Positions 1 through 64,000 of a DNA stretch of 64,000 nucleotides are shown here, piece after piece (the first letter of the stretch is position 1; every line of letters begins with the position of its first letter). This DNA is from an uncultured delta proteobacterium. Lineage in GTDB: Bacteria > Desulfobacterota > Syntrophia > Syntrophales > Smithellaceae. The position numbers and the translations under genes are program-made. The DNA is taken from the NCBI GenBank assembly GCA_903907985.1, contig CAIVQG010000039.1, positions 1-64,000 of the forward strand, written 5' to 3'. The notes below the pieces were generated by a model. The model saw only the letters and a list, made by a program, of their open reading frames with translations. It did no database searches and was not told where the DNA came from.

Positions 1-1319
1 CGCAGACGGCGCGCTTCACGAATTCCCATGGCACCCATCACCTCGAGGAGCTGCGAGTGCCACGCGCTCATCAGATTAATGATTCTCTGTCGCACTGTTT
101 TAACCGTAATTTTTTCCAGTCCATCAGGCAGAACAATTATTTTCTCCGGTTCTTCATAAATCCTGGCGCCGACGGCAATAAGCAATGGTAAATCTATCGC
201 CGTTAAATCTGCGCCGCAGAGCATTGCCTTGGGCACATGCTCGGCCATGGCGATACCTCCGGAGGCAATAATTGTAACTTCATCGCGGATGCGGCCATCC
301 ACCAGTTTCAGGTGAACAGCGCGGATAATATCGTTAATGAGCCGATAGCTACAACCTGCTGATCCCTGAATTTCCCTTCCGCGATAATCGGCTAAGACAT
401 GGATTATTTCCGCACCGCCCTGCGCCAGCGCCAAAACAATACTTTCTACCGCATCCGTTGCCGGAACGCGGATGATCGTCAGAGCCTTGCCTGCTTTTTT
501 AATTTTATCTTTTAATGCCGGCAATTTATTTTCCAGACCACCGGTATATTCCACGGCCACAATTCTGGCATTTTTTATCAATCCCTGATGCTTATCAATT
601 CCTTCCGGAGTAAGGAGCACAATGATATTGTTTATATATTTTTCCATCTTCGGTGTAATTTCTTTTACCGGCAGAACAACAAATGTATTGAGCTCTGCCG
701 CTGCCATAACCTGTGCCATCTTGACATTCGGACTCAGATTATCCGCTGGAACATCAAAGATAATAGGAATAGGAACATCAACAGTTGGATTAATCTTGGA
801 AAGCAATTGCCCTTTGTCGCCAAAAGCCAGGTGATTGAGTTTCCTTCCCAGCTCGACCGATGTGCTGATGTATTCCCGCCCGTGAATTCCGTCCCGTGTC
901 GGACGCACAATCTCGGACATGTCGGTCCACATGCTGTCAAACCCATCCCCTGTAAAGGGCCCACGGTAGCCGGCGCCGGTAACGGGAACCTTGCCGTCTT
1001 CGGCCTGCTTCCATAAGGTAATGAACATATCCGATTTCCAGTATGCCCCTCCGATGTTTAAGAAATCCTTGTCCAGAGATTTCTCGAGAGCTCCCCGCGG
1101 GCATTCCTGAATGCACCGGAAACAATTTCTGCAAACCACGGTATTCGGCTCCGCCATTTTCCGGGGATCATCTTTTCCGCGTTTATGTGCCTCATAGATG
1201 CACACTTTTGTACATTTACCGCAATTGATGCAGTTTTCTCCCCGTTCAATCTTGAATTTGAACAAAGAATTCAGATTAAGCGGCATTACCTTAGGGTGAA
1301 TATGATATTTTTTGGGCAT
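1..1319 (-). CDS. FMN-binding glutamate synthase-family protein with two 4Fe-4S clusters (partial, 3' end outside window)
   Basis: I read the frame by hand from the ATG at 1319-1317; it stays open to base 1, giving about 439 residues, and the gene continues beyond the window. Near the N terminus are two ferredoxin motifs: CxxCxxCxxxC at C30/C33/C36/C40 and at C63/C66/C69/C73. The rest resembles the FMN TIM barrel of the glutamate synthase large-subunit family, with a run rich in Gly/Ala around 'IIASGGIAMAEHVPKAMLCG' and 'GADLTAIDLPLL'. Family members lacking the amidotransferase domain are common in anaerobes and often of unknown substrate. The start lies 39 bp after the stop of the FAD/Fe-S dehydrogenase upstream, so the two are probably cotranscribed and may pass electrons to each other. 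True glutamate synthase activity is not shown by the sequence. Confidence 0.8.
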   Translation of the reverse strand, partial: MPKKYHIHPKVMPLNLNSLFKFKIERGENCINCGKCTKVCIYEAHKRGKDDPRKMAEPNTVVCRNCFRCIQECPRGALEKSLDKDFLNIGGAYWKSDMFITLWKQAEDGKVPVTGAGYRGPFTGDGFDSMWTDMSEIVRPTRDGIHGREYISTSVELGRKLNHLAFGDKGQLLSKINPTVDVPIPIIFDVPADNLSPNVKMAQVMAAAELNTFVVLPVKEITPKMEKYINNIIVLLTPEGIDKHQGLIKNARIVAVEYTGGLENKLPALKDKIKKAGKALTIIRVPATDAVESIVLALAQGGAEIIHVLADYRGREIQGSAGCSYRLINDIIRAVHLKLVDGRIRDEVTIIASGGIAMAEHVPKAMLCGADLTAIDLPLLIAVGARIYEEPEKIIVLPDGLEKITVKTVRQRIINLMSAWHSQLLEVMGAMGIREARRL

Positions 1320-1357
1320 AGTCTTTAATTCATCTTTTCCATAATATTATTTGTTGT

Positions 1358-3208
1358 TTAGTTGTTGCGGTCCACCATCTCCCAGTATTCTTTACTATCA
1401 TCTACCTTTTTAAGAAATGCACTGATCTTATCTTCGGGACGGCCAAATTTAGATTCCACCCTCTTTTCCAGTGCATCCCAGAGCATCATCAGTTCCAGAT
1501 TCGTCTGGCAGATTTCTTCACAAGCTTTGCAATGCATGCACATGAAAACATTTTCTGCTTCTTCTTTAGTTACCGGCCGGCCTTCAATGAGTTTTTTCGC
1601 CAGAGCAATTTTACCTTTCGCCGTAACCTCCTCATTATTTGTGACGAGGTAGGCGGGACAGACAGCAATACAATTACCGCATTTAGCACAGGCATGCGTT
1701 GTAAGTTCAAAATCGAGACTATCGATTTTCTCGTCTTTTCCCAAAAGCAGCGTCGCAACCTTCCCGATCACCGGCGACAGCAATATCATTAGCTTCATGG
1801 CAAGGCCAAAAATTGCCGGGCGGAAGACGAGTGCCGGAATATTCATAAATTTTGATTGGACGCTGAAGAACTTACCCGGATTCATGATATTATTCGGATC
1901 AACTTTTGCCTTGTATGCTAACAACTCCTGTTTCCGGTCTTCGGTATAAAAATTATTAATGAAGGCGGCATTCCAGATACCTAATGCGTATGGCTTTGCC
2001 CCCATTGACATGGCTGTCTTATTGAGCATCTGCACCAGCGGCAAATTAATATAATATTTCAGTTTTCGTGAATCACAAAGGAAAGGCGTCATTACCAGTG
2101 CACTTTTGTCATCAATAATCGTGGAATCAACACATATTTCCACACCGAAAGCATTCCCCATCTTCTTTGCTTTTTCAATAAAGGCCGCAACCGTACCAAT
2201 CGGAATAATGCTCTCACTGGGCAGGAGTGTCGGTCCCAGGCGCTTTGTTTTCATGGCAAACAAACGCTCATTCCACAGATAACTGGCGACATAACGGGGT
2301 GCTTCTTCCATGCTGCCGTTTTGCTCTATGTATTTCATGAACTTTTGATCTTCTTCAATACTGCCAAACTCCAGCAGCACTCCGGCGCTCTTCTTAAATA
2401 CCTCGGAGTGCATGAGATAATTTACGTCGCTTAAGTGATTGGCATCCAGAAAACGGATCGTATTAGCGTTAATGTTTTGGACATCTTTGATTTTAATAAA
2501 ATTTTCAATGAAAGAGAATGCGGCTTTATCGTTCGTAAAATAAAACAAATGAGGATATGATCCTTGCGGAACATCCCGTAATATAAGATCTATCTCAACG
2601 ATGATTCCAAACTCTCCTTCTGTAGATTCAAAGTACTTAAAATCATAGTCAGTCGGAGTAATTTTTTTCGTCTCGCCGGACGGCATTATAACCGTCATTG
2701 ATACTATTTGTTGCGATATATGGCCATAACGAAAACTATTGATACCGTAGCCTCCTGTGGCAATCCATCCGGCTACTGTGGAAAACTTACTCGAGGGATA
2801 GGTCATCAGACACAAGCCCTCTTTTTTGGCCACGATATCAATATCGCTCCATCTGGCGCCGGCTTCAACAGTTATCGTCTTTTGCGCCTTATTCAAATAA
2901 ATGATTTTTCTAAAAGGAGACAAATCAATGACAATCCCGGCCTTGGTCGGAATAACGCCGCCAAATCCAAAAGATGCTGCACCTCTGGGTATTACCGGTA
3001 CCTTTTTATCATTGGCAAATGCCAGGGTTTTTTTGATTTCGTCGGTGTTTTTTGGCTGGACTACAAAATCGGGCTGTATTTCAAAGAATGTTTTAGTCAT
3101 AATAACAGGAATGTCACCGATATCGTGACTATACATTTCTTTTTCTTCAGCTTTATCGATAATTTTTATATCACCGGCGATTTTTCTAAATTCTTCTACA
3201 AGTTTCAT
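1358..3208 (-). CDS. FAD-linked oxidase (GlcD/D-lactate dehydrogenase type) with C-terminal 4Fe-4S domain
   Basis: This 616-residue protein starts with a PCMH-type FAD-binding domain (about residues 40-220, with 'PDFVVQPKNTDEIKKTLAFA' and the loop 'VPVIPRGAASFGFGG'). A GlcD-like C-terminal FAD oxidase cap follows, then a tail with two ferredoxin motifs at C507/C510/C513/C517 and C557/C560/C563/C567. The family oxidises 2-hydroxy acids such as lactate or glycolate and passes electrons on through Fe-S clusters, commonly to quinone or an electron-transfer flavoprotein. The substrate cannot be read here. A hydrophobic stretch around residues 460-490 could aid membrane contact. It precedes the FMN glutamate-synthase-like gene on the same strand and likely forms an operon with it. 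Confidence 0.85.
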   Translation of the reverse strand: MKLVEEFRKIAGDIKIIDKAEEKEMYSHDIGDIPVIMTKTFFEIQPDFVVQPKNTDEIKKTLAFANDKKVPVIPRGAASFGFGGVIPTKAGIVIDLSPFRKIIYLNKAQKTITVEAGARWSDIDIVAKKEGLCLMTYPSSKFSTVAGWIATGGYGINSFRYGHISQQIVSMTVIMPSGETKKITPTDYDFKYFESTEGEFGIIVEIDLILRDVPQGSYPHLFYFTNDKAAFSFIENFIKIKDVQNINANTIRFLDANHLSDVNYLMHSEVFKKSAGVLLEFGSIEEDQKFMKYIEQNGSMEEAPRYVASYLWNERLFAMKTKRLGPTLLPSESIIPIGTVAAFIEKAKKMGNAFGVEICVDSTIIDDKSALVMTPFLCDSRKLKYYINLPLVQMLNKTAMSMGAKPYALGIWNAAFINNFYTEDRKQELLAYKAKVDPNNIMNPGKFFSVQSKFMNIPALVFRPAIFGLAMKLMILLSPVIGKVATLLLGKDEKIDSLDFELTTHACAKCGNCIAVCPAYLVTNNEEVTAKGKIALAKKLIEGRPVTKEEAENVFMCMHCKACEEICQTNLELMMLWDALEKRVESKFGRPEDKISAFLKKVDDSKEYWEMVDRNN

Positions 3209-3872
3209 AATTTGTCTATCTCTTCCGTTACTATATTAATAATAAATCATTGAGGCTCTATTTATCAGTGCTGTGAGGGTTACTTCATTAGCAAAATAAA
3301 TGCCAACGGTTAAGTCTAAATGAATAAGTAACTGATAATTGAACAACAAACTGAATTATTTTATAAAAATTAAATTTTGGAAGAAGAATCCGCCGAATAT
3401 CGATAAATAGATAGGAACAATATTGTCATTTTTCTGCTTTTGCAATACGAAATTGTTCTTTTTTATGTTTCGACGTATCTATTTCTACAGTGAAAACAAA
3501 TTAAGATCAGGTTGATTTTAATTTTATTCTAGCTATTCGTCACCTGATGATTCGTCTCTCTTGCCAGTTATATATAGATGTTTTTTCCGGTTGTCTATAA
3601 TTATCCTTAATAAGCCCAATGCATACAACCGAACATTAATAACTGATCGTAATATCAGGCCCGCAGGTAACCAATTATTAAGGTGGACGTATGGCGGTAA
3701 ATTGTTATATCGTAGCCTTTAAAAAAAGGTGTGGCATATTTTTCGCAGTAAGCAAGTCAATTAAATTTACGAGATCTTTTCAGGAGCTGAGCCTGTTTCT
3801 TAAGATTTAATAGAAAATACCTTGTTGGAAAAATTTTAAAAATATTTTTCAATATAACTCAATGGAGGAATT
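3209..3872. other. AT-rich divergent intergenic region
   Basis: This is a 664-bp gap between the minus-strand dehydrogenase and glutamine synthetase. It is AT-rich and I find no convincing coding frame. The one clear element is a -24/-12 type promoter near the right end, listed separately. Upstream activator sites for NtrC would be expected, but I could not identify a convincing dyad by eye. Confidence 0.5.
3732..3747 (+). promoter_or_regulatory. Candidate sigma-54 promoter of glnN
   Basis: TGGCATATTTTTCGCA has GG and GC elements separated by exactly 10 bases, the spacing sigma-54 needs, with TGGCA at -24 matching consensus. The predicted transcription start is about 3758, giving a leader of roughly 115 bases before glutamine synthetase. 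Nitrogen-regulated glutamine synthetase genes are classic sigma-54 targets, so the context fits. The -12 box is CGCA rather than TTGCA. Confidence 0.6.
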
Positions 3873-6041
3873 ATGAAAAAAACAAAACCAATCACAGCAG
3901 CGGAAAGAAACGATGTAATTGAAAAAGAAAAATTCGTTCCCGTCTCCGAATATTACGGCGAGGACACCTTTAGTAATAAGGTAATGAAAGAAAAGCTTCC
4001 CAAAGAGACATACAAAAAAATCATGGAGGCAATCAACGAAGATAAAACTCTCGACATCGAAACTGCAAATATCGTTGCCCATGCCATGAAGGAGTGGGCG
4101 CTAGCCAAAGGCGCAACCCATTTTGCCCACTGGTTCCAACCAATGACCGGTATCACGGCGGAAAAGCATGATGCGTTTGCCGATCCGGTTGGCGTTGGTG
4201 AAATAGTAGAAAGATTCTCCGGCAAGCAGCTTGTTCAAGGAGAACCGGATGCTTCCAGCTTCCCCAGCGGCGGCATTAGAGCAACATTCGAAGCGAGAGG
4301 CTATACGGCCTGGGATATGTCCTCGCCGGCTTTCTTGAGGAGAAATGGAATTTCAACTACGCTTTGCATTCCCACGGCTTTCATATCTTTTACCGGTGAA
4401 GCACTTGACAAGAAGACGCCTCTGCTCAGATCGAACAAGGCCGTAAGTAAAAGCGCCGTGAATATGTTGAAGATTCTAGGCAATAAGAATGTGAAAAAGG
4501 TTTTCTCAACGCTGGGACCGGAACAAGAATACTTCCTGATTGATATGGATTATTTTTTCAAACGTCAGGATCTGGTATTGGCCGGACGGACGGTTGTCGG
4601 TGCTCCTCCTGCCAAGGGCCAGGAGCTAGAAGATCAGTATTTCGGCAGCATAAAAGAAAGAATGTCTTCCTATATGCATGATATGGAAGAGGAACTCTTT
4701 AAGTTGGGTATCCCGGCAAAAACCAGACATAACGAAGTTGCTCCCAGCCAGTTTGAATTAGCTCCCATGTTTGAAGAGGCTAATCTGGCTGTTGATCATA
4801 ACCAACTTGTTATGGACACAATGAAATCAGTCGCCAAGAAACACCATCTTGCCTGTTTGCTCCATGAGAAACCATTTGCTCGTATTAATGGCTCCGGAAA
4901 GCATGTCAACTGGTCACTGTCTGATAACAACGGGAACAACTTGTTGTCCCCGGGCAATACCCCACATGAAAATATTCAGTTCCTAGTATTTCTCATAGCA
5001 ATAATTCGCGCTGTTTATAAACATGCCGACATCCTTCGGGCATCTGTTGCCACCTATGCCAATGATCACAGACTCGGAGCCAATGAAGCGCCACCGGCCA
5101 TTATCTCCATTTTCCTCGGCGATCAACTTTCCAATATTCTGGCGAATATCGAAAAAGGAATAGTAACCAAAGCCACAAATGACCAGATCATTGATCTTGG
5201 TGTTTCGGCCATTCCTATGGTCAGCAAAGACAATTCAGACAGAAACAGAACGTCACCTTTTGCGTTCACCGGTAACAAATTTGAATTCAGAGCCGTCGGT
5301 TCAGCGCAATCAATATCGTTCCCCACTGCGGTAATCAACACTATAGTGGCCGAAAGTCTGGATTATCTTGCCGAAAAAATCAAAGCTAAGAGTGGCAGCA
5401 TCAACCAGGCCGTATTCGAAATATTGAAGAAAGAAATTAAAGATATCAAACCGATTCTCTTCAATGGCGACAATTATACAAAAGAATGGGAAATTGAAGC
5501 CGGTAAAAGACACTTGCCCAATGACAAGACCACACCTGTGGCATTAAAAGCACTGATTACCGATAAGGCTTTAGACCTCTTTGAGAAATATCAAGTGCTT
5601 TCTAAAGTTGAGCTCAAATCAAGATATCTGATTTATGTTGAAAAATACATTAAAGACTTGGAAATAGAAGTCAAATGCCTGAACAATATCTGTATCAGTC
5701 AGGTAATTCCGGCTGCCACAGCCTATCAGAAGACACTGTCTCAAGCCATCAATGCAACAAAAGAAGCTCTCGGCAGTTCAGCTGTGATCAGTGCCCAGAA
5801 AGATATCTTAAAAACTTCTTTGGAGCTCATAAATAAAATTTATTCGACCAACAAGGAAATCCTAGCTAAAGTTGAATCGACATCATCAATTCATGATGAG
5901 GCGAAAAAGGCCGAAATGCTCTGCAGTAAAGTGAAGCCCAAGATGGACGAACTGCGCGAATATGTTGATGAGCTGGAAGGACTGGTAGATGACGAATTAT
6001 GGCCGATGCCGAAGTTCTGGGAGATGCTCTTTATCAGTTAA
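3873..6041 (+). CDS. glnN: Type III glutamine synthetase
   Basis: Glutamine synthetase makes glutamine from glutamate, ammonia and ATP in the cytoplasm. The 722-residue length and the sequence (N-terminal 'VPVSEYYGEDTFSNKVM' region, 'GPEQEYFLID' with metal-binding acids, 'GSGKHVNWSL', 'SDRNRTSPFAFTGNKFEFRAVGS', long helical C-terminus) identify the dodecameric GSIII class rather than the roughly 450-residue GSI. The ATG is preceded by GGAGG at a good distance. It is transcribed alone: a sigma-54-like promoter lies in front and a strong hairpin after it. It leads a run of glutamine-consuming enzymes (CarA, GuaA, PurF), suggesting that supply and demand for the amide group are encoded together. 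Confidence 0.95.
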   Translation: MKKTKPITAAERNDVIEKEKFVPVSEYYGEDTFSNKVMKEKLPKETYKKIMEAINEDKTLDIETANIVAHAMKEWALAKGATHFAHWFQPMTGITAEKHDAFADPVGVGEIVERFSGKQLVQGEPDASSFPSGGIRATFEARGYTAWDMSSPAFLRRNGISTTLCIPTAFISFTGEALDKKTPLLRSNKAVSKSAVNMLKILGNKNVKKVFSTLGPEQEYFLIDMDYFFKRQDLVLAGRTVVGAPPAKGQELEDQYFGSIKERMSSYMHDMEEELFKLGIPAKTRHNEVAPSQFELAPMFEEANLAVDHNQLVMDTMKSVAKKHHLACLLHEKPFARINGSGKHVNWSLSDNNGNNLLSPGNTPHENIQFLVFLIAIIRAVYKHADILRASVATYANDHRLGANEAPPAIISIFLGDQLSNILANIEKGIVTKATNDQIIDLGVSAIPMVSKDNSDRNRTSPFAFTGNKFEFRAVGSAQSISFPTAVINTIVAESLDYLAEKIKAKSGSINQAVFEILKKEIKDIKPILFNGDNYTKEWEIEAGKRHLPNDKTTPVALKALITDKALDLFEKYQVLSKVELKSRYLIYVEKYIKDLEIEVKCLNNICISQVIPAATAYQKTLSQAINATKEALGSSAVISAQKDILKTSLELINKIYSTNKEILAKVESTSSIHDEAKKAEMLCSKVKPKMDELREYVDELEGLVDDELWPMPKFWEMLFIS

Positions 6042-6051
6042 TAGCGATGTA

Positions 6052-6104
6052 ATGAAGGGAACGGTCTTGTCAACCGCATTGGTGGCCACGGCCGTTCCCT
6101 TCAT
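6052..6104 (+). terminator. Hairpin terminator after glnN
   Basis: A perfect 13-base inverted repeat (left arm ATGAAGGGAACGG at 6052-6064, right arm at 6092-6104) encloses a 27-base loop that can fold further. It is followed by CTTTAATTATT rather than a pure T-run. It begins 10 bases after the glnN stop codon and is a likely transcription terminator. Confidence 0.7.
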
Positions 6105-6218
6105 CTTTAATTATTGACTAGACCGGAAAAAAAAGATAGACACTCCCCTCTAGAGAGGTAAAATCTCACCTGAAAAAGCCTCAAGACATTAGTATTGCCG
6201 GGAGATTAATTCTTTATC

Positions 6219-7361
6219 ATGCCCCTGTTAAATAAAAACCACAGCGCCTTACTGGTACTGGAAGACGGGAGTTTTTTTGAAGGTTTCGCCTTTGCCGGAT
6301 GCGGCGAAACTATGGGAGAAGTAGTTTTTAACACAGGCATGACCGGCTATCAGGAAGTTCTCACCGATCCCTCCTATAAAGGCCAGATAGTGTTAATGAC
6401 CTACCCCCTGATCGGCAATTACGGCATTAATGATGAAGACATGGAATCGGCCGGTATTTATCTGGAAGGTTTTGTTGTCAGGGAATATCAGCCCAACCCC
6501 AGCAACTGGCGGATGCGCCAAAACTTAAAATCTTTTTTAGAAGATCAGGGTAAAATCGGCTTGGAAGGGATCGACACCCGTGCGCTTACCCGTCGTCTGC
6601 GTATTTCCGGCGCAATGAAAGGAATCATTTCCACCGAAACAAAAGATATTGCGGCGTTGCTTACAAAAATCAGAGCCTACCCCGGTTTGGTTGGCCGCGA
6701 TTTGGTCTGGGAAGTAAGTTGCCCCAAGCCTTATTTATGGAAAAAGGGTGCACCGCATAGCGGCAAAATCCCCGACAAAAAGCCCGGCAAAAAGTTGCGG
6801 GTAGTTGTCCTGGATTGCGGCGTCAAATATAATATTTTAAGACTTCTGGAAAAGAACGGCTGTGAGGTAATCGTTGTGCCGGCAGTTGCTTCCGGAAGCG
6901 ACATTCTGGCCTATCACCCGGATGGAGTTATGCTTTCCAATGGCCCGGGTGACCCGGCTGCCCTGCCCTACATTGTGGAGACTGCCCGCTCGCTCGTGGG
7001 AAAACTGCCCGTGTTCGGTATTTGCCTGGGGCAACAAATTATCGGTCAGGCAGTCGGCGGCTTTACGGAAAAACTCAAATTCGGCCACCACGGAATCAAT
7101 CAGCCGGTGAAAAATTTAAAAAGCGGACGAATAGAAATAACTTCACAAAATCACGGATTTGTTGTTGTTCCCGCATCTGTGGAAAAAATTGCTGTTAATA
7201 CTCACTCTAATTTAAATGATAATACTTCCGAAGGCCTGCAAATGCCCAAGACGATGAGCGTGCAGTATCATCCCGAAGCGGCACCCGGTCCGCACGATTC
7301 CGAATATTTGTTTTTGCAGTTTGTGCAGATGATAAAAGAAGAAAAGGAGAAATTATCGTGA
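6219..7361 (+). CDS. carA: Carbamoyl-phosphate synthase small (glutaminase) subunit
   Basis: CarA hydrolyses glutamine and feeds ammonia to CarB for carbamoyl phosphate, the precursor of pyrimidines and arginine. The 380-residue protein shows the CarA N-terminal domain ('[16 protein letters not shown]', '[16 protein letters not shown]') and a class I amidotransferase domain with the nucleophile elbow '[10 protein letters not shown]' and the His-Glu pair in '[14 protein letters not shown]'. The stop overlaps the GTG start of guaA by four bases (GTGA), so the two are translationally coupled. carB follows guaA rather than carA, an unusual insertion into the usual carAB pair. A weak promoter-like pair (TTGACT, 17 bases, TAGACA) lies at 6114-6142. 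Confidence 0.95.
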
Positions 7362-8887
7362 TTTTAATCATTGATTTTGGTTCTCAATATAACCAGTTGA
7401 TTGCCCGCCGGGTACGCGAGCATCATGTTTACTGTCAAATTGAACCGCCGAATATTTCTCTGGCCGCGATCAAAGCACTCCGTCCCGAAGGCATTATCTT
7501 ATCCGGCGGACCAGCCAGTATCTACAGCAAAGGCGCACCGCGCGTGGACAAAGGCATCTTCGGCCTGGGCATTCCGATCTTAGGCATCTGCTATGGCCTC
7601 CAGTATATGGTTGATTCTCTGGGCGGCAAGGTTATTGGTTCCCAGAAAAGGGAATATGGTTTTGCCGAGCTTCACGTCAAAAAGCCAAAAGGCATATTCT
7701 CCGGTGTGGATAAAAAGAGCCAGTGCTGGATGAGCCACGGTGATTCTATCGGCTCGCTGCCGGATGGTTTCAGCATCATTGCTTCCACCGCGAATACAAA
7801 GGTTGCGGCGGCTGAAGATGTCCAACGCAATTTTTATGGACTGCAATTTCATCCGGAAGTTGTTCATACTACAGCCGGAAAAAAAATACTGGCAAATTTT
7901 CTGGCTGCTGTCTGTAAGTGCAAAAAATCCTGGTCGATGAAGTCCTTTGCTAATCATGCCATTGCCGAAATAAGGCAGCAAGTGGGTGACGGCAAGGTAA
8001 TTTTAGGCCTTTCCGGCGGCGTTGATTCCTCTGTTGCCGCTGTTTTGCTGCACCGGGCTATTGGCAAACAACTCACCTGCGTATTTGTGGACAACGGTGT
8101 CCTGCGAGCCGGTGAAGCCGAACGCGTTATTGAAATGTTCAAGAAGCATTTACAGATTAATTTGCGCTTTGCCCGTTCGGGCAAGTTATTTTTGGACAAA
8201 CTTAAAGGTGTAACCGATCCGGAAAAGAAGCGAAAGATAATCGGCCGTATTTTTATCGAAGTTTTTGATAAAGAAGCCCAAAAAATAAAAAATGTGAAAT
8301 TTCTGGCCCAGGGGACACTTTATCCCGACCTGATTGAATCGCGCTCCGCCTTCGGCGGTCCCAGCGCGGTAATTAAATCGCATCACAATGTCGGCGGCCT
8401 TCCGAAAAAAATGAATTTACAATTGGTCGAACCGCTCAAGCATCTGTTCAAAGATGAAGTACGGCTTTTGGGCAAAGAGCTGGGTCTGGCCGATGACGTT
8501 ACCTTGCGTCAGCCTTTCCCCGGACCGGGACTGGCGATCCGCATCATCGGCGAGGTGACCGCTGGGCGGCTATCCGTTTTACGCAAAGCCGACACAATTC
8601 TGATCGAGGAAATCCGGACTGCGAATCTGTACTACAAGCTGTGGCAGTCGTTTGCCGTATTGCTGCCGCTAAAAAGCGTCGGCATCATGGGCGATCAGCG
8701 CACATATGAAAACATCGTCGCTATCCGCGCGGTTAACAGCGACGACGCGATGACCGCCGACTGGGCCAGATTGCCGCAGGATCTTCTGGCGCGCATATCC
8801 ACACGAATCATCAATGAAGTCCGCGGCATCAACCGCGTTGTTTATGATATCAGTTCCAAACCACCCAGCACAATTGAGTGGGAATAA
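7358..8887 (+). CDS. guaA: GMP synthase (glutamine-hydrolysing)
   Basis: GuaA converts XMP to GMP using ATP and glutamine. The 509-residue protein has an N-terminal class I amidotransferase ('GICYGLQYM' with the catalytic Cys; 'QFHPEVVHT' with the His/Glu pair). A PP-loop ATP pyrophosphatase domain follows ('[16 protein letters not shown]'), then the C-terminal dimerisation domain ending 'KPPSTIEWE', the canonical GuaA ending. It starts at GTG inside the last codons of carA. Length and motifs are typical. Confidence 0.96.
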
Positions 8888-8897
8888 ATAATTTTTC

Positions 8898-8937
8898 TGT
8901 CATTCCGGGCAAGCGAGGTCACAAGACCGGTATGACA
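8898..8937. terminator. Hairpin between guaA and carB
   Basis: TGTCATTCCGG (8898-8908) and CCGGTATGACA (8927-8937) form an 11-base stem with one mismatch and an 18-base loop. T-rich sequence lies before it and A-rich sequence after it, so it may act on both strands. It may attenuate transcription into carB, whose GTG start lies 24 bases downstream. Confidence 0.5.
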
Positions 8938-8961
8938 AAATATTCACTTAGGTAAAATGTA

Positions 8962-11900
8962 GTGCCGAAACGAACCGACATAAAAAAAATACTGCTCATC
9001 GGCTCCGGACCGATAATCATCAGCCAGGCATGCGAATTCGATTATTCCGGAACGCAAGCCTGTAAAGCGCTACGCGAAGAAGGTTATGAAGTTGTTTTAA
9101 TCAACAGCAATCCGGCGACAATTATGACCGACCCGGAAACGGCCGACCGCACATATGTTGAGCCCATTACCCCGGAAGCAGTCGAAAAAGTTATTGCCCG
9201 TGAAAGACCGGATGCACTCTTGCCCACCCTGGGCGGACAAACCGGTTTAAATACCGCAGTCGCGCTGGCTGAAAGCGGCGTACTGGCAAAGTACGGCGTG
9301 GAAATGATCGGAGCTTCACTCGATGTTATTCACAAAGCGGAAGATCGGGAAAAATTCCGTAATGCCATAAAAAAAATAGGGTTGAGAATGCCGCAGAGCG
9401 GCTTTGCCCACAGCATACCGGAAGTAATGAAAATTGCCGGTGAAATCGGTTTCCCGATAATTGTCCGGGCATCATTTACGCTCGGCGGCACCGGCAGCGG
9501 CGTGGCGTATAACCGTGAAGAGCTTGTAGAAATTGCTCAAAGCGGTCTGGATGCCAGTATGATCCAGGAAGTTATGATTGAAGAATCCGTCCTGGGATGG
9601 AAAGAATATGAGTTGGAAGTAATGCGCGACCGCGCGGATAATGTTGTCATTATCTGCTCTATTGAAAATTTCGATGCGATGGGCGTACACACCGGCGAAT
9701 CAATCACTGTTGCACCGGCCCAAACGCTGACGGATCGTGAATATCAGCACATGCGTGATGCGTCAATAGCCATCATGCGAGAAATCGGCGTGGAAACCGG
9801 CGGCTCCAATGTCCAGTTTGCCATCCATCCCCAAACCGGTGAAATGATTGTCGTGGAAATGAATCCCCGCGTATCGCGATCATCGGCACTGGCCTCGAAA
9901 GCAACCGGCTTCCCGATAGCTAAAATTGCCGCCAAACTGGCGGTGGGTTATACGCTCGATGAAATTCCCAACGACATCACCCGGGAAACAATGGCCTCGT
10001 TTGAACCGACGATAGATTACTGCGTGGTAAAGATCCCGCGCTGGACATTTGAGAAGTTCCCGGAAACGGAAGATTTATTAACAACGTCCATGAAATCAGT
10101 CGGCGAAACCATGGCCATTGGCCGAACTTTTAAGGAAGCGCTGCAAAAAGCCGTCCGCTCGCTGGAAATCGGCCGTTTCAGTCTGGTATATCCCCTGCCT
10201 GCTGATATCACCGATAATAAAGAATTATTAAAAAGCAAACTTACCGTGCCGAACTCATTGCGGTTATTCTATATAGCCGCCGCCCTCCAGAAGGGCGTGA
10301 CCGTATATGAAATACAGCAGCTGACAAAAATCGACCCCTGGTTTTTACATCAGCTTGCGGAAATTGTTGCTTCGGAAGAAGAATTAAAAAATTCTGCCCC
10401 AACGGCTGCACTGCTCCAGGCAGCAAAGAAGATGGGCTTTGCTGATCGCGCCCTGGCCTACGTCTGGGGAAAAACTGAAACCGAAATTCGCCGCTGGCGA
10501 GAAGAGGAAAAAATTATCCCGGTTTACAAACTGGTGGATACCTGTGCTGCGGAATTTGAAGCTTATACCCCTTATTATTATTCCACCTATGAGACGGAAA
10601 ACGAAACACGACCTTCGGACAAAAAGAAAGTGGCAATTATCGGAGGAGGCCCAAACCGTATCGGTCAGGGTATTGAATTCGATTACTGCTGCGTTCACGC
10701 TTCCTTTGCCTTGCGGGAAGAGGGCGTGGAGAGCATCATGATCAACTCCAATCCGGAAACTGTGAGCACCGATTATGATACATCCGACAAGCTATTTTTT
10801 GAACCGGTTACGCTCGAAGATGTTTTGCATATTCTGCAGACAGAAAAACCGGACGGGGTTATCGTCCAGTTTGGCGGCCAGACACCCTTGAATCTGGCCA
10901 AAGGCCTGGAGGCCGCTGGTGTTCCCATAATCGGTACTTCGCCTGACGCTATTGACCGGGCGGAAAACCGCGATCGCTTTCAGGAGATTGTTACCAAATT
11001 AAATCTTAATCAGCCGGACAATGACACGGCGAGAACCGTAGAAGAAGCACTGATCGCGGCCGGGAGAATCGGCTATCCGGTGCTGGTACGTCCTTCCTAT
11101 GTACTGGGCGGCCGTTCGATGGAAATAGTATACGACCCGGAAACACTGACATCTTTCATGGGAAAAGCAATGCTGGTATCTCCAGATCATCCGATACTGA
11201 TCGACAAGTTTTTAGAAGATGCCACGGAAGTAGATGTTGATGCCATTAGCGATGGGGTAAACACGGTAGTTGCCGGGATTATGGAACATATCGAAGAGGC
11301 CGGAATTCATTCCGGCGACAGTGCCTGTATTTTGCCCCCCCTGACAATACCGGCAAGTATACTGGAACTGATCGAAAAACAGACAATAATGCTGGCGGCC
11401 GAATTAAAAGTCGTCGGACTCATGAATATTCAATATGCCATTAAAGAGGGAACACTATATGTGCTGGAAGTTAATCCCCGTGCATCCCGCACTGTTCCCT
11501 TTGTCAGCAAAGCTATCGGCGTACCTCTGGCCAAGCTCGCTACCAAGGTCATGCTGGGCCGAACTCTTCCTCAACTGGGTTTTACTAAAACCATTAAACC
11601 CGAATATGTTTCCGTTAAGGAAGCTGTCTTTCCTTTTAACCGCTTCCCCAATGTCGATATTCTGCTGGGTCCGGAAATGAAATCGACTGGTGAGGTCATG
11701 GGTATCGACCATTCCTTCGGATTAGCTTTTGCCAAGTCGCAAATGGCTGCCGGTTTTAAAATGCCGCTAACCGGCACGGTGTTTATTAGCGCGCACGATT
11801 ACCATAAAGATAAAATAGTGCCGATTGCCAAGACATTCCAGGAGATTGGCTTCAAAATACTGGCCACGCGCGGGACAGCCGAACATCTGGAAAAACATGG

Positions 11901-12177
11901 CATCAAAGCACAGTTGGTTTTTAAGGTCAGCGAAGGACGGCCCAACATTGTCGATCACATTAAAAACGGCGATATTTCCATGGTAATAAATACCAGCCTC
12001 GGACGTAAATCTACTCGTGACGCTTATCATATCCGGCGGGGTGCGCTTACTTATAATATTCTTTATACCACGACCATTGCCGGGGCACGTGCTTTATGCG
12101 AGGCCACTCAGGCAATTATTAACGAAGATTGGCAGGTGTGTTCGTTACAGGAATACCACACCTTGCCGACTGTGTAA
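8962..12177 (+). CDS. carB: Carbamoyl-phosphate synthase large subunit
   Basis: The large subunit joins bicarbonate, ammonia tunnelled from CarA and two ATP into carbamoyl phosphate. At 1071 residues it has the expected duplicated ATP-grasp architecture: '[22 protein letters not shown]' opens the first half and '[22 protein letters not shown]' (near residue 555) opens the second. Both halves carry '[19 protein letters not shown]' / '[17 protein letters not shown]' motifs, and an MGS-like allosteric domain ends the protein. The start is GTG at 8962, with only a weak AGGT ribosome site. Separation from carA by guaA is the odd point. Confidence 0.96.
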
Positions 12178-12316
12178 AAGGCCCATATACTGTTTATGAC
12201 CTCACGTGACCTTTAGGTTATCAGGTTACGTTGCGCTGCGGCCACCGGCTTACGGCGTACATCAAAGGTACGCCTCATTTCTCTGGCTTTGCGCGCCTTG
12301 TCTCTGGGCCTTTTAC
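12174..12316. repeat. Nested inverted repeat between carB and purF
   Basis: GTAAAAGGCCCA at 12174-12185, overlapping the carB stop, is repeated as its perfect complement TGGGCCTTTTAC at 12305-12316. Inside lies a smaller perfect hairpin, GGCGTAC-N7-GTACGCC. The enclosed 119 bases show no credible gene. It could be a structured leader/attenuator for purF or a small inserted repeat element; no transposase is present. Confidence 0.5.
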
Positions 12317-12392
12317 GCTGTCGGTTTGTATAATATAAAAACAGTCCCTTTGAGGACAGAGAGAATTGCAGATAAAAAAATAGGAACTTAAT

Positions 12393-13814
12393 ATGAACGA
12401 AGATTATAATTCAGACGATTCCGGACGTCCCCGCGAAGAATGCGGCATTTTCGCTATTTACGGCCATGAGGAAGCATCGCGGCTGACCTTTTTCGGGCTT
12501 TTTGCCTTGCAGCACCGCGGCCAGGAGTCAGCTGGCATTGTCAGCTCCGACGGCTGCCAGGTCTGGGATCACAAGGGAATGGGGCTCGCCTCGGAAGTAT
12601 TTAAAGAACCTACTCTGCAGAAACTCCCCGGCAAATCAGCGATAGGGCATGTCCGCTATTCCACAACCGGCTCTTCGGTTCTTTCCAATGCTCAGCCTTT
12701 TCTGGTTCATTTTGGCGAAGAATATTATGCCCTGGCCCATAACGGCAATATCATTAATGCCCGGCAATTGCGGCAGGAACTGGAAAACAGCGGGTCGATT
12801 TTCCAATCGACAATGGATAGCGAAATAATAATTCACCTGATGGCGCCACACTTGAAGTATGGCTTGGAAAAGGCTCTTGTTGCCGCTCTTTCCCGGATTG
12901 AAGGCGCTTACAGCATCATCATGCTCACCCGCAATAAAATTGTTGCCGCCCGCGATCCCCGGGGCTTCAGACCTCTGGCCCTGGGTAAACTTAACGGCAG
13001 CTGGGTAGTCGCCTCGGAAACCTGTGCCTTTGATCTGGTTGCCGCCAATTATGTCCGTGATGTCAATCCCGGTGAAATTCTCATTATTGATGAAGACGGC
13101 TGCAAAAGTCTGCAGCCCTTTCCGGCAGTAAAGCCCTGTCATTGTATCTTTGAATTAATTTATTTCGCCCGTCCCGACAGCCAGATTTTCGGTCAGAATG
13201 TATATTTATGCCGGAAGCGCTTAGGCCACGAACTGGCGCGCGAATATATTCCCAATGTCGATATTGTTATGCCCTTCCCCGATTCCGGCAACTATGCGGC
13301 GCTGGGTTACGCCGAGGAGTCCGGCATTTCCTTTGAAATGGGAATGATTCGTAATCATTACGTAGGCAGAACCTTTATTCAACCGACCCAGCTGATGCGG
13401 GATTTTGGCGTACGCGTAAAACTAAATCCCGTGCGGCCGCTGCTGAAGGGCAAAAAAGTATTAATAGTTGAAGATTCGATTATCCGCGGCACCACCAGCC
13501 GCAACCGCGTAGAAAATTTACGGGGAATCGGCGTCAAGGAAATCCATATGGCCATCAGTTGTCCGCCCACTGCTCATCCCTGCCCTTATGGCATTGATTT
13601 TTCTTCCAAGGGAGAATTGCTGGCGGCCAAAAAAGAGAATGAAAAAGCTATTGCCGATTTCATCGGCCTGGACTCTTTACACTACCTGACTGTCGAAGGC
13701 ATGGTCCGCGCCACTGGAATGAACGAAAATTGTTTCTGCCTGGCTTGCTATACCGGCAACTATCCCCTCGCCCCTCCCGAAGCTCTTGATAAGTTTTGTT
13801 TAGAACAGTCCTAG
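12393..13814 (+). CDS. purF: Amidophosphoribosyltransferase
   Basis: PurF transfers the glutamine amide to PRPP, the committed step of purine synthesis. The 473-residue protein begins with a 16-residue propeptide before C17 ('EECGIFAIYG'), the N-terminal nucleophile exposed on processing. The PRPP-binding phosphoribosyltransferase loop is 'VLIVEDSIIRGTTSRN'. Cysteines near the end ('ENCFCLACYTG') fit the Fe-S-containing Bacillus-type enzymes. It lies after carB on the same strand, so pyrimidine and purine entry enzymes are neighbours. Confidence 0.95.
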   Translation: MNEDYNSDDSGRPREECGIFAIYGHEEASRLTFFGLFALQHRGQESAGIVSSDGCQVWDHKGMGLASEVFKEPTLQKLPGKSAIGHVRYSTTGSSVLSNAQPFLVHFGEEYYALAHNGNIINARQLRQELENSGSIFQSTMDSEIIIHLMAPHLKYGLEKALVAALSRIEGAYSIIMLTRNKIVAARDPRGFRPLALGKLNGSWVVASETCAFDLVAANYVRDVNPGEILIIDEDGCKSLQPFPAVKPCHCIFELIYFARPDSQIFGQNVYLCRKRLGHELAREYIPNVDIVMPFPDSGNYAALGYAEESGISFEMGMIRNHYVGRTFIQPTQLMRDFGVRVKLNPVRPLLKGKKVLIVEDSIIRGTTSRNRVENLRGIGVKEIHMAISCPPTAHPCPYGIDFSSKGELLAAKKENEKAIADFIGLDSLHYLTVEGMVRATGMNENCFCLACYTGNYPLAPPEALDKFCLEQS

Positions 13815-13852
13815 CCGGACAAATGTAACCTTCAGCATGGCATGTCAATAAT

Positions 13853-13898
13853 TTAGTATACTGTATCCGGAATTCTTAGTATAATGTTTCAGGAATTC
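13853..13898 (+). repeat. Two adjacent 23-bp repeats in the upstream region of the CoA-hydrolase/GNAT gene
   Basis: Two 23-base units, 13853-13875 and 13876-13898, each begin TTAGTATA and end GGAATTC. They match at 20 of 23 positions by hand count and abut exactly. The second contains TATAAT at 13880-13885, a candidate -10 box 37 bases before the start codon. Tandem copies over a promoter suggest an operator for a regulator binding the same face about every two helical turns. Confidence 0.5.
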
Positions 13899-13921
13899 TC
13901 AGATAAAAAAGGTAAAGAATT

Positions 13922-15784
13922 ATGTGGAAGGATAAAGTCGTTTCTCCGCAGGAAGTTCTCTCAAAGATCGAACCGGGCATGACCATTTTCCTCGGTACGG
14001 GAATGGCGGAACCGCGAACGCTGGTTAAACATCTCATGGCTTCGGAAGAAAACAACCTGCGGGATTTGGAATTAATTCAACTGGTGAGTCTCGGGGATAC
14101 GATACCCATTGATGAAAGATATTCGTGGAAATTCCGGCTGAGGACATTTTTTTCCGGCTGGATTGCTTCGGAGGCCATCAGCGCAGGTAGAGTCGATCTT
14201 ATTCCCAGCAGATTTTCCAAAATACCCGAACTGTTCAAATCGGGAGCCATCCATATTGATGCGACCTTCATTCAGATTTCACCCCCGGATGAAAACGGTT
14301 ACGCCTGCCTGCTTGGTGTGGATGTGGAACGGCAGGTAATGGAAACAGCCCAACTGGTTGTAGGCGAGATTAATGAACACGCTCCCCGCATTATGGGCGA
14401 CACTCTTGTTCACGTGGACGAATTCAATTATTTTGTTGAATCAACAGAGCTTCCGCTTTACATTCCCCGGTGGCCGGTGGCGGATGTTTTTCTGAAAATC
14501 GCCGCGAATATAGCGGCTGTGGTTCAAGACGGAAGTTGCATCTCTCTCGGCATAGGACCTCTCTACGAAGCTCTGGCCGTGCAGCTGGCTACCAAAAAGA
14601 ATCTGGGCATCCATTCGCCTTTTTTCACCGATTCCCTGATGGACCTTGTAAAGAGCGGCGCCGTCACAAACAGGTATAAAAGTGTTTTTCGCGGCAAATG
14701 CTCCGCTTCTTATCTGATGGGTACCGAAAAATTAATGCACTGGCTAGATCGCAATCCGCTTGTCGACTTTCAACCGGAAGACGTTATTACTGATCCGAAG
14801 GTAATCGGCAGCAACGACCGGATGATGGCCATTCTTCCGGCAAGAAAAATTGACTTAACGGGAAATGTCGCACTGCACACCGGCAAAGGCAATATTACCG
14901 CAGGCCCGGGAAATGTGCAGGAGCTTTTTATGGGTGCAGCGCTTTCGAAAAAAGGCCGGACTATCTTTGGCCTTCCCAGCCGTAACATCAAAGGCATGCC
15001 CAATATTGTCCTCTCTGTTGATAATATGCCTTTTCAGTTTACCAATCGAGAATCCATGGATTTGGTCGCCACTGAATACGGAGTGGCATATCTTATGGGA
15101 AAATCAATGCGGGAACGTGCGCAGGAGCTAATTGACATCGCACACCCCGCTGACAGGGAAGAACTGGTCAGACAGGCCAAAGAAGCAAAACTGCTTTACG
15201 CCGACCAGATTTATTTCCCCGAATCGGGACACCTTTACCCATCAAAGGTAAGCTGTTCCCATGAATTCAAAGACGGCCTGAAGGTTAATTTCCGACCGAT
15301 AAAACCTTCTGATGAAGATAAGATGCGCGACCTGTTCTATCGCTTTTCGGATCAGGCCGTTTATTCCCGCTACTTTACTTCCATAAAAACAATGCCCCAT
15401 AAAAAGATGCAGGAATATGTTAACGTAAATTACCGTTGGGTGATGTCTATTGTAGGCGTCGTCGAGGTTTCTGCCGGCACTGAAAAAATCATTGCCGAGG
15501 CGCGTTATGCCCGGATGAAACAGGATACCTTTGCCGACACGGCATTCATTGTTGATGAAGCTTATCAGGGCAAGGGTATCGCTTCGTATCTTTTTGAATT
15601 ATTAATCCGCACGGCCCGCGAGGAGTGTATCGGGGGCTTCACCGCCGACGTACTGGCGACCAATAAATCAATGCTGAAAGTGTTTGAAAAAGCGCCCTTC
15701 CCCGTTCAGACTGTCCTTTCCCGGGGCGTCTATGAATTAACCATACCCTTCACTCCTTTGTCGGAGTTACCGGCAAAAGATTAA
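13922..15784 (+). CDS. Acetyl-CoA hydrolase/transferase-family protein fused to a GNAT acetyltransferase domain
   Basis: Residues 1 to about 430 form a family I CoA-transferase/acetyl-CoA hydrolase fold ('PGMTIFLGTGMAEPRTLVKHL', 'CISLGIGPLYEALAVQLA', 'ATEYGVAYLMGKSMRERAQELI'). Residues from about 455 to 620 form a GNAT domain with an acetyl-CoA loop 'VDEAYQGKGIASYLFELL'. The combination is recurrent in deltaproteobacteria. The first domain probably moves CoA between carboxylic acids, relevant to an organism living on acyl-CoA chemistry. The GNAT half might acetylate a protein lysine and couple CoA status to regulation (inference). The upstream tandem repeat suggests it has its own promoter. 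Confidence 0.88.
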   Translation: MWKDKVVSPQEVLSKIEPGMTIFLGTGMAEPRTLVKHLMASEENNLRDLELIQLVSLGDTIPIDERYSWKFRLRTFFSGWIASEAISAGRVDLIPSRFSKIPELFKSGAIHIDATFIQISPPDENGYACLLGVDVERQVMETAQLVVGEINEHAPRIMGDTLVHVDEFNYFVESTELPLYIPRWPVADVFLKIAANIAAVVQDGSCISLGIGPLYEALAVQLATKKNLGIHSPFFTDSLMDLVKSGAVTNRYKSVFRGKCSASYLMGTEKLMHWLDRNPLVDFQPEDVITDPKVIGSNDRMMAILPARKIDLTGNVALHTGKGNITAGPGNVQELFMGAALSKKGRTIFGLPSRNIKGMPNIVLSVDNMPFQFTNRESMDLVATEYGVAYLMGKSMRERAQELIDIAHPADREELVRQAKEAKLLYADQIYFPESGHLYPSKVSCSHEFKDGLKVNFRPIKPSDEDKMRDLFYRFSDQAVYSRYFTSIKTMPHKKMQEYVNVNYRWVMSIVGVVEVSAGTEKIIAEARYARMKQDTFADTAFIVDEAYQGKGIASYLFELLIRTAREECIGGFTADVLATNKSMLKVFEKAPFPVQTVLSRGVYELTIPFTPLSELPAKD

Positions 15785-15835
15785 AATTTCAGGAAATTAC
15801 GTTTAGAACACACTTAATTATGCAGAAAATAATAA

Positions 15836-15864
15836 TTGACATATAATTGGAACTTGCCTATCTT
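15836..15864 (+). promoter_or_regulatory. Sigma-70 promoter of the ABC exporter operon
   Basis: TTGACA at 15836-15841, a 17-base spacer and TATCTT at 15859-15864 form a strong housekeeping promoter about 80 bases before tolC. The promoter plus the following 31 bases (to 15895) match the FKBP-gene promoter at 23715-23774 at 46 of 60 ungapped positions. Confidence 0.75.
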
Positions 15865-15946
15865 GCCCCTGTCCAAAAGCAATACCTTATTAAAACCAGA
15901 CTTGCAGAAGAATATGGATACCCCCCGGAGGAAGTATTAATTCACC

Positions 15947-17497
15947 GTGCTGATGAAATCTAAAAGAGGTATAGTATGCTGCGGCGCTCTACTGATGACG
16001 GCATTGCTGTTTGGCAGTCCTTCTACGATCTGGGCTGTGGAAGGCGGTAAAGAGCAGAACAAAGCGGCGGTCAAAATGACTCTGGCCGATGCTGTCATCA
16101 TTGCCCTGAATAATAACGTTTCCCTGAAGAGTGCCTACCTCGACCGCATTCTTCAGCAGTTTGATCTGCGGAAAGCGGAAAATAAATTCTTTCCGGAGCA
16201 GTCAGTGAAGCTGACTGCTGGCCGCACATCAAACTACAGCTCTCCGGACGAAAGAACCAATGCCGTTAACACTGGTGGCGACTACACGGCAACACTGACG
16301 ATTCCTACCGGAGGCAATTTTAATTTTACCTGGAACAATGCAGGAAACAGTCCCGATACCAATCAGGCATTTGCCTACACTTCAGCCTGGTCACTCACCT
16401 TCACGCAGCCGTTGCTTAGGGGTGGCGGCATCGACAACGCCACCTACTCCGTCAAGGTCGCCCGGATTACGGAGGAGCAGAATATCCTGTCGATGAGGGA
16501 CACGATATCATCGACGATCAAAACGGCTATTACAGCCTACAGAACATACTTGAGCGCCAACCGCCAGTTGGAGATAAGCAGACAATCGCTTTTGGAGGCG
16601 AAGAGGACTTATGAAACAAACGAAGCCCTCATCACAGCAGGACGGAAAGCAAGAACGGAACTGGTTGAAACGGAAGCCAACGTCGCCAATCAGGAATTAG
16701 CCGCCACCACGGCACAGAATTCGCTGGAATCCGCCCGCCTCTCCCTGGTTCAGGCCATAAATGTTGAGAAAAATACACTGTTTGAGCTGGTCGAGGAAAA
16801 CGATTATCAGGTTAAGCCTCCTTCCCTTCCGGAAGCTATCGGGATCGCCAAAAAAAACCGAACAGACTATCTTAAGGCATTGCAAAATATGGAGATAAAA
16901 AAATGGGATCTTTCCAATGCCAAGTGGAACCGGATGTGGTCTCTCGACCTTGTGGCCGGCACAACTGACAGTGAGTCAACCACTGCGTTAGACAAATACG
17001 GCGATTCTTTGCGCCGGGCGACAAGCAGCGGCGCCCAGAGGAACTGGACTGCCGGATTAACCTTGACGGTACCCTTCAGCCTGTTGACCCCCGAGCGGCG
17101 CGCCTATATCAGCGCCCAAAACGAATTAGAGAAGGCCAAAATGAACCTGCAAAAGATGGAGGTTGATCTGGAAATAGCCGTGCAAAGTGCTGTCCGGGAC
17201 GTGGAGACAAACTACCGGCAAATGGGACTGGCCAAACGGGCACGTTCACTTTCGGAGCAGAAACTGGAAGTGGAAAATGAAAAGCTCAAGGTCGGACGCA
17301 CAACCAACTTTCAAATCGTCAGCTATCAAAACGATCTCAATAATGCCAAGACCAGCGAGCTCAACGCCGTAATTGCCTATCACAATTCCCTGACGTCTCT
17401 GGATGAAACGCTCGGCACAACACTGGCAACCTGGAAGATTGAAGTTAAAAAGGAAGATGACAAAGTCAAGCTGCCGCAAGCCGCAGTCAAACCTTAA
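15947..17497 (+). CDS. TolC-family outer-membrane efflux protein
   Basis: The outer-membrane channel of a tripartite exporter. A signal peptide (hydrophobic 'CCGALLMTALLFG', probable cleavage after 'TIWA') precedes duplicated OEP repeats rich in coiled-coil helix, with 'LTFTQPLLRGGG' and 'PFSLLTPERRAYISAQNELEKA' typical of TolC proteins. It has 516 residues from a GTG start; GGAGGA lies 14 bases upstream. An in-frame ATG two codons later is possible but further from the ribosome site. It heads the run adaptor-ATPase-permease with short gaps, so it is the exit duct for that exporter. Confidence 0.92.
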   Translation: MLMKSKRGIVCCGALLMTALLFGSPSTIWAVEGGKEQNKAAVKMTLADAVIIALNNNVSLKSAYLDRILQQFDLRKAENKFFPEQSVKLTAGRTSNYSSPDERTNAVNTGGDYTATLTIPTGGNFNFTWNNAGNSPDTNQAFAYTSAWSLTFTQPLLRGGGIDNATYSVKVARITEEQNILSMRDTISSTIKTAITAYRTYLSANRQLEISRQSLLEAKRTYETNEALITAGRKARTELVETEANVANQELAATTAQNSLESARLSLVQAINVEKNTLFELVEENDYQVKPPSLPEAIGIAKKNRTDYLKALQNMEIKKWDLSNAKWNRMWSLDLVAGTTDSESTTALDKYGDSLRRATSSGAQRNWTAGLTLTVPFSLLTPERRAYISAQNELEKAKMNLQKMEVDLEIAVQSAVRDVETNYRQMGLAKRARSLSEQKLEVENEKLKVGRTTNFQIVSYQNDLNNAKTSELNAVIAYHNSLTSLDETLGTTLATWKIEVKKEDDKVKLPQAAVKP

Positions 17498-17524
17498 AGA
17501 GAAACTAACTAGGCCTGGACAAAC

Positions 17525-19303
17525 ATGAAAAACGACGAACTGATCTACCAGAATATCCTGGCAAATATGAGCGACGGGGTTATGACCATTGGTCTTGACG
17601 GCAGGATCATAACCTTTAATGAAGCCGCCGAAGAGATCCTGCAGATGAAAGCCCCGGAAGTCATCGGCAAACCTTTCGGAGAGATATTCCTCATCCTCGA
17701 GGGTTACGATGATTTTAACCAGATCATCCTGGACGCTGTATATGAGTCGGCAACCATCCAGAACGGCGTCGTTTCTATTCAAGCTGAAGATACTACTCGC
17801 ACTCTCACCCTGACAACCTCCTTTCTCAAGGCGGAGCGAGACGGCAAAAAGGAGAAAGTTGCCGTTATTGCAGTTTTCAGTGACATGACGGAGCTCGAAC
17901 GCATGCGCTCCGCCGAGATCCAGCTCACGGGCCAGATCAAGGAAAAGCACAAGGAACTTCAGGATTCGTATCTAAAGCTGGAAGATTCAACTAAGAACCT
18001 GGAGGTGGCGCTAAAGAAAGTCCAAATTGTTCGGATCGCCGCCACGGCTTTCGTCATAGTCCTTTTTCTTTCCATCGGTTTATTCTCCTGGGTTAGAACA
18101 ACTTCTACTGCTCACAAAACGGAAGGAAGCCAGGTGGAAAAGCCGGCGAAGGGAGCAGCGCAGAATTTTTATGCGGTAGCTCCCCAGCCCCTGTCGGACA
18201 GCATCTCGCTTAAAGGCTCATTAAGGCCGATTCAAGTCGTCAATATCCCCATCCCTTTTACCGGCAACGTGCAGGAAATGTTTTTTGAGTATGGCCAGCC
18301 GGTAGCAAAAGGACAAATTTTGCTAAAACTGGACAGGACGGAGGCGGAAACAAAACACCGTGAGGCGAAGTCCGCTTTTATCAAGGCGCATGAAAAGTTC
18401 CGGGAAGTTACAAAATGGGAGACAAGCGATGAGGTAATAAAGGTCGGACGTTCGCTGGCCAAGGCGAAAATGAGTCTCGATACCCAGAAAAGGACACTGA
18501 CGGAAACTGAGTATCTGTATAAGAAGGGCATCGTACCGGCAACAGAATACGAAAATGCCAAACAGCAGTACATCAACGCGCAGCTTGATTATGAGTCAGC
18601 CGAACAGGAACTCAAAACAGCCATGGCCAAAGGACGGGGAGACAATTTCACTGTCATCCGCCTGGAGATGGAAAACGCAAAATCAAAACTGGCCGAAATG
18701 GAGAGGCAACTGAGCCGGGCGGATATTTTCGCTCCTGTATCAGGGACCGTAGTCATGCCGGACACAGCGGATAAGGACAAGAGCTCCAAAATGGTCTCCA
18801 AAGGCGCGTCATTCACTCAGGGAGAAATCCTGCTGGCCGTTGCTGATACCGAAGGATTTACAGTCCGGATGGATGTGGATGAGATAGAGGTATTAAAGAT
18901 AAAGCGGGATCAGGGGGCAATTATTACGGGCGAAGCCTTTCCGGGGGTGGAACTCAAAGGCAGGGTCTCCCATGTGTCCGCACAGGCAGCCTCAGCGGAA
19001 GGCAAGCCGGAATCCCCTACATTTAAAGTGGCTGTAGCTATTGATAAAGTAGTTCCGGAAGTAAAGGAAAAGATTCGTCTCGGCATGTCGGCCAGCATTG
19101 TTATCCAGGTATTGCAGAAACCCCAGGCGCTTCTGGTTCCCATCACAGCAGTCACTATGGAAGGTGCCGGTCGATTTGTAACCATAAGGGACAAGACTTC
19201 TAAGGACTTAAAAAAGATTAAGGTGGAGACGGGTATCACAACTGCGAATGCCGTGGAGATACTCAAAGGTCTTAGTGCCGGTGATGAGGTGCTCGTACCT
19301 TGA
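17525..19303 (+). CDS. PAS domain-containing periplasmic adaptor (HlyD/MacA-type membrane fusion protein)
   Basis: The N-terminal part (about residues 1-125) is a PAS domain ('ILANMSDGVMTIGLDGRIIT' start; 'VIAVFSDMTELERMR' end), as in sensor kinases. A coiled coil of about 40 residues follows, then one transmembrane helix at about 169-190. After it comes a MacA-like adaptor: biotinyl-lipoyl halves ('FTGNVQEMFFEYGQPVAKGQ' and 'SRADIFAPVSGTVVMPD'), a helical hairpin at roughly 280-385 and a beta-barrel. Adaptors normally have only a short N-terminal anchor; placing a cytoplasmic sensor directly on the adaptor is unusual. With TolC, the ATPase and the FtsX/MacB permease alongside, the PAS part may gate export or assembly in response to a ligand or redox state (inference). 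Confidence 0.9.
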   Translation: MKNDELIYQNILANMSDGVMTIGLDGRIITFNEAAEEILQMKAPEVIGKPFGEIFLILEGYDDFNQIILDAVYESATIQNGVVSIQAEDTTRTLTLTTSFLKAERDGKKEKVAVIAVFSDMTELERMRSAEIQLTGQIKEKHKELQDSYLKLEDSTKNLEVALKKVQIVRIAATAFVIVLFLSIGLFSWVRTTSTAHKTEGSQVEKPAKGAAQNFYAVAPQPLSDSISLKGSLRPIQVVNIPIPFTGNVQEMFFEYGQPVAKGQILLKLDRTEAETKHREAKSAFIKAHEKFREVTKWETSDEVIKVGRSLAKAKMSLDTQKRTLTETEYLYKKGIVPATEYENAKQQYINAQLDYESAEQELKTAMAKGRGDNFTVIRLEMENAKSKLAEMERQLSRADIFAPVSGTVVMPDTADKDKSSKMVSKGASFTQGEILLAVADTEGFTVRMDVDEIEVLKIKRDQGAIITGEAFPGVELKGRVSHVSAQAASAEGKPESPTFKVAVAIDKVVPEVKEKIRLGMSASIVIQVLQKPQALLVPITAVTMEGAGRFVTIRDKTSKDLKKIKVETGITTANAVEILKGLSAGDEVLVP

Positions 19304-19369
19304 TTGATATCATACCAATTCGCGCTCACAGGCTGACTGATCATCAGAGGATGATCCATTTCCGGGGGG

Positions 19370-20041
19370 ATGCCATTGCTGGTTTTTGAAGACATATGGA
19401 AGAGCTATCAAGTTGGTCCCACAGTACTGGATGTGCTCAAAGGGATATCCATCACTGTCGAAAAGGGAGAACTGCTGGCTATTGTGGGTCCGTCCGGTTG
19501 CGGCAAATCCACGTTAATGAATATTATCGGCCTTCTCGATAAGCCGAGTTCCGGCAGCTATCATATCGAGGGAGAGAAGATTGGTTATGATGACGACCGG
19601 ATTCTATCCTCGATTCGCAACAAAAATATCGGTTTTGTCTTTCAGCAATACTATCTGCTGCCGCGATTGAACGCTCTGGATAACGTCGGCCTGCCGCTGG
19701 CCTATCGTAATGTACCCAAGACAGAAATTGCCGACAGATCTATGGAATATCTAAAGAGAGTGGAGATGCAGGACAGGGCGTATCACAAGCCGGATGAAAT
19801 GTCCGGAGGACAGCAGCAGAGAGTTGCCATAGCCCGCGCCCTGGTAGGCAAACCTACGCTGATCCTGGCCGATGAGCCCACGGGCGCCCTGGACAGCTCC
19901 ACCGGCCAGGACATCATGAACCTCTTTACGAAAATCAACGAGGAAGAAGGGGTCACAGTCATTATCATCACTCATGATCTAAAGATCGCCGCGCAGTGCC
20001 GCCGCAGTCTCAAAATGATAGACGGTAGAATTTGTGAATAA
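19370..20041 (+). CDS. ABC transporter ATP-binding protein (MacB/LolD type)
   Basis: A 223-residue ATPase with Walker A '[10 protein letters not shown]', Q-loop '[17 protein letters not shown]', signature '[16 protein letters not shown]', Walker B '[12 protein letters not shown]' and the switch histidine in 'IIITHDL'. This subfamily powers FtsX-fold permeases that push substrates or lipoproteins through the periplasm without a classic transmembrane channel. It sits 66 bases after the PAS-adaptor gene and 19 bases before its permease. Confidence 0.93.
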
Positions 20042-20060
20042 AAGGAAAGACTAGGAACAA

Positions 20061-21242
20061 ATGATTCTCGGCGCAAACCTCAAAGAGGCTCTTACCAGTC
20101 TGACCACGGCCAAACAGCGTACCATTCTCGCTTTGATCGGGATAGTGATCGGCATTGGCTCCGTGATCGGCATGATATCTATTGGTGCTATCGTGCAGAA
20201 CGAGGCTCTCAAGCAGTTCAAGGAGATGGGCATAGATATCATAACCGTTCGGCAAGATAGCGGAAATACCGGAAAGGGGGGTAGTTTCCGTCTGGACACC
20301 ATCAGGGAACTTCCCTTGCATGTCAAAGATGTTAAAGAAGTTGCTCCGTATATCAATTCCTCGGTAAGCTATGGTCAAGGCAGAAAGACGGAAGGGATTG
20401 AGATGATGGGGGTTACTGAAACCTTCTTCCGGATAAACAAACTGCGCATCAAAGAAGGGCGGCAAATAACCGACCTGGACGAAAACCGTTACTTTTGTGT
20501 CATCGGAAACGGGGCAGCGAATATACTCCGCAAATTCGGTATTGCGCAACCGATGGGAAGCCAGGTTGCCCTGGGGCAGCGGATATATACCGTAATAGGA
20601 GTCATTGATAAGGTGCCGGAAGGCGGTGGCATGCGACCATATGGGCTCAATAATGCTGCGATAATCCATATTTCTACGGCTAAAAGGACTTTTCAATCGC
20701 CGGATATCAACGTGTTTCTGGCACGGGTTGGCACCGAGCAAAAATCAGCTCAACTCAAGCAGTCAATAGGCGACTATTTTACTTTTAAAGCGAGGGGCCT
20801 GCGCGTAAACGTACAAACAGCCGAAGAATTGATCGAGAAGATGCAGGCACAGATGCGTCTGTTTACTTTGCTCCTGGGTGCTATCGGCAGCATCGCCCTC
20901 ATTGTCGGCGGCATCGGCGTTATGAACGTGATGCTCATCTCCGTGACCGAAAGAAGAAAGGAAATCGGCATCCGCCGGGCTTTGGGCGCGCAGCAGTCTG
21001 ACATTCAGAGTCAGTTTATTATTGAGTCCGTAATGCTCTGCCTGGTGGGCGGCCTGATCGGTATTATCCTCGGCACCTTTGTATCCTATCTCTTCGCCTA
21101 CTTTACCAAGTGGGAATTCGTTGTTTCCTATATGGCCATTATTCTCGGTTTTGGAGTGGCCACAGCGGTAGGCGTCTTCTTTGGTTATTACCCTGCCCGC
21201 ACTGCATCCCGGATGGACCCGATAAAGGCCTTGAGGTCTTAA
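20061..21242 (+). CDS. ABC transporter permease, FtsX/MacB family
   Basis: The 393-residue protein has the MacB layout: one N-terminal transmembrane helix ('ILALIGIVIGIGSVIGMISIG'), a periplasmic MacB_PCD domain of about 220 residues, and three C-terminal helices starting 'LLLGAIGSIALIVGGIGVMN' with the 'ERRKEIGIRRALGAQQSDI' coupling segment. Unlike E. coli MacB, the ATPase is a separate gene immediately upstream. Together with TolC and the PAS-adaptor it completes a tripartite exporter. The substrate is unknown. Confidence 0.93.
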   Translation: MILGANLKEALTSLTTAKQRTILALIGIVIGIGSVIGMISIGAIVQNEALKQFKEMGIDIITVRQDSGNTGKGGSFRLDTIRELPLHVKDVKEVAPYINSSVSYGQGRKTEGIEMMGVTETFFRINKLRIKEGRQITDLDENRYFCVIGNGAANILRKFGIAQPMGSQVALGQRIYTVIGVIDKVPEGGGMRPYGLNNAAIIHISTAKRTFQSPDINVFLARVGTEQKSAQLKQSIGDYFTFKARGLRVNVQTAEELIEKMQAQMRLFTLLLGAIGSIALIVGGIGVMNVMLISVTERRKEIGIRRALGAQQSDIQSQFIIESVMLCLVGGLIGIILGTFVSYLFAYFTKWEFVVSYMAIILGFGVATAVGVFFGYYPARTASRMDPIKALRS

Positions 21243-21293
21243 AGGTTAACTTAATAGTATGGTACAGATGTGAATAATGGATCATGTATTTCA

Positions 21294-21322
21294 TTGACAT
21301 ACCAGACTATTCTGCTTATACT
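21294..21322 (+). promoter_or_regulatory. Sigma-70 promoter of the STAS/RsbW-like pair
   Basis: TTGACA (21294-21299), 17-base spacer, TATACT (21317-21322). The predicted transcription start near 21329 lies downstream of a TTG at 21325, which supports the ATG at 21361 as the translation start and indicates that the signalling pair can be expressed independently of the exporter. Confidence 0.75.
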
Positions 21323-21360
21323 CCTTGCAAAATTTAATCAGGAAGTGTTGGGTAACATTT

Positions 21361-21687
21361 ATGGAAATTCAGACAGCGAAAGAAAAGAATACGGTTGTTG
21401 TTTCCGTCAAAGGCAAAATTGATGCCGTTACAGCCCCGGAATTTGAAAAGGTACTGGGGAAACTGATTGCCGATGGCGAGAACACTTTTCTCCTCAACTT
21501 CAGCGGACTGGAATACATCAGCAGTGCTGGTCTGCGCAGTATTCTGTCTACGGCGAAACAGTTGAAGCCGAAAAGCGGAAGAATCCTTTTTTCCGGTCTT
21601 CAGGGTCCCGTTAAAGATGTGTTTAAGATATCCGGATTCGGCACCATCTTTAAAATCTTTGAAACCCGGGAAGATGCATTGAAGTAA
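21361..21687 (+). CDS. STAS-domain anti-sigma factor antagonist (RsbV/SpoIIAA-like)
   Basis: A 108-residue single STAS domain: 'NTVVVSVKGKIDAVTAPEFE', 'FLLNFSGLEYISSAGLRSIL' with the phosphorylatable serine in the SSAG loop, and 'FSGLQGPVKDVFKISGF'. Such proteins bind an RsbW-type kinase when dephosphorylated. The kinase gene follows after 9 bases. The start was set to ATG 21361 because the longer frame would begin before the predicted transcription start. Confidence 0.9.
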   Translation: MEIQTAKEKNTVVVSVKGKIDAVTAPEFEKVLGKLIADGENTFLLNFSGLEYISSAGLRSILSTAKQLKPKSGRILFSGLQGPVKDVFKISGFGTIFKIFETREDALK

Positions 21688-21696
21688 GTCAAATTT

Positions 21697-22140
21697 ATGG
21701 CCATACCCTCAACCATCACGTTGCCGGGGACATTAGACTCCCTCTATCCTTTCATGGATTTCGTTACTTCCTTTTCCCGGGAACAGGGATTCGGAAGTGA
21801 GAAAATCGGCGAGATAGAGCTGGCCTTGGAGGAAGTTCTCGTCAACATCATCAAACATGCCTATAAGGAATGTGATATTGAGGGCAATATCAAGATCACT
21901 TGTACACAAGACGATAAGCATAGCCTGGTCCTCGAGATCGCCGACTGGGGAACACCCTTCAATATATTCTCCGCCCGTGAACCGGACATATCTCTGGACA
22001 TTGACGAACGCCAAATCGGGGGACTGGGGATCTTTTTTGTTAAAAAGCTGATGGATGAGGTCCGGTACCGACTTGAGGACGATCAAAACAAATTAACACT
22101 AGTTATCCATAATACTCATTTATCTTCCGACAAGAGATAA
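21697..22140 (+). CDS. RsbW-like serine kinase / anti-sigma factor (GHKL ATPase)
   Basis: A 147-residue HATPase: N-box 'ELALEEVLVNIIKHAY', G1 box 'IADWGTPFN', and 'RQIGGLGIFFVKKLMDEVRY' forming the ATP lid. It should phosphorylate the adjacent STAS protein and bind a target such as a sigma factor or enzyme. No sigma factor of the SigB/SigF type is adjacent, so the output is unknown. A PP2C-type SpoIIE phosphatase, the expected third partner, is encoded about 5.5 kb downstream on the other strand. Confidence 0.88.
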   Translation: MAIPSTITLPGTLDSLYPFMDFVTSFSREQGFGSEKIGEIELALEEVLVNIIKHAYKECDIEGNIKITCTQDDKHSLVLEIADWGTPFNIFSAREPDISLDIDERQIGGLGIFFVKKLMDEVRYRLEDDQNKLTLVIHNTHLSSDKR

Positions 22141-22228
22141 CCTCTGGCAAACCCCGCAACCTATCTAATAAATAAAACAGTGAGACTCCAATTGCGCAAG
22201 CAAAGAGCATCTGTGCAGGAAAAAATAT

Positions 22229-23404
22229 TTATAGTATTTTGTTCAACAGCGGAATGCGCAGCAGGATGTAGTAGGCGATCAGAAAGCACAGCGGAATCGA
22301 AATCAGTCCGGCCAGTGCCCACTTGAATACCGGCGGCATATCCAGTGTTGTCATGAGCATTGTTACGGCAACAACTATCGGCGGGTGGAACATATAAACG
22401 GCAAACGCGCCTGCGGACAATTTTTGTGTAAGTTTGTTGCTGATATTTAATTTATCGCGAAACAGCGCCAGCAGCCCCATGGTCATAGCCACAGCAACAA
22501 ATGATTCCCATATGGCATAGTAAGCGGCTGGCCAGGAGAGGCCGCCGACTACTTTATTGCCTATGTTTACAGCCTTCATTGTCAGAGTGGAAAAATCATA
22601 GGGACCGGCAAAGTATTTCAATATCAGCCAACCGATAAGGCCTAAAATCAAACCCGCCGCCAACCATCTTCTGCCGGTGGCCGACGTCATGCTGGCAAAA
22701 CAGTTCGTGCGGTAGGCAACAATCCCCGCGATGAACATGATAATGTATTGCGAAAAAAATCCCAGTTGCATTCCCCAGAACATTGACCCGATGGGAAAAA
22801 ACAATCGCAGCAAAAAAGCAACCAGCGCAATGATGACAATGAGCAGCAGCAGGCGCCCGGTAGTCAGAGTGCCTTGCCGGGAATCAGGCGCTGCGGGCCT
22901 TGGCAAGAGCAGACGCCAAAGCGTATATATCAAGCAAAAGATAAACAATGCCAGCGCGAACCACATCGGGCCGATACCGAGAAGTTGCGTTCCGGCAGAT
23001 TTAACGTATTGCCAGTAAAATTCCGGAAAACTGGCAGTGCTGCCTTTCCATAGGTTGGATGACCCTACCACTGCTATCATCAAAGGAGTTATCACCATCA
23101 GAAAAAACAGTGCCGGCAGGACGAGCCTCCGGCATCTGTCGGATATAAATCTGGTGGGGCTTTTCCGGTCATAGGCCAGGGGCGTAAAATAGCCGGCCAC
23201 AAAAAAAAGCATCCCCATGGAAAACCCCTGGACGAAAGACTGGAAGAAGCTGAAGAACATATGGCTGAAGAAGCCCAGCGGCCGAACTTCGTTATAAATC
23301 CAGATGCCAATATTGCTGTAAGTTACAGCCAGATGAATCAGAATCACCAACATGATTGTTGCAACACGCAGATTGTCAATATAATAAAGGCGCTTTCCCC
23401 CCAT
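22229..23404 (-). CDS. Acyltransferase family 3 membrane protein
   Basis: A 391-residue integral membrane protein with about ten hydrophobic helices and the family opening 'YYIDNLRVATIMLVILIHLAV', where the histidine is the conserved active-site residue. Such enzymes O-acylate surface glycans, lipids or secreted molecules at the inner membrane. Its ATG overlaps the stop of a 70-codon frame upstream (TAATG), hinting at translational coupling. No glycan biosynthesis genes are nearby, so the acceptor is unknown. Confidence 0.88.
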   Translation of the reverse strand: MGGKRLYYIDNLRVATIMLVILIHLAVTYSNIGIWIYNEVRPLGFFSHMFFSFFQSFVQGFSMGMLFFVAGYFTPLAYDRKSPTRFISDRCRRLVLPALFFLMVITPLMIAVVGSSNLWKGSTASFPEFYWQYVKSAGTQLLGIGPMWFALALFIFCLIYTLWRLLLPRPAAPDSRQGTLTTGRLLLLIVIIALVAFLLRLFFPIGSMFWGMQLGFFSQYIIMFIAGIVAYRTNCFASMTSATGRRWLAAGLILGLIGWLILKYFAGPYDFSTLTMKAVNIGNKVVGGLSWPAAYYAIWESFVAVAMTMGLLALFRDKLNISNKLTQKLSAGAFAVYMFHPPIVVAVTMLMTTLDMPPVFKWALAGLISIPLCFLIAYYILLRIPLLNKIL

Positions 23405-23616
23405 TACAGTGTAAGTTTCCTTTCAATCAAGAAGATATATTGGGAAAAATTCCATTTCTGTTTACCAAAACCTGCCGGGAAAGTCAAAATATAACGGGCT
23501 TGCCAGTATCGGTAATTCCACTCCAGGTGTGGTGATTCTATCTTGCAGAATTTTTCCATGCCCGGAGAAATATCTATTCCTGTAAGCGCCGCCACTTCTG
23601 CCATTCCTGCCATCAT
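23404..23616 (-). CDS. Small hypothetical protein upstream of the acyltransferase
   Basis: A 70-codon frame whose stop overlaps the acyltransferase start as TAATG. The product is not one I recognise; it holds an aromatic-rich patch 'HLEWNYRYWQARYILTF'. No strong ribosome site is visible. It may be a coupling leader peptide, a truncated gene end, or chance. Confidence 0.3.
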   Translation of the reverse strand: MMAGMAEVAALTGIDISPGMEKFCKIESPHLEWNYRYWQARYILTFPAGFGKQKWNFSQYIFLIERKLTL

Positions 23617-23714
23617 ATATATGGGGACACCTTTAATTATTTTGTCCTGATAAGTAGGTGGAGCAATCTTTTATGATGATGATTTGTTTTTTAAAGCGAT
23701 TAAGGACAAACTAA

Positions 23715-23743
23715 TTGACATGCAAACGTAACTTCCCTATATT
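23715..23743 (+). promoter_or_regulatory. Sigma-70 promoter of the FKBP gene, with leader shared with tolC
   Basis: TTGACA (23715-23720), 17-base spacer, TATATT (23738-23743). The predicted leader is about 175 bases. The promoter and early leader to 23774 resemble those of the exporter operon (15836-15895), including the string AAAGCAAT just after the transcription start. The rest of the gap 23617-23925 shows no gene. Confidence 0.75.
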
Positions 23744-23925
23744 CCACCTGTCAGAAAGCAATGTCTTATCAAAAAGTCAAATAATGCAGGGCTCCGGCAT
23801 TTCGAAATCAATGCTGATGGCCAACTTTTATTGTTCGGAAGATAAATAGTTTTTGGCTTTGATTAGACTTTTTGTCTTGAGGCAATAATAAATTTTGGAA
23901 TTTAATAAGAGAAGAAAGGATTGTT

Positions 23926-24648
23926 ATGCGTAAATTAATGTTTATTATTTTCGTTGCTCTTCTGTTTATTCCGGCCTGTTCCCAGGAACCAAAAACAGAA
24001 GAACAGAAGGCCTTCTATGCTCTGGGCGTCAGTATCACCAAACAACTGTCTGTTTTCGACATGTCCCCCGAAGAATTGAAGTATGTTCAGCAGGGCATGT
24101 CCGACGCATCCGCCGGCAAGAAGTTGGCGGCAGAACCGGACGCCAACATGCAAAAGCTCGGCGAATTGGCGAAAGCCCGGATGGCTAAAGCCACTGAAAA
24201 ACAAAAAGCTCTGGCCAAGCCGTTTTTAGAAAAAGCCGCCGCCGAAAAGGGCGCGCAAAAAACCGCTTCCGGCCTGATCTATCAAGAAATTAAGCCCGGC
24301 ACCGGCACCCAGCCCAAGGCCACGGACGTTGTTAAAGTTCACTACACCGGCACTCTTACTGACGGCAAGGAATTTGACAGCTCCATCAAGCGCGGCCAGC
24401 CCGTGGAGTTTCCCGTAGGTCAGGTTGTTCCCTGCTGGTCGGAAGGTGTAGGCCTGATGAAGGTGGGCGGCAAGGCCAAATTGGTTTGCCCGTCGGATTT
24501 AGCTTACGGCGACAGCGGACGTCCACCCATTATCCCCGGTGGTGCAACGCTGATCTTTGAAGTGGAACTGCTGGATGTAAAAGTCGGCGCGGCATCCGGG
24601 CTTCAGGCACCTCCGGCTCCCGCACAGAAATCAAAAGCGAAAAAATAG
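23926..24648 (+). CDS. FKBP-type peptidyl-prolyl isomerase, lipoprotein
   Basis: A 240-residue envelope folding factor. The signal sequence ends in a lipobox 'FIPAC' with the acylated Cys at residue 18. An FKBP N-terminal dimerisation/helical domain follows to about residue 110, then an FKBP catalytic domain ('VKVHYTGTLTDGKEFDSSIKRG', 'PCWSEGVGLMKVGGKAKL', 'PGGATLIFEVELL'). The C-terminus is a Lys/Ala/Pro-rich tail. It is probably a Mip/FkpA-like protein assisting folding in the periplasm. It appears monocistronic, with its own promoter and a hairpin after it. Confidence 0.93.
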   Translation: MRKLMFIIFVALLFIPACSQEPKTEEQKAFYALGVSITKQLSVFDMSPEELKYVQQGMSDASAGKKLAAEPDANMQKLGELAKARMAKATEKQKALAKPFLEKAAAEKGAQKTASGLIYQEIKPGTGTQPKATDVVKVHYTGTLTDGKEFDSSIKRGQPVEFPVGQVVPCWSEGVGLMKVGGKAKLVCPSDLAYGDSGRPPIIPGGATLIFEVELLDVKVGAASGLQAPPAPAQKSKAKK

Positions 24649-24687
24649 TTTTAAATAAACACCATAGTCATTCAATCATATCTATCA

Positions 24688-24710
24688 ATGGGGGGCTGAT
24701 TGCCCCCCAT
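24688..24710 (+). terminator. Hairpin after the FKBP gene
   Basis: ATGGGGGGC and GCCCCCCAT form a perfect 9-base stem with a 5-base loop, 39 bases after the stop codon. No T-run follows, but stem strength and position suggest a terminator. Confidence 0.65.
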
Positions 24711-24760
24711 ACCTTCACCAATCGTGCCTCCATGGCGTTGGGAGTTCAGTCAAGATTTAA

Positions 24761-24789
24761 TTGACATACGAGACCACGTATCGTATTCT
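24761..24789 (+). promoter_or_regulatory. Sigma-70 promoter of the DUF4404 gene
   Basis: TTGACA (24761-24766), 17-base spacer, TATTCT (24784-24789), about 58 bases from the predicted transcription start to the ATG at 24854, which has a GGTGGA ribosome site. Confidence 0.65.
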
Positions 24790-24853
24790 GAAAACCAAGT
24801 GGTGGATAGGTTTGGAGAACATTTCGAATGACGGTAAATAAAGGTGGAAGAAA

Positions 24854-25186
24854 ATGATTCAGGATCGTCTTAACAAGATTGAAGAGAAGCTGACGCAGAG
24901 CAAAGAAGTCAAAGAGAGCGACAAGGCCGAACTATTAACCATCCTGACGACCCTGCGGGCGGAGATTGCCGAACTTTCCCGGACGCACCATGAACAGGCG
25001 GAAAGCATCGTCGGATTCGCCGAATTATCCGCCCATGAAGCCACCCGCAGCGAAATGAGTCCGACGCTTTTTAATTTATCGATCGAAGGCCTGACCTCAT
25101 CGGTTCAGGAATTTGAAATATCCCATCCCAGACTAGTAGGGATTATCAATAGATTATCCACAATGCTTTCTAATCTGGGAATATAG
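24854..25186 (+). CDS. DUF4404-family small helical protein
   Basis: 110 residues with no signal sequence: an N-terminal heptad-like coiled coil ('IQDRLNKIEEKLTQSKEV'...'LLTILTTLRAEIAELSRTH') and a C-terminal conserved part 'LTSSVQEFEISHPRLVGIINRLSTMLSNLGI' that I recognise as DUF4404. Function unknown. It is expressed on its own between the FKBP gene and a sigma-54-like unit. Confidence 0.75.
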   Translation: MIQDRLNKIEEKLTQSKEVKESDKAELLTILTTLRAEIAELSRTHHEQAESIVGFAELSAHEATRSEMSPTLFNLSIEGLTSSVQEFEISHPRLVGIINRLSTMLSNLGI

Positions 25187-25243
25187 CCTCTCCTACTGCG
25201 GCCGCTTATCCCCTGGATTTGTTAATCAGCAAGAGCAATCCCC

Positions 25244-25280
25244 TGCCAACTCGGTTGGCACTCCCGCCCACAAAGTGGGC
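25244..25280. promoter_or_regulatory. Paired dyad (probable activator sites), copy 1
   Basis: TGCCAAC-N3-GTTGGCA at 25244-25260 (perfect 7-base arms) and GCCCAC-N3-GTGGGC at 25266-25280 (perfect 6-base arms). The centres are 21 bases apart, two helical turns, and lie about 70-100 bases before a -24/-12 promoter. This is the geometry of bacterial enhancer-binding protein sites. Similar pairs occur at 29544 and 29796. Confidence 0.65.
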
Positions 25281-25345
25281 AGTTCTGAACTTACCCCACA
25301 GAAAATAAATATTGCCAACACCAGTCAATACTGGTTATGAGCAAA

Positions 25346-25361
25346 TGGCACACAAAATGCT
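25346..25361 (+). promoter_or_regulatory. Candidate sigma-54 promoter of the small exported protein gene
   Basis: TGGCACACAAAATGCT: perfect TGGCAC -24 box, GG and GC 10 bases apart. Predicted start about 25372, 60 bases before the ATG. The paired dyads upstream support activator-dependent expression. Confidence 0.65.
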
Positions 25362-25431
25362 AATACTGTAGGCAAGAAGGCATACTGACAAGATTCCTTG
25401 TCTTGATGAAAAAATATTCGGAGGCGATGAA

Positions 25432-25824
25432 ATGAAGATTTACAAAAGTTTTTTACTGTTGGTTATTTTACTTCTCGCGTTCACGACCAATGCCGGAGCA
25501 TGGGAGTTCACTTTCAAAAACGAAAGCAAGCAGACCCTTACCTGGCAGGTTTACGGCAGCCAATGGGGCACTAAAGCGTATCGCTGCACGATAATAACAG
25601 GACCCAACCAAACAGGTCCCCAAGACTGCCAGATGCCTTGGGGCGAATGGCCCCTTGCCGCTGTTACAGTTATTTCAACGAGGTTCTATTGTGGGGAGAA
25701 TATTTGCCATACGCCCTACCAAGATTTACAAGCGAAATGCGGAGGTCCGTGGAATTGCAGTGTTACTATTTATGACAAACTGAACCCTATGGAGGGTATC
25801 GGGATTAATATAATGAAATACTAA
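25432..25824 (+). CDS. Small exported Cys-rich protein of unknown function
   Basis: 130 residues. The first 23 are a clear signal peptide ('FLLLVILLLAFTTNAGA', cleavage before 'WEF'). The mature part is rich in Trp, Thr and Gly and has seven cysteines, the kind that could pair as disulfides in the periplasm or outside the cell. I do not recognise the family. The ribosome site GGAGGCG is good. Expression is probably from the sigma-54-like promoter upstream, and a strong terminator follows. It shares its upstream architecture with the DUF1566-like gene at 29963. Confidence 0.75.
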   Translation: MKIYKSFLLLVILLLAFTTNAGAWEFTFKNESKQTLTWQVYGSQWGTKAYRCTIITGPNQTGPQDCQMPWGEWPLAAVTVISTRFYCGENICHTPYQDLQAKCGGPWNCSVTIYDKLNPMEGIGINIMKY

Positions 25825-25871
25825 CGCTCAGTCTCCCCAAATTTGTCCGGAATTAACGCGGGGGAATTCGG

Positions 25872-25919
25872 GGGACATAATACCTATAGCTATAGATTCA
25901 AGCGTTATGTCCCTTTTTT
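25872..25919 (+). terminator. Rho-independent terminator
   Basis: GGGACATAA (25872-25880) and TTATGTCCC (25905-25913) form a perfect 9-base stem followed by six T residues (25914-25919). It separates the plus-strand exported protein gene from the convergent permease gene. Confidence 0.85.
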
Positions 25920-25934
25920 CTACACCCTAGCCTG

Positions 25935-27644
25935 TTAATGATCGAAGTGAAAAATAACTTTACATCGACCGTCTTTCTCTTCCGACTCAATCCGGTCCAC
26001 ATACTGTCTGATGATCCGGGAAGAAAGATTGGTCAGGGCATTATCATCGTCCAACAGGGCGTCTCCCTCCAGAAAGGTTTCGGCAAATTCGACGGGTGTA
26101 CCCTCGTAACGGATCGTAATATCCAGATTGAATTCATCAAAGAAGACTTCCGCCGCAATTTTACCCCGGGCCAATTCCAGGTTTGTCGCCATTTCGAAGA
26201 ATTCATTGAGCGCCATCTTGGCCTGCTGGATGACATCTCCGCGTGCCCCCCAGGTTGCTCCCTGGTTCTCCATGAAATGGAATATTTTGTTTGAGGAATC
26301 AACACCGGGCGTAAGCTCCAGAACTTCCCGACGGGCAATACCGATGCGAAAGACCAAATTCAGAATGATAGCGAGCATTGTCGTTACAGTAAGGGAAGAT
26401 TGGAAAAATGGTTCCAGCCAGGGATGAAGATTGCGGTAAAGATTCGGAAATATGTCCGCACTGATCCCGAACATGAGCGATATGCCGATGACAAAGGTCT
26501 TCCGGATATCAATCATGCGGGAAGTCATGATCTGAATGCCGGAGATCAACATAAAGCTTACCATAAAAACAAGCGCACCCCCCATGACCGGCCGGGGCAT
26601 AATACTGAAGACCGCGGACATCATGGGAAGAAAAGCCAGCGCGATGAACATTCCGCCGGTAACCAAGGAGATGATGCGGCTTGTCGTTCCCGTGGCGGCA
26701 CTTAAGCCTACACTGCCCGCATAGAGTGACTGTCTCATCCCTCCCAGCAGGCCGCCGGCAACAGACCCCAGCCCGTCGGCCAACGTCCCTCGCTGGATAT
26801 TATCCAGGTCGGCTCTCTTCCATTCCGCATCGTTGATCCTCTGGCACATGGTGAGCGCCGCTACTGCTTTCAAGACGGTGGCCAGTGTTGCGGCAATAAA
26901 GGGCACCACAAGAATCGGACTGAACGACCATCCGATATAGGAAAGATCGGGAAAGGAAAGCAGAGGGGATTCGATAATCAATTCCAAATCAGAAAACTTC
27001 AGCACACCTACCAAATATGCAGCAATGTAACCCGCGGCCATACCGATAATAACTGAATAAAAGCGCAGTTTCCCCTTGCTCCAAACATTTGTTCCCACCA
27101 TACCCGCCAGGGTAACAACAGCAACGAAAATGTTGGCCGGGAGAACCTTACTTTCCGTTCCCGTTATACCAAAGAAATTGCTGATCATGACGGGAACGAT
27201 ATTCAGGCCAACCATGGTGAGAACCACACCCGTCACTTCCGGGGGAAACAGTATCCTCATCCGGTTGATAACTCTGGATATGAGGATCTCCAGGACACCG
27301 GAAAAGATGGACATTCCGAGAATCAGGGAAATACCGCCCGTCATACCAGCCAGAATGGAACAGGAAACAAAAGTAGGATCAATACCCGCCGTACAGAGAT
27401 AACCGCTCCCCACGGGGCCTTTATTCAGGGCCTGCATGATGGTGGCAATACCCCCGGCAATCATGGACATGCACACGACACTTTGAACAAGTTCGGGCGG
27501 ACAGCCGATCGCCCTCGTAACCATAGCGGCTACGATCAGCCCGGCGGTGAGAAAGAAAACGTGCTGGATGGCCAGGGCAATGATGATCCGGAGTGGTGGC
27601 TTATCATCCACTCCATAGACTAGATTGGCAGGTTTCTGCGGCAT
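25935..27644 (-). CDS. NCS2-family (uracil/xanthine) permease with a C-terminal cytoplasmic domain
   Basis: A 569-residue protein. Residues 1 to about 440 form a 14-helix NCS2 transporter ('HVFFLTAGLIVAAMVTRAIG', 'YLCTAGIDPTFVSCSI', 'GLLGGMRQSLYAGSVGLSAATG'), which usually imports nucleobases with protons. The remaining 130 residues are soluble, include 'EVFFDEFNLDITIRYEG' and end 'CKVIFHFDH'. I recall this tail in other bacterial NCS2 proteins and it has a faint resemblance to RsbW-like ATPases, but the nucleotide-binding boxes are not clear. It is 17 bases downstream of the SpoIIE phosphatase gene, in one operon, which suggests a regulated transporter. Confidence 0.85.
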   Translation of the reverse strand: MPQKPANLVYGVDDKPPLRIIIALAIQHVFFLTAGLIVAAMVTRAIGCPPELVQSVVCMSMIAGGIATIMQALNKGPVGSGYLCTAGIDPTFVSCSILAGMTGGISLILGMSIFSGVLEILISRVINRMRILFPPEVTGVVLTMVGLNIVPVMISNFFGITGTESKVLPANIFVAVVTLAGMVGTNVWSKGKLRFYSVIIGMAAGYIAAYLVGVLKFSDLELIIESPLLSFPDLSYIGWSFSPILVVPFIAATLATVLKAVAALTMCQRINDAEWKRADLDNIQRGTLADGLGSVAGGLLGGMRQSLYAGSVGLSAATGTTSRIISLVTGGMFIALAFLPMMSAVFSIMPRPVMGGALVFMVSFMLISGIQIMTSRMIDIRKTFVIGISLMFGISADIFPNLYRNLHPWLEPFFQSSLTVTTMLAIILNLVFRIGIARREVLELTPGVDSSNKIFHFMENQGATWGARGDVIQQAKMALNEFFEMATNLELARGKIAAEVFFDEFNLDITIRYEGTPVEFAETFLEGDALLDDDNALTNLSSRIIRQYVDRIESEEKDGRCKVIFHFDH

Positions 27645-27661
27645 AGCGGCCTTTACCTTTT

Positions 27662-29026
27662 TTATTCCTGCTTGATTCCCTTGTACTGCAAAGCCAGGAT
27701 TGTTATGTCATCCGACTGAGGGGCACCGGCAGCATGGCCGTGGACATCCGCCAGAATTTTTTTCAGCAGCGCGTCGGGGTGCTGCCCATTGACTTCCCGC
27801 AGTGATGTGAGGAGTCGTTCCTCGGAGAAAAGCTCTTCATTTTTGTTCATTGCCTCGGTAACACCATCCGAGTAAATTATGATGGTGTCGCCTACCCCGA
27901 GAGTAAATGTTTCCTTAACATAGGGACTGTCCTCAAATGAAGCAATGGGCAGGGAACCCTGCGTTTCCAGATACTCCGGATTTACTGCCCGGCGGCATAA
28001 AACAGGTGGATTATGGCCGGCATTGCTGTATTCCACCTTGCCGGTCCGGGTATCAATGATGCCGCAGAAAACGGTGGCAAACATCGACATGTCATTTCCT
28101 TCGCAGAGTTCATTATTTACTTTGAAGAGAACTTGGTCAATGCTGGTATCTTCATCGGCCACCGCTTTGAGAAGTGTCTTGGTAACAGCCATAAAGAGCG
28201 ATGCGGGAATTCCCTTCCCGGAAACATCTCCCAGCAAAAAGACTAAATGATGACGGTCCACAAAGAAGAAGTCGTAAAAGTCCCCGCCCACCTCTTTCGC
28301 CGGTTCCAGTACAGCGGACAGCTCAAATTCCGGCCTTTCGGGAAACGGGGGAAACATCTTGGGGACCATACTCATCTGGATTTCCCGGGCCGCATTGAGT
28401 TCCCCTTCAATGGTGTGCTTTTCCTGTTCCCAGGAACGCTGTTTAACCAGATTGACAACGATGGATGTGTAGATGGCCATGCCAATTGCATTGGCCAAAA
28501 TCATGGGCAAGGTTAACACTTTGACAATTTCCAGCGATTGTTCAAAGGGGCGAGCAATCAGCAGTGTTAATCCCGAGTGGAGTATCTGGTTGACAACCGC
28601 CACGACAACAGCGCCGGTCACACCGATAAATTCTCCTTTCCTCCACTTGAAAACCAGCCCGCCAACAAGTCCGGAGACAATAGTGGCGACGGAACAGGAT
28701 ACCTCGGTAAAGCCGCCCATAGAATACCGGTGAATTGCGCCGATCAATCCGGCGCCGAGGCCGGCTATGGGACCACCAAAGAGGCCCGCTAGGGCGGGAC
28801 CAAGATCCCTCGTATTGGCAAAGGCGCCCATAAACTTGAAGCCGCTCAATGTCCCATAGATGGATAAGAGACCGAAAACCAGGATAATCAGAAACGTGCC
28901 CTTCCAGGTAAACTTTTTCTGTAGTAACTCGTCGTAGAACCGGCTCCGGGACAAAATATAGGCAATTACGGACATGACGGCCATGCTGTTGATCAGCGTC
29001 ACGACCAGTTCCATTATCTCCTTCAT
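27662..29026 (-). CDS. Membrane PP2C-type phosphatase (5TM-LytS-like sensor + SpoIIE/RsbU domain)
   Basis: 454 residues. The first 200 are a multi-helix membrane domain with 'GPIAGLGAGLIGAIHRYSMGG', the 5TMR_LYT type. Residues from about 225 form a SpoIIE phosphatase with metal-binding aspartates in 'EVGGDFYDFFFVDRH', 'LLGDVSGKGIPASLFMA', 'IIYSDGVTEAMNK' and the ending 'PQSDDITILAL'. Such enzymes dephosphorylate STAS antagonists in partner-switching pathways. It is the first gene of an operon with the NCS2 permease and has a strong promoter of its own. The STAS/RsbW-like pair at 21361-22140 is a plausible but unproven partner. Confidence 0.9.
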   Translation of the reverse strand: MKEIMELVVTLINSMAVMSVIAYILSRSRFYDELLQKKFTWKGTFLIILVFGLLSIYGTLSGFKFMGAFANTRDLGPALAGLFGGPIAGLGAGLIGAIHRYSMGGFTEVSCSVATIVSGLVGGLVFKWRKGEFIGVTGAVVVAVVNQILHSGLTLLIARPFEQSLEIVKVLTLPMILANAIGMAIYTSIVVNLVKQRSWEQEKHTIEGELNAAREIQMSMVPKMFPPFPERPEFELSAVLEPAKEVGGDFYDFFFVDRHHLVFLLGDVSGKGIPASLFMAVTKTLLKAVADEDTSIDQVLFKVNNELCEGNDMSMFATVFCGIIDTRTGKVEYSNAGHNPPVLCRRAVNPEYLETQGSLPIASFEDSPYVKETFTLGVGDTIIIYSDGVTEAMNKNEELFSEERLLTSLREVNGQHPDALLKKILADVHGHAAGAPQSDDITILALQYKGIKQE

Positions 29027-29062
29027 ACAACCTCCGGCCTTGAGTTGAATATTAGCGAAGGG

Positions 29063-29091
29063 AGTATAGTTAATCTATGTTTAGATGTCAA
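29063..29091 (-). promoter_or_regulatory. Sigma-70 promoter of the SpoIIE-permease operon
   Basis: On the minus strand TTGACA (29091-29086), 17-base spacer, TATACT (29068-29063): near-consensus boxes at ideal spacing, about 30 bases before the ATG. Confidence 0.8.
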
Positions 29092-29110
29092 AGGAATAGG
29101 AATTGTGCCG

Positions 29111-29145
29111 TTAAAATATTACCTGGATCACAGGTAATATTTTAA
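29111..29145. repeat. Perfect 15-base inverted repeat between divergent promoters
   Basis: TTAAAATATTACCTG (29111-29125) and its exact complement (29131-29145) flank a 5-base loop GATCA. It lies 20 bases upstream of the minus-strand -35 box and 17 bases upstream of the plus-strand -35 box at 29163. It could be an operator serving both promoters, or a hairpin in a long transcript. Confidence 0.7.
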
Positions 29146-29162
29146 AAATAGTTATGATTTTC

Positions 29163-29191
29163 TTGACATAAAGGCCGGCGCTTCCCATATT
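29163..29191 (+). promoter_or_regulatory. Sigma-70 promoter facing the SpoIIE-like remnant
   Basis: TTGACA (29163-29168), 17-base spacer, CATATT (29186-29191). It points at the decayed gene starting at 29254, so a promoter survives in front of a broken gene. Confidence 0.55.
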
Positions 29192-29253
29192 TTGCGGCAC
29201 AAATTGGCAACGGGGAAGTTAATCTTTAATCTGACATTGTGGAAGATACGGGG

Positions 29254-29511
29254 ATGACATCAATCAGGGCGAAAATGCTGCTTTGGTTCGGCCTGACACT
29301 GGGCATACTAATGGCGGCCTTCGGATTCGCAACCTATTCCAGTATCAAGGGCACGGTAATTCCCCTGACCCACGGCCCCCAGAATGATCCTACGGCAATA
29401 ATTCATTACATCCGCGCCTGATTGCACCGGCACGCCAGCGGCGCTCCGCAATCGGACGATGTCACGATGCTGGCCATAAAATACCGGGGCACACCAGAAA
29501 AGAAAGACTAA
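29254..29511 (+). pseudogene. Remnant of a membrane sensor/SpoIIE phosphatase gene, middle deleted
   Basis: The frame opens with a membrane anchor ('KMLLWFGLTLGILMAAFGFATY') like the start of a signalling receptor. After about 55 codons it meets an in-frame TGA at 29419. The same frame then reads 'HASGAPQSDDVTMLAIKYRG' to a TAA at 29511, the typical last residues of a SpoIIE phosphatase (compare 'AAGAPQSDDITILALQYKG' at the end of the intact neighbour). All the catalytic domain is missing. The gene has evidently lost its centre and kept both ends. Confidence 0.7.
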
Positions 29512-29543
29512 AGGCCTTCTCCCTTCTCATACTCCGTCTCCAC

Positions 29544-29581
29544 TGCCAACTTTATGGGCAGTGATGCCCACCAAGTTGGCA
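29544..29581. promoter_or_regulatory. Paired dyad, copy 2
   Basis: Half-sites TGCCAAC-N3-ATGGGCA (29544-29560) and TGCCCAC-N3-GTTGGCA (29565-29581), centres 21 bases apart as in copies 1 and 3. I found no good -24/-12 promoter or intact gene right after it, so this may be the control region of a lost gene or a distal enhancer for the DUF1566-like gene. Confidence 0.55.
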
Positions 29582-29795
29582 ATCCAGAGCGGGCACTTAC
29601 AGCCACATGGGGAATATTTTTCTTTATGGACTGACCGCGCTGTTTGTTATAGGATTGGGTCGGCATCGTCTCCGGCATTACCAGCTCACAGGCAAAAATT
29701 AGAAAGGAACCCGGAAAGTCAGTTATGAGCCGGGAAAGGTCGGCTCAAGAAAATGCAGCGCTTCAACATTTGAAATTTGCCTATTCGTTTTGCGC

Positions 29796-29833
29796 TGCCA
29801 ACTCCGCCCGCAAAATTGCCAACATTCTGGGCG
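29796..29833. promoter_or_regulatory. Paired dyad, copy 3
   Basis: TGCCAAC begins both sites, at 29796 and 29817, 21 bases apart. Right halves are weaker (GCCCGCA and CTGGGCG). About 65-100 bases downstream lies a -24/-12-like promoter, the same arrangement as copy 1. The gap 29512-29795 otherwise shows only copy 2 and a small hairpin (GAGCCG...CGGCTC). Confidence 0.5.
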
Positions 29834-29897
29834 CCTGCACCTAAGCCGGAAGGGCAAATATTATCACAAACACCGGTTAATACTGACTATGCAGCAC

Positions 29898-29913
29898 TGG
29901 CACAAATATTGTT
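29898..29913 (+). promoter_or_regulatory. Candidate sigma-54 promoter of the DUF1566-like gene
   Basis: TGGCACAAATATTGTT: perfect TGGCAC -24 box; the -12 element is TTGTT, with GT in place of GC at the right spacing. It lies 65 bases before the ATG at 29963. The surrounding sequence resembles that before 25432, for example a CAC-GTAATACTG-like string upstream and GCAAGAAG downstream. Confidence 0.5.
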
Positions 29914-29962
29914 TAAAATATCTGCAAGAAGATAAATAGGTGGGAACAGATAGAGGTGATTT

Positions 29963-30438
29963 ATGAAAAAAAATACTATCACAGTTTGGGTGGTGCTGGC
30001 TTTCTTGATGTTGACTTTTGTTTCTTGCCAATATGCGGCAGCGGCAGATTGTTTCGTCGACAATAAAACGGCACGGTGACGGATACACAAACCAAGTTGA
30101 TGTGGGCGACCCAGGATAATGGATCGGATATCAACTGGTATAGCGCCAAGAGTTACTGCGAGGGATATAGCAAAGGCGGTGGCGGCTGGCGGATGCCGAC
30201 GCAAAATGAGCTCGTGGGGTTGTATCAATCCGGGTTGCGTTCATGGGGAAGTCATGCCATCAAACTTACCGGAAATATGGTATGGGCATCAGAAGCAAGT
30301 ACAAGTATGTACGGCAGTCAAGATGGCGACGACGTATATTTCGTTACGGGTTGCGAAGGCTGGTTTCCCAAATCGAAAGGGGCTTATAATGTCTCCGGGT
30401 ATACCCACCGGGCATTGCCGGTTCGCAACACCCCGTAG
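29963..30438 (+). pseudogene. Exported DUF1566-like protein gene with a one-base frameshift
   Basis: The ATG at 29963 has a GAGGTG ribosome site and starts a signal peptide ('VWVVLAFLMLTFVSCQYAAAA'). The frame ends at TGA 30077-30079 after 'CFVDNKTAR'. From about 30066 the next frame reads 'NGTVTDTQTKLMWATQDNG', then 'GWRMPTQNELVGLY' and 'ALPVRN', the hallmarks of DUF1566. Family proteins normally read 'FVDNNNGTVTDT', so one base is missing in the AAAA run near 30066. Either the gene is broken, the run is slipped during expression, or this is an assembly error. DUF1566 proteins are exported, often lectin-like or sulfatase-fold-like; exact role unknown. Confidence 0.7.
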
Positions 30439-30459
30439 TATTGATTAGGGGATCAAGAG

Positions 30460-31356
30460 ATGGTGGTGGAATTCATGAATGACCCGAACATTGCCAGCGT
30501 CTTCTTTCACCACATTCCCGAATGGGTTCTTGCGGGCCATGTTGCTTTCGGAAAAGATAAGTTGGTTCCTATCGGTCGAATTCATTATTTTTTCCACTGG
30601 CTCTATGGGAAATACGAACCCCTGATTTTGCGTTTGGTGGATTGGATTCTGCGCCAGACATTCATCACCCAGACGGCAATCGGCAGCTCAGTGATGACAG
30701 GCCTCGCCACAACGTCCCACTACCTGCCCCACGGCATCATCGTGCCAACTTCATCAGCCGTCCGTCTCGTCAGACACATCGAAAACCTGAAGGACGAAGA
30801 GAATACGCCCATACTGGCGGTTGGACCCTGCGTCTGCCAGATGTCGCTTAACCGCTGGCAGGAACCATCGTGCAAGGACATCGTCGTACTGTACGGCGCA
30901 GAAATCTACCTGCATTTGAATCGGGGATACAGGATAATCACCGCCGCCGAGGCTCAAGCGATCCTCGAACAGTGCCGGGATGCGGGGCTTGTCCACAGCC
31001 TGGATTTTTGCATGCAGTCCGGCCGCTGGCATTTTGTCATCTGCAATTGCGACCGGGACATCTGCGTTCTGACCCGCACCTTTCTGCTAACGGGAAAAAT
31101 GCTCTATGCCGGCCCCTGGATAGTCAAACAGGACCGGCAAACATGCCTCGGACCGGAGCTCTGCGGCAATTGCGTGAATATCTGCATGTTCGGTGCGAAT
31201 TACGTCAAAGAAGGCGTTATCTCCGTGGACGGAGGAAAATGCCACGGTTGCGGGCAGTGCGTACAAGTATGCAAGGGAAACTCCCGTGAAATGATCCGGC
31301 GGAAAAGGTATGCCCATGAACACATTATACCCGCAGATATCCTGTTGCCGGGGTGA
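30460..31356 (+). CDS. Iron-sulfur protein with ferredoxin-like C-terminus, function unknown
   Basis: 298 residues. The N-terminal part has no family I can name. From about residue 125 there are several cysteine groups: 'GPCVCQM', 'DFCMQS', 'CNCDRDIC', then a ferredoxin-like end 'CLGPELCGNCVNIC' and 'CHGCGQCVQVCKGN', enough ligands for two or more 4Fe-4S clusters. No signal peptide. It is 85 bases before the radical SAM gene on the same strand and may supply electrons to it (inference). Confidence 0.75.
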   Translation: MVVEFMNDPNIASVFFHHIPEWVLAGHVAFGKDKLVPIGRIHYFFHWLYGKYEPLILRLVDWILRQTFITQTAIGSSVMTGLATTSHYLPHGIIVPTSSAVRLVRHIENLKDEENTPILAVGPCVCQMSLNRWQEPSCKDIVVLYGAEIYLHLNRGYRIITAAEAQAILEQCRDAGLVHSLDFCMQSGRWHFVICNCDRDICVLTRTFLLTGKMLYAGPWIVKQDRQTCLGPELCGNCVNICMFGANYVKEGVISVDGGKCHGCGQCVQVCKGNSREMIRRKRYAHEHIIPADILLPG

Positions 31357-31441
31357 CAAATCGTTAAGTTGGTTTTCCTGAAAAACAGAATTGAGTTATT
31401 CAAAGAACAATGCAAGATTATGATGGAGAAAATAAACGACC

Positions 31442-32746
31442 ATGAAAAAACCCTTATTCCTGTTAATACATCCGGCCGCGCTGAAAGATAAATGTCGTTC
31501 CCAGAGAAGACGAAAGTCATCAGTAGCCCAGTTGAATCTCCTGGTTATTGCTGCCTACGCCAGGAAATATTTTGAGGTTCGCATCATCGATGAAAACATT
31601 GAGAATATTGATGCAGAGGTCCACGCCGATCTCGTCGGCATAACTATCATGACGTCAACAGCACTGCGGGGATATGAAATCGCCGCACTTTACCGCAAGC
31701 GCGGCATTCCTGTCATAATGGGGGGCGTTCACGTGTTTTTCCTACCCGATGAGGCAGCTCTTCATGCAGATTCATTAGTCATCGGGGAATCTGAGGAGAT
31801 CATAGAAGGAATCTTTAAAGACTTTTTCCATGGTGAACTGAAAAAAATATATCGCGCGGAACAACTCCATAATCTCCATGATCTGCCCAATCCTCCTCTT
31901 GATCTTCTCAAGGAGGGGGGATATTCCTTCAAAAATATCATGGAGACGGCCCGAGGCTGTCCCCATGATTGCGAGTACTGTTCCGTCAGCCAGTTCTGGG
32001 GACGAAAATTTAGATTCCGCCCCGTCGAGGAAGTAATCGAATCAATTAAGTCCATGCCGCCAGGTGATATTCTCTTTATCGACGACAATATTTTTGGACA
32101 TCCCCATCGGGCCAAGGAACTATTCGAGAAAATGATTCCTCTCAAAAGACGCTGGTACGGGCAAGGAGATATCCGGGTGGCCCATAATCCCGAGCTCCTT
32201 GATTTGGCGGCCAGATGCGGCTGCAAATGGATCTTTGTCGGATTCGAGAGCACTAATCCTGACAATCTGAAGGCAATGAAAAAGGAAAAAATAAATGTTG
32301 TCGGACAATACGCCGAATCCATTTCCCTGGTACAGAAGAAAGGAATCAATATCTTTGGGTCATTTATCTTCGGTCTGGATTATGATGACACAAGTGTCTT
32401 CGATAACACCCTGCGTTTCTGTAAGGAGAACAGGCTTGGTGGAGCAAATTTCTATATCCTAACCCCCTTTCCCGGAACACGATTGTTTAAAAAGATGGAG
32501 GAAGACGGTCGCATCCTGCACAAGGACTGGTCAAGATATGATGCCAACCATGTTGTGTTTAAACCCGCTCTCATGACGGAAAGCCAGCTTATGGAGGGAT
32601 ATATCAATGCCTACAAGAAGTTTTATTCTCTTCCCTCCATAGCCCAACGGTTGTCCGGAAAGAGAACTGATTTTTTTGAAATTCTCGCCCTTAACCTGGG
32701 CAGATTGCTTAATCGTAAATACTTCGAAGAGGGATGCCGGATTTAG
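31442..32746 (+). CDS. Radical SAM protein with N-terminal B12-binding domain
   Basis: 434 residues. An N-terminal Rossmann-like cobalamin-binding domain ('LVGITIMTSTALRGYEIAAL', 'GIPVIMGGVHVFFLPDEA') is followed by a radical SAM core with the cluster motif 'CPHDCEYC' (CxxxCxxC) near residue 177. Later parts include 'WIFVGFESTNPDNLKAMKK' and 'GSFIFGLDYDDTSVFDNTLRF'. A short C-terminal helical domain like DUF4070 ends the protein. Family members methylate or rearrange unactivated carbons in lipids, cofactors or natural products; this substrate is unknown. Confidence 0.9.
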   Translation: MKKPLFLLIHPAALKDKCRSQRRRKSSVAQLNLLVIAAYARKYFEVRIIDENIENIDAEVHADLVGITIMTSTALRGYEIAALYRKRGIPVIMGGVHVFFLPDEAALHADSLVIGESEEIIEGIFKDFFHGELKKIYRAEQLHNLHDLPNPPLDLLKEGGYSFKNIMETARGCPHDCEYCSVSQFWGRKFRFRPVEEVIESIKSMPPGDILFIDDNIFGHPHRAKELFEKMIPLKRRWYGQGDIRVAHNPELLDLAARCGCKWIFVGFESTNPDNLKAMKKEKINVVGQYAESISLVQKKGINIFGSFIFGLDYDDTSVFDNTLRFCKENRLGGANFYILTPFPGTRLFKKMEEDGRILHKDWSRYDANHVVFKPALMTESQLMEGYINAYKKFYSLPSIAQRLSGKRTDFFEILALNLGRLLNRKYFEEGCRI

Positions 32747-32806
32747 ACAACCTTACTTACAGCAGGTGATATCTCCGTCTCCGAGCTATCTTTCCTTCTG
32801 CGGCTG

Positions 32807-33775
32807 CTATATCTCAATTTCCAGTCCGTCATAGGCCAGATAAATCTTCAGGGGAGAGGAATTGTCGATCAGCTGAAGATATTTGCACGTATCGCTCAGA
32901 AACTGATCGAGGGCTTCATCATCGTAAGTGTGCTCATTATGAAAAAGGCACAGACGCCGGACACCGGATCGCAGCGCCAGTTCCACACCAATGATATTGC
33001 TGGAATGCCCCCAGTTCTCCTTCGTCGCAACTGCATCCAGGAAGCTGTACTGCGCATCAAAAATCAATAAGTCGGCATCTTGGAAAAACTCGATAAATTC
33101 ATAACTATCTTCCGTAGAGTTTTCCTTGTGCTCGGAATCGGTGGAGTACACTACTTTTTTCCCGTCCTGCCGGAAGCAATATCCGTAAGAATCACCGGGA
33201 TGGTTCTGTTTTATGCCGGTCACACTAATTCCGGCAATGTCATAAGGCCGACCGGGTTCGAGAACATGGAAGCTGATATCCGCTCTCATCGCCTGCAAAG
33301 GAACAGGAAAGCATGGGGTATTCTGTTGATTGACAAATGCCTCTTCCAACTCTGCTTGAAATCCGTAAATATGAACACGATTGCCCGGTATGAAGGCCGG
33401 CGTAAAAAAGGGAAATCCCTGAATGTGATCCCAATGCACATGAGAAACAAAGATATGAAAAACATCCGGCACGTCATTTTGGCCGGTTAATTTTTTGGTT
33501 TTCAAAACATGGTTCCCAAAATCTCTCAACCCTGTTCCCGCATCGCAGAGAACGTGCTCCGACAAACCGCGGATTTCGACACAGGAGGTATTGCCGCCGT
33601 AACTTCCCCTGACGGCAAAAGGCAGTTCGTTATGGATGAATGTCTTTATGGCGTCGTCTGTACTAAGGCAGAAAGATTGCGCCGCTTGCAAAGCCTTGAA
33701 TATTTTTGCCTCGATCATCGCAGAAGTTATGGAAGCGGGCAACGAACCCCTGGAGCCCCAGAAATATACTTTCAT
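32807..33775 (-). CDS. Metallo-beta-lactamase-fold hydrolase
   Basis: I start the gene at the ATG at 33775 because GGAGGAAACTT precedes it; a longer frame to 33856 lacks this. The 322-residue product has 'MKVYFWGSRGSLPAS' and the metal motif 'SHVHWDHIQGF' (HxHxDH), with further histidines/aspartates in 'YSTDSEHKE' and 'LFHNEHTYDD'. It resembles the tRNase Z/phosphodiesterase side of the superfamily that hydrolyses phosphodiesters or related esters. The substrate is not evident. Confidence 0.85.
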   Translation of the reverse strand: MKVYFWGSRGSLPASITSAMIEAKIFKALQAAQSFCLSTDDAIKTFIHNELPFAVRGSYGGNTSCVEIRGLSEHVLCDAGTGLRDFGNHVLKTKKLTGQNDVPDVFHIFVSHVHWDHIQGFPFFTPAFIPGNRVHIYGFQAELEEAFVNQQNTPCFPVPLQAMRADISFHVLEPGRPYDIAGISVTGIKQNHPGDSYGYCFRQDGKKVVYSTDSEHKENSTEDSYEFIEFFQDADLLIFDAQYSFLDAVATKENWGHSSNIIGVELALRSGVRRLCLFHNEHTYDDEALDQFLSDTCKYLQLIDNSSPLKIYLAYDGLEIEI

Positions 33776-33822
33776 AAGTTTCCTCCTGATGAATAAGTTC
33801 AAAACAAAGCTACTGATTAAAA

Positions 33823-34308
33823 TCACGCCGCCGGACGGTTTATGACTACCTCGCAATAAGCATCGCCTCGATTGAGATTCTTCGTGTGGGACACGATCAG
33901 ACGAAAATCTTGCCCGAACAAGCCGCGGGCGAGGCCCTGATAGGTTTCAACGGTCGCAATACCACAATCAGCTACTCCGGCCTTGGCGATAGCTTTCTGC
34001 GTTTCACAGTCCGTCACCTGTACGGTGATGGTATCGCCGGCGACGGTGACGCTTCGTCCCTCAATTTTCATGACCGTACTGAAAATTTCGAGGGCATCCA
34101 GAAAACTCACGGGCCATACCGGGTCGGGTAAAAACCTCTCTCTCAGCATTTTTCCTAGGACGTAGGAAAAACGTTTCCAGGCCGCCACGTCGACATCCCA
34201 GGCGGCGTCCTTGCCCATTTTTTCCGCCAGGGCCAGAAACCAGGCTCCGTCCAGCCGGACAAGAGCCAAACGGGAAATTTCAAATAACTGCTCAGTTGTC
34301 AAATGCAT
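33823..34308 (-). CDS. DUF6125-like protein
   Basis: 161 residues, soluble, beginning 'LTTEQLFEISRLALVRLDGAWFLALAEKMG'. From memory this resembles the DUF6125 group, whose members share the 'DGxWF' motif near residue 20 and a later mixed alpha/beta part; function unknown. A second member lies at 36237-36758 ('HDGMWFFSCLSNFG'). It ends 47 bases upstream of the metallo-hydrolase start on the same strand and may be cotranscribed with it. Confidence 0.65.
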   Translation of the reverse strand: MHLTTEQLFEISRLALVRLDGAWFLALAEKMGKDAAWDVDVAAWKRFSYVLGKMLRERFLPDPVWPVSFLDALEIFSTVMKIEGRSVTVAGDTITVQVTDCETQKAIAKAGVADCGIATVETYQGLARGLFGQDFRLIVSHTKNLNRGDAYCEVVINRPAA

Positions 34309-34517
34309 CGCGTTTTTCTCCTTACTTTATAATACAGCCTTCACCGGCTGCCCTGATCCATTATTCATCTTCCTGCCGCCTCGATATCATCTCTGATTGA
34401 GAAATGGAATCATGGTGCAATTCTTTATTGCACAAACCAATATCGGAGTCAATCCTTCCGGCGGAGTTTGCCCGGATGACATTTTTGCCCTTAAGTGAAC
34501 CTGCACCAGTTTAACGG

Positions 34518-34652
34518 ATGCTGCAAAAAGCATACAGAACAGTATGCAGGGAAGCAATAGGCCGGGAGTTTAAGTCAGAGGCATTGGGATTATTGGAAGA
34601 AGACAGGGACCGTCTGGAACTTCTTTTTACAAAAGCAGAAAAATTTTCTTGA
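34518..34652 (+). CDS. Possible 44-residue protein or gene fragment upstream of tetR
   Basis: A short frame that looks protein-like: charged helical sequence including 'EALGLLEEDRDRLELLF'. Its TGA overlaps the TTGACA box of the tetR promoter. No clear ribosome site. It may be a fragment of a lost gene; a GCATAC...GTATGC hairpin sits in its start. The rest of the gap 34309-34684 holds a GTGCAA-N7-TTGCAC inverted repeat near 34415 and no other gene. Confidence 0.25.
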   Translation: MLQKAYRTVCREAIGREFKSEALGLLEEDRDRLELLFTKAEKFS

Positions 34653-34681
34653 CATAGAATCATATACTAGAATATGATTCT
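34649..34681 (+). promoter_or_regulatory. tetR promoter overlapped by a perfect 10-base palindrome
   Basis: TTGACA (34649-34654) and TATGAT (34673-34678), 18-base spacer. Lying across the promoter is AGAATCATAT (34656-34665), 6 bases, ATATGATTCT (34672-34681): a perfect inverted repeat typical of a TetR operator. The ATG is at 34685, about where transcription should begin, and no ribosome site exists between, so the message is probably leaderless. Confidence 0.75.
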
Positions 34682-34684
34682 AAT

Positions 34685-35290
34685 ATGAAAAAATTGCAAT
34701 CCAGACATGCAGCATCAGGTAAAAGAATATCAGATATTATTCAGGCCGCACTGGCGTGTTTTACCGAGCTTGGTTTTAATAACACATCCATGGCTGATAT
34801 CTGCGCAAGGGCGAACGCTAGCACCGGCAGCGTATATCACCATTTCAAAAGCAAAGAATTACTCGCTGCTGCTGTTTATCTGGAAGGTATTGAGGCATAT
34901 CAATCCGGATTGCTTAAAATATTTGAGACAGAAAATGATCCCTTTAGAGGGATTTCTTCTATCATAGAATATCATTTGAAATGGGTACAAAAAAATCCGG
35001 ATTGGGCTCAATTTCTTTTTCAAAAAAGGCACTCAGCATTTTTAGTGGAAACTGAAGATACCCTGCTAACTCTGAATAAAAAATTCAAGCAAGGGATTGC
35101 GGACTGGTTTAAATGCCATATGAAGGCAGGTGCAATACGCCCGCTGGCATGGGATATGGTAATCTCCTTATTGCTTGGCCCATGCCAGGAATACACGAAA
35201 CTCTACATGTCAAAAAAGACAGTTACAAAAATTAATGAAGCAGTTCACGAACTTTCTCTCGCTGCCTGGCGTTCTCTATCACAAGAATAA
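34685..35290 (+). CDS. TetR-family transcriptional regulator
   Basis: 201 residues with an N-terminal TetR helix-turn-helix ('RISDIIQAALACFTELGFNNTSMADICARANASTGSVYHHFKSK' region, residues about 14-60) and a helical ligand-binding C-terminus of the TetR_C type. The palindrome over its own promoter implies autorepression. The MaoC-like gene starts 20 bases downstream, so the regulator probably also controls that operon. The ligand may be an acyl-CoA or lipophilic compound, judged from the neighbours only. Confidence 0.9.
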   Translation: MKKLQSRHAASGKRISDIIQAALACFTELGFNNTSMADICARANASTGSVYHHFKSKELLAAAVYLEGIEAYQSGLLKIFETENDPFRGISSIIEYHLKWVQKNPDWAQFLFQKRHSAFLVETEDTLLTLNKKFKQGIADWFKCHMKAGAIRPLAWDMVISLLLGPCQEYTKLYMSKKTVTKINEAVHELSLAAWRSLSQE

Positions 35291-35310
35291 TAATTTCATA
35301 AGGGGGTTTT

Positions 35311-36192
35311 ATGAAAAATGTTATTTTGAATTTTAATAAAAAACCGTCAGATGTATTACCTTTACTGCAGGCATTTAAATCGAGGAACAGCAGGTTCAAC
35401 CCCGAAGAGACAATTCCGGAAATTCATGTAATAAGATCTGATTTTCGGATTAATCCTGCACATCTAAAATCATTCAATACCATCTGTGGCATCGATCCAA
35501 CTCCTCATTTGCATATCCTCTATCCCTTTACATTGGTCTATCCATATTTAATGCGAGTTTTATGCAGGGGGGAAATGCCTTTTTCTCAATTTAAAATATT
35601 AAACACCAGAAATCGTATCATCATGTTCCGCCCCATAACGCCTGACGAACAATTGCAAATTGATTGTTACAATTCCGTCGTAAGAATTATTCCCAAGGGA
35701 CTCGAATGCGATTTTAAGGCTGAGATATATACCGGTACAGAAAAAGTGTGGGAAAATACCGTTACATATTTTGTCCCGGGCAAATTTGGTGAGATCGAAC
35801 CGTCATACACTCAGCATAAACTTCCACCTCTCGAAAATCCGTCTATTGCCAAGGAATGGTTTCTGGAAGTAAAAAATCGTTTTAAATTTGGTAGAGTTTC
35901 CGGAGATACTAATGGCCTTCACTATTCATCTTTCTATGCACGAATGCTTGGCTTTAAAAGAGATCTCGCTCAACCTATTAGAGTAATAGCGTCGTGTATA
36001 TCAAACTTGCCCGATCAGGCCGCTGATAAACCTGCTGAACTGGATTTTTTACATAAAGGTCCTGTCTATTATGAAAACATGTTGACGCTAAAAAATCAGA
36101 AGACAGGTCACATAGATAGATTTGATCTTTATTGCTCTGGCAATGAGAAACCTTGCATCATCGGAAGATTAATTCAAATTAATAACCGATAG
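35311..36192 (+). CDS. MaoC-like hotdog-fold protein (putative acyl-CoA hydratase)
   Basis: 293 residues, enough for a double hotdog. The C-terminal half has the hydratase-2 motif in 'FKFGRVSGDTNGLHYSSFYARMLGF' (Asp and His of the active site), then 'PIRVIASC' where classical enzymes read 'iAhGM'. The N-terminal half is diverged. MaoC enzymes add water to 2-enoyl-CoA/ACP. It follows tetR by 20 bases with an AGGGGG ribosome site. The substitutions around the usual His-Gly leave some doubt about activity. Confidence 0.75.
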   Translation: MKNVILNFNKKPSDVLPLLQAFKSRNSRFNPEETIPEIHVIRSDFRINPAHLKSFNTICGIDPTPHLHILYPFTLVYPYLMRVLCRGEMPFSQFKILNTRNRIIMFRPITPDEQLQIDCYNSVVRIIPKGLECDFKAEIYTGTEKVWENTVTYFVPGKFGEIEPSYTQHKLPPLENPSIAKEWFLEVKNRFKFGRVSGDTNGLHYSSFYARMLGFKRDLAQPIRVIASCISNLPDQAADKPAELDFLHKGPVYYENMLTLKNQKTGHIDRFDLYCSGNEKPCIIGRLIQINNR

Positions 36193-36236
36193 AAATTTAT
36201 TTCATTTAATGAATATAGGCGAAAGGAGATAATCTG

Positions 36237-36758
36237 ATGAAATCCCTTAATGAGATCACAAAAGAAGAGTTGATTGATCTGGAAAACAGATGCTGGATGA
36301 CACATGACGGTATGTGGTTTTTCAGCTGTCTGAGCAATTTCGGGATTGAACAGGCCAACATACTTAACAAATCAGCGATTAAGGGATTGGCGCCTTTTGA
36401 AATTGAGCGAACAAAGAAAACCATAGGCTTCGAAAAAGAAAAGATGGAAAGCTTTCAGGAATTCAAAGATTACTTTACTATTGCCAAGACATTGTTTATC
36501 CCACCCTTCATGAATGCCACCATGAGTTTTCCCAAAGAAAACGTTATGCGTTGGGAATTTGCACCGGGACAGTGTTTCGCCTACAAAGGGATCAAACGAC
36601 TGGGCGTAATTGACCGGTATGAGTGCGGTGTTATCTATCGGATCGAATGTTGGCTGGACTGTCTCGGCATTAAATACCGGACAATACCCAAAGTCAATAA
36701 CTGCCTAATGCATACGACGGGAAAATGTTCGGGCGAAATAGAATTGGAATTATCCTAA
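36237..36758 (+). CDS. DUF6125-like protein
   Basis: 173 residues: 'ITKEELIDLENRCWMTHDGMWFFSCLSNFG' at the start and a later Cys-containing part ('APGQCFAYKGIKRLGV', 'DRYECGVIYRIECWLDCLGI', 'GKCSGEIEL') that resembles the L-2-amino-thiazoline-4-carboxylic acid hydrolase/DUF6125 group. Function unknown. It follows the MaoC-like gene in the TetR-controlled run, behind a GAAAGGAGATAAT ribosome site. Confidence 0.65.
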   Translation: MKSLNEITKEELIDLENRCWMTHDGMWFFSCLSNFGIEQANILNKSAIKGLAPFEIERTKKTIGFEKEKMESFQEFKDYFTIAKTLFIPPFMNATMSFPKENVMRWEFAPGQCFAYKGIKRLGVIDRYECGVIYRIECWLDCLGIKYRTIPKVNNCLMHTTGKCSGEIELELS

Positions 36759-36852
36759 AAGTTATATTGCGAGAAGTTATCCTGAAATCATGCCTTTTCT
36801 ATGCTTTTAAAAAAACCATTTTCCGAATTGGCACTAAAAGGAGATAATTATT

Positions 36853-37359
36853 ATGGTAGAGAATAACAAAGACGGCTTGGATGAGTCGCTGTCGAGTTAT
36901 AAACAAAACATTAATCCGGTAGTAAAGACTGGCCTCGTCTGGGAACGGGATCTTGTTTTTACCGGATCCACGCCGCAGGGCTACGAAATTGAATTCGATG
37001 CCAATGCCCAGTGGGGATGCAAACCGACGGAGTCCCTTCTCCTGAGTCTCGCCGGCTGCATGGGAATCGATATTATGACGATTCTGACAAAGATGCGGCT
37101 GAAAATTGCAAGCTTCCGGATAGAGACAAAGGGAGGGAGGAATGAACAGCCGCCGCAGTATTACAAAACGGTGGAAATGGTTATGCATATTGCGGGAAAA
37201 AATCTGGACCCGGTAAAAGTGGAGCGCGCCATTGCTCTATCCCGCAATAAGTATTGCTCGGTCTACAACTCCCTGCGCCCGGATCTGGAGCTGAATATCC
37301 GTTTTATACTGGAGGACAAAGATCTTCCGGGGGATGAAAAAACTGAGTCTAAAAGATAA
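36853..37359 (+). CDS. OsmC/Ohr-family protein
   Basis: 168 residues with the two OsmC cysteines: C69 in 'LSLAGCMGIDI' and C135 in 'SRNKYCSVYNSL'. OsmC/Ohr enzymes reduce organic hydroperoxides with these thiols, though many YhfA-like members lack proven activity. An AAAGGAG site precedes the ATG. It may be the last gene of the tetR-MaoC-DUF6125 unit (95-base gap). Confidence 0.88.
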   Translation: MVENNKDGLDESLSSYKQNINPVVKTGLVWERDLVFTGSTPQGYEIEFDANAQWGCKPTESLLLSLAGCMGIDIMTILTKMRLKIASFRIETKGGRNEQPPQYYKTVEMVMHIAGKNLDPVKVERAIALSRNKYCSVYNSLRPDLELNIRFILEDKDLPGDEKTESKR

Positions 37360-37397
37360 GGCATTGCAGCGTGCGCTGGCATATGGTGGCTACAGGC

Positions 37398-38462
37398 TCA
37401 TGCCCCCGCAATAGCCTTCATGACTTCCAGGAAACAGTCCATTTCCTGATCGGTTCCAATAGAAACCCGGATGAAGTTATCAATCTTCGGCTTATTGAAA
37501 TACCGGACAAGAATGCCTTTTTCTCTCAACTGTTGAAACAGTACACTTCCGGGATATTGCCCAGAGCTGACAAAGATGAAATTTGCCTGTGAAGGAATCA
37601 CCTTAAAGCCCATTTCCAAAAGTCTTGCGGATACCCGTTCACGGCTCCTGATAATTTTAGATCGCGTTTCCTGAAAATAAGCATCATCTTTAATTGCTTC
37701 TCGAGCTCCGGCCAGGGCCAGACGATCAACCGTATAAGAGTTAATCGAATCTTTAACCCGGATTAATCCTTCAATCAGATCCTCATTGCCCAAGGCATAT
37801 CCTACCCGCAATCCCGCGAGTGAATGCGACTTGGACAGAGTTTTAATAACCAGCAAATTGGGATAATCGGTAATCAGCTCTACCGCAGATTGGCCGCCAA
37901 AGTCCACGTACGCCTCATCAATGATAACGACACTGCTTTCGTTCCGCTTAAGGATTGCTGCTATCGTTTCTCGGGGAACACCTTTTCCACTGGGCGCATT
38001 GGGATTGGCAATAATAATTCCGCCATTGTTCTGATAGTATCCTTCCTCGGGAATATTAAATTCTTCATCCACAGGAATAAGCTGGTAGTTAGTATTAAAC
38101 AAAGCGGCGTAAACGGGATAAAAGCTGTATGTGATATCAGCAAAAAGCACCGGGCTGCCCGAAGGCTCAAAAAAAGCCGGAAAGGAAAAAGCCAGTAACT
38201 CATCGGAACCGTTGCCAATAAAAACATTGTTATTCCGTAGCTGGTAGTATCCGGCAATTGTTGCTCGGAGTTCCTCTCCCATGGGGTCCGGATAAAGTCG
38301 TAAAGATTCATCGGCCGCCTTTTTAATTGCCTCAATCACCCGGGCAGAAGGCGGATAAGGATTCTCATTTGTATTCAGTTTAATGAATTTTCGGTCCTTC
38401 GGTTGTTCCCCGGGCGTATAGGGTTTGATATTCTTTATCGTTTTACTCCAGTATCTGCTCAT
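37398..38462 (-). CDS. hisC: Histidinol-phosphate aminotransferase
   Basis: A PLP-dependent fold type I aminotransferase of 354 residues, the normal HisC length: 'IKPYTPGEQPKDRKFIKLNTNENPYPPS' start, 'IIIANPNAPSG', 'VVIIDEAYVDFGG', the PLP lysine in 'LLVIKTLSKSHSLAGLRVGY', and the ending arginine 'NFIRVSIGTDQEM'. It converts imidazole-acetol phosphate to histidinol phosphate. No other his genes are in the window, so it is either a separated his gene or a related aromatic aminotransferase. Confidence 0.88.
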   Translation of the reverse strand: MSRYWSKTIKNIKPYTPGEQPKDRKFIKLNTNENPYPPSARVIEAIKKAADESLRLYPDPMGEELRATIAGYYQLRNNNVFIGNGSDELLAFSFPAFFEPSGSPVLFADITYSFYPVYAALFNTNYQLIPVDEEFNIPEEGYYQNNGGIIIANPNAPSGKGVPRETIAAILKRNESSVVIIDEAYVDFGGQSAVELITDYPNLLVIKTLSKSHSLAGLRVGYALGNEDLIEGLIRVKDSINSYTVDRLALAGAREAIKDDAYFQETRSKIIRSRERVSARLLEMGFKVIPSQANFIFVSSGQYPGSVLFQQLREKGILVRYFNKPKIDNFIRVSIGTDQEMDCFLEVMKAIAGA

Positions 38463-38652
38463 GATAATGCACCTTGTCTCAGAAAATTACTAACATGTTG
38501 GGATATAGAATAGTTTATATTATCGGAAATTTCCATTCTTAAATTATGGCATCAAAATATTGGTTTTCGGCTGGCTATTTCCATTAAATAGAATTAATAG
38601 AACCATCAACAATTAGTTTTACAATAAATGCCGAAGGATTGAGAAATCACCC

Positions 38653-39603
38653 ATGATATACCTTGCACCAATCCAGGGAACAACCGACAGGATTTATCGC
38701 AACCTTTTCCCCGTTTATTTTAAGGGAGTTGACCTCGCTATTGCGCCTTTTATCTCCTCCGTAAAGAAAATGAAACCGGAAAATAACCTGCTGCGCGATT
38801 TGCAGCCCGATAAAAATACGGGCATTCCCACAATACCGCAGATAATGAGCTCCACCCCGGATGACTTCACCAAGCTCGCCAATACATTATACGACATTGG
38901 CTACGGCACGGTAAACTGGAATATCGGCTGTCCATTCCCGATGGTTGTGAAGAAGGGTCGAGGGGCGGGCATGCTTTGTTATCCGGATAGGGTTGAATCT
39001 TTTCTTATAAAGACCATACCGGCTCTGAAACCGAAATTATCAATCAAGCTCAGGATAGGTTTAACATATCCGGACGAGGTGTTGCAGCTCATCCCTGTTT
39101 TCAATCAATATCCGCTGAAGGAACTGATCATTCATCCGCGGACCGGTGAACAAATGTATGAAGGTCAAGTTGACCTCGATATGTTCGAACAGTGCATTAA
39201 GCTCTCGAACCACAGGGTCGTTTATAACGGGGACATCGATTCTGTTCAGAAACTGGAGATGCTGGTAAAAAGGTTCGGATCAATAGACCGGTGGATGATC
39301 GGCAGGGGCTTACTGGGAAACCCCTTTCTTGCGGAAAAAATTAAATTCAACACGGAAAAGCCTTATGATGAAAAAATTAAAATCATGAAGGCTTTCCATG
39401 ATCAATTATTTGCTGAATATTCGCAAATATTGTCTGGCCCTGCGCATATTACCAATAAAATGAAAGAAATCTGGACTTACATGGGAAACTTTTTTGCAAA
39501 CGGGGAAAAAATTCGCAAGAAAATTAACAAAACTCATCACCGTGATAATTATGTTGATATTGTAAATAAAGTTTTTAGTGAATCCCTAATTTCAGCAGCG
39601 TAG
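38653..39603 (+). CDS. tRNA-dihydrouridine synthase family protein
   Basis: A 316-residue FMN TIM barrel: 'IYLAPIQGTTDRIYRNLFP', the catalytic cysteine in 'NWNIGCPFPMVVKKGRGAGML', 'LSIKLRIGL', 'ELIIHPRTGEQMYEG' and 'MIGRGLLGNPFLAEKI'. Dus enzymes reduce uridines in the tRNA D-loop with NADPH. The subgroup (A, B or C) cannot be settled by eye. Confidence 0.9.
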   Translation: MIYLAPIQGTTDRIYRNLFPVYFKGVDLAIAPFISSVKKMKPENNLLRDLQPDKNTGIPTIPQIMSSTPDDFTKLANTLYDIGYGTVNWNIGCPFPMVVKKGRGAGMLCYPDRVESFLIKTIPALKPKLSIKLRIGLTYPDEVLQLIPVFNQYPLKELIIHPRTGEQMYEGQVDLDMFEQCIKLSNHRVVYNGDIDSVQKLEMLVKRFGSIDRWMIGRGLLGNPFLAEKIKFNTEKPYDEKIKIMKAFHDQLFAEYSQILSGPAHITNKMKEIWTYMGNFFANGEKIRKKINKTHHRDNYVDIVNKVFSESLISAA

Positions 39604-39771
39604 CGCATTGAAATTGGCTTGTTCGAATTATCCCACAAAAGCAACGGCATGAGACTCAAATTTCCGACATACTTTCAATAACCTGGTAACCTGAAGGTCA
39701 CACAAGATCAAAAGCTGGCGCACGTTCCCCTAATTGCTGGCCTCACTCATTGCGCAGGACAACAGATCGTC

Positions 39772-39814
39772 GACAAAGAGGAGACCTGGTAGCGGGCTGC
39801 ATCTCCTCTTTGTC
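39772..39814. terminator. Strong bidirectional hairpin between dus and an acyl-CoA ligase
   Basis: GACAAAGAGGAGA (39772-39784) pairs perfectly with 39802-39814 over a 17-base loop. The genes on either side converge here, so it can end transcripts from both strands. The gap 39604-39771 contains no gene; a segment near 39684 (AACCTGGTAACCTGAAGGTCA minus its last base) resembles the complement of sequence near 12210. Confidence 0.7.
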
Positions 39815-39823
39815 CCGGACATT

Positions 39824-41617
39824 CTAGTTGCGTGATTCCTCCCGATACAGCGCCTCTATTTCCGGCATATGTTTCTTGAGGATGACACCTCTTTTCATCT
39901 TCATTGTCTGTGTGAGCATACCGTTTTCCACCGAAAAGTCCTGGTCTATGAAAAGAAACTTTTTAGGAATTTCGTAGCCGCCGTATTTTCCAGCAAGTGA
40001 CCGGCTGATTTCCTGCGCAATCATTTTTTGAACATCCTTTCGCTGCAACAGCGTTGGCCTGTCAGAGGGCAAATTGTTCTTTTCAGCGTATTTTCCCAAG
40101 GCGCAGGAATCAGGCACAACAAGGCACACGGTGTATGGCTTGTTGTCTCCATAGATAAGGGCATTCTGCACAAGGGGAATAAATGTGATGTCCTCTTCCA
40201 TGGCGGCGGGAAATACAAACTTGGCATTTTCCAGTTTGAACTGCTCCTTAATCCGTCCCGTTATGTAAAGAAAACCGTCGTCGTCGAGACGGCCCCTGTC
40301 GCCTGTGCGGAGACCACCGTCTTTGGTCATGACTTCGCGTGTCTGCTCCACCTTGTTGTGATATCCCCGCATGACATTCGGCCCGTAAATTATGATTTCG
40401 CCGTCCTGGGCGCCTTCTTCGACGAAGGATTTGTCGATGACAACCCTGACACCTTTCAGGGGAAGCCCCACGCTTCCTTTACGGTTGGCGCTGGGGGCAT
40501 TGGCGGTGATGCCCGGAGAAAGTTCCGTCATGCCATAGGCTTCATAAAGAGGTATACCGATATCGTCAAAAAAATTGGATATGTCGGGGTTAATAGCCGC
40601 TGCTCCCGTGAGGGCCTGCTTGAGACGTCCTCCGAACCGATCCCTGATTTTCTTGAACACGATCTTGTCGGCCAGAAGGTAAGTAATTTCGTCTTTCATT
40701 CCTCCCTGTCCGCTACGGCGGGCCTTGGCGCTTTGCAGCCCCGAGAAAAATAGTTTTTTGGCCAGTCCCCCCTTTTCATTCATGGCCACGTGCAGGCTTT
40801 CATAAATCTTGTTGAAAACCCGGGGCACAGCCACAACAAAAGTCGGGCGAACCTGAGCCATGTCCTGAACTATGGTGGCTGTGCTTCCCATAATGCCAAC
40901 CGATCCTCCATTCATGGTGAAAAAGTAGAGTTCCATCACTTGACCGAAAGAATGGGCCCAGGGAAGAATGTTCAGGCAACGGTCTTTGCTGGAAAGGTGC
41001 TGATAGCGATCCTTTGCCGCCAAGATATTGCTGCAGAAATTCCTGTGAGAGATGAGAACACCCTTCGGCTCTCCGGTGGTTCCCGATGTATAGATCAGAC
41101 CGGCTATTTCATCGGGGTCGGGATGAATTGCTTCTACGGGATGCGAAGCTCCGATCTTTTCCAAATCCACCAGAGTGTCTTTTCCCTGCCCTTCAATGAC
41201 GATTATTTTTTTCAGGCTCGGGATTTCGGCCGTAAAATTATTAACTTTATTAAAGATGTCCTGTTTGGATACCAGGAGAACCTTGACCGAGGCGTCGGAG
41301 ACAATGTACTGGCACGTCTTGATCAGTTCCGATTCGTACATAGTCACATAACGGGCGCCAAGGCTATATGTGGCGAAGGCCGCAATGACCCATTCCAGTC
41401 TGTTGTTGGCGATTATTCCTACCGCATCGCCGCGACCAATACCCAGTTGGGCAAGCCCGCCACGGAGGTTACGGATACGTTTGTCCACATCTTTATAGGT
41501 GACCCAGTCATAGGTACCGGAAGCGTTGCGCGTTCCGATGTAAGGGTTGTCGGCATACCGCGATGCGGCTGTTTCCCAGAGAACAACTAGATTATCGATC
41601 TGCTGCTGTTGAACCAT
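39824..41617 (-). CDS. AMP-forming long-chain acyl-CoA synthetase (FadD15/AMP-ligase type)
   Basis: 597 residues. ATP/AMP motif 'AGLIYTSGTTGEPKGVLISH', 'EAYGMTELSPGITANAP', 'GLRTGDRGRLDDDGFLYITGRIKEQFKLENAKFV' with the hinge, and a C-terminal domain with the catalytic lysine in 'NGMLTQTMKMKRG'. This clade activates long-chain fatty acids to acyl-CoA with ATP and usually associates with the inner membrane. It is the last gene of the minus-strand run that includes the two NMO-like flavoproteins and a MerR regulator. Confidence 0.92.
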   Translation of the reverse strand: MVQQQQIDNLVVLWETAASRYADNPYIGTRNASGTYDWVTYKDVDKRIRNLRGGLAQLGIGRGDAVGIIANNRLEWVIAAFATYSLGARYVTMYESELIKTCQYIVSDASVKVLLVSKQDIFNKVNNFTAEIPSLKKIIVIEGQGKDTLVDLEKIGASHPVEAIHPDPDEIAGLIYTSGTTGEPKGVLISHRNFCSNILAAKDRYQHLSSKDRCLNILPWAHSFGQVMELYFFTMNGGSVGIMGSTATIVQDMAQVRPTFVVAVPRVFNKIYESLHVAMNEKGGLAKKLFFSGLQSAKARRSGQGGMKDEITYLLADKIVFKKIRDRFGGRLKQALTGAAAINPDISNFFDDIGIPLYEAYGMTELSPGITANAPSANRKGSVGLPLKGVRVVIDKSFVEEGAQDGEIIIYGPNVMRGYHNKVEQTREVMTKDGGLRTGDRGRLDDDGFLYITGRIKEQFKLENAKFVFPAAMEEDITFIPLVQNALIYGDNKPYTVCLVVPDSCALGKYAEKNNLPSDRPTLLQRKDVQKMIAQEISRSLAGKYGGYEIPKKFLFIDQDFSVENGMLTQTMKMKRGVILKKHMPEIEALYREESRN

Positions 41618-41750
41618 TCTGCTGTAACCTCCTCTATGATAATAACTGGTGAATGTTCACGTCGGTGTTCAGGAGACAAAGGTTTTCATACTTGCTTCCC
41701 ATCCGCAATGTCGAGCGAATACCCCTATCAGTAAAAGACCGTCTTCTTTT

Positions 41751-42788
41751 TTATGCCAGGGCGTTATTCAGTCTGGCCTGTACCTCCTTGGTTTCCTTGG
41801 CAATGCGTGCGAAGAGTTCTGCGACGGTGGGTTCGTCGTGAATCAACCCCTGGACCTGACCGACGGGAAGAACTCCCTTATTGTTGTCTCCATTTTCCGT
41901 GGCCGACTGAAACTTCTCGAAGGCAGCCGCCAGAAAGGCGAGCTGTCTGGCGTTCGACCACCCCGACAACAGAACCCCGATAAAAAGCTTGAAGAAAGGC
42001 ACTTTGAGCTGCCGGGCGATCTCTATGGAATTGAAAAACGCCGCGGGCAGATTCAGGCCTCTGTCAATGGCCTTCTGGGCGGCATCGGTCTTCATAACGC
42101 GACAAAAAATCCCGTCGACACGCTTTGAAAAGAGAGTGTCGTACACCTCCTTCTCGATGGACAGCTTCTTGTAATTAGCGTGCAGAGGACTCTCTTTAGT
42201 CGTCATGAGACGAGTCCCCATGGCGACACCTTCCGCCCCCAAGGCAAGCGCCGCTGCAACACCCCTTCCGTCGGCGAACCCCCCCGCGGCAATCACGGGA
42301 ATCTTCAGATTCTCCGCTAGGTGGGGAATCAACACGAGAGATGTGACATCTTCACCGTGGGCGGCCGCCTCGTTCCCCGTGGCAATGACCGCATCGCAAC
42401 CGTATTCCTCGGCCCTCCGGGCGTGACGAAGATTAACAACCGTCGCCACTACCTTTCCACCATACTTATGGGCTCCCTGCACCAGCCAGTCGCCCTTGCC
42501 GAGGGCAAAATTAATCACCGGCACCTTCTCCTCAAGGAGAACCTTGGCATTATCCGCAGCCCCGGGAAACATAAGCGATGCGTTCGCTCCAAAGGGCTTT
42601 TTCGTCAACGTTTTGATCTCCCTGATTGCCTCCCGTGTTTGATCACTGCTGAACGGACCCGTCGCCAGTATTCCCAGGCCACCGGCGTTCGATACCGCCG
42701 CGACCATCTTCGGAACACTGATCCAGCTCATACCGGAAAGAATAATGGGATACTCAATACCAAACATCTCTGTGATACGTGTCTTCAT
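41751..42788 (-). CDS. Nitronate monooxygenase/FabK-family flavoprotein (copy A)
   Basis: 345 residues forming an FMN TIM barrel: 'MFGIEYPIILSGMSWISVPKMVAAVSNAGGLG', 'PFGANASLMFPG', 'CDAVIATGNEAAAH', 'PVIAAGGFADGRGVAAALALGAEGVAMGTRLM'. Relatives include nitronate monooxygenase and the enoyl-ACP reductase FabK. In this acyl-CoA neighbourhood an enoyl-thioester or related flavin reaction is as likely as nitronate oxidation. It lies 38 bases after copy B. Confidence 0.88.
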   Translation of the reverse strand: MKTRITEMFGIEYPIILSGMSWISVPKMVAAVSNAGGLGILATGPFSSDQTREAIREIKTLTKKPFGANASLMFPGAADNAKVLLEEKVPVINFALGKGDWLVQGAHKYGGKVVATVVNLRHARRAEEYGCDAVIATGNEAAAHGEDVTSLVLIPHLAENLKIPVIAAGGFADGRGVAAALALGAEGVAMGTRLMTTKESPLHANYKKLSIEKEVYDTLFSKRVDGIFCRVMKTDAAQKAIDRGLNLPAAFFNSIEIARQLKVPFFKLFIGVLLSGWSNARQLAFLAAAFEKFQSATENGDNNKGVLPVGQVQGLIHDEPTVAELFARIAKETKEVQARLNNALA

Positions 42789-42826
42789 ATAGACTCCTTA
42801 CCTATTCTTTATTTCCTGAAACAGGA

Positions 42827-43816
42827 TTATCCGCAAGCCTGGAGGGCCTTTTGAAGCTGTTCACGGGCTTCTGCGGCCATCCGTTCGAGCAGTTCCTTGC
42901 AGGTCGGCACATCGTTGATAAGTCCGATGGACTGGCCCACCATGAGAGGTGCGTAATCGACCTTGCCCGTTTCCCATGCTTCCTTGACTTTCTGACCCGC
43001 CAGCAGAGGAATCAGCTCTTCAAAAGTGCCGCCCCGTTCTTCGATGGCAAGCACTTCCTCGAGAACCTTGGTCTTCAATCCCCGGCCCTGAAGACCGATG
43101 GATTTACCATACAAAACCGTTTCGTATTCCTGGCGCCGAACAAGCTCCTGTTTGATATTCTCGTGGACGTCGCACTCCTTGGTTGCCACGAAACGGCTGG
43201 CCATCATTACACCCGATGCTCCCAGGGCAAGGGCCGCCGCCAGCGTTCTTCCGTCGGCCACGCCCCCCACGGTCACAACGGGAATCTTCACGCTCGCCGC
43301 AATGCGGGGTGTCAGAACCATTGTTGTTACATCGTCGTTGAGAGGATGCCCTCCTTCCTCGATTCCCGCGGCGTAAATTCCGTCGTAACCCACCTTCTCC
43401 GCATGGACGGCATGGCGTACCGATCCCACCTTATGGAATATCTTCACGCCCGCTTTCTTGATCATCTCGATGTACTCCATCCCGGCGGCCTTGTCGGCAG
43501 GGGTACCGGAAAACTCGATGCCGTCCACCCTCTCCTCCGCGCAGACACGGATGTACATTTTGTGGTGATCGGCGGTAATCCGGACGGAAGGCAGCATCGT
43601 AATATTAACCATGAACGGATTGTCCGTCAGTTTTCGCGTCTCCCGGATGGCGGCACGGAAGGCGTCATCCGTTTCATAGTTACCCGCCGTCAGATTCCCC
43701 ATACCTCCGGCGTTGGAAATGGCGGCGCAGAACTGCGGCTTGCACAGCCACATCATCGCTCCGCAAATAATGGGATACTTCACACCGAACATCTCTGTAA
43801 TTGCTGTCTTGAACAT
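42827..43816 (-). CDS. Nitronate monooxygenase/FabK-family flavoprotein (copy B)
   Basis: 329 residues with the same fold as its neighbour: 'MFGVKYPIICGAMMWLCKPQFCAAISNAGGMG', 'AAGIEEGGHPLNDDVTT' (the glycine-rich turn with His), 'PVVTVGGVADGRTLAAALALGASGVMMASRFV'. It is clearly paralogous to copy A but diverged. It begins one base after the MerR gene stop, so regulator and enzymes are cotranscribed. Confidence 0.88.
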   Translation of the reverse strand: MFKTAITEMFGVKYPIICGAMMWLCKPQFCAAISNAGGMGNLTAGNYETDDAFRAAIRETRKLTDNPFMVNITMLPSVRITADHHKMYIRVCAEERVDGIEFSGTPADKAAGMEYIEMIKKAGVKIFHKVGSVRHAVHAEKVGYDGIYAAGIEEGGHPLNDDVTTMVLTPRIAASVKIPVVTVGGVADGRTLAAALALGASGVMMASRFVATKECDVHENIKQELVRRQEYETVLYGKSIGLQGRGLKTKVLEEVLAIEERGGTFEELIPLLAGQKVKEAWETGKVDYAPLMVGQSIGLINDVPTCKELLERMAAEAREQLQKALQACG

Positions 43817-43817
43817 C

Positions 43818-44561
43818 TTATTCCTCCTGTTGTTTATTGTCCTTGCGGCGGCTGGAATCCCCCGTCTTCTGCTTGTTAAGGCTTTTCTGAATATTATCCT
43901 GGACCTGCTGTTTGAAGAGTCTCCGCATGATGTATTCGCGCAGAAAATCGCCGGCCGTGGATAGTTCCACGGTAATCTGGACGTTTTCCTTGACGGTTTT
44001 ATCGGAAACGATTTTACGGCGGAGATCCATTTCCTTTTCCATGATGGTTTTGCCCAGATCGACGTAAAAGGCCAGTTCCTTAAGGCTCAGGCCGTAATCG
44101 ACAATCCTTTTAAGGACATCCCGGCCAAGGCGGATATCGTCTTCATTATAAAGTGATTTTCCTCCTTCAGAGGCAAAGGGAATCATAATGCCGACTTTTT
44201 CCGCCTGCTTCAGGTCCGCCTCGGTCAATCCCGTTTCGGCCAGGAGGATATTCCTGTCCACGAGATTCTTCTGGCCGCTGTTCACGGGGCTAAAGACGGC
44301 GTTTTCGAGAGTTTCAGCTTCCTGCAGGCTCAGCCCATCATCCATCCGGCGCAGGATATTCTTAATGAGATAAAGAGGAAAGTATCTTGTTTCCTGAAGA
44401 TACTGAATGACCTTGAGCCTCTCGATGCAGGCTTCGTCGTAATGGGACATCTTCTTGTTGATTTTTTCCGGCGACGGAAGAAGTTCCTCCCGCACATAGT
44501 AACGAATAGTGGATGCAGGGACGCCGCTCTGTTTCGATATGTGGCTGATTTTTAGTTTCAT
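43818..44561 (-). CDS. MerR-family regulator (first of two paralogues)
   Basis: 247 residues with an N-terminal winged helix-turn-helix ('LKISHISKQSGVPASTIRYYVREELLP') and a helical effector domain. There is no CxxC-type metal site, so it likely senses a small molecule or acyl-CoA. It shares most of its layout with the regulator at 48174 ('RRMDDGLSLQEAETLENAVF' versus 'RRMDEGLSLQEAESVEDVIF'). It leads the unit regulator-NMO-NMO and sits next to a palindrome in its promoter. Confidence 0.88.
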   Translation of the reverse strand: MKLKISHISKQSGVPASTIRYYVREELLPSPEKINKKMSHYDEACIERLKVIQYLQETRYFPLYLIKNILRRMDDGLSLQEAETLENAVFSPVNSGQKNLVDRNILLAETGLTEADLKQAEKVGIMIPFASEGGKSLYNEDDIRLGRDVLKRIVDYGLSLKELAFYVDLGKTIMEKEMDLRRKIVSDKTVKENVQITVELSTAGDFLREYIMRRLFKQQVQDNIQKSLNKQKTGDSSRRKDNKQQEE

Positions 44562-44578
44562 TCATGTCCTTGTTTAAA

Positions 44579-44623
44579 GATTAAAGTTATACTTTAATCT
44601 ATCATGAAAAAAAAAGATGTCAA
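44579..44623 (-). promoter_or_regulatory. MerR-gene promoter with a 9-base palindrome
   Basis: GATTAAAGT (44579-44587), 3 bases, ACTTTAATC (44591-44599): a perfect inverted repeat. On the minus strand TTGACA (44623-44618) stands 16 bases before TAGATT, which overlaps the palindrome. It is a likely autoregulatory site 18 bases ahead of the start codon. Confidence 0.65.
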
Positions 44624-45057
44624 TAAAAATTTCTGAGAATTTCAAAACTAAATAAACGGTACTGTTCAGAACAGTCTCAGTTCGCGGTGGCAGATCAGAC
44701 GGACAGAGAAATTACAGGAGTAATTGAAGATGGCTTAATACGAAAAACGGGGTCTAATTTTGTTAATTTCCCTGAATAATCTTTCTTTTAAGCGCCTTAT
44801 TTACCTCTCTATGCACTCTGGCTAATTATTTCAAACAGGCACGCTGGCAAAGCCGACCCCGGCCTGCACCGGGGCAGGCCTTGCCAACAAAGATAGTACG
44901 CGATTGGAATTATTTTTCCGGGAAGATTTCCTCTTCTTTTATTCAGGCAGGCCTCATACTCTCCGATCAGCGCCTGCAAGTCGGCGCGAAGGCCTCTGCA
45001 TGAATGCCTGGACATCCCGATTCGCCTTCATGTTGACGTTGGAACAATGCCGTGACC
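44624..45057. other. Intergenic region with GC-rich inverted repeats and a degenerate segment
   Basis: No convincing gene. Around 44860-44885 are overlapping GC-rich inverted repeats (GGCCTGC...GCAGGCC). The segment 44927-44983 resembles 53881-53939 (shared ATTCAG, CATACT/CATGCT, GATCAGC/GATTAGC and CTGCAAGT/CTGTAAGT strings in the same order). Read on the minus strand both encode a similar short peptide ('LQALIGEYEA' here, a stop-interrupted version there), so they may be two decayed copies of one gene end. Confidence 0.4.
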
Positions 45058-46236
45058 TCATTCATGAATCTTCTGCCACAAAGTGGCATTGCTGTTGCCA
45101 AAACCACCGCACAGTGTGGCCACGCCATATTGGGCATCCCGAAAATCCGTCTTCATGATGCTGTTCAGAGTTACGATGATTCTGATCCCCGATTCACCCA
45201 GGGCGTGACCGAGAGCCAGGGCACCACCCCGGACATTGACATTATCAAAGGGAGCGTTCCGGGCAATACCCAGATCCCGGACAACAGCCAGGGCCTGGCT
45301 GGCAAAGGCCTCGTTCAGCTCCCATATGCCGATATCACGAACGTTTAGATTGGCGCGCTGCAGAAGCTTCTTCACCGCAAAGATGGGTCCAATACCCATC
45401 ACCGTGGGATCATTTCCGGCCATGGCGCCGCCGGCATATTTCAGGTGGTATGTCAAACCCAGTGCATCGGCTTTCTCCCGGTTCATGAGGAGGAGGGCCG
45501 CCGCACCCGCCGTCAAAGGCGATGAGGTCGCTGCAGTCACAACTCCCCCGGGTTTGAAGGGCGATGCCATGGTGGCCATCTTTTCCATCGATATGTCTTC
45601 CCTGATCCATTGATCCCGATCCACCGTGAACGGGGTACCATCCTCTTTCTCGCCCTGCACGGGAATAATCTCGTCCTTGAATTTTCCTTCGCTCGTGGCT
45701 GCAAAGGCTTTTTTATTGCTCCACAGGGCCATGGTTTCCATATCCGTTCGGTTGATCTTGTAGATTTCGGCCACCTTTTCCGCTGTAGATCCCATGGGGA
45801 TGTCGGCAATATTGTAACGGGAAAGCAGCGTCGGAGGAAAATCCATTGCGTATCCCATGGGAACTTTCTGCATATCTTCTACGCCGGAAGCGATATATAT
45901 GTCACCTTCACCACACATGATGGCTCTGGCCGCGTGCTCTACAGCCGACATACCGGAGGGACATTGCTGGCAAACGCCGTTGGAGGCGACGGATTCAGGA
46001 AAGCCACCAGCCAGCCACGACAACCGCGCAATGTCGTTCTGCATCCCCACCTGATTGGCCGTTCCGCAGAATACGGCTTCTACATCCCCTGGTTTCACAA
46101 GGGGATTCCTCGCAAACAAGCCTTTGTATACCTGAATCAACATATCATCAGGACGAATGCTCCTGAACCAACCTTTTTCGGCATGAGCTCTTACATTGGC
46201 CGTTCTTAACCCATCAACAATGACACATTCCTTCAT
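45058..46236 (-). CDS. Thiolase (acetyl-CoA acyltransferase)
   Basis: 392 residues, normal thiolase length. The acyl-accepting cysteine lies in 'NGVCQQCPSGMSAVEHAAR', the second half has 'NEAFASQALAVVRDLG', 'GGALALGHALGESGIRI' with the active-site His, and the ending 'LCGGFGNSNATLW' with the second Cys. It cleaves 3-ketoacyl-CoA in beta-oxidation (or runs in reverse). The GHALG segment replaces the common GHPxG. It follows the acyl-CoA dehydrogenase by 68 bases. Confidence 0.92.
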   Translation of the reverse strand: MKECVIVDGLRTANVRAHAEKGWFRSIRPDDMLIQVYKGLFARNPLVKPGDVEAVFCGTANQVGMQNDIARLSWLAGGFPESVASNGVCQQCPSGMSAVEHAARAIMCGEGDIYIASGVEDMQKVPMGYAMDFPPTLLSRYNIADIPMGSTAEKVAEIYKINRTDMETMALWSNKKAFAATSEGKFKDEIIPVQGEKEDGTPFTVDRDQWIREDISMEKMATMASPFKPGGVVTAATSSPLTAGAAALLLMNREKADALGLTYHLKYAGGAMAGNDPTVMGIGPIFAVKKLLQRANLNVRDIGIWELNEAFASQALAVVRDLGIARNAPFDNVNVRGGALALGHALGESGIRIIVTLNSIMKTDFRDAQYGVATLCGGFGNSNATLWQKIHE

Positions 46237-46304
46237 AATCTTTCATTCTCCTTTTCTCGCAAATAATATCTTCGTCATAAAAACTGGGATGGCTGAATTG
46301 TGTA

Positions 46305-48119
46305 TTACAGATCTTCTTCCCGGATCTGAATGGCCGTCATGTCCTCCATCCTGATGATCCGCGCCCGACCGAACACCTGTGGGAGAAAATTCCGGCAGTA
46401 GTACCGGACCGTATCCACCTTGCCTCGGTAGAAATTGCGGTCTGCAGAATCGAGATTGCTGGTTTCCAACTTCGTCAGGGCAATTAGACCCTGTTCCAGG
46501 AAAAGGTGCCCGATCGCCGTTTCCGCCATGCTATCGAGAAACCGCGTCGATGTAAGAGGAATGAGGTCGAGTTTCCCTTCCTGAAAATAACGCCCGTAAT
46601 CCATCGCCAGACCGACAATCGTCTGGAGAGCCTCATCAAGAAGGGCGATTTCACGGGTGAATGTCTTGCCCGATTTGTGCTCTCCGACAAAAGCCGTTAC
46701 TTCCTCGACCCAGTCCATAAAGACCCGGCCACCGGCCATATTCAGTTTCCTCCCTGCCAGATCGGCGGATTGAATGTAGTTTGTTCCGTCCCAGATCGAT
46801 AGAATCTTGCAGTCCCTTGTATACTGCTCGACAGGGTATTCCTTCGTAAATCCATACCCCCCCAGAATCTGGATGCCATCACGGCCCATTTCGAAAATCC
46901 GGTCTGAGCAGTATGCTTTCACCAGAGGCGTCAGCAGTTCCAGCCGTCTTTTGGCTTTCTTCCGGTCATCCTCAACCGGGCAGTTTTTGGAAAGGTCTTC
47001 GACGAGGTAGGCCTTGTACACCAGCGCCCGCATACCCTCCGTCAGCGATTTGAGATTCATCAGCATTCTGCGGATATCCGCGTGCTCGACAATCCGTACC
47101 CGCTCGCCGCTTTTGCCGAAGGGCGTTCCCTGAATCCGTTCTTTGGCATAGGCCAGAACGTTTGCATAGATATTGGCGCCGAAGGCGACCGATTCAAGAC
47201 CCACGGCCATGCGGGCTCCGTTGACCATTTGAAACATGTAGGCCAGACCCATACCCGGTTCACCCACCAGATGACCGCGGCAATGGCCATTTTCTCCGAA
47301 ATTGAGGACGCATGTAGCAGAGGCATTAAGCCCCATCTTGTGTTCAATCCCGATGCAGACCACATCATTCGTTTCTCCCAGTGATCCGTCTTCATTCACC
47401 CATATCTTCGGCACGGCAAAAAGGGAAACTCCCTTCGCCCCGGACGGTGCGCCCTCAATGCGTGCAATAACCAGATGAATAATGTTTTCCGTCAGATTGT
47501 GCTCCCCCGATGTGATGAAAATTTTCGTACCCTGAAGCCGGTAGGCATTTCCGTCAGGAACGGCCTTTGCCGTCACCATATGGGCATCCGATCCCACCCC
47601 CGGTTCCGTGAGACACATGCTTCCGCCCCAGGTTCCGTCATACATTTTCCGGCAGAAGAGATCCTTGAGCTTCTCCGATCCGTAATTCTCGATCATGTGC
47701 CCGTTGCCCGGTCCCAGCCCCACAAAACAACCAAAAGAGAAATTGGCGCTCATGAAAAATTCAGCTGCGGCTTCAGCAATGATGAGGGGCAATCCCTGTC
47801 CGCCATAATCGGTTTTCATGGCCAGGGAAAACCATTCGCCTTCCCGGAAGACATCCCAGCAGTGATGGAACGATTCGGGCACAGACACCGTGCCCTTGTC
47901 GAACCTGCATCCCTGGCGATCGCCGTCCTGGAAGGTCGGGGCGATATCGTTGGCAGCGATCTTCTGCGCCTGATCAAGGATCATGTCGAAATCGTCCATG
48001 GTGAATCCTTTATAAACATCAAAATCAAGGAGCCGCTCAATTCCCAGTTGCTCTTTCAAAACAAACTTAATGTCTCTGTCATCCCGCTTGTAAAAATTTT
48101 GTCCCATGTTTTCCTCCAC
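46305..48119 (-). CDS. Long-form acyl-CoA dehydrogenase with Asp at the usual catalytic Glu
   Basis: 604 residues, the roughly 600-residue class with extra N- and C-terminal domains. Flavin/substrate motifs include 'SMCLTEPGVGSDAHMVTAKA' and 'KIFITSGEHNLTENIIHLV'. The C-terminal active-site loop, normally 'YEGTNGIQ' with the catalytic base Glu, reads 'IWDGTNYIQSADLAGRKL', placing Asp444 there. Other deltaproteobacterial paralogues may also carry Asp, but it deserves attention since Asp is used as base in some unusual acyl-CoA dehydrogenases. The enzyme would pass electrons to an electron-transfer flavoprotein. It is between the MerR gene and thiolase. Confidence 0.92.
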   Translation of the reverse strand: MEENMGQNFYKRDDRDIKFVLKEQLGIERLLDFDVYKGFTMDDFDMILDQAQKIAANDIAPTFQDGDRQGCRFDKGTVSVPESFHHCWDVFREGEWFSLAMKTDYGGQGLPLIIAEAAAEFFMSANFSFGCFVGLGPGNGHMIENYGSEKLKDLFCRKMYDGTWGGSMCLTEPGVGSDAHMVTAKAVPDGNAYRLQGTKIFITSGEHNLTENIIHLVIARIEGAPSGAKGVSLFAVPKIWVNEDGSLGETNDVVCIGIEHKMGLNASATCVLNFGENGHCRGHLVGEPGMGLAYMFQMVNGARMAVGLESVAFGANIYANVLAYAKERIQGTPFGKSGERVRIVEHADIRRMLMNLKSLTEGMRALVYKAYLVEDLSKNCPVEDDRKKAKRRLELLTPLVKAYCSDRIFEMGRDGIQILGGYGFTKEYPVEQYTRDCKILSIWDGTNYIQSADLAGRKLNMAGGRVFMDWVEEVTAFVGEHKSGKTFTREIALLDEALQTIVGLAMDYGRYFQEGKLDLIPLTSTRFLDSMAETAIGHLFLEQGLIALTKLETSNLDSADRNFYRGKVDTVRYYCRNFLPQVFGRARIIRMEDMTAIQIREEDL

Positions 48120-48173
48120 ACTGTTTACACTGATACCTGTTTGCCTTCTCCATACCTGAAATTCCGAAAATCA

Positions 48174-48869
48174 TTATTCTTTCATGCTTTTGTATATGTT
48201 GGATTTTATTTTTTTCTGGAAGAGCCTTCTCATGAGATAGCCCCGGGCGACATCAGCCGCTTTGGACAACTCAATCGAAAGCTGCATGTTTTCCTTCATG
48301 TCCTTGCCCTTCACAATCTTCTTACGGATCATAAATTCTCTATCCAGCATCTTGTCCCCCAGCTTTACGTAGGCGGTAAAATCATCCCAGCAATGCCGAA
48401 ACGGGAGAATTTTTTTCAAAACGTCTCTTCCCCAGAGGATGTCTTCGTGATTATAAAAATCTTTCCCTTCATCCTGCATATAGGGCATCATCATCCCCAT
48501 TTTTTCGGCTGCCCGTAATTCCTCATACGTCAGCCCCGTCTGCAACAGGAATTCCTCCCGGCCCACAAGCTGCGAGGAAACGTTATTCAGGGGTGCACCG
48601 AAAATGACATCTTCCACCGATTCGGCTTCCTGCAAACTCAGCCCTTCGTCCATCCGTCGCATAATATTGGCGATAATCGACAGGGGAAAGTGCCTATTTT
48701 CCTGAAGGTAGGATATGGTCTGCAGTTTATGAATACAGTTTTCATCGTAATGAGAAAGCTGTTTGCCGACTTTGACGGGAGCCGGCAGCAAGCCATTGCT
48801 GACGTAATACCGGATGGTGGAAATGGGTACTCCTGTTTTCTTCGACAACTCCCCAATTTTCAATCCCAT
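48174..48869 (-). CDS. MerR-family regulator (second paralogue)
   Basis: 231 residues: 'LKIGELSKKTGVPISTIRYYVSNGLLP' winged helix, then a helical sensing region without cysteine metal ligands. Paralogous to the regulator at 43818. It precedes the acyl-CoA dehydrogenase gene on the same strand (54-base gap) and probably controls the dehydrogenase-thiolase unit. Its start codon and ribosome site are held in a small palindrome, listed separately. Confidence 0.88.
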   Translation of the reverse strand: MGLKIGELSKKTGVPISTIRYYVSNGLLPAPVKVGKQLSHYDENCIHKLQTISYLQENRHFPLSIIANIMRRMDEGLSLQEAESVEDVIFGAPLNNVSSQLVGREEFLLQTGLTYEELRAAEKMGMMMPYMQDEGKDFYNHEDILWGRDVLKKILPFRHCWDDFTAYVKLGDKMLDREFMIRKKIVKGKDMKENMQLSIELSKAADVARGYLMRRLFQKKIKSNIYKSMKE

Positions 48870-48885
48870 ACAAACTCCTTTGTAT
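48868..48885 (-). promoter_or_regulatory. Palindrome presenting the MerR-gene ribosome site
   Basis: On the minus strand ATACAAA-GGAG-TTTGTAT, a perfect 7-base stem with the GGAG ribosome site as its 4-base loop; the right arm runs into the ATG. As RNA this would form a hairpin at the start of translation; as DNA it may be an operator. Confidence 0.55.
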
Positions 48886-48923
48886 TCTGTGATGAAATCC
48901 TGCGCCCCGAACGTTTGATCCTT

Positions 48924-50615
48924 CTATCCCTTGGCATCGGACAACAACTGAGGCGCCTCTTTTCGCAGCAGTTTTTTATCCAGTTTGCCTACAGCCGTCA
49001 ATGGCAACTCTTTTATGAATTCGACATATTTCGGCATTTCGAATGGCGCGAGTTTTTCTTTTAGAAACGAGAGAATGTTGTTCTTTAGCGCCGCATCATC
49101 CCCCTGGAATGTATAGCCGGGATCCCGCTGAATGAAAGCTGCCACAAGCTCCGATCCCGGGCGGTCAGGATTGGGAACCCCGACCAGAGCCGATTGCATG
49201 ACCGCCGGATGCTCCGCCAGGATCGCCTCTACTTTCACGGAAAAAACCTTATATCCGCTGACAATGATCATGTCCTTCGTCCGGTCGACGATTCGTAAAT
49301 AGCCTTCCTCGTCCTGTATGGCGACATCGCCTGTATGCATATAGCCATTGGTGTCGATGACATTGCCTGTTTCTTCCGGCATGCCGTAGTAGCCGACCAT
49401 GACCTGGGGACCTTTGACACAGATTTCCCCGGGCTCACCCAGGGGAACTTCAATGCCCGTCACCGGATCAAGGAGTCTGATATCCGTGTTGGGCAGAGGC
49501 ATCCCGACTGTTCCCAGTTTTTTCTTCCCTTTGACTGGATTGCTGGCAGTGAGCGGTGATGTTTCCGTCATACCGAGGTTCTCCATCAGCTTCCCCTTGC
49601 CGACAATCTTCTCGAATTCCTTCTGCGCCTCTTCGGGAAAAGGCGATGCCGAGGATATGCATGTCTTGACCTGGGAATGATCCATCTGCTGAAATTTGGG
49701 ATTGGCCATGAGCAACTGATACAGGGCCGGCACACTGACGAGGAGGGACGGTTTGTATTTTTCTATTTGTTCGCAGATATAATCCGTATCGCGGGGATTG
49801 GGTACAAGAACCTGCGTTCCGGCCATATGGACGGCCATGGCATTAACGAAGATTCCGGCAATGTGGAAAAAGGGGAATCCGGATACGACCGTCATGTCAC
49901 CGTCTTTCCATCCCAGCCATTTCCTATATATCATCATGACGGCGACAGAGTTTCTATGGCTGAGCATGGCACCTTTGGGTATACCCGTCGTACCGCCCGT
50001 ATATTGAAGATACGCAATATCGCCGGGGACAATTTCCACATCAGGAAGCGTGTCGGCAAATGATCCGTCCTGGAGAATATCGTCGAAGATATAAACCGTC
50101 TTCCCTTCCTGAGGCGTGACTTTTCCTTCAAGGCCCGGGAAAAAACTCGCCGCTTTGGCGGCGACGACTACGCGCAAATCGGGCAACTGGGCCGCCAGTT
50201 CGGGAACCTTTTCGGCAAAGGAGATATCAAGAATCACAAGAGCCCTGGCCTTGGAATCGCCAAGCTGTTGAGCGATCTGTTTTGTCGAAAGAAGGAGCGA
50301 TACACCCGAAACCGTACAGCCGGCTTTCAGGGTTCCCAGCCAGGCGAAAAGATATTCGGGCATATTGGGAATATTGATACTGACAACATCGCCTTTCCGG
50401 AATCCATTGGCCATCAGCATATGGGCAAACTTGTTGCTGGCCTTGTCCAGCTCGGCGTAACTGATATGCTGACCCATATACGCATAGGCCGTTCTGTCAG
50501 GATAATTCTTGAAAGTAGGGCGAATCACCTTCGGATAAGAAGTTTCAAAGAGGGCCGGATCAATATCTTCCATGTGGTCGTCATAATACTTCTGCCAAAA
50601 TCGTTCACTCTTCAT
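48924..50615 (-). CDS. AMP-forming acyl-CoA ligase
   Basis: I start at ATG 50615 ('MKSERFWQKYYDDHMEDIDP') because AAAGGAGACG precedes it; the longer frame to 50717 has no such site. 563 residues with 'IAYLQYTGGTTGIPKGAMLSH', 'ENLGMTETSPLTASNP', 'GYMHTGDVAIQDEEGYLRIVDRTKDMIIVSGYKVF' and the catalytic lysine in 'LPLTAVGKLDKKLLR'. It activates a carboxylic acid to its CoA thioester; chain length is not predictable. It stands upstream of the second MerR gene. Confidence 0.92.
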   Translation of the reverse strand: MKSERFWQKYYDDHMEDIDPALFETSYPKVIRPTFKNYPDRTAYAYMGQHISYAELDKASNKFAHMLMANGFRKGDVVSINIPNMPEYLFAWLGTLKAGCTVSGVSLLLSTKQIAQQLGDSKARALVILDISFAEKVPELAAQLPDLRVVVAAKAASFFPGLEGKVTPQEGKTVYIFDDILQDGSFADTLPDVEIVPGDIAYLQYTGGTTGIPKGAMLSHRNSVAVMMIYRKWLGWKDGDMTVVSGFPFFHIAGIFVNAMAVHMAGTQVLVPNPRDTDYICEQIEKYKPSLLVSVPALYQLLMANPKFQQMDHSQVKTCISSASPFPEEAQKEFEKIVGKGKLMENLGMTETSPLTASNPVKGKKKLGTVGMPLPNTDIRLLDPVTGIEVPLGEPGEICVKGPQVMVGYYGMPEETGNVIDTNGYMHTGDVAIQDEEGYLRIVDRTKDMIIVSGYKVFSVKVEAILAEHPAVMQSALVGVPNPDRPGSELVAAFIQRDPGYTFQGDDAALKNNILSFLKEKLAPFEMPKYVEFIKELPLTAVGKLDKKLLRKEAPQLLSDAKG

Positions 50616-50793
50616 GGGGACGTCTCCTTTATATTCCTGCCACAGAGCGGCATATCGTAGAAAAAATGTTTCAATAAGAGTTGACTCTTTCCGCTGCTTC
50701 CGCCTGGTGTAAATCATTGCATTGCAATGTGCTGCAATTCTACAAGATAATGAGTTCGTGAAACATGATCCCTTCCGCTAGAAACCGGGATCA

Positions 50794-52476
50794 TTATTTC
50801 CCTTTCTGTGCCTTTATTCGCGCCATCTCTTCGTCGCGGAGGTTCCTGCGCAGAATTTTACCCACGCTCGTCTGGGGAAGTTCGGGCCGAAATTCGATAT
50901 ATTTGGGAACCTTGTAGGCCGCGAGTTTTTCCTTGCAGAAAGCGATGATCTCCCCTTCCGTCGCCGTCTGGCCCTGTTTCAGGACGATGAAGGCTTTGAC
51001 TGTTTCTCCCCGGTAGGTATCCGGAATGCCTACGACGCAGGCAGCCTGCACCTTGGGATACTGATAGAGAACCTCATCGACTTCCCGGGGGTAAATGTTG
51101 TACCCAGCGGCAATGATGACGTCTTTCTTTCGATCCACAATGAACAGGTACCCCTCTTCGTCCAGATAACCGATATCTCCCGTATAAAGCCACCCATCCT
51201 TGATGGCTTCCGCCGTCGCCTCAGGATTTTTGAAATACCCTTTTGTGACCTGCGGTCCCTTGATTAGAATTTCTCCCGCTTCTCCCTGCTTCAGTTCTAT
51301 GGTACCATTTTCGAGATCGACAATGCGGCAGTCGGTTTCCGGAATGGGCACCCCGACGCTGCCGATTTTCGTTTTCCCCCGCCAGGGGTTGAACGTTGCC
51401 AGCGCCGTTGTTTCCGACAATCCGTAGAGTTCCACAATGGTCGAGCCTGTCGCCTTCTCCCAGGCGCTTATGGTTTCCAGGGCCAGTGGGGCTGCTCCGG
51501 AAAGGCAGCCCTTGATGAAATCGAGTTTAGCTGAAGTGAATTTCGGATGGCTCAGAAGCCCCACAAACATGGTAGGAACGCCGCCGAACAGGGTGGGTTT
51601 GTATTTGAGTGTCAAATCGATGATCGTTTCGGGTGTCGGACGGGGGACAAGAATGATGCTCCATCCCCGGTATATGGCATTGTTCATGATGTCCGTATAG
51701 CCGGCCACATGGAAGAAGGGCAGAACGGCCAGGAGTCTCTCCGCCCCGTCTTCGACATCGACAAGCCAGCTTTTGAACTGCTGCGCCGCGATACTGGAGT
51801 TTGCATGGCTGATGATAACGGCCTTGGAAACGCCTGTCGTGCCTCCCGTATAGATGAATGCCGCGGGATCATCGAAGGCCACGTCCGTCCGTGGAGGGTT
51901 GATATCGCCGTTGGCCATCAGCTGCATGAATTCATAAACACCGTCCTGCGCTTCGATATCCAGATGAAGGCCATGGAGTTCCTTAATAAAGGGATCATCA
52001 CCCGCCGGTGGCAGAAAATCGCGGATATGACAGGTAATAACCTTTTCGATTCCCGTCTTGCCGCGCAGGGAAAGGACCCGGGGAACGAAGAAATCCAGGC
52101 ATATGGACATTTTTGCGTCGGAGTCCTTGAGGTTGTATTCCAGTTCGCTTTCCGTATAAAGAGGATTGTTCATTACCGCGATGGCGCCCAGGCGGAAAAG
52201 AGCGTAGGTGGCGATTACCATCTGGGGAATGTTCGGCAATACAAGGGCCACCTTATCGCCTTTCTTGATGCCCAGATGGGCCAAGGCGGAAGCAAACCGG
52301 TTGACGTTTTGGTTCAGTTCACCATAGGTCATTTCCCGCCCCATCAGGATCAGGGAGGCCAGGTCCGGATAACGTCGGGCCGTTCTCTCCAGAGCGGCCG
52401 ACATGGTGATTTCTTCGAAGGCGATGTTGGGAGACACGCCATTGACATAAGCCTGATGCCAGATTCTGCTTTCCAT
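50794..52476 (-). CDS. AMP-forming acyl-CoA ligase
   Basis: The start is set at ATG 52476 ('MESRIWHQAYVNGVSPNIAF') behind a GAGGA site; a GTG 12 bases earlier is also open. 560 residues with 'AAFIYTGGTTGVSKAVIISH', 'ELYGLSETTALATFNPW', 'GWLYTGDIGYLDEEGYLFIVDRKKDVIIAAGYNIYP' and the lysine in 'LPQTSVGKILRRNLR'. It is a paralogue of the ligase next to it. With the hydratase before it, it probably belongs to one operon starting near 53577. Confidence 0.92.
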   Translation of the reverse strand: MESRIWHQAYVNGVSPNIAFEEITMSAALERTARRYPDLASLILMGREMTYGELNQNVNRFASALAHLGIKKGDKVALVLPNIPQMVIATYALFRLGAIAVMNNPLYTESELEYNLKDSDAKMSICLDFFVPRVLSLRGKTGIEKVITCHIRDFLPPAGDDPFIKELHGLHLDIEAQDGVYEFMQLMANGDINPPRTDVAFDDPAAFIYTGGTTGVSKAVIISHANSSIAAQQFKSWLVDVEDGAERLLAVLPFFHVAGYTDIMNNAIYRGWSIILVPRPTPETIIDLTLKYKPTLFGGVPTMFVGLLSHPKFTSAKLDFIKGCLSGAAPLALETISAWEKATGSTIVELYGLSETTALATFNPWRGKTKIGSVGVPIPETDCRIVDLENGTIELKQGEAGEILIKGPQVTKGYFKNPEATAEAIKDGWLYTGDIGYLDEEGYLFIVDRKKDVIIAAGYNIYPREVDEVLYQYPKVQAACVVGIPDTYRGETVKAFIVLKQGQTATEGEIIAFCKEKLAAYKVPKYIEFRPELPQTSVGKILRRNLRDEEMARIKAQKGK

Positions 52477-52566
52477 GATAGTCCTCACTTTCTCGATCTA
52501 AGATTAATCCGTATGAAGCCGGAAATGCGATGAGTTTGCTGAAAAACCCGGCCTCCTTCTGATTCT

Positions 52567-53325
52567 TTATCCCTGGTGACCATATGTCTGGACTACACAC
52601 ATGGCCTGATTCCGATCCTCGATCTGAATGGCATCTTCGAGACTGAGGCCACCAACATTGCGGTTAAGAGCCTCTTTGGTTAGCCTCAAGCCCAGCTGGG
52701 TCTTGCCGGCCATGTTCTGCGCCATCTTCATGGCTTCCTCCATGAGATGTTCTTTTTCAACAATGGACTGGATGAGACCGATCCTCAGGGCTTCTTCCGC
52801 GCCAAACAGGTCGCCAGTCAGAAGATATCGTGCTGCATTGCCTGTTCCTACCAGCCGTGGCAGAAGCCAGGATGACCCCATATCCGCCCCGCCGGTTCCA
52901 ATGTTTATATAAGCGGCGGAAAACTTGGCATTCGGCGAGGCCAGACGGACATCGCAGGCCATGGCAATGGAAAACCCCGCACCAGCCGCAGCACCGTTGA
53001 TCGCGCCGATAATTGGCTGAGGGCAGCGCCGCATGAAGAGGATGAAATCGGAAAACAGCTTCTGCATTTCATAAATGTTCTTGGGGGTGTAACCACCGGC
53101 AGGTATCATAATGGCAGGGTCGTTGAGGTCAAGGCCGGAATTGAAGCCCTTTCCTGCACCGGTAACAATGATCACTCTCGTATCATGGTCGCGGAAACGA
53201 TCGTTAAAAAAATCTCTGAACTCGTTGAGCATGGTAAAGTTCATGGCGTTGAGGCTCTGCGGTCGATTGAGGGTCAGAATACCAACAGGCCCATCTTTGA
53301 CGAACTGGATCATTTCATAACTCAT
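52567..53325 (-). CDS. Enoyl-CoA hydratase/isomerase family protein
   Basis: 252 residues of crotonase fold: 'GPVGILTLNRPQSLNAMNF', the oxyanion-hole region 'RCPQPIIGAINGAAAGAGFSIAMACDVRLAS', and 'NIGTGGADMGSSWLLPRLVG'. Classic hydratases have two active-site glutamates; the residue after GTGG is Ala-Asp rather than Glu, so hydratase activity is not certain and another crotonase reaction (isomerase, dehydratase, hydrolase) is possible. It heads the acyl-CoA ligase operon. Confidence 0.88.
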   Translation of the reverse strand: MSYEMIQFVKDGPVGILTLNRPQSLNAMNFTMLNEFRDFFNDRFRDHDTRVIIVTGAGKGFNSGLDLNDPAIMIPAGGYTPKNIYEMQKLFSDFILFMRRCPQPIIGAINGAAAGAGFSIAMACDVRLASPNAKFSAAYINIGTGGADMGSSWLLPRLVGTGNAARYLLTGDLFGAEEALRIGLIQSIVEKEHLMEEAMKMAQNMAGKTQLGLRLTKEALNRNVGGLSLEDAIQIEDRNQAMCVVQTYGHQG

Positions 53326-53559
53326 TTTTCCAAACCTCCTTGATTTGTTAAGCTACCTGATCATTAACGTTTTCTGCCTTATGTCGGCAGGATATTCATA
53401 AAGCAATATTCCAATCCACAGAAATAACAAATAAGTGCTACGGAATATTTGAAAAAGAAATTGGGATGGTCTTGAACAGCTCTTAGAGAAGTAGCGCATA
53501 GGGATGAATAGCTGTGTGTTATGGCCATAAGGCATGTTACGGGCATAGGAACCTCAACA

Positions 53560-53606
53560 GTGAAGTGTTACTTTACACTTTACACATAGACAAGAGATCG
53601 TGTCAA
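53560..53606 (-). promoter_or_regulatory. Promoter and operator-like dyad of the hydratase-ligase operon
   Basis: On the minus strand TTGACA (53606-53601), an 18-base spacer and TAAAGT (53582-53577). A near-perfect dyad with TTTACAC/GTGAAGTG arms spans 53560-53585, over the -10 box and start. The long spacer is compatible with a MerR- or TetR-type control. The leader to the start codon would be about 240 bases. Confidence 0.45.
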
Positions 53607-53640
53607 GATAAAAAAATGGAACGGGGGGGAGAGAAAAAAG

Positions 53641-53674
53641 AAAGCCATGACTCCGAACGGGGTCATGGCTTTTT
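53641..53674. terminator. Rho-independent-type hairpin
   Basis: AAAGCCATGAC (53641-53651) pairs perfectly over 11 bases with 53662-53672, with a T-run on the plus strand to 53674 and T-rich sequence also on the minus-strand side. It may end transcripts of the minus-strand sigma factor/DUF3795 operon, shielding the hydratase promoter. The gap 53326-54018 otherwise holds only that promoter and the degenerate segment 53881-53939. Confidence 0.65.
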
Positions 53675-54018
53675 GATACTGACATATTCAAAAGGACTGT
53701 TTACACAATTTCAAAAATGGCCGCTTTGCTCATATCACTGTCGTCGTGGTTTATATCGCCGGCCACCAGACGGTCTCCAATGCCGATCGTGCGGATGGGT
53801 TAATTTCGGGAACATAAAACATAATTCAGAACGTCTGTATCTGCTTTTAAGAAACCGGGACAGCGACTCTTTTCCAGAGGGTTACTCTTCTTAGCATTCA
53901 GATGGGCTTCATGCTATGCGATTAGCACCTGTAAGTAGGAGTTGGTGTTCATTAATACCCAGGGTCAGTCACAAAGAGACGTTTGGGCAACATCCTTCAG
54001 GGTATTACCTATATATTT

Positions 54019-54459
54019 TCACCCCTTCACTGTGCCGCACTGGCGGCATTTTCTGGCCCCGCGGAAAAGTTTAGTGCCGCAATTATCGCAGCTAAAAAGT
54101 TTTTCTTCAGCCCTGATAAACGCTTCCGTACCCAACTCTTTCCATAGTGGAATAGCACGCAGAATATTTTTCTTGCCTTCCGGCACCGGGAAATTATCAA
54201 TTATATCACAAGGGAAACTGGTGCACTGCTGGCAGCCGCTGTATCCCTTTTCCTTCGTACAGCTTTTGATGGCGCAAACAGCACAATACCAGTAAACCGA
54301 ATCGGACAGGCAGCCCCGGCAATTAATTTTGTCCGGGGTATCGCCATAGGCTTTGGCCAGTTTTTCTTTTAGCGTCTGATCTCCGCTTTCCGTCGCGTAA
54401 TAAATGCCGCAGACACCGCAATAAAGACCGCATGGAGCAACCAATTCCTGATTAATCAT
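54019..54459 (-). CDS. DUF3795 cysteine-rich protein
   Basis: 146 residues with many cysteines: 'APCGLYCGVCGIYYA', 'NCRGCLSDSVYWYCAVCAIKSCTKEKGYSGCQQC' in two pieces, and a zinc-ribbon-like end 'CDNCGTKLFRGARKCRQCG'. The first part is DUF3795, probably metal- or Fe-S-binding, of unknown function; the end looks like a rubredoxin-type zinc ribbon. It overlaps the sigma factor gene by four bases (ATGA), so the two are translationally coupled and likely work together, perhaps as sensor and sigma factor (inference). Confidence 0.85.
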   Translation of the reverse strand: MINQELVAPCGLYCGVCGIYYATESGDQTLKEKLAKAYGDTPDKINCRGCLSDSVYWYCAVCAIKSCTKEKGYSGCQQCTSFPCDIIDNFPVPEGKKNILRAIPLWKELGTEAFIRAEEKLFSCDNCGTKLFRGARKCRQCGTVKG

Positions 54460-55343
54460 GTATCTATCCTCCTAAATATTTCATTTATATTGCTTCTTTG
54501 TAATAAATCTTTCAGCCAGCTAACCATATCCGGCCCTTTGAAAAACGGCTGGTCCTGATAAAGCGTCAGAAATTCGGAATATGAATTTTCTATCTCGGTG
54601 ATGGTCTTTCCCAGAACAGTTCGTATTGTTCCCAGCGAGTAGTGCTTAATGTTCATGTCCCCAGGCTTTATCATGCCTAATTGTATCAGGTAACTCACCT
54701 GCTCACTGCATTTGCAGGGATTGTGCTCGTCAAAAAGACCGCAATTATTTTGAAAATAATCGGCAACTTTTTTTCGCGAGCGCGATAGAATTTTACGGAA
54801 GTTCGCTTTTGAAATATCACAGATTTCCGCCCCGATTTTGTCGGTAACATCAAAGATTGCTCCCAGAATCAATACCATCCGCTCCATTCTGGTCAGACAT
54901 AGAAGGACGCACATTGTGCAATAATTCTTTGTCTCATCGATGATTTCTTTATTGCGCATCGGGGCAAGTTTTAATGTATCGTGTAAATTGAGGATGAAAT
55001 TGTTATAATCAGAACTTTCCGCATGAGATGCAAAGAATTGTTCCTTTTTGCTTTCTTTCATATTGATGACGTGATTGGCGACAATCCGGTATAACCAGGT
55101 GCGAAATGTTGCCTTTTGCCGATCGTAAGTCGAGAGCTTGGCAATAGTCTTAATCAAGATCTCCTGTGTTATATCTTCCGCCCGTTGGATGTCTCCTGTC
55201 ATATTCAAAGCAATATTGAAAATCCAGGATTGATGACGCAAAATAAGCGCCTCCAGTGCCGATGCATCGCCTTCCAAGGCGAGCCTAATATAATCAACAT
55301 CGCTTTCACGCTCTTCGATCTTTTCCAGAAATGGATTGTGCAT
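54456..55343 (-). CDS. ECF-like RNA polymerase sigma factor with C-terminal extension
   Basis: 295 residues, about 100 longer than a minimal ECF sigma. Region 2 is clear ('YIRLALEGDASALEALILRHQSWIFNIALN', 'EDITQEILIKTIAKLSTYDRQKATFRTWLYRIVANHVINM'). Region 4 is diverged ('KIGAEICDISKANFRKILSRSRKKV'). After it comes a Cys-containing segment 'NCGLFDEHNPCKCSEQV' and about 80 more residues, possibly a built-in regulatory domain as in extended ECF groups. It is first in a two-gene operon with the DUF3795 protein. Confidence 0.85.
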   Translation of the reverse strand: MHNPFLEKIEERESDVDYIRLALEGDASALEALILRHQSWIFNIALNMTGDIQRAEDITQEILIKTIAKLSTYDRQKATFRTWLYRIVANHVINMKESKKEQFFASHAESSDYNNFILNLHDTLKLAPMRNKEIIDETKNYCTMCVLLCLTRMERMVLILGAIFDVTDKIGAEICDISKANFRKILSRSRKKVADYFQNNCGLFDEHNPCKCSEQVSYLIQLGMIKPGDMNIKHYSLGTIRTVLGKTITEIENSYSEFLTLYQDQPFFKGPDMVSWLKDLLQRSNINEIFRRIDT

Positions 55344-55574
55344 GCTCTTTTCTCTTGATAAAAGTGATTTTACTTCTCCTACTACTTATACAATTTTTCC
55401 CTCAAAGTGTGACAGACATTTTCATAAAATGAAGGGACGTTCCACTCAAAGCGTCATTAATAGGAAAAAAATGCCTGGAAAATATTTCCAGTTGCGGAGC
55501 CAGCCCTTAGACAATTCCAATACAATATCTATACTAATTAGCTAGTTAACAAAATAATTAAGTCAATTATTCTC

Positions 55575-55590
55575 TGGCACATTTCCCGCA
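55575..55590 (+). promoter_or_regulatory. Candidate sigma-54 promoter of the motA/motB-like pair
   Basis: TGGCACATTTCCCGCA: perfect TGGCAC, GG and GC 10 bases apart. Predicted start about 55601, 32 bases before the ATG of the MotA-like gene. Flagellar genes in many proteobacteria use sigma-54. The gap 55344-55574 shows no other feature. Confidence 0.65.
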
Positions 55591-55632
55591 TTACTAATAT
55601 TCACTATGTAATCTCTGAGCAGGGAGTCGGCA

Positions 55633-56451
55633 ATGATCGGACAAACATTAGGTTCTTTACTTCTCTTAATAGTCATTTTTCTGTTAGCGTTTAATCTCGG
55701 CGTGAAAGAGCTGGGAGTAGCTTCCAATCTCAATGCCCTGATGATCGTTTTAGGAGGAACCCTCTGTGCAACACTGCTTGCATATCCCTATCAAAAGTTG
55801 ATTATGACATTCGATTTTCTCAAAAAGTCATTTTCCGGCCGGAAGGAAATTGACTGGTCCATACAAACTATTGTTCACCTTGCCCGGATCAACAAAAAAA
55901 ACGACATCCGTTTGCTGGAACAAGAGGGGCAGAAACTGCCATCGGGACTGATAAAAACGGGAATTGAATTGATTGCCTACCGCTTCACCCGTGATAATAT
56001 TGAGCAGATTCTGCACAAAGAAGCCCTATTGCATTGCAGCCGGTATGAGACAGCACATAAAATTCTTTCCAGCATGGCCCGACTTGCTCCGGCCATGGGG
56101 CTTGCCGGAACTATCGTTAATCTCATCCGTGTTTATGAGCACATCAGTAATCCCCAGAGTTTAATGGGATACATGGCTATTGCTCTGCTGAGCACTTTTT
56201 ATGGGGTTGTTCTGGCCAATGTTTGTTTTGTTCCATTATCCAACAAGCTGCGTGAGTATATGGATCAGGATTTATTGCGCATGGATATTATTCAGGAAGC
56301 AATCCTTGATATTTATGACAATGAACATCCACAGGCTATCCAGTATAAGATGGCGATTCTGGCCGGTGTTCAAATAAAAAACTATCCGCCTCAAATAAGA
56401 ATTGCAGTTCCAGTGCAGGCAAGCCACGGAGAGGGAATGGGAAAAGGTTAA
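55633..56451 (+). CDS. MotA/TolQ/ExbB-family proton channel protein (MotA-like)
   Basis: 272 residues with four hydrophobic helices ('SLLLLIVIFLLAFNLGV', 'NALMIVLGGTLCATLLAYP', and a pair 'LSSMARLAPAMGLAGTIVNLI' / 'YMAIALLSTFYGVVLANVCFVPLSN') and a cytoplasmic loop between helices 2 and 3, the MotA arrangement. It is the stator ring partner that, with MotB, turns ion flow into flagellar torque. No other flagellar gene is in the window, so a separate stator or gliding/export motor is possible. The next gene starts three bases after its stop. Confidence 0.9.
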   Translation: MIGQTLGSLLLLIVIFLLAFNLGVKELGVASNLNALMIVLGGTLCATLLAYPYQKLIMTFDFLKKSFSGRKEIDWSIQTIVHLARINKKNDIRLLEQEGQKLPSGLIKTGIELIAYRFTRDNIEQILHKEALLHCSRYETAHKILSSMARLAPAMGLAGTIVNLIRVYEHISNPQSLMGYMAIALLSTFYGVVLANVCFVPLSNKLREYMDQDLLRMDIIQEAILDIYDNEHPQAIQYKMAILAGVQIKNYPPQIRIAVPVQASHGEGMGKG

Positions 56452-56454
56452 TAT

Positions 56455-57225
56455 ATGAATTATCCCTCCAATATTCCTCAGCCTACTGATAATCATTCAA
56501 ATCACGTATCTTTTAAAAAGAGAGTCCGCCCGATGCGCTCGCTTTCGAAATCAGCTCCTGCGGACTCGGGAAATGAAATCTGGTTTCTGACTCTGAGCGA
56601 CTTGCTCTTATTGCTGCTGATTTTTTTTGTACTCCTTTTTGGGATAGCGCTCAAGCAACAAGGCAACACTGAATCAACCCCTGCCCCCCGCACTGAAAAT
56701 ATATTACCTGCTGCTATAAAGGAGCAACCGGTTATCCAGCAGGTATCATCCAATCCTGACACAGGTAGCGCAACAGGATCACTGGAATCTGATCTTTTGA
56801 ATATAATAGACGACAATTCAGGCTTACAGGGAATCACCGTTGAGCGCCATTCGCAGTTTGTTGTTTTGACCTTGCCGGAACAAATCAGTTTTGATTCCGG
56901 GCAAGCGCAACTTAAATCTTCCGTCTGGCCCAAGTTAAAGCAGGTCGCATTTTTTATTCAGAACAATCCCAACCTGTCCGTGGAAATACAAGGCCACACT
57001 GACGACAAGCCCATTTCCAACCGGCATTACCCTTCTAACTGGGAACTTTCCGCCGATCGGGCAACACAAGTCGCCAAATCACTGGTCCAGCTCGGTGTTA
57101 ATCCTGCAAAAATTTCCACAAAGGGTTTTGGTGAATATAAACCGCTATATTCCAACAACACCGATGCCGATCGTCTGAAAAACCGGCGTGTGGAGCTGCA
57201 ATTTTCTCTTAGTCCTTCATCTTAA
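56455..57225 (+). CDS. MotB-like stator protein with OmpA peptidoglycan-binding domain
   Basis: 256 residues: a cytoplasmic N-terminus of about 40, one transmembrane helix 'LSDLLLLLLIFFVLLFGIAL' with the proton-carrying aspartate D49 at its start, a linker, and an OmpA-like domain from about residue 120 ('ISFDSGQAQLKSSVWPKLKQV', 'VEIQGHTDDKPISN', 'NRRVELQFS'). It anchors the MotA-like ring to peptidoglycan. The gene pair is tightly spaced and shares the sigma-54-like promoter. Confidence 0.92.
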   Translation: MNYPSNIPQPTDNHSNHVSFKKRVRPMRSLSKSAPADSGNEIWFLTLSDLLLLLLIFFVLLFGIALKQQGNTESTPAPRTENILPAAIKEQPVIQQVSSNPDTGSATGSLESDLLNIIDDNSGLQGITVERHSQFVVLTLPEQISFDSGQAQLKSSVWPKLKQVAFFIQNNPNLSVEIQGHTDDKPISNRHYPSNWELSADRATQVAKSLVQLGVNPAKISTKGFGEYKPLYSNNTDADRLKNRRVELQFSLSPSS

Positions 57226-57258
57226 CTTCATATGGATGTAAGGCAGCTATTTGTTTAT

Positions 57259-57891
57259 CTATGATCTGCAACCTGTCATGAGAAATATTGTAAACTCCCT
57301 GCTTCCCCCACCGGGAACCGGTTTTGATAATCTGGCTACAGTCCGGCATCTGATATTTCGAAATCCTGCATCCCTGATGAGACCAGTCAGTTTTTCCCGA
57401 TTAAAGCCCGAGTGGAACACACCATCGTTATTTTCGTGGAACTGACCATCATCGAAATCCAAATCAGCAATGCAAAGATGCCCCGCCGGAAGCAGGACAT
57501 TATAGAATTGCTCAAGAAGAGGACTTATTTCCTTAATGTGATGAAAAGTCATACTGCTGACAATCAGATCATAAGAGCCTTCCAGAACGCCGCCTCTCTC
57601 AACATCAAGACAACGGGTTTTTACATTACTCAGATTCAGATCTTGAATTTTTCCCCCCAGGACATCCAGCATTCCCGGCGAGCTATCCACGCCTGTAATA
57701 GAGCGAACTAATGGCTGCAACTGCATTGTCAAAAGCCCGGTACCACAACCGAAGTCCAGAACATCCATCCGCGAATTCAATTTTATTTCTCCGACTATCG
57801 CCTGAGCGATATCGGCAACTAATTTAACACGCCGGGGCTTGGCATCCCAGGATGCGGCCTCCTGATCAAAATTACGTTTTTCGCCATCCAT
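57259..57891 (-). CDS. Class I SAM-dependent methyltransferase
   Basis: 210 residues with the SAM-binding motif 'MDVLDFGCGTGLLTMQL', 'SITGVDSSPGMLDVL' and 'YDLIVSSMTFHHIKEISPLLEQF', the Methyltransf_11 pattern. Acceptor unknown. It is convergent with the motB-like gene and divergent from the DUF134 operon. Confidence 0.88.
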   Translation of the reverse strand: MDGEKRNFDQEAASWDAKPRRVKLVADIAQAIVGEIKLNSRMDVLDFGCGTGLLTMQLQPLVRSITGVDSSPGMLDVLGGKIQDLNLSNVKTRCLDVERGGVLEGSYDLIVSSMTFHHIKEISPLLEQFYNVLLPAGHLCIADLDFDDGQFHENNDGVFHSGFNREKLTGLIRDAGFRNIRCRTVARLSKPVPGGGSREFTIFLMTGCRS

Positions 57892-58023
57892 GATAAATAT
57901 TCTCCGGTAAATTATTTACTATTTACAATGTTTTTATATAGATAAATTGCATATTCGATTTCCTCTAATAGATCAAGATAACTCCTTTGCGAGACAATGA
58001 CCGTACTTTTTTTATATTTTAAC

Positions 58024-58052
58024 TTGACAGATTATGAGCATATGCCTATAAG
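58024..58052 (+). promoter_or_regulatory. Sigma-70 promoter of the DUF134 operon
   Basis: TTGACA (58024-58029), 17-base spacer containing TGAGCATATGC, TATAAG (58047-58052). Predicted start about 58059, only 14 bases before the ATG. The GCATATGC palindrome inside the spacer could be an operator for the DUF134 regulator itself. Confidence 0.7.
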
Positions 58053-58072
58053 GTGTTCGATCGGAGCGAAAC

Positions 58073-58474
58073 ATGTCCAGACCTAAATGCTGCCGGCACG
58101 TAGGATGTATGCCGGATAAAAATTATTTTAAGCCCAGAGGAATACCTTCTTCACAGTTGGATGAAGTGGTGCTTTCTCTGGATGAGTACGAATCCTTGCG
58201 TCTGGCCGATTTCGAGGGCTTATATCAGGAACAGGCGGCAATAAAAATGGGGATTTCACGGCAGACCTTCGGCAGAATCATCGAATCGGCTCATAAGAAA
58301 ATTGCTGATGTTCTTATTAACGGGAAAGCTCTGAAAATCGAAGGCGGTGAAGTTGCGGTTGGAGAAACAAAACATGTAGAGTGTCCTGAATGCCATAAGG
58401 CATTCGGCCGCAAAGGAGAATTAACGCAGGAAGAAATATGCCCTTACTGCCGGAAAATCAATAAATTATCTTGA
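58073..58474 (+). CDS. DUF134-family DNA-binding protein
   Basis: 133 residues: an N-terminal 'MSRPKCCRHVGCMPDKNYFKP' segment with cysteines, a helix-turn-helix ('EYESLRLADFEGLYQEQAAIKMGISRQTFGRIIESAHKK'), and a zinc-ribbon-like end 'CPECHKAFGRKGE...CPYCRK'. DUF134 genes are usually found beside NifX-like Fe-Mo-cofactor-type proteins in anaerobes, as here, and are thought to regulate them in response to metal or redox state. Confidence 0.92.
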   Translation: MSRPKCCRHVGCMPDKNYFKPRGIPSSQLDEVVLSLDEYESLRLADFEGLYQEQAAIKMGISRQTFGRIIESAHKKIADVLINGKALKIEGGEVAVGETKHVECPECHKAFGRKGELTQEEICPYCRKINKLS

Positions 58475-58493
58475 ATATAAAAAGGAGTAAGTT

Positions 58494-58856
58494 ATGAAGA
58501 TCGCATTACCATCGTGTCAGAATCAAATCGACGCCCACTTCGGGCATTGTGAATATTTTACGGTGTTCACTATCAATGATAAAAAGGAAATCGTAGCGGA
58601 AGAGAAGATCACTTCCCCGGCCGGATGCGGCTGTAAATCGAATATCGCCGGGACACTGGCCCATCAGGGTGTAAACTTAATGCTCGCGGGCAATATGGGT
58701 CAGGGAGCGGTAAATGTATTGAACAGTCAGGGCATCGATGTTTTACGAGGCTGCGCAGGAGATGTGAAAGCCGTTACTCAACAATGGCTTGCCGGAAAGC
58801 TCACCGATAACGGGATTGCGTGCGCCGAACATGAACACGGTTGCCATGAAGGGTGA
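58494..58856 (+). CDS. NifX/NifB-C-like dinitrogenase iron-molybdenum cofactor family protein
   Basis: 120 residues of the ribonuclease H-like NifX/NafY fold: 'MKIALPSCQNQIDAHFGHCEYFTVFTIND', 'HQGVNLMLAGNMGQGAVNVLNSQGIDVLRGC', with a His/Cys-rich end. Small stand-alone members bind Fe-S or metal clusters and are not proof of nitrogen fixation. It follows the DUF134 gene by 19 bases behind an AAGGAG site. Confidence 0.9.
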   Translation: MKIALPSCQNQIDAHFGHCEYFTVFTINDKKEIVAEEKITSPAGCGCKSNIAGTLAHQGVNLMLAGNMGQGAVNVLNSQGIDVLRGCAGDVKAVTQQWLAGKLTDNGIACAEHEHGCHEG

Positions 58857-58996
58857 TGGCGGACATTCCGCCGCTTGTAATTAGCGAGAATAAAAATTCC
58901 CCACACCAACACATAAACAGTGTCGGGAACTATTGGAAAATGCCACAATGGCAAATTAGCCGACGCTGCATCCGCCGACGGCGCAGGACACCGGGA

Positions 58997-59500
58997 ATGA
59001 AAGACTCACTGATCACATACAGGCCCATCGGCATTATTCATAGTGAGCATACGATTGCCGAAAAAACACCGATCCAGCCCGTGTATGCGAAAGGCTGCAA
59101 GGGGCAGGCTTTGGTGTTCCCGGAATTTGCTTCGGGTCTGCAAGATCTGGAAGGCTTTTCGCACATTTATTTGATCTACCACTTCCATCAGTCAACACAG
59201 GTTAAATTGATCGTCAAACCGTTTTTGCAGGATATTGAACGCGGCGTTTTTGCGACACGACAGCCTTATCGTCCCAATGCCATCGGCCTGAGTATCGTGG
59301 AAGTAATCGGTCGCGAGGGGAATATTCTGCATCTGGCCGGCGTGGATATCCTGAATGCCACGCCACTCTTGGATATCAAACCCTACACGGCCAAGTTTGA
59401 TCTTCACAATGTCATAAAAAGCGGCTGGCAGGATGAAGTGGACGAACCGACCGCACAAAAGCGGGGAAAGCGTGGATATAAAGAAGGAGACATTCCTTGA
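58997..59500 (+). CDS. TrmO/TsaA-family tRNA methyltransferase-like protein
   Basis: 167 residues from the ATG at 58997, which overlaps the TGA of a short upstream frame (ATGA). The motifs 'YRPIGIIHSEHT', 'LQDLEGFSHIYLIYHFHQS', 'GVFATRQPYRPNAIGLSIVEV' and 'LDIKPYTAKFD' are those of the UPF0066/TrmO family, which in E. coli N6-methylates t6A37 in tRNA-Thr. A longer frame from 58853 would add 48 residues of unlike sequence, which I reject. The frame overlapped at the start reads 'HNGKLADAASADGAGHRE', apparently the end of a lost gene. Confidence 0.88.
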   Translation: MKDSLITYRPIGIIHSEHTIAEKTPIQPVYAKGCKGQALVFPEFASGLQDLEGFSHIYLIYHFHQSTQVKLIVKPFLQDIERGVFATRQPYRPNAIGLSIVEVIGREGNILHLAGVDILNATPLLDIKPYTAKFDLHNVIKSGWQDEVDEPTAQKRGKRGYKEGDIP

Positions 59501-59622
59501 AAATATCAATAGCTTCCGGCAAAGGCGGAACTGGCAAAACAAGCTTAACCGCTTCTCCTGCCGGAGAAGGCATCATCAATCAAATTACAAATCAGAGTAA
59601 AATAAAAATACTCAATTCATAA
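59497..59622 (+). pseudogene. 41-codon remnant of a MinD/ParA-like P-loop ATPase gene
   Basis: Starts at TTG overlapping the trmO stop (TTGA), behind AAGAAGGAG. It reads 'MKISIASGKGGTGKTSLTAS', the perfect deviant Walker A opening of MinD-superfamily ATPases, then runs only 21 more codons to TAA at 59620. Full proteins are about 280 residues. DUF134/NifX clusters usually contain one or two such ATPases, so this is what is left of one after an internal deletion. The short frame is still open and could be translated. Confidence 0.7.
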
Positions 59623-59636
59623 GGAGAATTAACGCT

Positions 59637-60590
59637 ATGGTCAAAACAATATTGAATGCTGTGGAAAAAGTCGAGATTTTAACTTTACAGGACAACTATA
59701 TTGAAATGACGGCAATGGACAACAATGCCGTCGTTAAACGCGCCATGCCGCTTCAAGATGGAGAAATCCGCGCCTCTGTTCTGGCAGAACACGGCTTTTC
59801 GGCACTTGTCAAAACAACCGGGGAAAGCAAAACGCACACTCTACTTTTTGATTTTGGCTTTTCCGAAAACGGTGCGGCACAAAACGTCAAAACTCTGGGA
59901 GTTGATCTAAAGGAAGTAGAGGCTGTGGCTATCTCGCATGGACACAGCGACCACACAGGTGGTATGGCCAGAATGACGGCGATGATCGGCAAGGAAAATA
60001 TTCCTTTAGTTGTCCATCCGGCCGTATTTAAGTCGCCACGCTATGTTAAGCTTGGCGAAGATTTTAAACTCAATTTTCCGAAATTGACTCGTGACATGGT
60101 GAAACAGGCGGGGCTTTCTTTGATTGAAACGGAAAAGCCCTATCCGCTACTGGATAACACCATTCTTTTCTTGGGCGAAGTTCCACGCTCCACGGATTTT
60201 GAAAAAGGGTGGCCCCTCCTTCATTGCCAAAAAGACGGCCAGGAAGTCTGGGACCCCATCGAAGACGACACATCCATCGTTATGAATCTTAAAGATAAGG
60301 GGTTGGTGATTATTTCCGGCTGCGCCCATTCGGGCATAGTCAACACTGTGCACTACGCAATGGCCGTAACCGGTGTCGACAAGGTGCACGTCGTAATGGG
60401 CGGTTTTCACCTCTCCGGTCCGCTTTTTGAGTCGATTATCGACCGGACAACAGAGGAACTCCAGAAGCTGCATCCGGACTATCTCATCCCGACACACTGC
60501 ACGGGCAGAAAGGCTATTATGGCAATGGAAAAGCAAATGCCGGGGCAATTTATTTTAAATATGTCGGGAACAAAACTCACGTTTGTGTAA
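59637..60590 (+). CDS. Metallo-beta-lactamase-fold protein (DHPPP synthase/RFAP-synthase-like family)
   Basis: 317 residues with 'AISHGHSDHTGGMARM' (HxHxDH metal site), 'VVHPAVFKSPRYV', 'VIISGCAHSGIVNTVHYA' and a late 'PTHCTGRKA' histidine. Such proteins are annotated as 7,8-dihydropterin-6-methyl-4-(beta-D-ribofuranosyl)-aminobenzene-5'-phosphate synthase-like and commonly sit with DUF134/NifX genes in anaerobes; true activity unknown. An AAGGAGAATT ribosome site lies just after the remnant ATPase. Confidence 0.88.
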   Translation: MVKTILNAVEKVEILTLQDNYIEMTAMDNNAVVKRAMPLQDGEIRASVLAEHGFSALVKTTGESKTHTLLFDFGFSENGAAQNVKTLGVDLKEVEAVAISHGHSDHTGGMARMTAMIGKENIPLVVHPAVFKSPRYVKLGEDFKLNFPKLTRDMVKQAGLSLIETEKPYPLLDNTILFLGEVPRSTDFEKGWPLLHCQKDGQEVWDPIEDDTSIVMNLKDKGLVIISGCAHSGIVNTVHYAMAVTGVDKVHVVMGGFHLSGPLFESIIDRTTEELQKLHPDYLIPTHCTGRKAIMAMEKQMPGQFILNMSGTKLTFV

Positions 60591-60671
60591 AAATTGTGAA
60601 GCATATCTCGTAATACGTATGACGCATGGAACATAATTTCACTCAAACACTTCTGGAACAAAGGAGATTAC

Positions 60672-60849
60672 GTAACAAAAAAAGCATTTAAGGATTACTA
60701 CCCGGAAGATTTTAACAACTGTTGCGGCTGCGGGGGTTTTAATGAATGTAGAATCAACACTTTCGGCAAATGGCCAAATCTGCGCCCGCGGCGAAGTGGT
60801 CGCCGTCCAGGTACCCGACCATATTATGCTGGCGCTTCTTAAGAAATAA
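60672..60849 (+). pseudogene. Decayed PaaI-type hotdog thioesterase gene
   Basis: After AAGGAG (60661-60666) the frame reads 'KAFKDYYPEDFNNCCGCGGFNE', matching the start of PaaI-like thioesterases ('DFNHCYGCGxxNxxG'), but has GTA where a start codon would be. The reading then shifts by one base and gives 'VESTLSANGQICARGEVVAVQVPDHIM' in pieces, the sort of C-terminal strand pair found in that family, to TAA at 60849. The middle with the catalytic residues is absent. The stretch 60850-60970 has further codon-like sequence ('YFEDGNYLWHKNEVEVVF') that I cannot assign. Confidence 0.5.
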
Positions 60850-60987
60850 CGCCGTATTAAAGAATGCCCAGCACAGGCAAAATATTTTGAAGATGGCAAT
60901 TATTTATGGCATAAAAATGAAGTAGAAGTCGTTTTTACCTCTCCGCGCCGGGAGCCGGAATTATTTTTATAAATTATATCTGATGCG

Positions 60988-61001
60988 TTGACATAGATCA
61001 A
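60988..61001 (+). promoter_or_regulatory. FNR/CRP-family binding site, class II position
   Basis: TTGACATAGATCAA matches the FNR consensus TTGAT-N4-ATCAA at 9 of 10 positions. Its centre (60994.5) lies 41.5 bases from a start predicted at about 61036 from TAATGT (61024-61029), the spacing for a class II activator site. It would drive the TDT transporter and perhaps the redox genes after it. Confidence 0.55.
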
Positions 61002-61054
61002 TGCACTTTCGGCAACCGGCTGCTAATGTGTCACCCAAAAAGGAGTAATTCCCA

Positions 61055-62005
61055 ATGAGTGAACGTTTAAAAAACTTCCCGATTTCATTTTTCGCGGTGG
61101 TAATGGGGATGGCGGGGTCTGCAATTGCCTGGCAGCGGGCCGAATCCCTTTGGGGATGGAATGGTTATATCGGATCAGCGCTTGTGTGTCTGACTTCTCT
61201 TGTCTTTTTTGTGATTTTTTCCATGTACCTGGCCAAAGCGCTTAGTCATTTTCCCGAAGTCAAAAAAGAATTTCAAAACATCACCAAGCTTTCTTTTTTC
61301 CCGACGATTTCCATCAGCCTGCTGCTTTTAAGCATTGGAGCGATGAGTATTTCCCCGACCGTCTCGCGGGCGCTTTGGATTGTCGGAACAATCATTCATT
61401 TTCTCTTCAGCGTGACTATTATTTCGATCTGGATTCGTCATCCGTCGCTGGAAATCAACCATATCAGCCCGGCCTGGTTCATTCCCGTCGTGGGCAATAT
61501 TCTGGTTCCCGTCGCCGGCGTGACCTACGCGCCTGCGGAAATATCTTGGTTTTTTTTCAGCATTGGTCTGGTCTTCTGGATCGCGCTTTTTACCATTCTC
61601 TTATACCGGTTGCTTTTTCATAACCCCCTGCCTGAGAGGCTTTTACCGACGCTTTTTATTCTTATCGCGCCGCCTGCCGTCGGATTCATTGCTTACGTCA
61701 AAATGACGGGCGCCGTTGATTCGATGGCTCGAATTCTATATTATTTCGGTTTATTCGTCTTAATTCTGATGATCCCTCAGCTGCGCATGCTTTCGAGGAT
61801 TAAATATTATCTGTCCTGGTGGGCATATACCTTTCCGATCGCGGCCTTGACAATTGCCACGATGCTCATGTATCATCACTCCCAGATGGTTTTCTTCAAA
61901 TATCTGGCGCTGGTTTTAATCATCATCCTTTCGGGCGTCGTCATTTTGTTGGGTTTCATGACCCTCACCGCTATCAAAAACAAACAGATCTGCATCGAGG
62001 ATTGA
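61055..62005 (+). CDS. TDT-family (TehA/SLAC1-like) membrane transporter
   Basis: 316 residues with ten hydrophobic helices and no signal peptide. The opening 'LKNFPISFFAVVMGMAGSAIAWQRAE' and 'HISPAWFIPVVGNILVPVAG' are typical of the tellurite-resistance/dicarboxylate (TDT) family, whose members conduct anions such as chloride, nitrate or dicarboxylates or export sulfite. AAAAGGAG precedes the ATG. The FNR-like site upstream suggests control by oxygen or redox state. Confidence 0.9.
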   Translation: MSERLKNFPISFFAVVMGMAGSAIAWQRAESLWGWNGYIGSALVCLTSLVFFVIFSMYLAKALSHFPEVKKEFQNITKLSFFPTISISLLLLSIGAMSISPTVSRALWIVGTIIHFLFSVTIISIWIRHPSLEINHISPAWFIPVVGNILVPVAGVTYAPAEISWFFFSIGLVFWIALFTILLYRLLFHNPLPERLLPTLFILIAPPAVGFIAYVKMTGAVDSMARILYYFGLFVLILMIPQLRMLSRIKYYLSWWAYTFPIAALTIATMLMYHHSQMVFFKYLALVLIIILSGVVILLGFMTLTAIKNKQICIED

Positions 62006-62063
62006 TCTAGTTTGTCGATGCACTACAAAATTTTAATCGTCACCATAAAACAGGAGACACTTC

Positions 62064-62420
62064 ATGACCCAAAAAAGAAAAATTATTGTTATTGGCGGAT
62101 CGGCCTCGGGTCCGAAAGCGGCGGCGAAAGCCCGGAGAATTGACAACAATGCCGAAGTCGTCATTATGCAAAAAGACGCGGACTTTCTGCGCAACGTGCG
62201 GGACGAAGGCAAAATCAAGAAAGCCGTCGTTATCGGTGGAGGCCTTATCGGCATTGAAACCTGCGAGGCCCTGCAGCTGGCGGGCATTGAAATCACCGTC
62301 ATTGAGCTTCTTCCGCAACTGCTCACCTTTCTGGATCTGGAACTCGCGAAACTCGTGGAAAATCATGTCAAGGTCATGGAAGGCGGCATTATGGCCTGGC
62401 CATACCCTCGGGAAAAATAG
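62064..62420 (+). pseudogene. Internally deleted CoA-disulfide reductase-like flavoprotein gene (still an open frame)
   Basis: 118 codons that join three separate pieces of a roughly 560-residue CoA-disulfide reductase/NADH oxidase with rhodanese tail. These are the FAD-binding start 'KIIVIGGSASGPKAAAKAR', the NAD-binding part 'KKAVVIGGGLIGIETCEALQLAG', and the end of the rhodanese domain 'MEGGIMAWPYPREK'. The redox-active cysteine region, the FAD cap and most of the rhodanese domain are missing, yet the frame is continuous. Either a deletion remnant that stayed in frame by chance or a shortened protein. AGGAGA precedes the ATG. Confidence 0.75.
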
Positions 62421-62457
62421 CGGGGGGATGATATTTTAAAAAACCAAGGAGGAATCA

Positions 62458-63441
62458 ATGTTTTACCAAGAAAAATGCAATTTATGTGGAAAGTGCCTGG
62501 AGTTTTGTCCTTATGTGGAATATGACCTCAACCGGGCCCAGGATGAAATGAAGGAGCTTGTCGCGGGAGGAACGCCGCCCATTGTGGGTTTATGCGTTAC
62601 TTGCGCATCGTGCAATTTGGTCTGCCCGACCCAGGCCAATCCCTTTGATTTACTGAACCAGCGTCAGGAAGAAACTGGTGCCCTCGGCATTCCCGAGCAG
62701 GCTATCAAGAATTTTGCTAACCTCTACAATCTGCCAACCGTCGTAAAAAAAGGCAAAGAGGGCAAACCTGTGCTGAATCTTTGCATCGTGGGAGATATGG
62801 TACGTGAACTTCTGGACAATCCTCTTTTTGCTGATTTGACCATTGTCGAAGGCGCAGACTATTTCTGTACTGTTGGATACATTCACCTCGGGAAACCAAA
62901 CCCTGTTAAGAAGGAGGCCAAGAGATTCATCGAGAACCTCGCCGCCCTGGGAGCTCAAGAAGTCGTCTGTTTCCATGATGATTGTTACACATTGCTCACC
63001 ACCCTGGCCCAGGAGTATGGCTTTAAAGTGCCTTTTCAGCCCGTCCATATATTTGAATATCTCTACCGGGAACTCAAAAAGCGTGAGGGCCAACTTAAGG
63101 CAGTTCCGATGCGTGTTGCCTACCAGTCACCCTGCGCCTCGCGCTACACACAGGGGAAGGATATCTATCTCGACAAGATTTTTGAACTCCTCGGAGTAGA
63201 GAGGCCGGCACGTAAGTATGAACGAATAAACGCACTTTGCTGCGGCGCCCCGCTCATGGCCCGCGACAAAGAACGGGCAACAGTTGTGAAAAAGCGGAAT
63301 ATAGACGATGCAAAAAAAGTGAAGGCGGAGGCCATGGTTTTCCTCTGCCCCATGTGCTATCTCAATCTGCGGAAGCTCTGCAAGGATGATTCAATCAACC
63401 CGCTATTCATAACTGAACTATGCAAAATGGCGCTGCAATAA
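62458..63441 (+). CDS. Heterodisulfide reductase-like Fe-S protein (ferredoxin + CCG domains)
   Basis: 327 residues: two N-terminal 4Fe-4S motifs ('CNLCGKCLEFCPY' and 'CVTCASCNLVCPTQANP'), then two cysteine-rich CCG domains (around 'CFHDDCYTLL' and 'CCGAPLMARDK...FLCPMCYLNL'). This is the GlpC/HdrD/LutA type of electron-transfer subunit, which reduces disulfides or passes electrons from dehydrogenases to quinone or thiols. It lies between the deleted flavoprotein and the peroxiredoxin and may have worked with both. AAGGAGG precedes the ATG. Confidence 0.88.
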   Translation: MFYQEKCNLCGKCLEFCPYVEYDLNRAQDEMKELVAGGTPPIVGLCVTCASCNLVCPTQANPFDLLNQRQEETGALGIPEQAIKNFANLYNLPTVVKKGKEGKPVLNLCIVGDMVRELLDNPLFADLTIVEGADYFCTVGYIHLGKPNPVKKEAKRFIENLAALGAQEVVCFHDDCYTLLTTLAQEYGFKVPFQPVHIFEYLYRELKKREGQLKAVPMRVAYQSPCASRYTQGKDIYLDKIFELLGVERPARKYERINALCCGAPLMARDKERATVVKKRNIDDAKKVKAEAMVFLCPMCYLNLRKLCKDDSINPLFITELCKMALQ

Positions 63442-63618
63442 CAAGAAAGGCGATAAAGACAGGTGTGACGGAGAAGCAAATAGAAGTGAAAGGAGGTATT
63501 ATCTATGGGAGAGGAAATCAAGGCCGGGTGCGCCAGACCCACTGGTGGACCTGTCGGAGAAAACCCCGAAGCAAAAAAAGAAACCCCGCAACAACCGTTA
63601 ATTAAGGAGGTGAAAAGC

Positions 63619-64000
63619 ATGGTCACTGTCGGCAAAAAAGCGCCGGACTTCACGGCGCCCGCGTATTTAAAAGGCAAATTTATTAATGTTCAACTATCCG
63701 AGTTTCTTGGTAAATGGGTTGTTTTATGCTTCTATCCCGGCGACTTTACTTTCGTCTGAGCCACCGAAATCTCTGCGGTCGCAGAGAAATATCCCGAATT
63801 TCAGAAACTGGGTGTCGAAATTCTTTCCATGAGTGTGGACAGTGTTTTTGTCCACAAGATGTGGAACGACCATGAACTGGCCAAAATGGTCAAAGGCGGC
63901 GTTCCCTTTCCCATGCTATCTGACGGCGGCGGCAAAGTTGGCAGCATCTTCGGCGTCTATCTGGAAGACGCGGGTGTGGAAGCCCGCGGCAGATTTATCA
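63619..64000 (+). CDS. Selenocysteine-containing peroxiredoxin (partial, continues beyond window)
   Basis: From ATG 63619 (AAGGAGGTG ribosome site) the frame reads '[18 protein letters not shown]', '[13 protein letters not shown]', then TGA at 63757-63759, then '[20 protein letters not shown]', '[12 protein letters not shown]', '[18 protein letters not shown]' to the window end. This is a 2-Cys/AhpC-type peroxiredoxin in which the peroxidatic cysteine of the universal 'FTFVCPTE' motif is replaced by TGA, at residue 47, the normal place. A 7-base hairpin with a GG-starting loop sits just after it. Selenocysteine insertion is the best reading. The same frame is open back to an ATG at 63505 with its own AAAGGAGG site, adding 38 residues. 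Confidence 0.88.
63770..63787 (+). promoter_or_regulatory. Bacterial SECIS-like hairpin
   Basis: TCTCTGC-GGTC-GCAGAGA: a perfect 7-base stem with loop GGTC, its first loop G at 63777, 17 bases beyond the last base of the TGA codon. Bacterial SelB elements typically place a GG/GU-containing loop about this distance after the selenocysteine codon, so stem, loop and position all fit. Confidence 0.75.

What the first reader, a model, noticed from the sequence alone, without database searches (positions are those of the whole stretch)
17525..19303. PAS sensor domain fused through a membrane helix to an efflux adaptor
Seen: PAS domain (about 1-125), coiled coil, one membrane helix (about 169-190), then a MacA-like periplasmic adaptor, in an operon with TolC, ABC ATPase and MacB-type permease. 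Known: adaptors normally have no cytoplasmic sensor. Inference: ligand or redox binding inside the cell may gate pump assembly or transport directly, without transcription, giving a one-protein sensor-actuator for export.
Basis: partly seen in the sequence, partly recalled or inferred. Interest (0 to 1): 0.65.

Follow-up and report, generated by a model that had tools for sequence, protein, structure and literature searches.

The report
Export pump with built-in cytoplasmic sensor
A bacterial export pump carries a small-molecule sensor domain fused, through a coiled coil and a membrane helix, to the part that joins the pump to its outer-membrane exit, so the cell can probably switch export directly; the fusion is real, recurs in relatives, and comes with the sensor kept, swapped or lost.

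Summary
Window 17525-19303 (+) is one 592-aa frame: PAS, coiled coil, one membrane helix, MacA-type adaptor, between a TolC homologue and a split MacB (ATPase, permease). It is no assembly artefact: 24 adaptors, window included, align as the full fusion, and the PAS part is under purifying selection. On a tree of the adaptor part alone, one relative carries GAF instead of PAS and two carry no sensor; all lie inside the PAS clade, so the sensor was probably swapped once and lost once. From the PAS Asp-x-Thr/Ser motif to the membrane helix there are exactly 50 residues in 20 of 20 rows of one clade and 43 in 4 of 4 of the other: one heptad, as in signalling coiled coils. Published work on MacA and DevB (passages of a review) shows that the adaptor's cytoplasmic end controls the pump. 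Best reading: a cytoplasmic cue sets ATPase stimulation or assembly directly. Ligand and direction are unknown. Beyond the finding: an unnamed Cys-rich secreted family, arrayed beside four of these operons, co-occurs with the adaptor across genomes (6 of 7 positive genomes fall among 13 adaptor genomes of 151, builder genomes left out): a candidate substrate. New variant of a known kind.

The parts
15947..17497 (+). TolC-family outer-membrane exit duct, 516 aa
   Evidence: Pfam OEP 1.1e-37
17525..19303 (+). PAS-coiled coil-membrane helix-periplasmic adaptor fusion, 592 aa
   Evidence: single frame; Pfam and NCBIfam; relatives
17570..17893 (+). PAS domain, residues 16-123
   Evidence: PAS_9 6e-9; profile of 17 family PAS regions matches PAS of WalK/VicK in the PDB, best 2.4e-7
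17891..18025 (+). heptad linker between PAS and membrane helix, residues 123-167
   Evidence: hydrophobic periodicity 3.5, permutation p 0.0045; spacing 50 or 43 residues; predicted continuous helix 123-193, pLDDT 68-89 for residues 131-190
18026..18094 (+). single membrane helix, residues about 168-190
   Evidence: hydropathy
18167..19300 (+). periplasmic adaptor (beta-barrel, lipoyl, hairpin), residues 215-592
   Evidence: HlyD_D23, HlyD_3, RND_mfp; nearest solved chains MacA
19370..20041 (+). ABC ATPase, MacB/LolD type, 223 aa
   Evidence: ABC_tran 3.8e-35; Walker A, signature and Walker B strings present
20061..21242 (+). MacB-type permease (MacB_PCD + FtsX), 393 aa
   Evidence: MacB_PCD 1.4e-33, FtsX 1.5e-24
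21294..21322 (+). promoter-like site TTGACA-17-TATACT before the STAS gene
   Evidence: 11 of 12 consensus bases, best in the region; consensus match only
21361..21687 (+). STAS, anti-anti-sigma type (listed ORF starts at 21325; relatives align from the ATG at 21361)
   Evidence: STAS 1e-20; ant_ant_sig over cut-off; start by alignment
21697..22140 (+). HATPase_c_2, RsbW-like kinase type, 147 aa
   Evidence: HATPase_c_2 2.7e-29; one of 5 over the cut-off in the genome
25432..25824 (+). small signal-peptide, Cys-containing protein, 130 aa; weak candidate for an exported protein
   Evidence: heuristic signal peptide; no Pfam or NCBIfam match; a possible relative near the operon of G484. 3.3 kb from the operon, so only a lead

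Best explanation
It is a MacAB-TolC-type tripartite exporter whose adaptor carries its own cytoplasmic sensor. SHOWN by sequence: PAS, heptad linker, one membrane helix and MacA-type adaptor in one chain, encoded with TolC, ATPase and permease; the fusion is inherited, under selection, and the sensor module is exchangeable. INFERRED: PAS domains pair in the cytoplasm beside the ATPase; binding of a small ligand (or a redox change) shifts the PAS exit strand and D-x-T/S motif, turns or re-registers the coiled coil, and moves the adaptor's membrane helix, which in MacA is needed to stimulate the MacB ATPase. The cue would thus set how strongly the adaptor stimulates ATP hydrolysis or locks the TolC-docked state, without new transcription. 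INFERRED, weaker: the cargo is small, disulfide-rich proteins sent to the periplasm by Sec and pushed out through TolC, as MacAB-TolC does with enterotoxin STII.
For: Fusion in 24 of 27 family rows, one GAF, two without sensor. TolC-adaptor-ATPase-permease on one strand in 25 of 26 fetched loci plus the window; the exception, L110, starts inside the adaptor. D-x-T in 21 of 24 and D-x-S in 3 of 24 PAS rows; motif-to-membrane spacing 50 in 20 of 20 and 43 in 4 of 4; linker hydrophobic period 3.5, p 0.0045. dN/dS of the PAS part 0.075-0.287 in the 7 of 8 pairs where dS could be computed. GAF row nested beside a PAS row with support 100/97; sensor-free pair nested at 95/93. Literature: without its cytoplasmic region or membrane helix MacA loses stimulation of MacB ATPase, SpMacA likewise, and DevB N-terminal deletion stops export without losing binding (passages of PMC5985334); the HlyD cytosolic helix is critical for secretion but not assembly (passage of PMC8953716); seven-residue dependence of linker length in a LOV kinase (passage of PMC6798134).
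Against: No ligand, no bench data. PAS model confidence is low (pLDDT about 40), so no pocket could be read. Two relatives work, or at least persist, without a sensor. PAS could serve only for pairing. STAS and HATPase genes are near only 7 of 27 operons, window included, and in the window have their own promoter-like site. The cargo evidence is by association, and the window itself has no small secreted ORF within 3 kb.
Confidence: 0.6

Rival explanations
1. PAS is a structural pairing or assembly module: it helps six adaptors assemble around the ATPase and senses nothing.
For: PAS domains often dimerise (general knowledge); six MacA per pump is known from the review passages; the linker is a likely coiled coil.
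Against: GAF, another ligand-binding module, takes the same place in L050, and two rows dispense with it while keeping linker and helix. Six PAS-fold positions are invariant in 17 rows, including D120 of the exit motif.
Confidence: 0.2
2. Signal runs inward: the adaptor reports pump occupancy to the cytoplasm, and PAS with the neighbouring STAS/HATPase pair passes this to gene regulation.
For: STAS+HATPase within the fetched stretch in 7 of 27 loci (window); SpoIIE-type phosphatase genes near in the window and L108 and L046; sigma-54 activator-like genes near several operons.
Against: The pair is absent from 20 of 27 stretches, some of them short; in L046 it lies on the other strand; nothing links it physically to PAS.
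Confidence: 0.12
3. PAS is a passive passenger from a gene fusion, or the fusion is an assembly or start-site artefact.
For: Sensor-free relatives exist.
Against: 24 fusion rows across many genera, PAS under purifying selection, conserved spacing.
Confidence: 0.04

Closest known systems
MacA of MacAB-TolC (E. coli; S. pneumoniae homologue)
   Same: Single N-terminal membrane helix, adaptor domains, MacB-type ATPase/permease and TolC partner; the cytoplasmic end matters for ATPase stimulation (PMC5985334 passages). Nearest solved chains by sequence are MacA.
   Different: MacA has no folded cytoplasmic sensor; here ATPase and permease are separate genes; NCBIfam MacA equivalog score 58.6 against a cut-off of 342.
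DevBCA-HgdD of Anabaena
   Same: Split MacB-type exporter whose adaptor's N-terminus controls export (PMC5985334 passage).
   Different: No PAS known to me (recalled); DevB model 43.6 bits against a cut-off of 129.
Aat system (AatPABCD) of E. coli
   Same: Split MacB-type ATPase and permease, TolC homologue and adaptor that export a small Sec-exported protein from the periplasm (PMC7943197 passages).
   Different: Has the acyltransferase AatD and a lipidated cargo; no sensor on the adaptor reported in the passages read.
HlyD of type 1 secretion
   Same: Cytosolic N-terminal segment needed for secretion though not for assembly (PMC8953716 passage).
   Different: A short amphipathic helix, not a ligand-binding domain; different ABC type.
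WalK/VicK-type cytoplasmic PAS with coiled coil
   Same: Closest solved PAS domains by profile and by a low-confidence fold search.
   Different: There the output is a histidine kinase; here a pump adaptor on the other side of the membrane.

Membership tests
PAS domain | profile match over the curated cut-off | tested here: met
   PAS_9 36.6 bits against 27, PAS 30.5 against 22.6; also L065 and L066. The other 21 rows only by alignment.
PAS domain | bound ligand or cofactor | not testable with these tools
   no pocket model of usable confidence
Periplasmic adaptor (membrane fusion protein) | HlyD_D23 / RND_mfp match | tested here: met
   44.3 bits against 30; 133.8 against 94.9
MacA equivalog (NF008606) | curated full-length score | tested here: not met
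   58.6 bits against 342
MacAB-TolC-like tripartite ABC exporter | MacB-type ATPase and MacB_PCD+FtsX permease with adaptor and TolC in one operon | tested here: met
   ATPase and permease are separate genes
MacAB-TolC-like tripartite ABC exporter | assembled pump and measured export | not testable with these tools
   bench work
Signalling coiled-coil linker | heptad periodicity and length steps of seven | tested here: met
S-helix (Anantharaman type) | central 'ERT' signature | tested here: not met
   absent by eye from the 22 linkers printed; signature from passages of PMC1592074
RsbV/RsbW-like partner switch | STAS plus HATPase_c_2 plus SpoIIE phosphatase nearby | tested here: met
   21361-22140 and 27662-29026 (-); that these three work together is inference

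The most novel reading that the evidence does not exclude
A sensor-gated secretion system for families of small disulfide-rich proteins: a cytoplasmic PAS (or GAF) module reads a metabolite or redox state and, through a heptad lever across the membrane, licenses a MacB-type pump to expel Sec-delivered Cys-rich proteins, of a family with no Pfam, NCBIfam or PDB match in the members tested.
Probability: 0.35. Interest if true: 0.78.

Novelty: new variant of a known kind. Interest (0 to 1): 0.62.

Why it matters
How the cytoplasmic end and membrane helix of a MacA-type adaptor control the MacB ATPase is an open question; the review read here says the structural basis is unclear because that helix was not resolved (passage of PMC5985334). 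Here evolution has put a sensor on exactly that end and kept the linker in steps of seven, with PAS, GAF and sensor-free versions of one adaptor. That gives a ready series of natural variants and a clean test (linker insertions of one to seven residues). If true, export can be switched by a metabolite within one protein. It may also point to an unstudied family of exported Cys-rich proteins.

Tried and rejected
Rejected: frameshift or two-gene artefact. Rejected: 'every related pump has STAS/HATPase'; it is 7 of 27. Rejected: S-helix membership, no ERT signature. The AlphaFold models are poor over PAS (3 and 2 sequences in the alignments; mean pLDDT 60.1 and 54.7), so the fold search (PAS domains such as WalK, FixL and BvgS at the top, one hit under E 0.001) is weak support only. 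Plasmids hold no fusion: 0 of 494 matching records cover 80% of the query, and 0 of 620 with the GAF version. The scan of genome contigs with one protein found 3 loci, one of them (L003, 22%) not used further.

Papers: the searches for PAS with MacA, MacB or HlyD terms and GAF with HlyD showed no paper on such a fusion among the listings; I saw listings and abstract starts only, and most subscription papers are not held.

Small secreted ORFs: the signal-peptide filter is home-made. The enrichment near operons (27 in 113.6 kb against 11 in 156.1 kb) was tested after I had seen the pattern, arrays and related genomes make the counts dependent, and the window contributes none; exploratory. The filter missed some ORFs (for example L047 4465-4887, seen but not). 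L068 and L110 enter with a cut N-terminus.

Full report
What is there. The frame at 17525-19303 (+) encodes 592 residues. Residues 16-123 match PAS_9, 240-488 HlyD_D23 and 401-512 HlyD_3, all over Pfam's cut-offs; NCBIfam gives sensory_box and RND_mfp over cut-off. The membrane helix is at about 168-190. TolC lies 27 bases upstream, ABC ATPase and MacB_PCD/FtsX permease follow at 66 and 19 bases. A STAS gene and an RsbW-like HATPase come next, behind a promoter-like site that matches 11 of 12 consensus bases, so this pair may be its own unit in the window.

Is it more than chance? A relative in L001 matches residues 1-587 at 56%. Of 99 relatives searched, 10 (window's genome included) hold the near-full-length protein and one more (G076) matches from residue 128 on. 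In the whole order as held, 17 of 155 genomes have the adaptor family at E 1e-50; in an even draw from the phylum, 11 of 395 at E 1e-60. Only a few top candidates per genome were scored in these searches. The three other genomes of the window's genus lack it, so the distribution is patchy. In 25 of 26 fetched loci TolC, adaptor, ATPase and permease lie on one strand; L110 is cut by the contig end. In close pairs the PAS part has dN/dS 0.075-0.287 in 7 of 8 pairs (dS not computable in one), much like the adaptor part, 0.066-0.149.

Sensor swap and loss. L050 (G076) has GAF (8.6e-13) where PAS would be, on the same linker, helix and adaptor. L002 and L063 start just before the linker and have no sensor. 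On a tree of the adaptor core alone (residues from 171, 30 rows with three plasmid-borne outgroup rows), GAF L050 is sister to PAS row L062 (100/97), and the sensor-free pair is nested among PAS rows (95/93), so PAS is the likely older state. The three outgroup rows have long branches, and the root was drawn at the midpoint. The window's row lies nearest rows from another family of the phylum, but with weak support (86/82), and the genome is rated 4.5% contaminated, so I make no claim of gene transfer.

Linker. From the Asp of the PAS exit motif to the conserved Arg at the membrane helix there are 50 residues in 20 of 20 PAS rows of the main clade and 43 in 4 of 4 of the second. The motif is D-x-T in 21 of 24 and D-x-S in 3 of 24. 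Hydrophobic positions in the linker repeat with period 3.5 (permutation p 0.0045). Both AlphaFold models draw one unbroken helix from residue 123 to 193 or 194, with fair confidence for the linker and helix in the second and poor confidence for PAS in both. Length steps of seven and a continuous helix are what signalling coiled coils show; in a LOV histidine kinase activity depends on linker length modulo seven (passage of PMC6798134). The two length classes are two clades, so this is one change of length, not many.

How it most likely works. In MacAB the adaptor stimulates the MacB ATPase, and loss of the adaptor's cytoplasmic region or membrane helix abolishes this; the same holds for the S. 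pneumoniae pair, and deletion of the N-terminus of DevB stops export without loss of binding (passages of PMC5985334). The sensor here sits on just that part. I infer that a ligand or redox state in the cytoplasm acts through PAS, coiled coil and helix on ATPase stimulation or on docking. Shown: anatomy, inheritance, selection, modularity, heptad spacing. Inferred: ligand, direction and effect. Nearest solved PAS domains by profile are those of WalK and VicK, which does not fix a ligand.

A candidate cargo. Next to several operons lie small ORFs with likely signal peptides and many cysteines. Seventeen of them align as one family with seven invariant Cys (A1); the two members tested had no Pfam match at E 0.1, four members had none in NCBIfam except one chance-level hit (0.026), and the A1 profile had only chance-level PDB hits. 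In the four genomes from which A1 was built, 17 of 18 copies lie within about 5 kb of the operon (G053 8 of 8, G072 2 of 2, G078 6 of 7, G081 1 of 1). These four are in one subclade of the adaptor tree. Elsewhere the copies lie on other contigs. Yet they keep company with the adaptor: in the order 10 of 11 A1-positive genomes are among the 17 adaptor genomes of 155; without the four builder genomes 6 of 7 among 13 of 151, hypergeometric p 7.7e-7; in the phylum draw 5 of 6 among 11 of 395, p 3.5e-8, the window's genome shared by both. These p-values treat genomes as independent, which related genomes are not. The exceptions are G028 and G476, and G476's hit is weak (2.9e-4, stops inside). MacAB-TolC is known to export enterotoxin STII, which reaches the periplasm by Sec and needs two disulfides (passage of PMC5985334), and the Aat system exports a small Sec-delivered protein (passages of PMC7943197). 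A DsbC-like gene lies in the L046 locus. So Sec-delivered Cys-rich proteins are a fair guess for the cargo, not shown. Other small secreted proteins near operons are of other kinds: chagasin-type inhibitors (Pfam for L060; L061 and L046 judged by likeness only), a protein of KKPGPGDLN-type repeats upstream of the GAF operon, and beta-type Cys proteins in L001, L002, L062 and L047.

Partner switch. STAS and HATPase genes lie in the same stretch as the operon in the window, L001, L046, L060, L061, L062 and L108 (7 of 27; stretches differ in length). The window also has a 5TMR-LYT/SpoIIE phosphatase gene at 27662-29026 (-), as has L108, and L046 a Cache-HAMP-SpoIIE gene. The window genome has only five HATPase_c_2 matches over the cut-off. 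This could be a second input to the same pump or plain neighbourhood.

Novelty. Searches of the held papers for PAS with MacA, MacB or HlyD and GAF with HlyD listed nothing on such a fusion. The parts are all known; their union is, to my knowledge, not described. I call it a new variant of a known kind.

Noticed in passing
L043 2035-7037 (+); L041 2069-4889 (+); L042 43-1029 (+); L048 5384-5764 (-); window genome G000 C72 70921-71235 (L086 9910-10254, -): Family of small Cys-rich secreted proteins, up to eight in tandem just upstream of the TolC gene; seven invariant Cys; no known family found.
   Followed up: yes
L050 5614-5967 (+): Signal-peptide protein made largely of a nine-residue KKPGPGDLN-type repeat, just upstream of the GAF-adaptor operon.
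   Followed up: no
L060 10930-11340, L061 6298-6717, L046 149-562: Chagasin-type (I42) protease inhibitor genes right after the permease; Pfam match shown for L060 only, the other two by likeness.
   Followed up: partly
L041 13198-14682 (+): HATPase_c_2 fused to a GNAT-like domain, after an MFS gene downstream of the pump; in the window the gene upstream of the pump (13922-15784) is acetyl-CoA hydrolase fused to GNAT.
   Followed up: no
window 25935-29026 (-): Xanthine/uracil-type permease with a C-terminal extension that looks HATPase-like by eye (no Pfam match there), next to a 5TMR-LYT/SpoIIE phosphatase; same pair in L108 1148-4250.
   Followed up: partly
L095 4673-10877 (+), L094 1617-2117 (+): Secreted pentapeptide-repeat-like proteins among small secreted Cys proteins in G429 and G394.
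   Followed up: no

Follow-up and report, generated by a model that had tools for sequence, protein, structure and literature searches.

A putative double-dyad and sigma-54 promoter module ahead of genes for exported proteins in Syntrophales, with GVATGV enhancer-binding proteins as candidate ancestral readers

What reads the paired inverted repeats that recur three times near two genes for exported proteins in an uncultured sediment bacterium of the Syntrophales, and what do they control? The first-pass annotation of the window (the whole stretch of 64,000 nucleotides analysed here) took them for the sites of one enhancer-binding regulator, of a kind not recognised, that controls a set of secreted proteins. 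We followed the repeats through the window's own genome (G000) and those of its relatives; G-numbers denote genomes, L-numbers denote loci and w1 is the first copy in the window. The explanation to which we give a somewhat better than even chance is that the repeats belong to a UAS and sigma-54 promoter module serving a regulon of exterior proteins, with an enhancer-binding protein (EBP) bearing the motif GVATGV as its ancestral reader in Syntrophales.

Each double dyad consists of two 17-bp palindromes (Table 1). All three proved to be real and to lie where they had been placed, apart from the start of dyad 1b (25265 rather than 25266), and the two-turn spacing described for them is constant at a pitch of 21 bp in all three copies. 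The palindromes are good in copies 1 and 2 and imperfect in copy 3 (three and two to three mismatches). With up to three mismatches allowed, TGCCAACN3GTTGGCA matches the window 12 times against 2.7 expected, a number reached in none of 100 shuffles, and a pattern of two half-sites matches nine times against 1.0 expected. Scanning the whole 3.4-Mb genome for the paired motif, as had been suggested, returned the strict double dyad (up to three mismatches) in four places and a reversed-pattern control in none; the element is intergenic and non-random. Looser and profile searches added further copies. It is near certain that the dyads are a regulatory element. A structured RNA or hairpin reading was rejected for want of covariation: dyad 1 showed no compensatory changes, and its share of paired cells (66%) did not exceed that of shuffles. 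Because compensatory changes are absent, we regard the dyads as a DNA site.

Table 1. Positions of the module copies and associated genes in the window.
Feature	Position	Strand	Basis or remark
TolC - PAS/HlyD - ABC ATPase - MacB exporter operon	15947..21242	+	homologues flank EBP gene in G131, partly in G062
STAS protein (21325-21687) and RsbW-like kinase (21697-22140)	21325..22140	+	homologues near EBP genes
Conserved TAATCAGCA box, copy 1, upstream of dyads	25223..25231	+	in w1, L003, L004, L010, L062
Dyad 1a, TGCCAACtcgGTTGGCA	25244..25260	.	motif match
Dyad 1b, CGCCCACaaaGTGGGCA	25265..25281	.	motif match; pitch 21 bp from 1a
Conserved enhancer-to--24 stretch, TTGcAA...TAT (alternatively a weak sigma-70 promoter)	25312..25345	+	alignments
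-24/-12 element, TGGCACACAAAATGCT	25346..25361	+	GG-N10-GC/GT scan
130-aa protein, N-terminal signal-like helix, no Pfam family	25432..25824	+	behind copy 1
SpoIIE-type phosphatase	27662..29026	-	homologues near EBP gene in G062, G153, N. vulgaris
Dyad 2a, TGCCAACtttATGGGCA	29544..29560	.	motif match; orphan pair
Dyad 2b, TGCCCACcaaGTTGGCA	29565..29581	.	motif match; orphan pair, -24/-12 element absent
Dyad 3a, TGCCAACtccGCCCGCA, imperfect	29796..29812	.	motif match
Dyad 3b, TGCCAACattCTGGGCG, imperfect	29817..29833	.	motif match
-24/-12 element, TGGCACAAATATTGTT	29898..29913	+	GG-N10-GC/GT scan
Exported Lcl_C/DUF1566 protein	29963..30438	+	Pfam PF07603, 1.6e-10; behind copy 3

Copies 1 and 3 had been described as standing ahead of TGGCAC-type -24/-12 promoters. 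A scan of positions 25000-30500 on both strands found exactly two good GG-N10-GC/GT elements, at 25346 and 29898. Both begin 102 bp after the point where the first dyad starts and 65 bp after the second one ends, in agreement with that description. Copy 2 cannot be counted as a promoter-linked site, as it consists of dyads only, with no such element on either strand. Conservation spans approximately 140 bp in an alignment of the own-genome sites with one relative, and takes in the two dyads, the TTGcAA...TAT stretch, TGGCAYatagATTGC and, in many but not all copies, the TAATCAGCA box, which is weak or missing in copies other than the five named in Table 1. In G000, a profile search with the promoter core recovered eight copies at 34-59 bits, the next score being 17 bits, on contigs C3, C15, C29, C39 (two), C45 and C63 (two). 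L054, which is on C63, keeps the promoter core without dyads that can be recognised. Together with the orphan pair at 29544, these copies make up nine places in the genome.

Across the order, GG-N10-GC/GT is present in 22 of the 27 copies tabulated, for which GG and GC/GT formed part of the selection criteria, and the first dyad lies 100-104 bp away in most. The second T of TTG, which was outside these criteria, occurs in all 22. These 22 copies, GT variants included, agree with the sigma-54 pattern of GG-N10-GC in a TGGCAY...TTGCW context, and most copies show the geometry of a UAS for a bacterial EBP (bEBP), with palindromic sites at a 21-bp pitch and 100-102 bp to the -24 element. Judged by these sequence features, the repeats very probably form a sigma-54 UAS module. 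The double dyad would then offer tandem sites to two dimers of a Fis-type bEBP some 100 bp before the -24/-12 promoter, and the two parts together could move as one transferable promoter module.

The stretch between the dyads and the -24 element can also be read as a sigma-70 promoter (TTGcAA-N17/18-TATnAT), on which the dyads would be a class I activator site or repressor operator and GG-N10-GC a chance match. Most own-genome copies keep this -35/-10-like stretch, the sole copy in G008 retains it after losing GG-N10-GC, and the almost constant distance from dyads to promoter would fit direct contact. The copies ahead of hcp point the other way: they keep GG...GC with an altered intervening spacer (TGGCACGGGATATGCT) and no good -35, and the TTGcAA...TAT stretch is badly preserved in them and in L197. 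L197 and L024 similarly retain the -24/-12 element alongside a poor -35/-10, and the activator encoded next to the module in two relatives belongs to the sigma-54-type EBPs and keeps its Walker motifs intact. Given the 22 of 27 copies with GG-N10-GC/GT and the hcp copies that keep GG...GC without a good -35, we favour a sigma-54 promoter and consider the sigma-70 reading improbable; a second promoter may overlap the sigma-54 one.

The protein encoded behind copy 1 shares approximately 22-29% identity with other module-driven proteins of G000, distant relatives encoded on C3 and C63. Its predicted fold is beta-rich (mean pLDDT 70) and gave no significant match when compared with the PDB. The reading frame of the Lcl_C protein behind copy 3 is disrupted near 30065-30076 in the present assembly, and an uninterrupted homologue is found behind the module at L192. 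The module-driven genes of G000 include those for the 25432 protein and its relatives, Lcl_C proteins and one membrane protein; in other genomes, the targets are Lcl_C, pentapeptide-repeat, lipoprotein, periplasmic-binding, cNMP-binding and small exported proteins, and Hcp. With export judged by eye from N-terminal signal-like segments, without a signal-peptide predictor, the downstream genes mostly encode Sec-exported proteins or lipoproteins. In three genomes the downstream gene is hcp (type VI secretion), and this assignment is solid (PF05638, 5e-31; TIGR03344, 1e-47). The proposed set of secreted proteins is thus upheld as a dispersed, mostly exported regulon and needs amending for Hcp, which is not Sec-exported. 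As a whole, the module would drive a small regulon of cell-exterior proteins.

An interspersed repeat that came to lie upstream of genes by chance, with no regulatory role, could also leave some 140 bp conserved before unrelated genes. However, nearly all copies precede a start codon in the correct orientation, and conservation peaks in the dyads and the promoter-like elements. An unsystematic look at the copies revealed neither terminal repeats nor target duplications. We consider such a repeat very improbable.

The module has a patchy distribution, being carried by 11 of 155 Syntrophales genomes and by 4 of 51 genomes of the window's family (G000, G008, G018 and G036). A pattern scan of named genomes gave six matches, of which L067 and L068 are true modules and the other four are without the remaining module parts. 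L023 (G028), a double dyad within or adjoining a PAP2-like gene with no clear promoter, was left out.

A sigma-54 activator gene with the same dyads in its neighbourhood, which the first-pass annotation had proposed looking for, was found in two relatives. G148 and G152 each have a T6SS cluster in which the module separates hcp from a gene for an EBP, and TssF, TssG and TssH genes lie upstream of this EBP gene. The encoded EBP is a one-component protein in which the receiver domain is absent, and in its family GVATGV replaces the GAFTGA of other EBPs. An order-wide search (E<=1e-100) placed this family in eight genomes. GVATG[VI] and an REGLR[KR]K helix occur in every one of the eight EBPs; the EBP of N. 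vulgaris likewise has GVATG and the helix. Outside the window's family, the EBP occurs in 8 of 104 genomes, the module in 7 and both in 6 (Fisher p=1.3e-7, counting genomes that are not independent); put differently, a GVATGV EBP is found in 6 of 7 module genomes versus 2 of 97 others. When 46 genera are counted instead, three are shared, of four and four (p ~0.001, hand calculation). These sequence associations make it likely that the GVATGV family reads the signal in Syntrophales, and the ancestral reader would most likely be a one-component GVATGV EBP with the family's conserved N-terminal domain and REGLRKK as its recognition helix. With alanine in place of the phenylalanine of GAFTGA, one would expect a weaker contact with sigma-54, which counts against a GVATGV reader.

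The surroundings of the EBP genes link them to the window. In G131, a TolC/PAS-HlyD/ABC/MacB operon homologous (51-64%) to that of the window has the EBP gene next to its MacB end. In G062, the EBP gene adjoins an RsbW-like gene, with SpoIIE and TolC/PAS-HlyD homologues near and a STAS homologue in the locus. RsbW-like and SpoIIE homologues lie near the EBP gene in G153, and in N. vulgaris a SpoIIE gene is found two genes downstream of the EBP. As homologues of its genes flank EBP genes elsewhere, the window represents the same neighbourhood, with modules and without the EBP. Reader genes would thus sit either in T6SS clusters or near STAS/RsbW/SpoIIE partner-switch genes and the PAS-HlyD/MacB exporter, and we infer that the partner switch may provide input to the reader.

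In G000 itself, neither GVATGV nor REGLRKK occurs in any of the 19 EBPs, and no paired dyads were found beside any of their genes. The family's N-terminal domain has no match in G000, G008 or G036, and in G018 it matches a non-EBP protein only. Because our searches of these four module genomes revealed no GVATGV EBP, the correlation between EBP and module fails in the window's family. The idea of one controlling regulator is likewise not demonstrated for G000, where our searches did not turn up the matching family of activators. We see slightly less than an even chance that the GVATGV family reads the signal in G000 itself. Either the reader gene is absent from the assemblies, or it has been supplanted by another EBP, or the regulon is decaying; the loss of GG-N10-GC in G008 fits decay, and most of the G000 copies do not have the look of it.

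One way to supply a reader in the window's family would be an ordinary GAFTGA-type EBP among the 19 of G000, acting on the same sigma-54 module. Most of the 19 do have GAFTGA or GSFTGA, and the result for the four module-bearing genomes would be accounted for. On the other hand, the 19 are without the REGLRKK helix and neighbouring dyads, and no EBP was found to match the pattern of module presence in the family. Selecting an activator by presence and absence of the 19, a comparison that used partial EBP sets for G001-G003, G018 and G036, failed in that those EBPs which are conserved are shared with relatives lacking the module. The EBP of L035 was rejected as well, being widespread (43 of 51 family genomes, with an approximate query whose ~50-residue tail came from a generic receiver domain and which matched its own gene at 84%). 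We regard a GAFTGA-type reader as unlikely, and the GVATGV family remains our preferred candidate for the ancestral reader.

The regulatory system is less unfamiliar than had been supposed, as it can be placed among bEBP/sigma-54 regulons, the nearest being the predicted DVUA0100 regulon (PMC4641369). That study describes DVUA0100 of D. vulgaris, a one-component GVATGV EBP, as a predicted sigma-54 regulator of a T3SS. The two systems have in common a GVATGV one-component EBP, a homologous N-terminal domain and REGLRKK helix (both seen in the RCH1 orthologue of DVUA0100), a sigma-54 promoter and a SpoIIE phosphatase gene near the EBP. TGCCAAC/GTTGGCA half-sites are also present in the N. vulgaris T3SS promoter, which contains TGCCAACATCGTTGCC (0.005 expected, from shuffled intergenic sequence) and the -24/-12 element TGGCATACTTGCTGCT; CGCCAAC and CAACGATGTTGGCA are unchanged between two N. 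vulgaris strains, whereas the surrounding upstream DNA has diverged. The systems differ in that the targets of DVUA0100 are a T3SS and its predicted effector, in another bacterial order, and in that the best N. vulgaris dyads are approximately 32 bp apart, compared with 21 in Syntrophales. T6SS control by VasH and Sfa2 (PMC10482370), likened here by description only, similarly involves an EBP within the T6SS cluster, sigma-54, hcp and dispersed genes; most Syntrophales targets, in contrast, are Sec-exported and have no T6SS genes nearby. The PEP-CTERM box of PrsR-PrsK (PMC1569441) shares the arrangement of a UAS and -24/-12 element before many single-gene operons for exported proteins. Identity with that box was rejected: its motif 1 ends in TTTACA, an ending absent from the differing module consensus, and no PEP-CTERM domain was found in the module-driven proteins scanned. 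Unlike PEP-CTERM targets, the w1, Lcl_C, L067 and L197 proteins end, as judged by eye, without a C-terminal membrane segment.

More speculatively, and at rather long odds, GVATGV EBPs could constitute a class of their own among sigma-54 activators. They would open promoters in the absence of the GAFTGA phenylalanine, be gated by STAS/RsbW/SpoIIE partner switching, and control secretion machines for cell contact (T6SS, T3SS) along with dispersed exported proteins through one double-dyad module. Our findings define a cis-signal and put forward a candidate activator for the uncharacterised exported proteins that make up a regulon in uncultured Syntrophales. They would widen a single published prediction (DVUA0100, for the T3SS in Desulfovibrio) to the T6SS and secreted proteins, and they make the mode of action of a GVATGV bEBP on sigma-54 testable.

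The gene for an Lcl_C protein that follows module copy 3 is divided by an apparent one-base frame change, with its signal peptide and GTVTDTQT... lying in different frames, an appearance of either an assembly error or a pseudogene. Behind the module on contig C29 there is only a very short peptide (MKRILLLC...), which is possibly frameshifted; LIESTIGGLLCIWGAYKLYG is found in another frame. Around the SpoIIE-type phosphatase gene, a remnant that matches a SpoIIE phosphatase C-terminus (QSDDVTMLAIKYRG) lies just 5' of orphan dyad pair 2, and the permease gene immediately downstream of the phosphatase gene encodes a C-terminal extension past the Pfam match.

Positions of the features discussed
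Feature	Location	Strand
SpoIIE-like remnant	window 29447-29510	
Xanthine/uracil-type permease	window 25935-27644	- (as SpoIIE gene)
Frame change, copy-3 Lcl_C gene	window 30065-30076	
Module on C29 with its short peptide	L003:1657-1779	
Lcl_C leader	L054:777-851	
Lcl_C leader	L090:1500-1560	

The N-terminal domain of the enhancer-binding proteins (EBPs) with GVATGV (LAEAFGMM.VKVEAREF) is also carried by non-EBP proteins (loci L238, L235 and L246), as exemplified by a CPBP-protease-like protein of G018, a relative from the same family. The window's own genome encodes a membrane-anchored EBP without a receiver domain (L031, contig C83).

The two tabulated Lcl_C leaders share ATGGCAnACAGATTACGATTGTGATrACAATGCC. 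Since they have AC at -12 and their dyads are degenerate or absent, the module at these genes looks, from its sequence, as if it were decaying.
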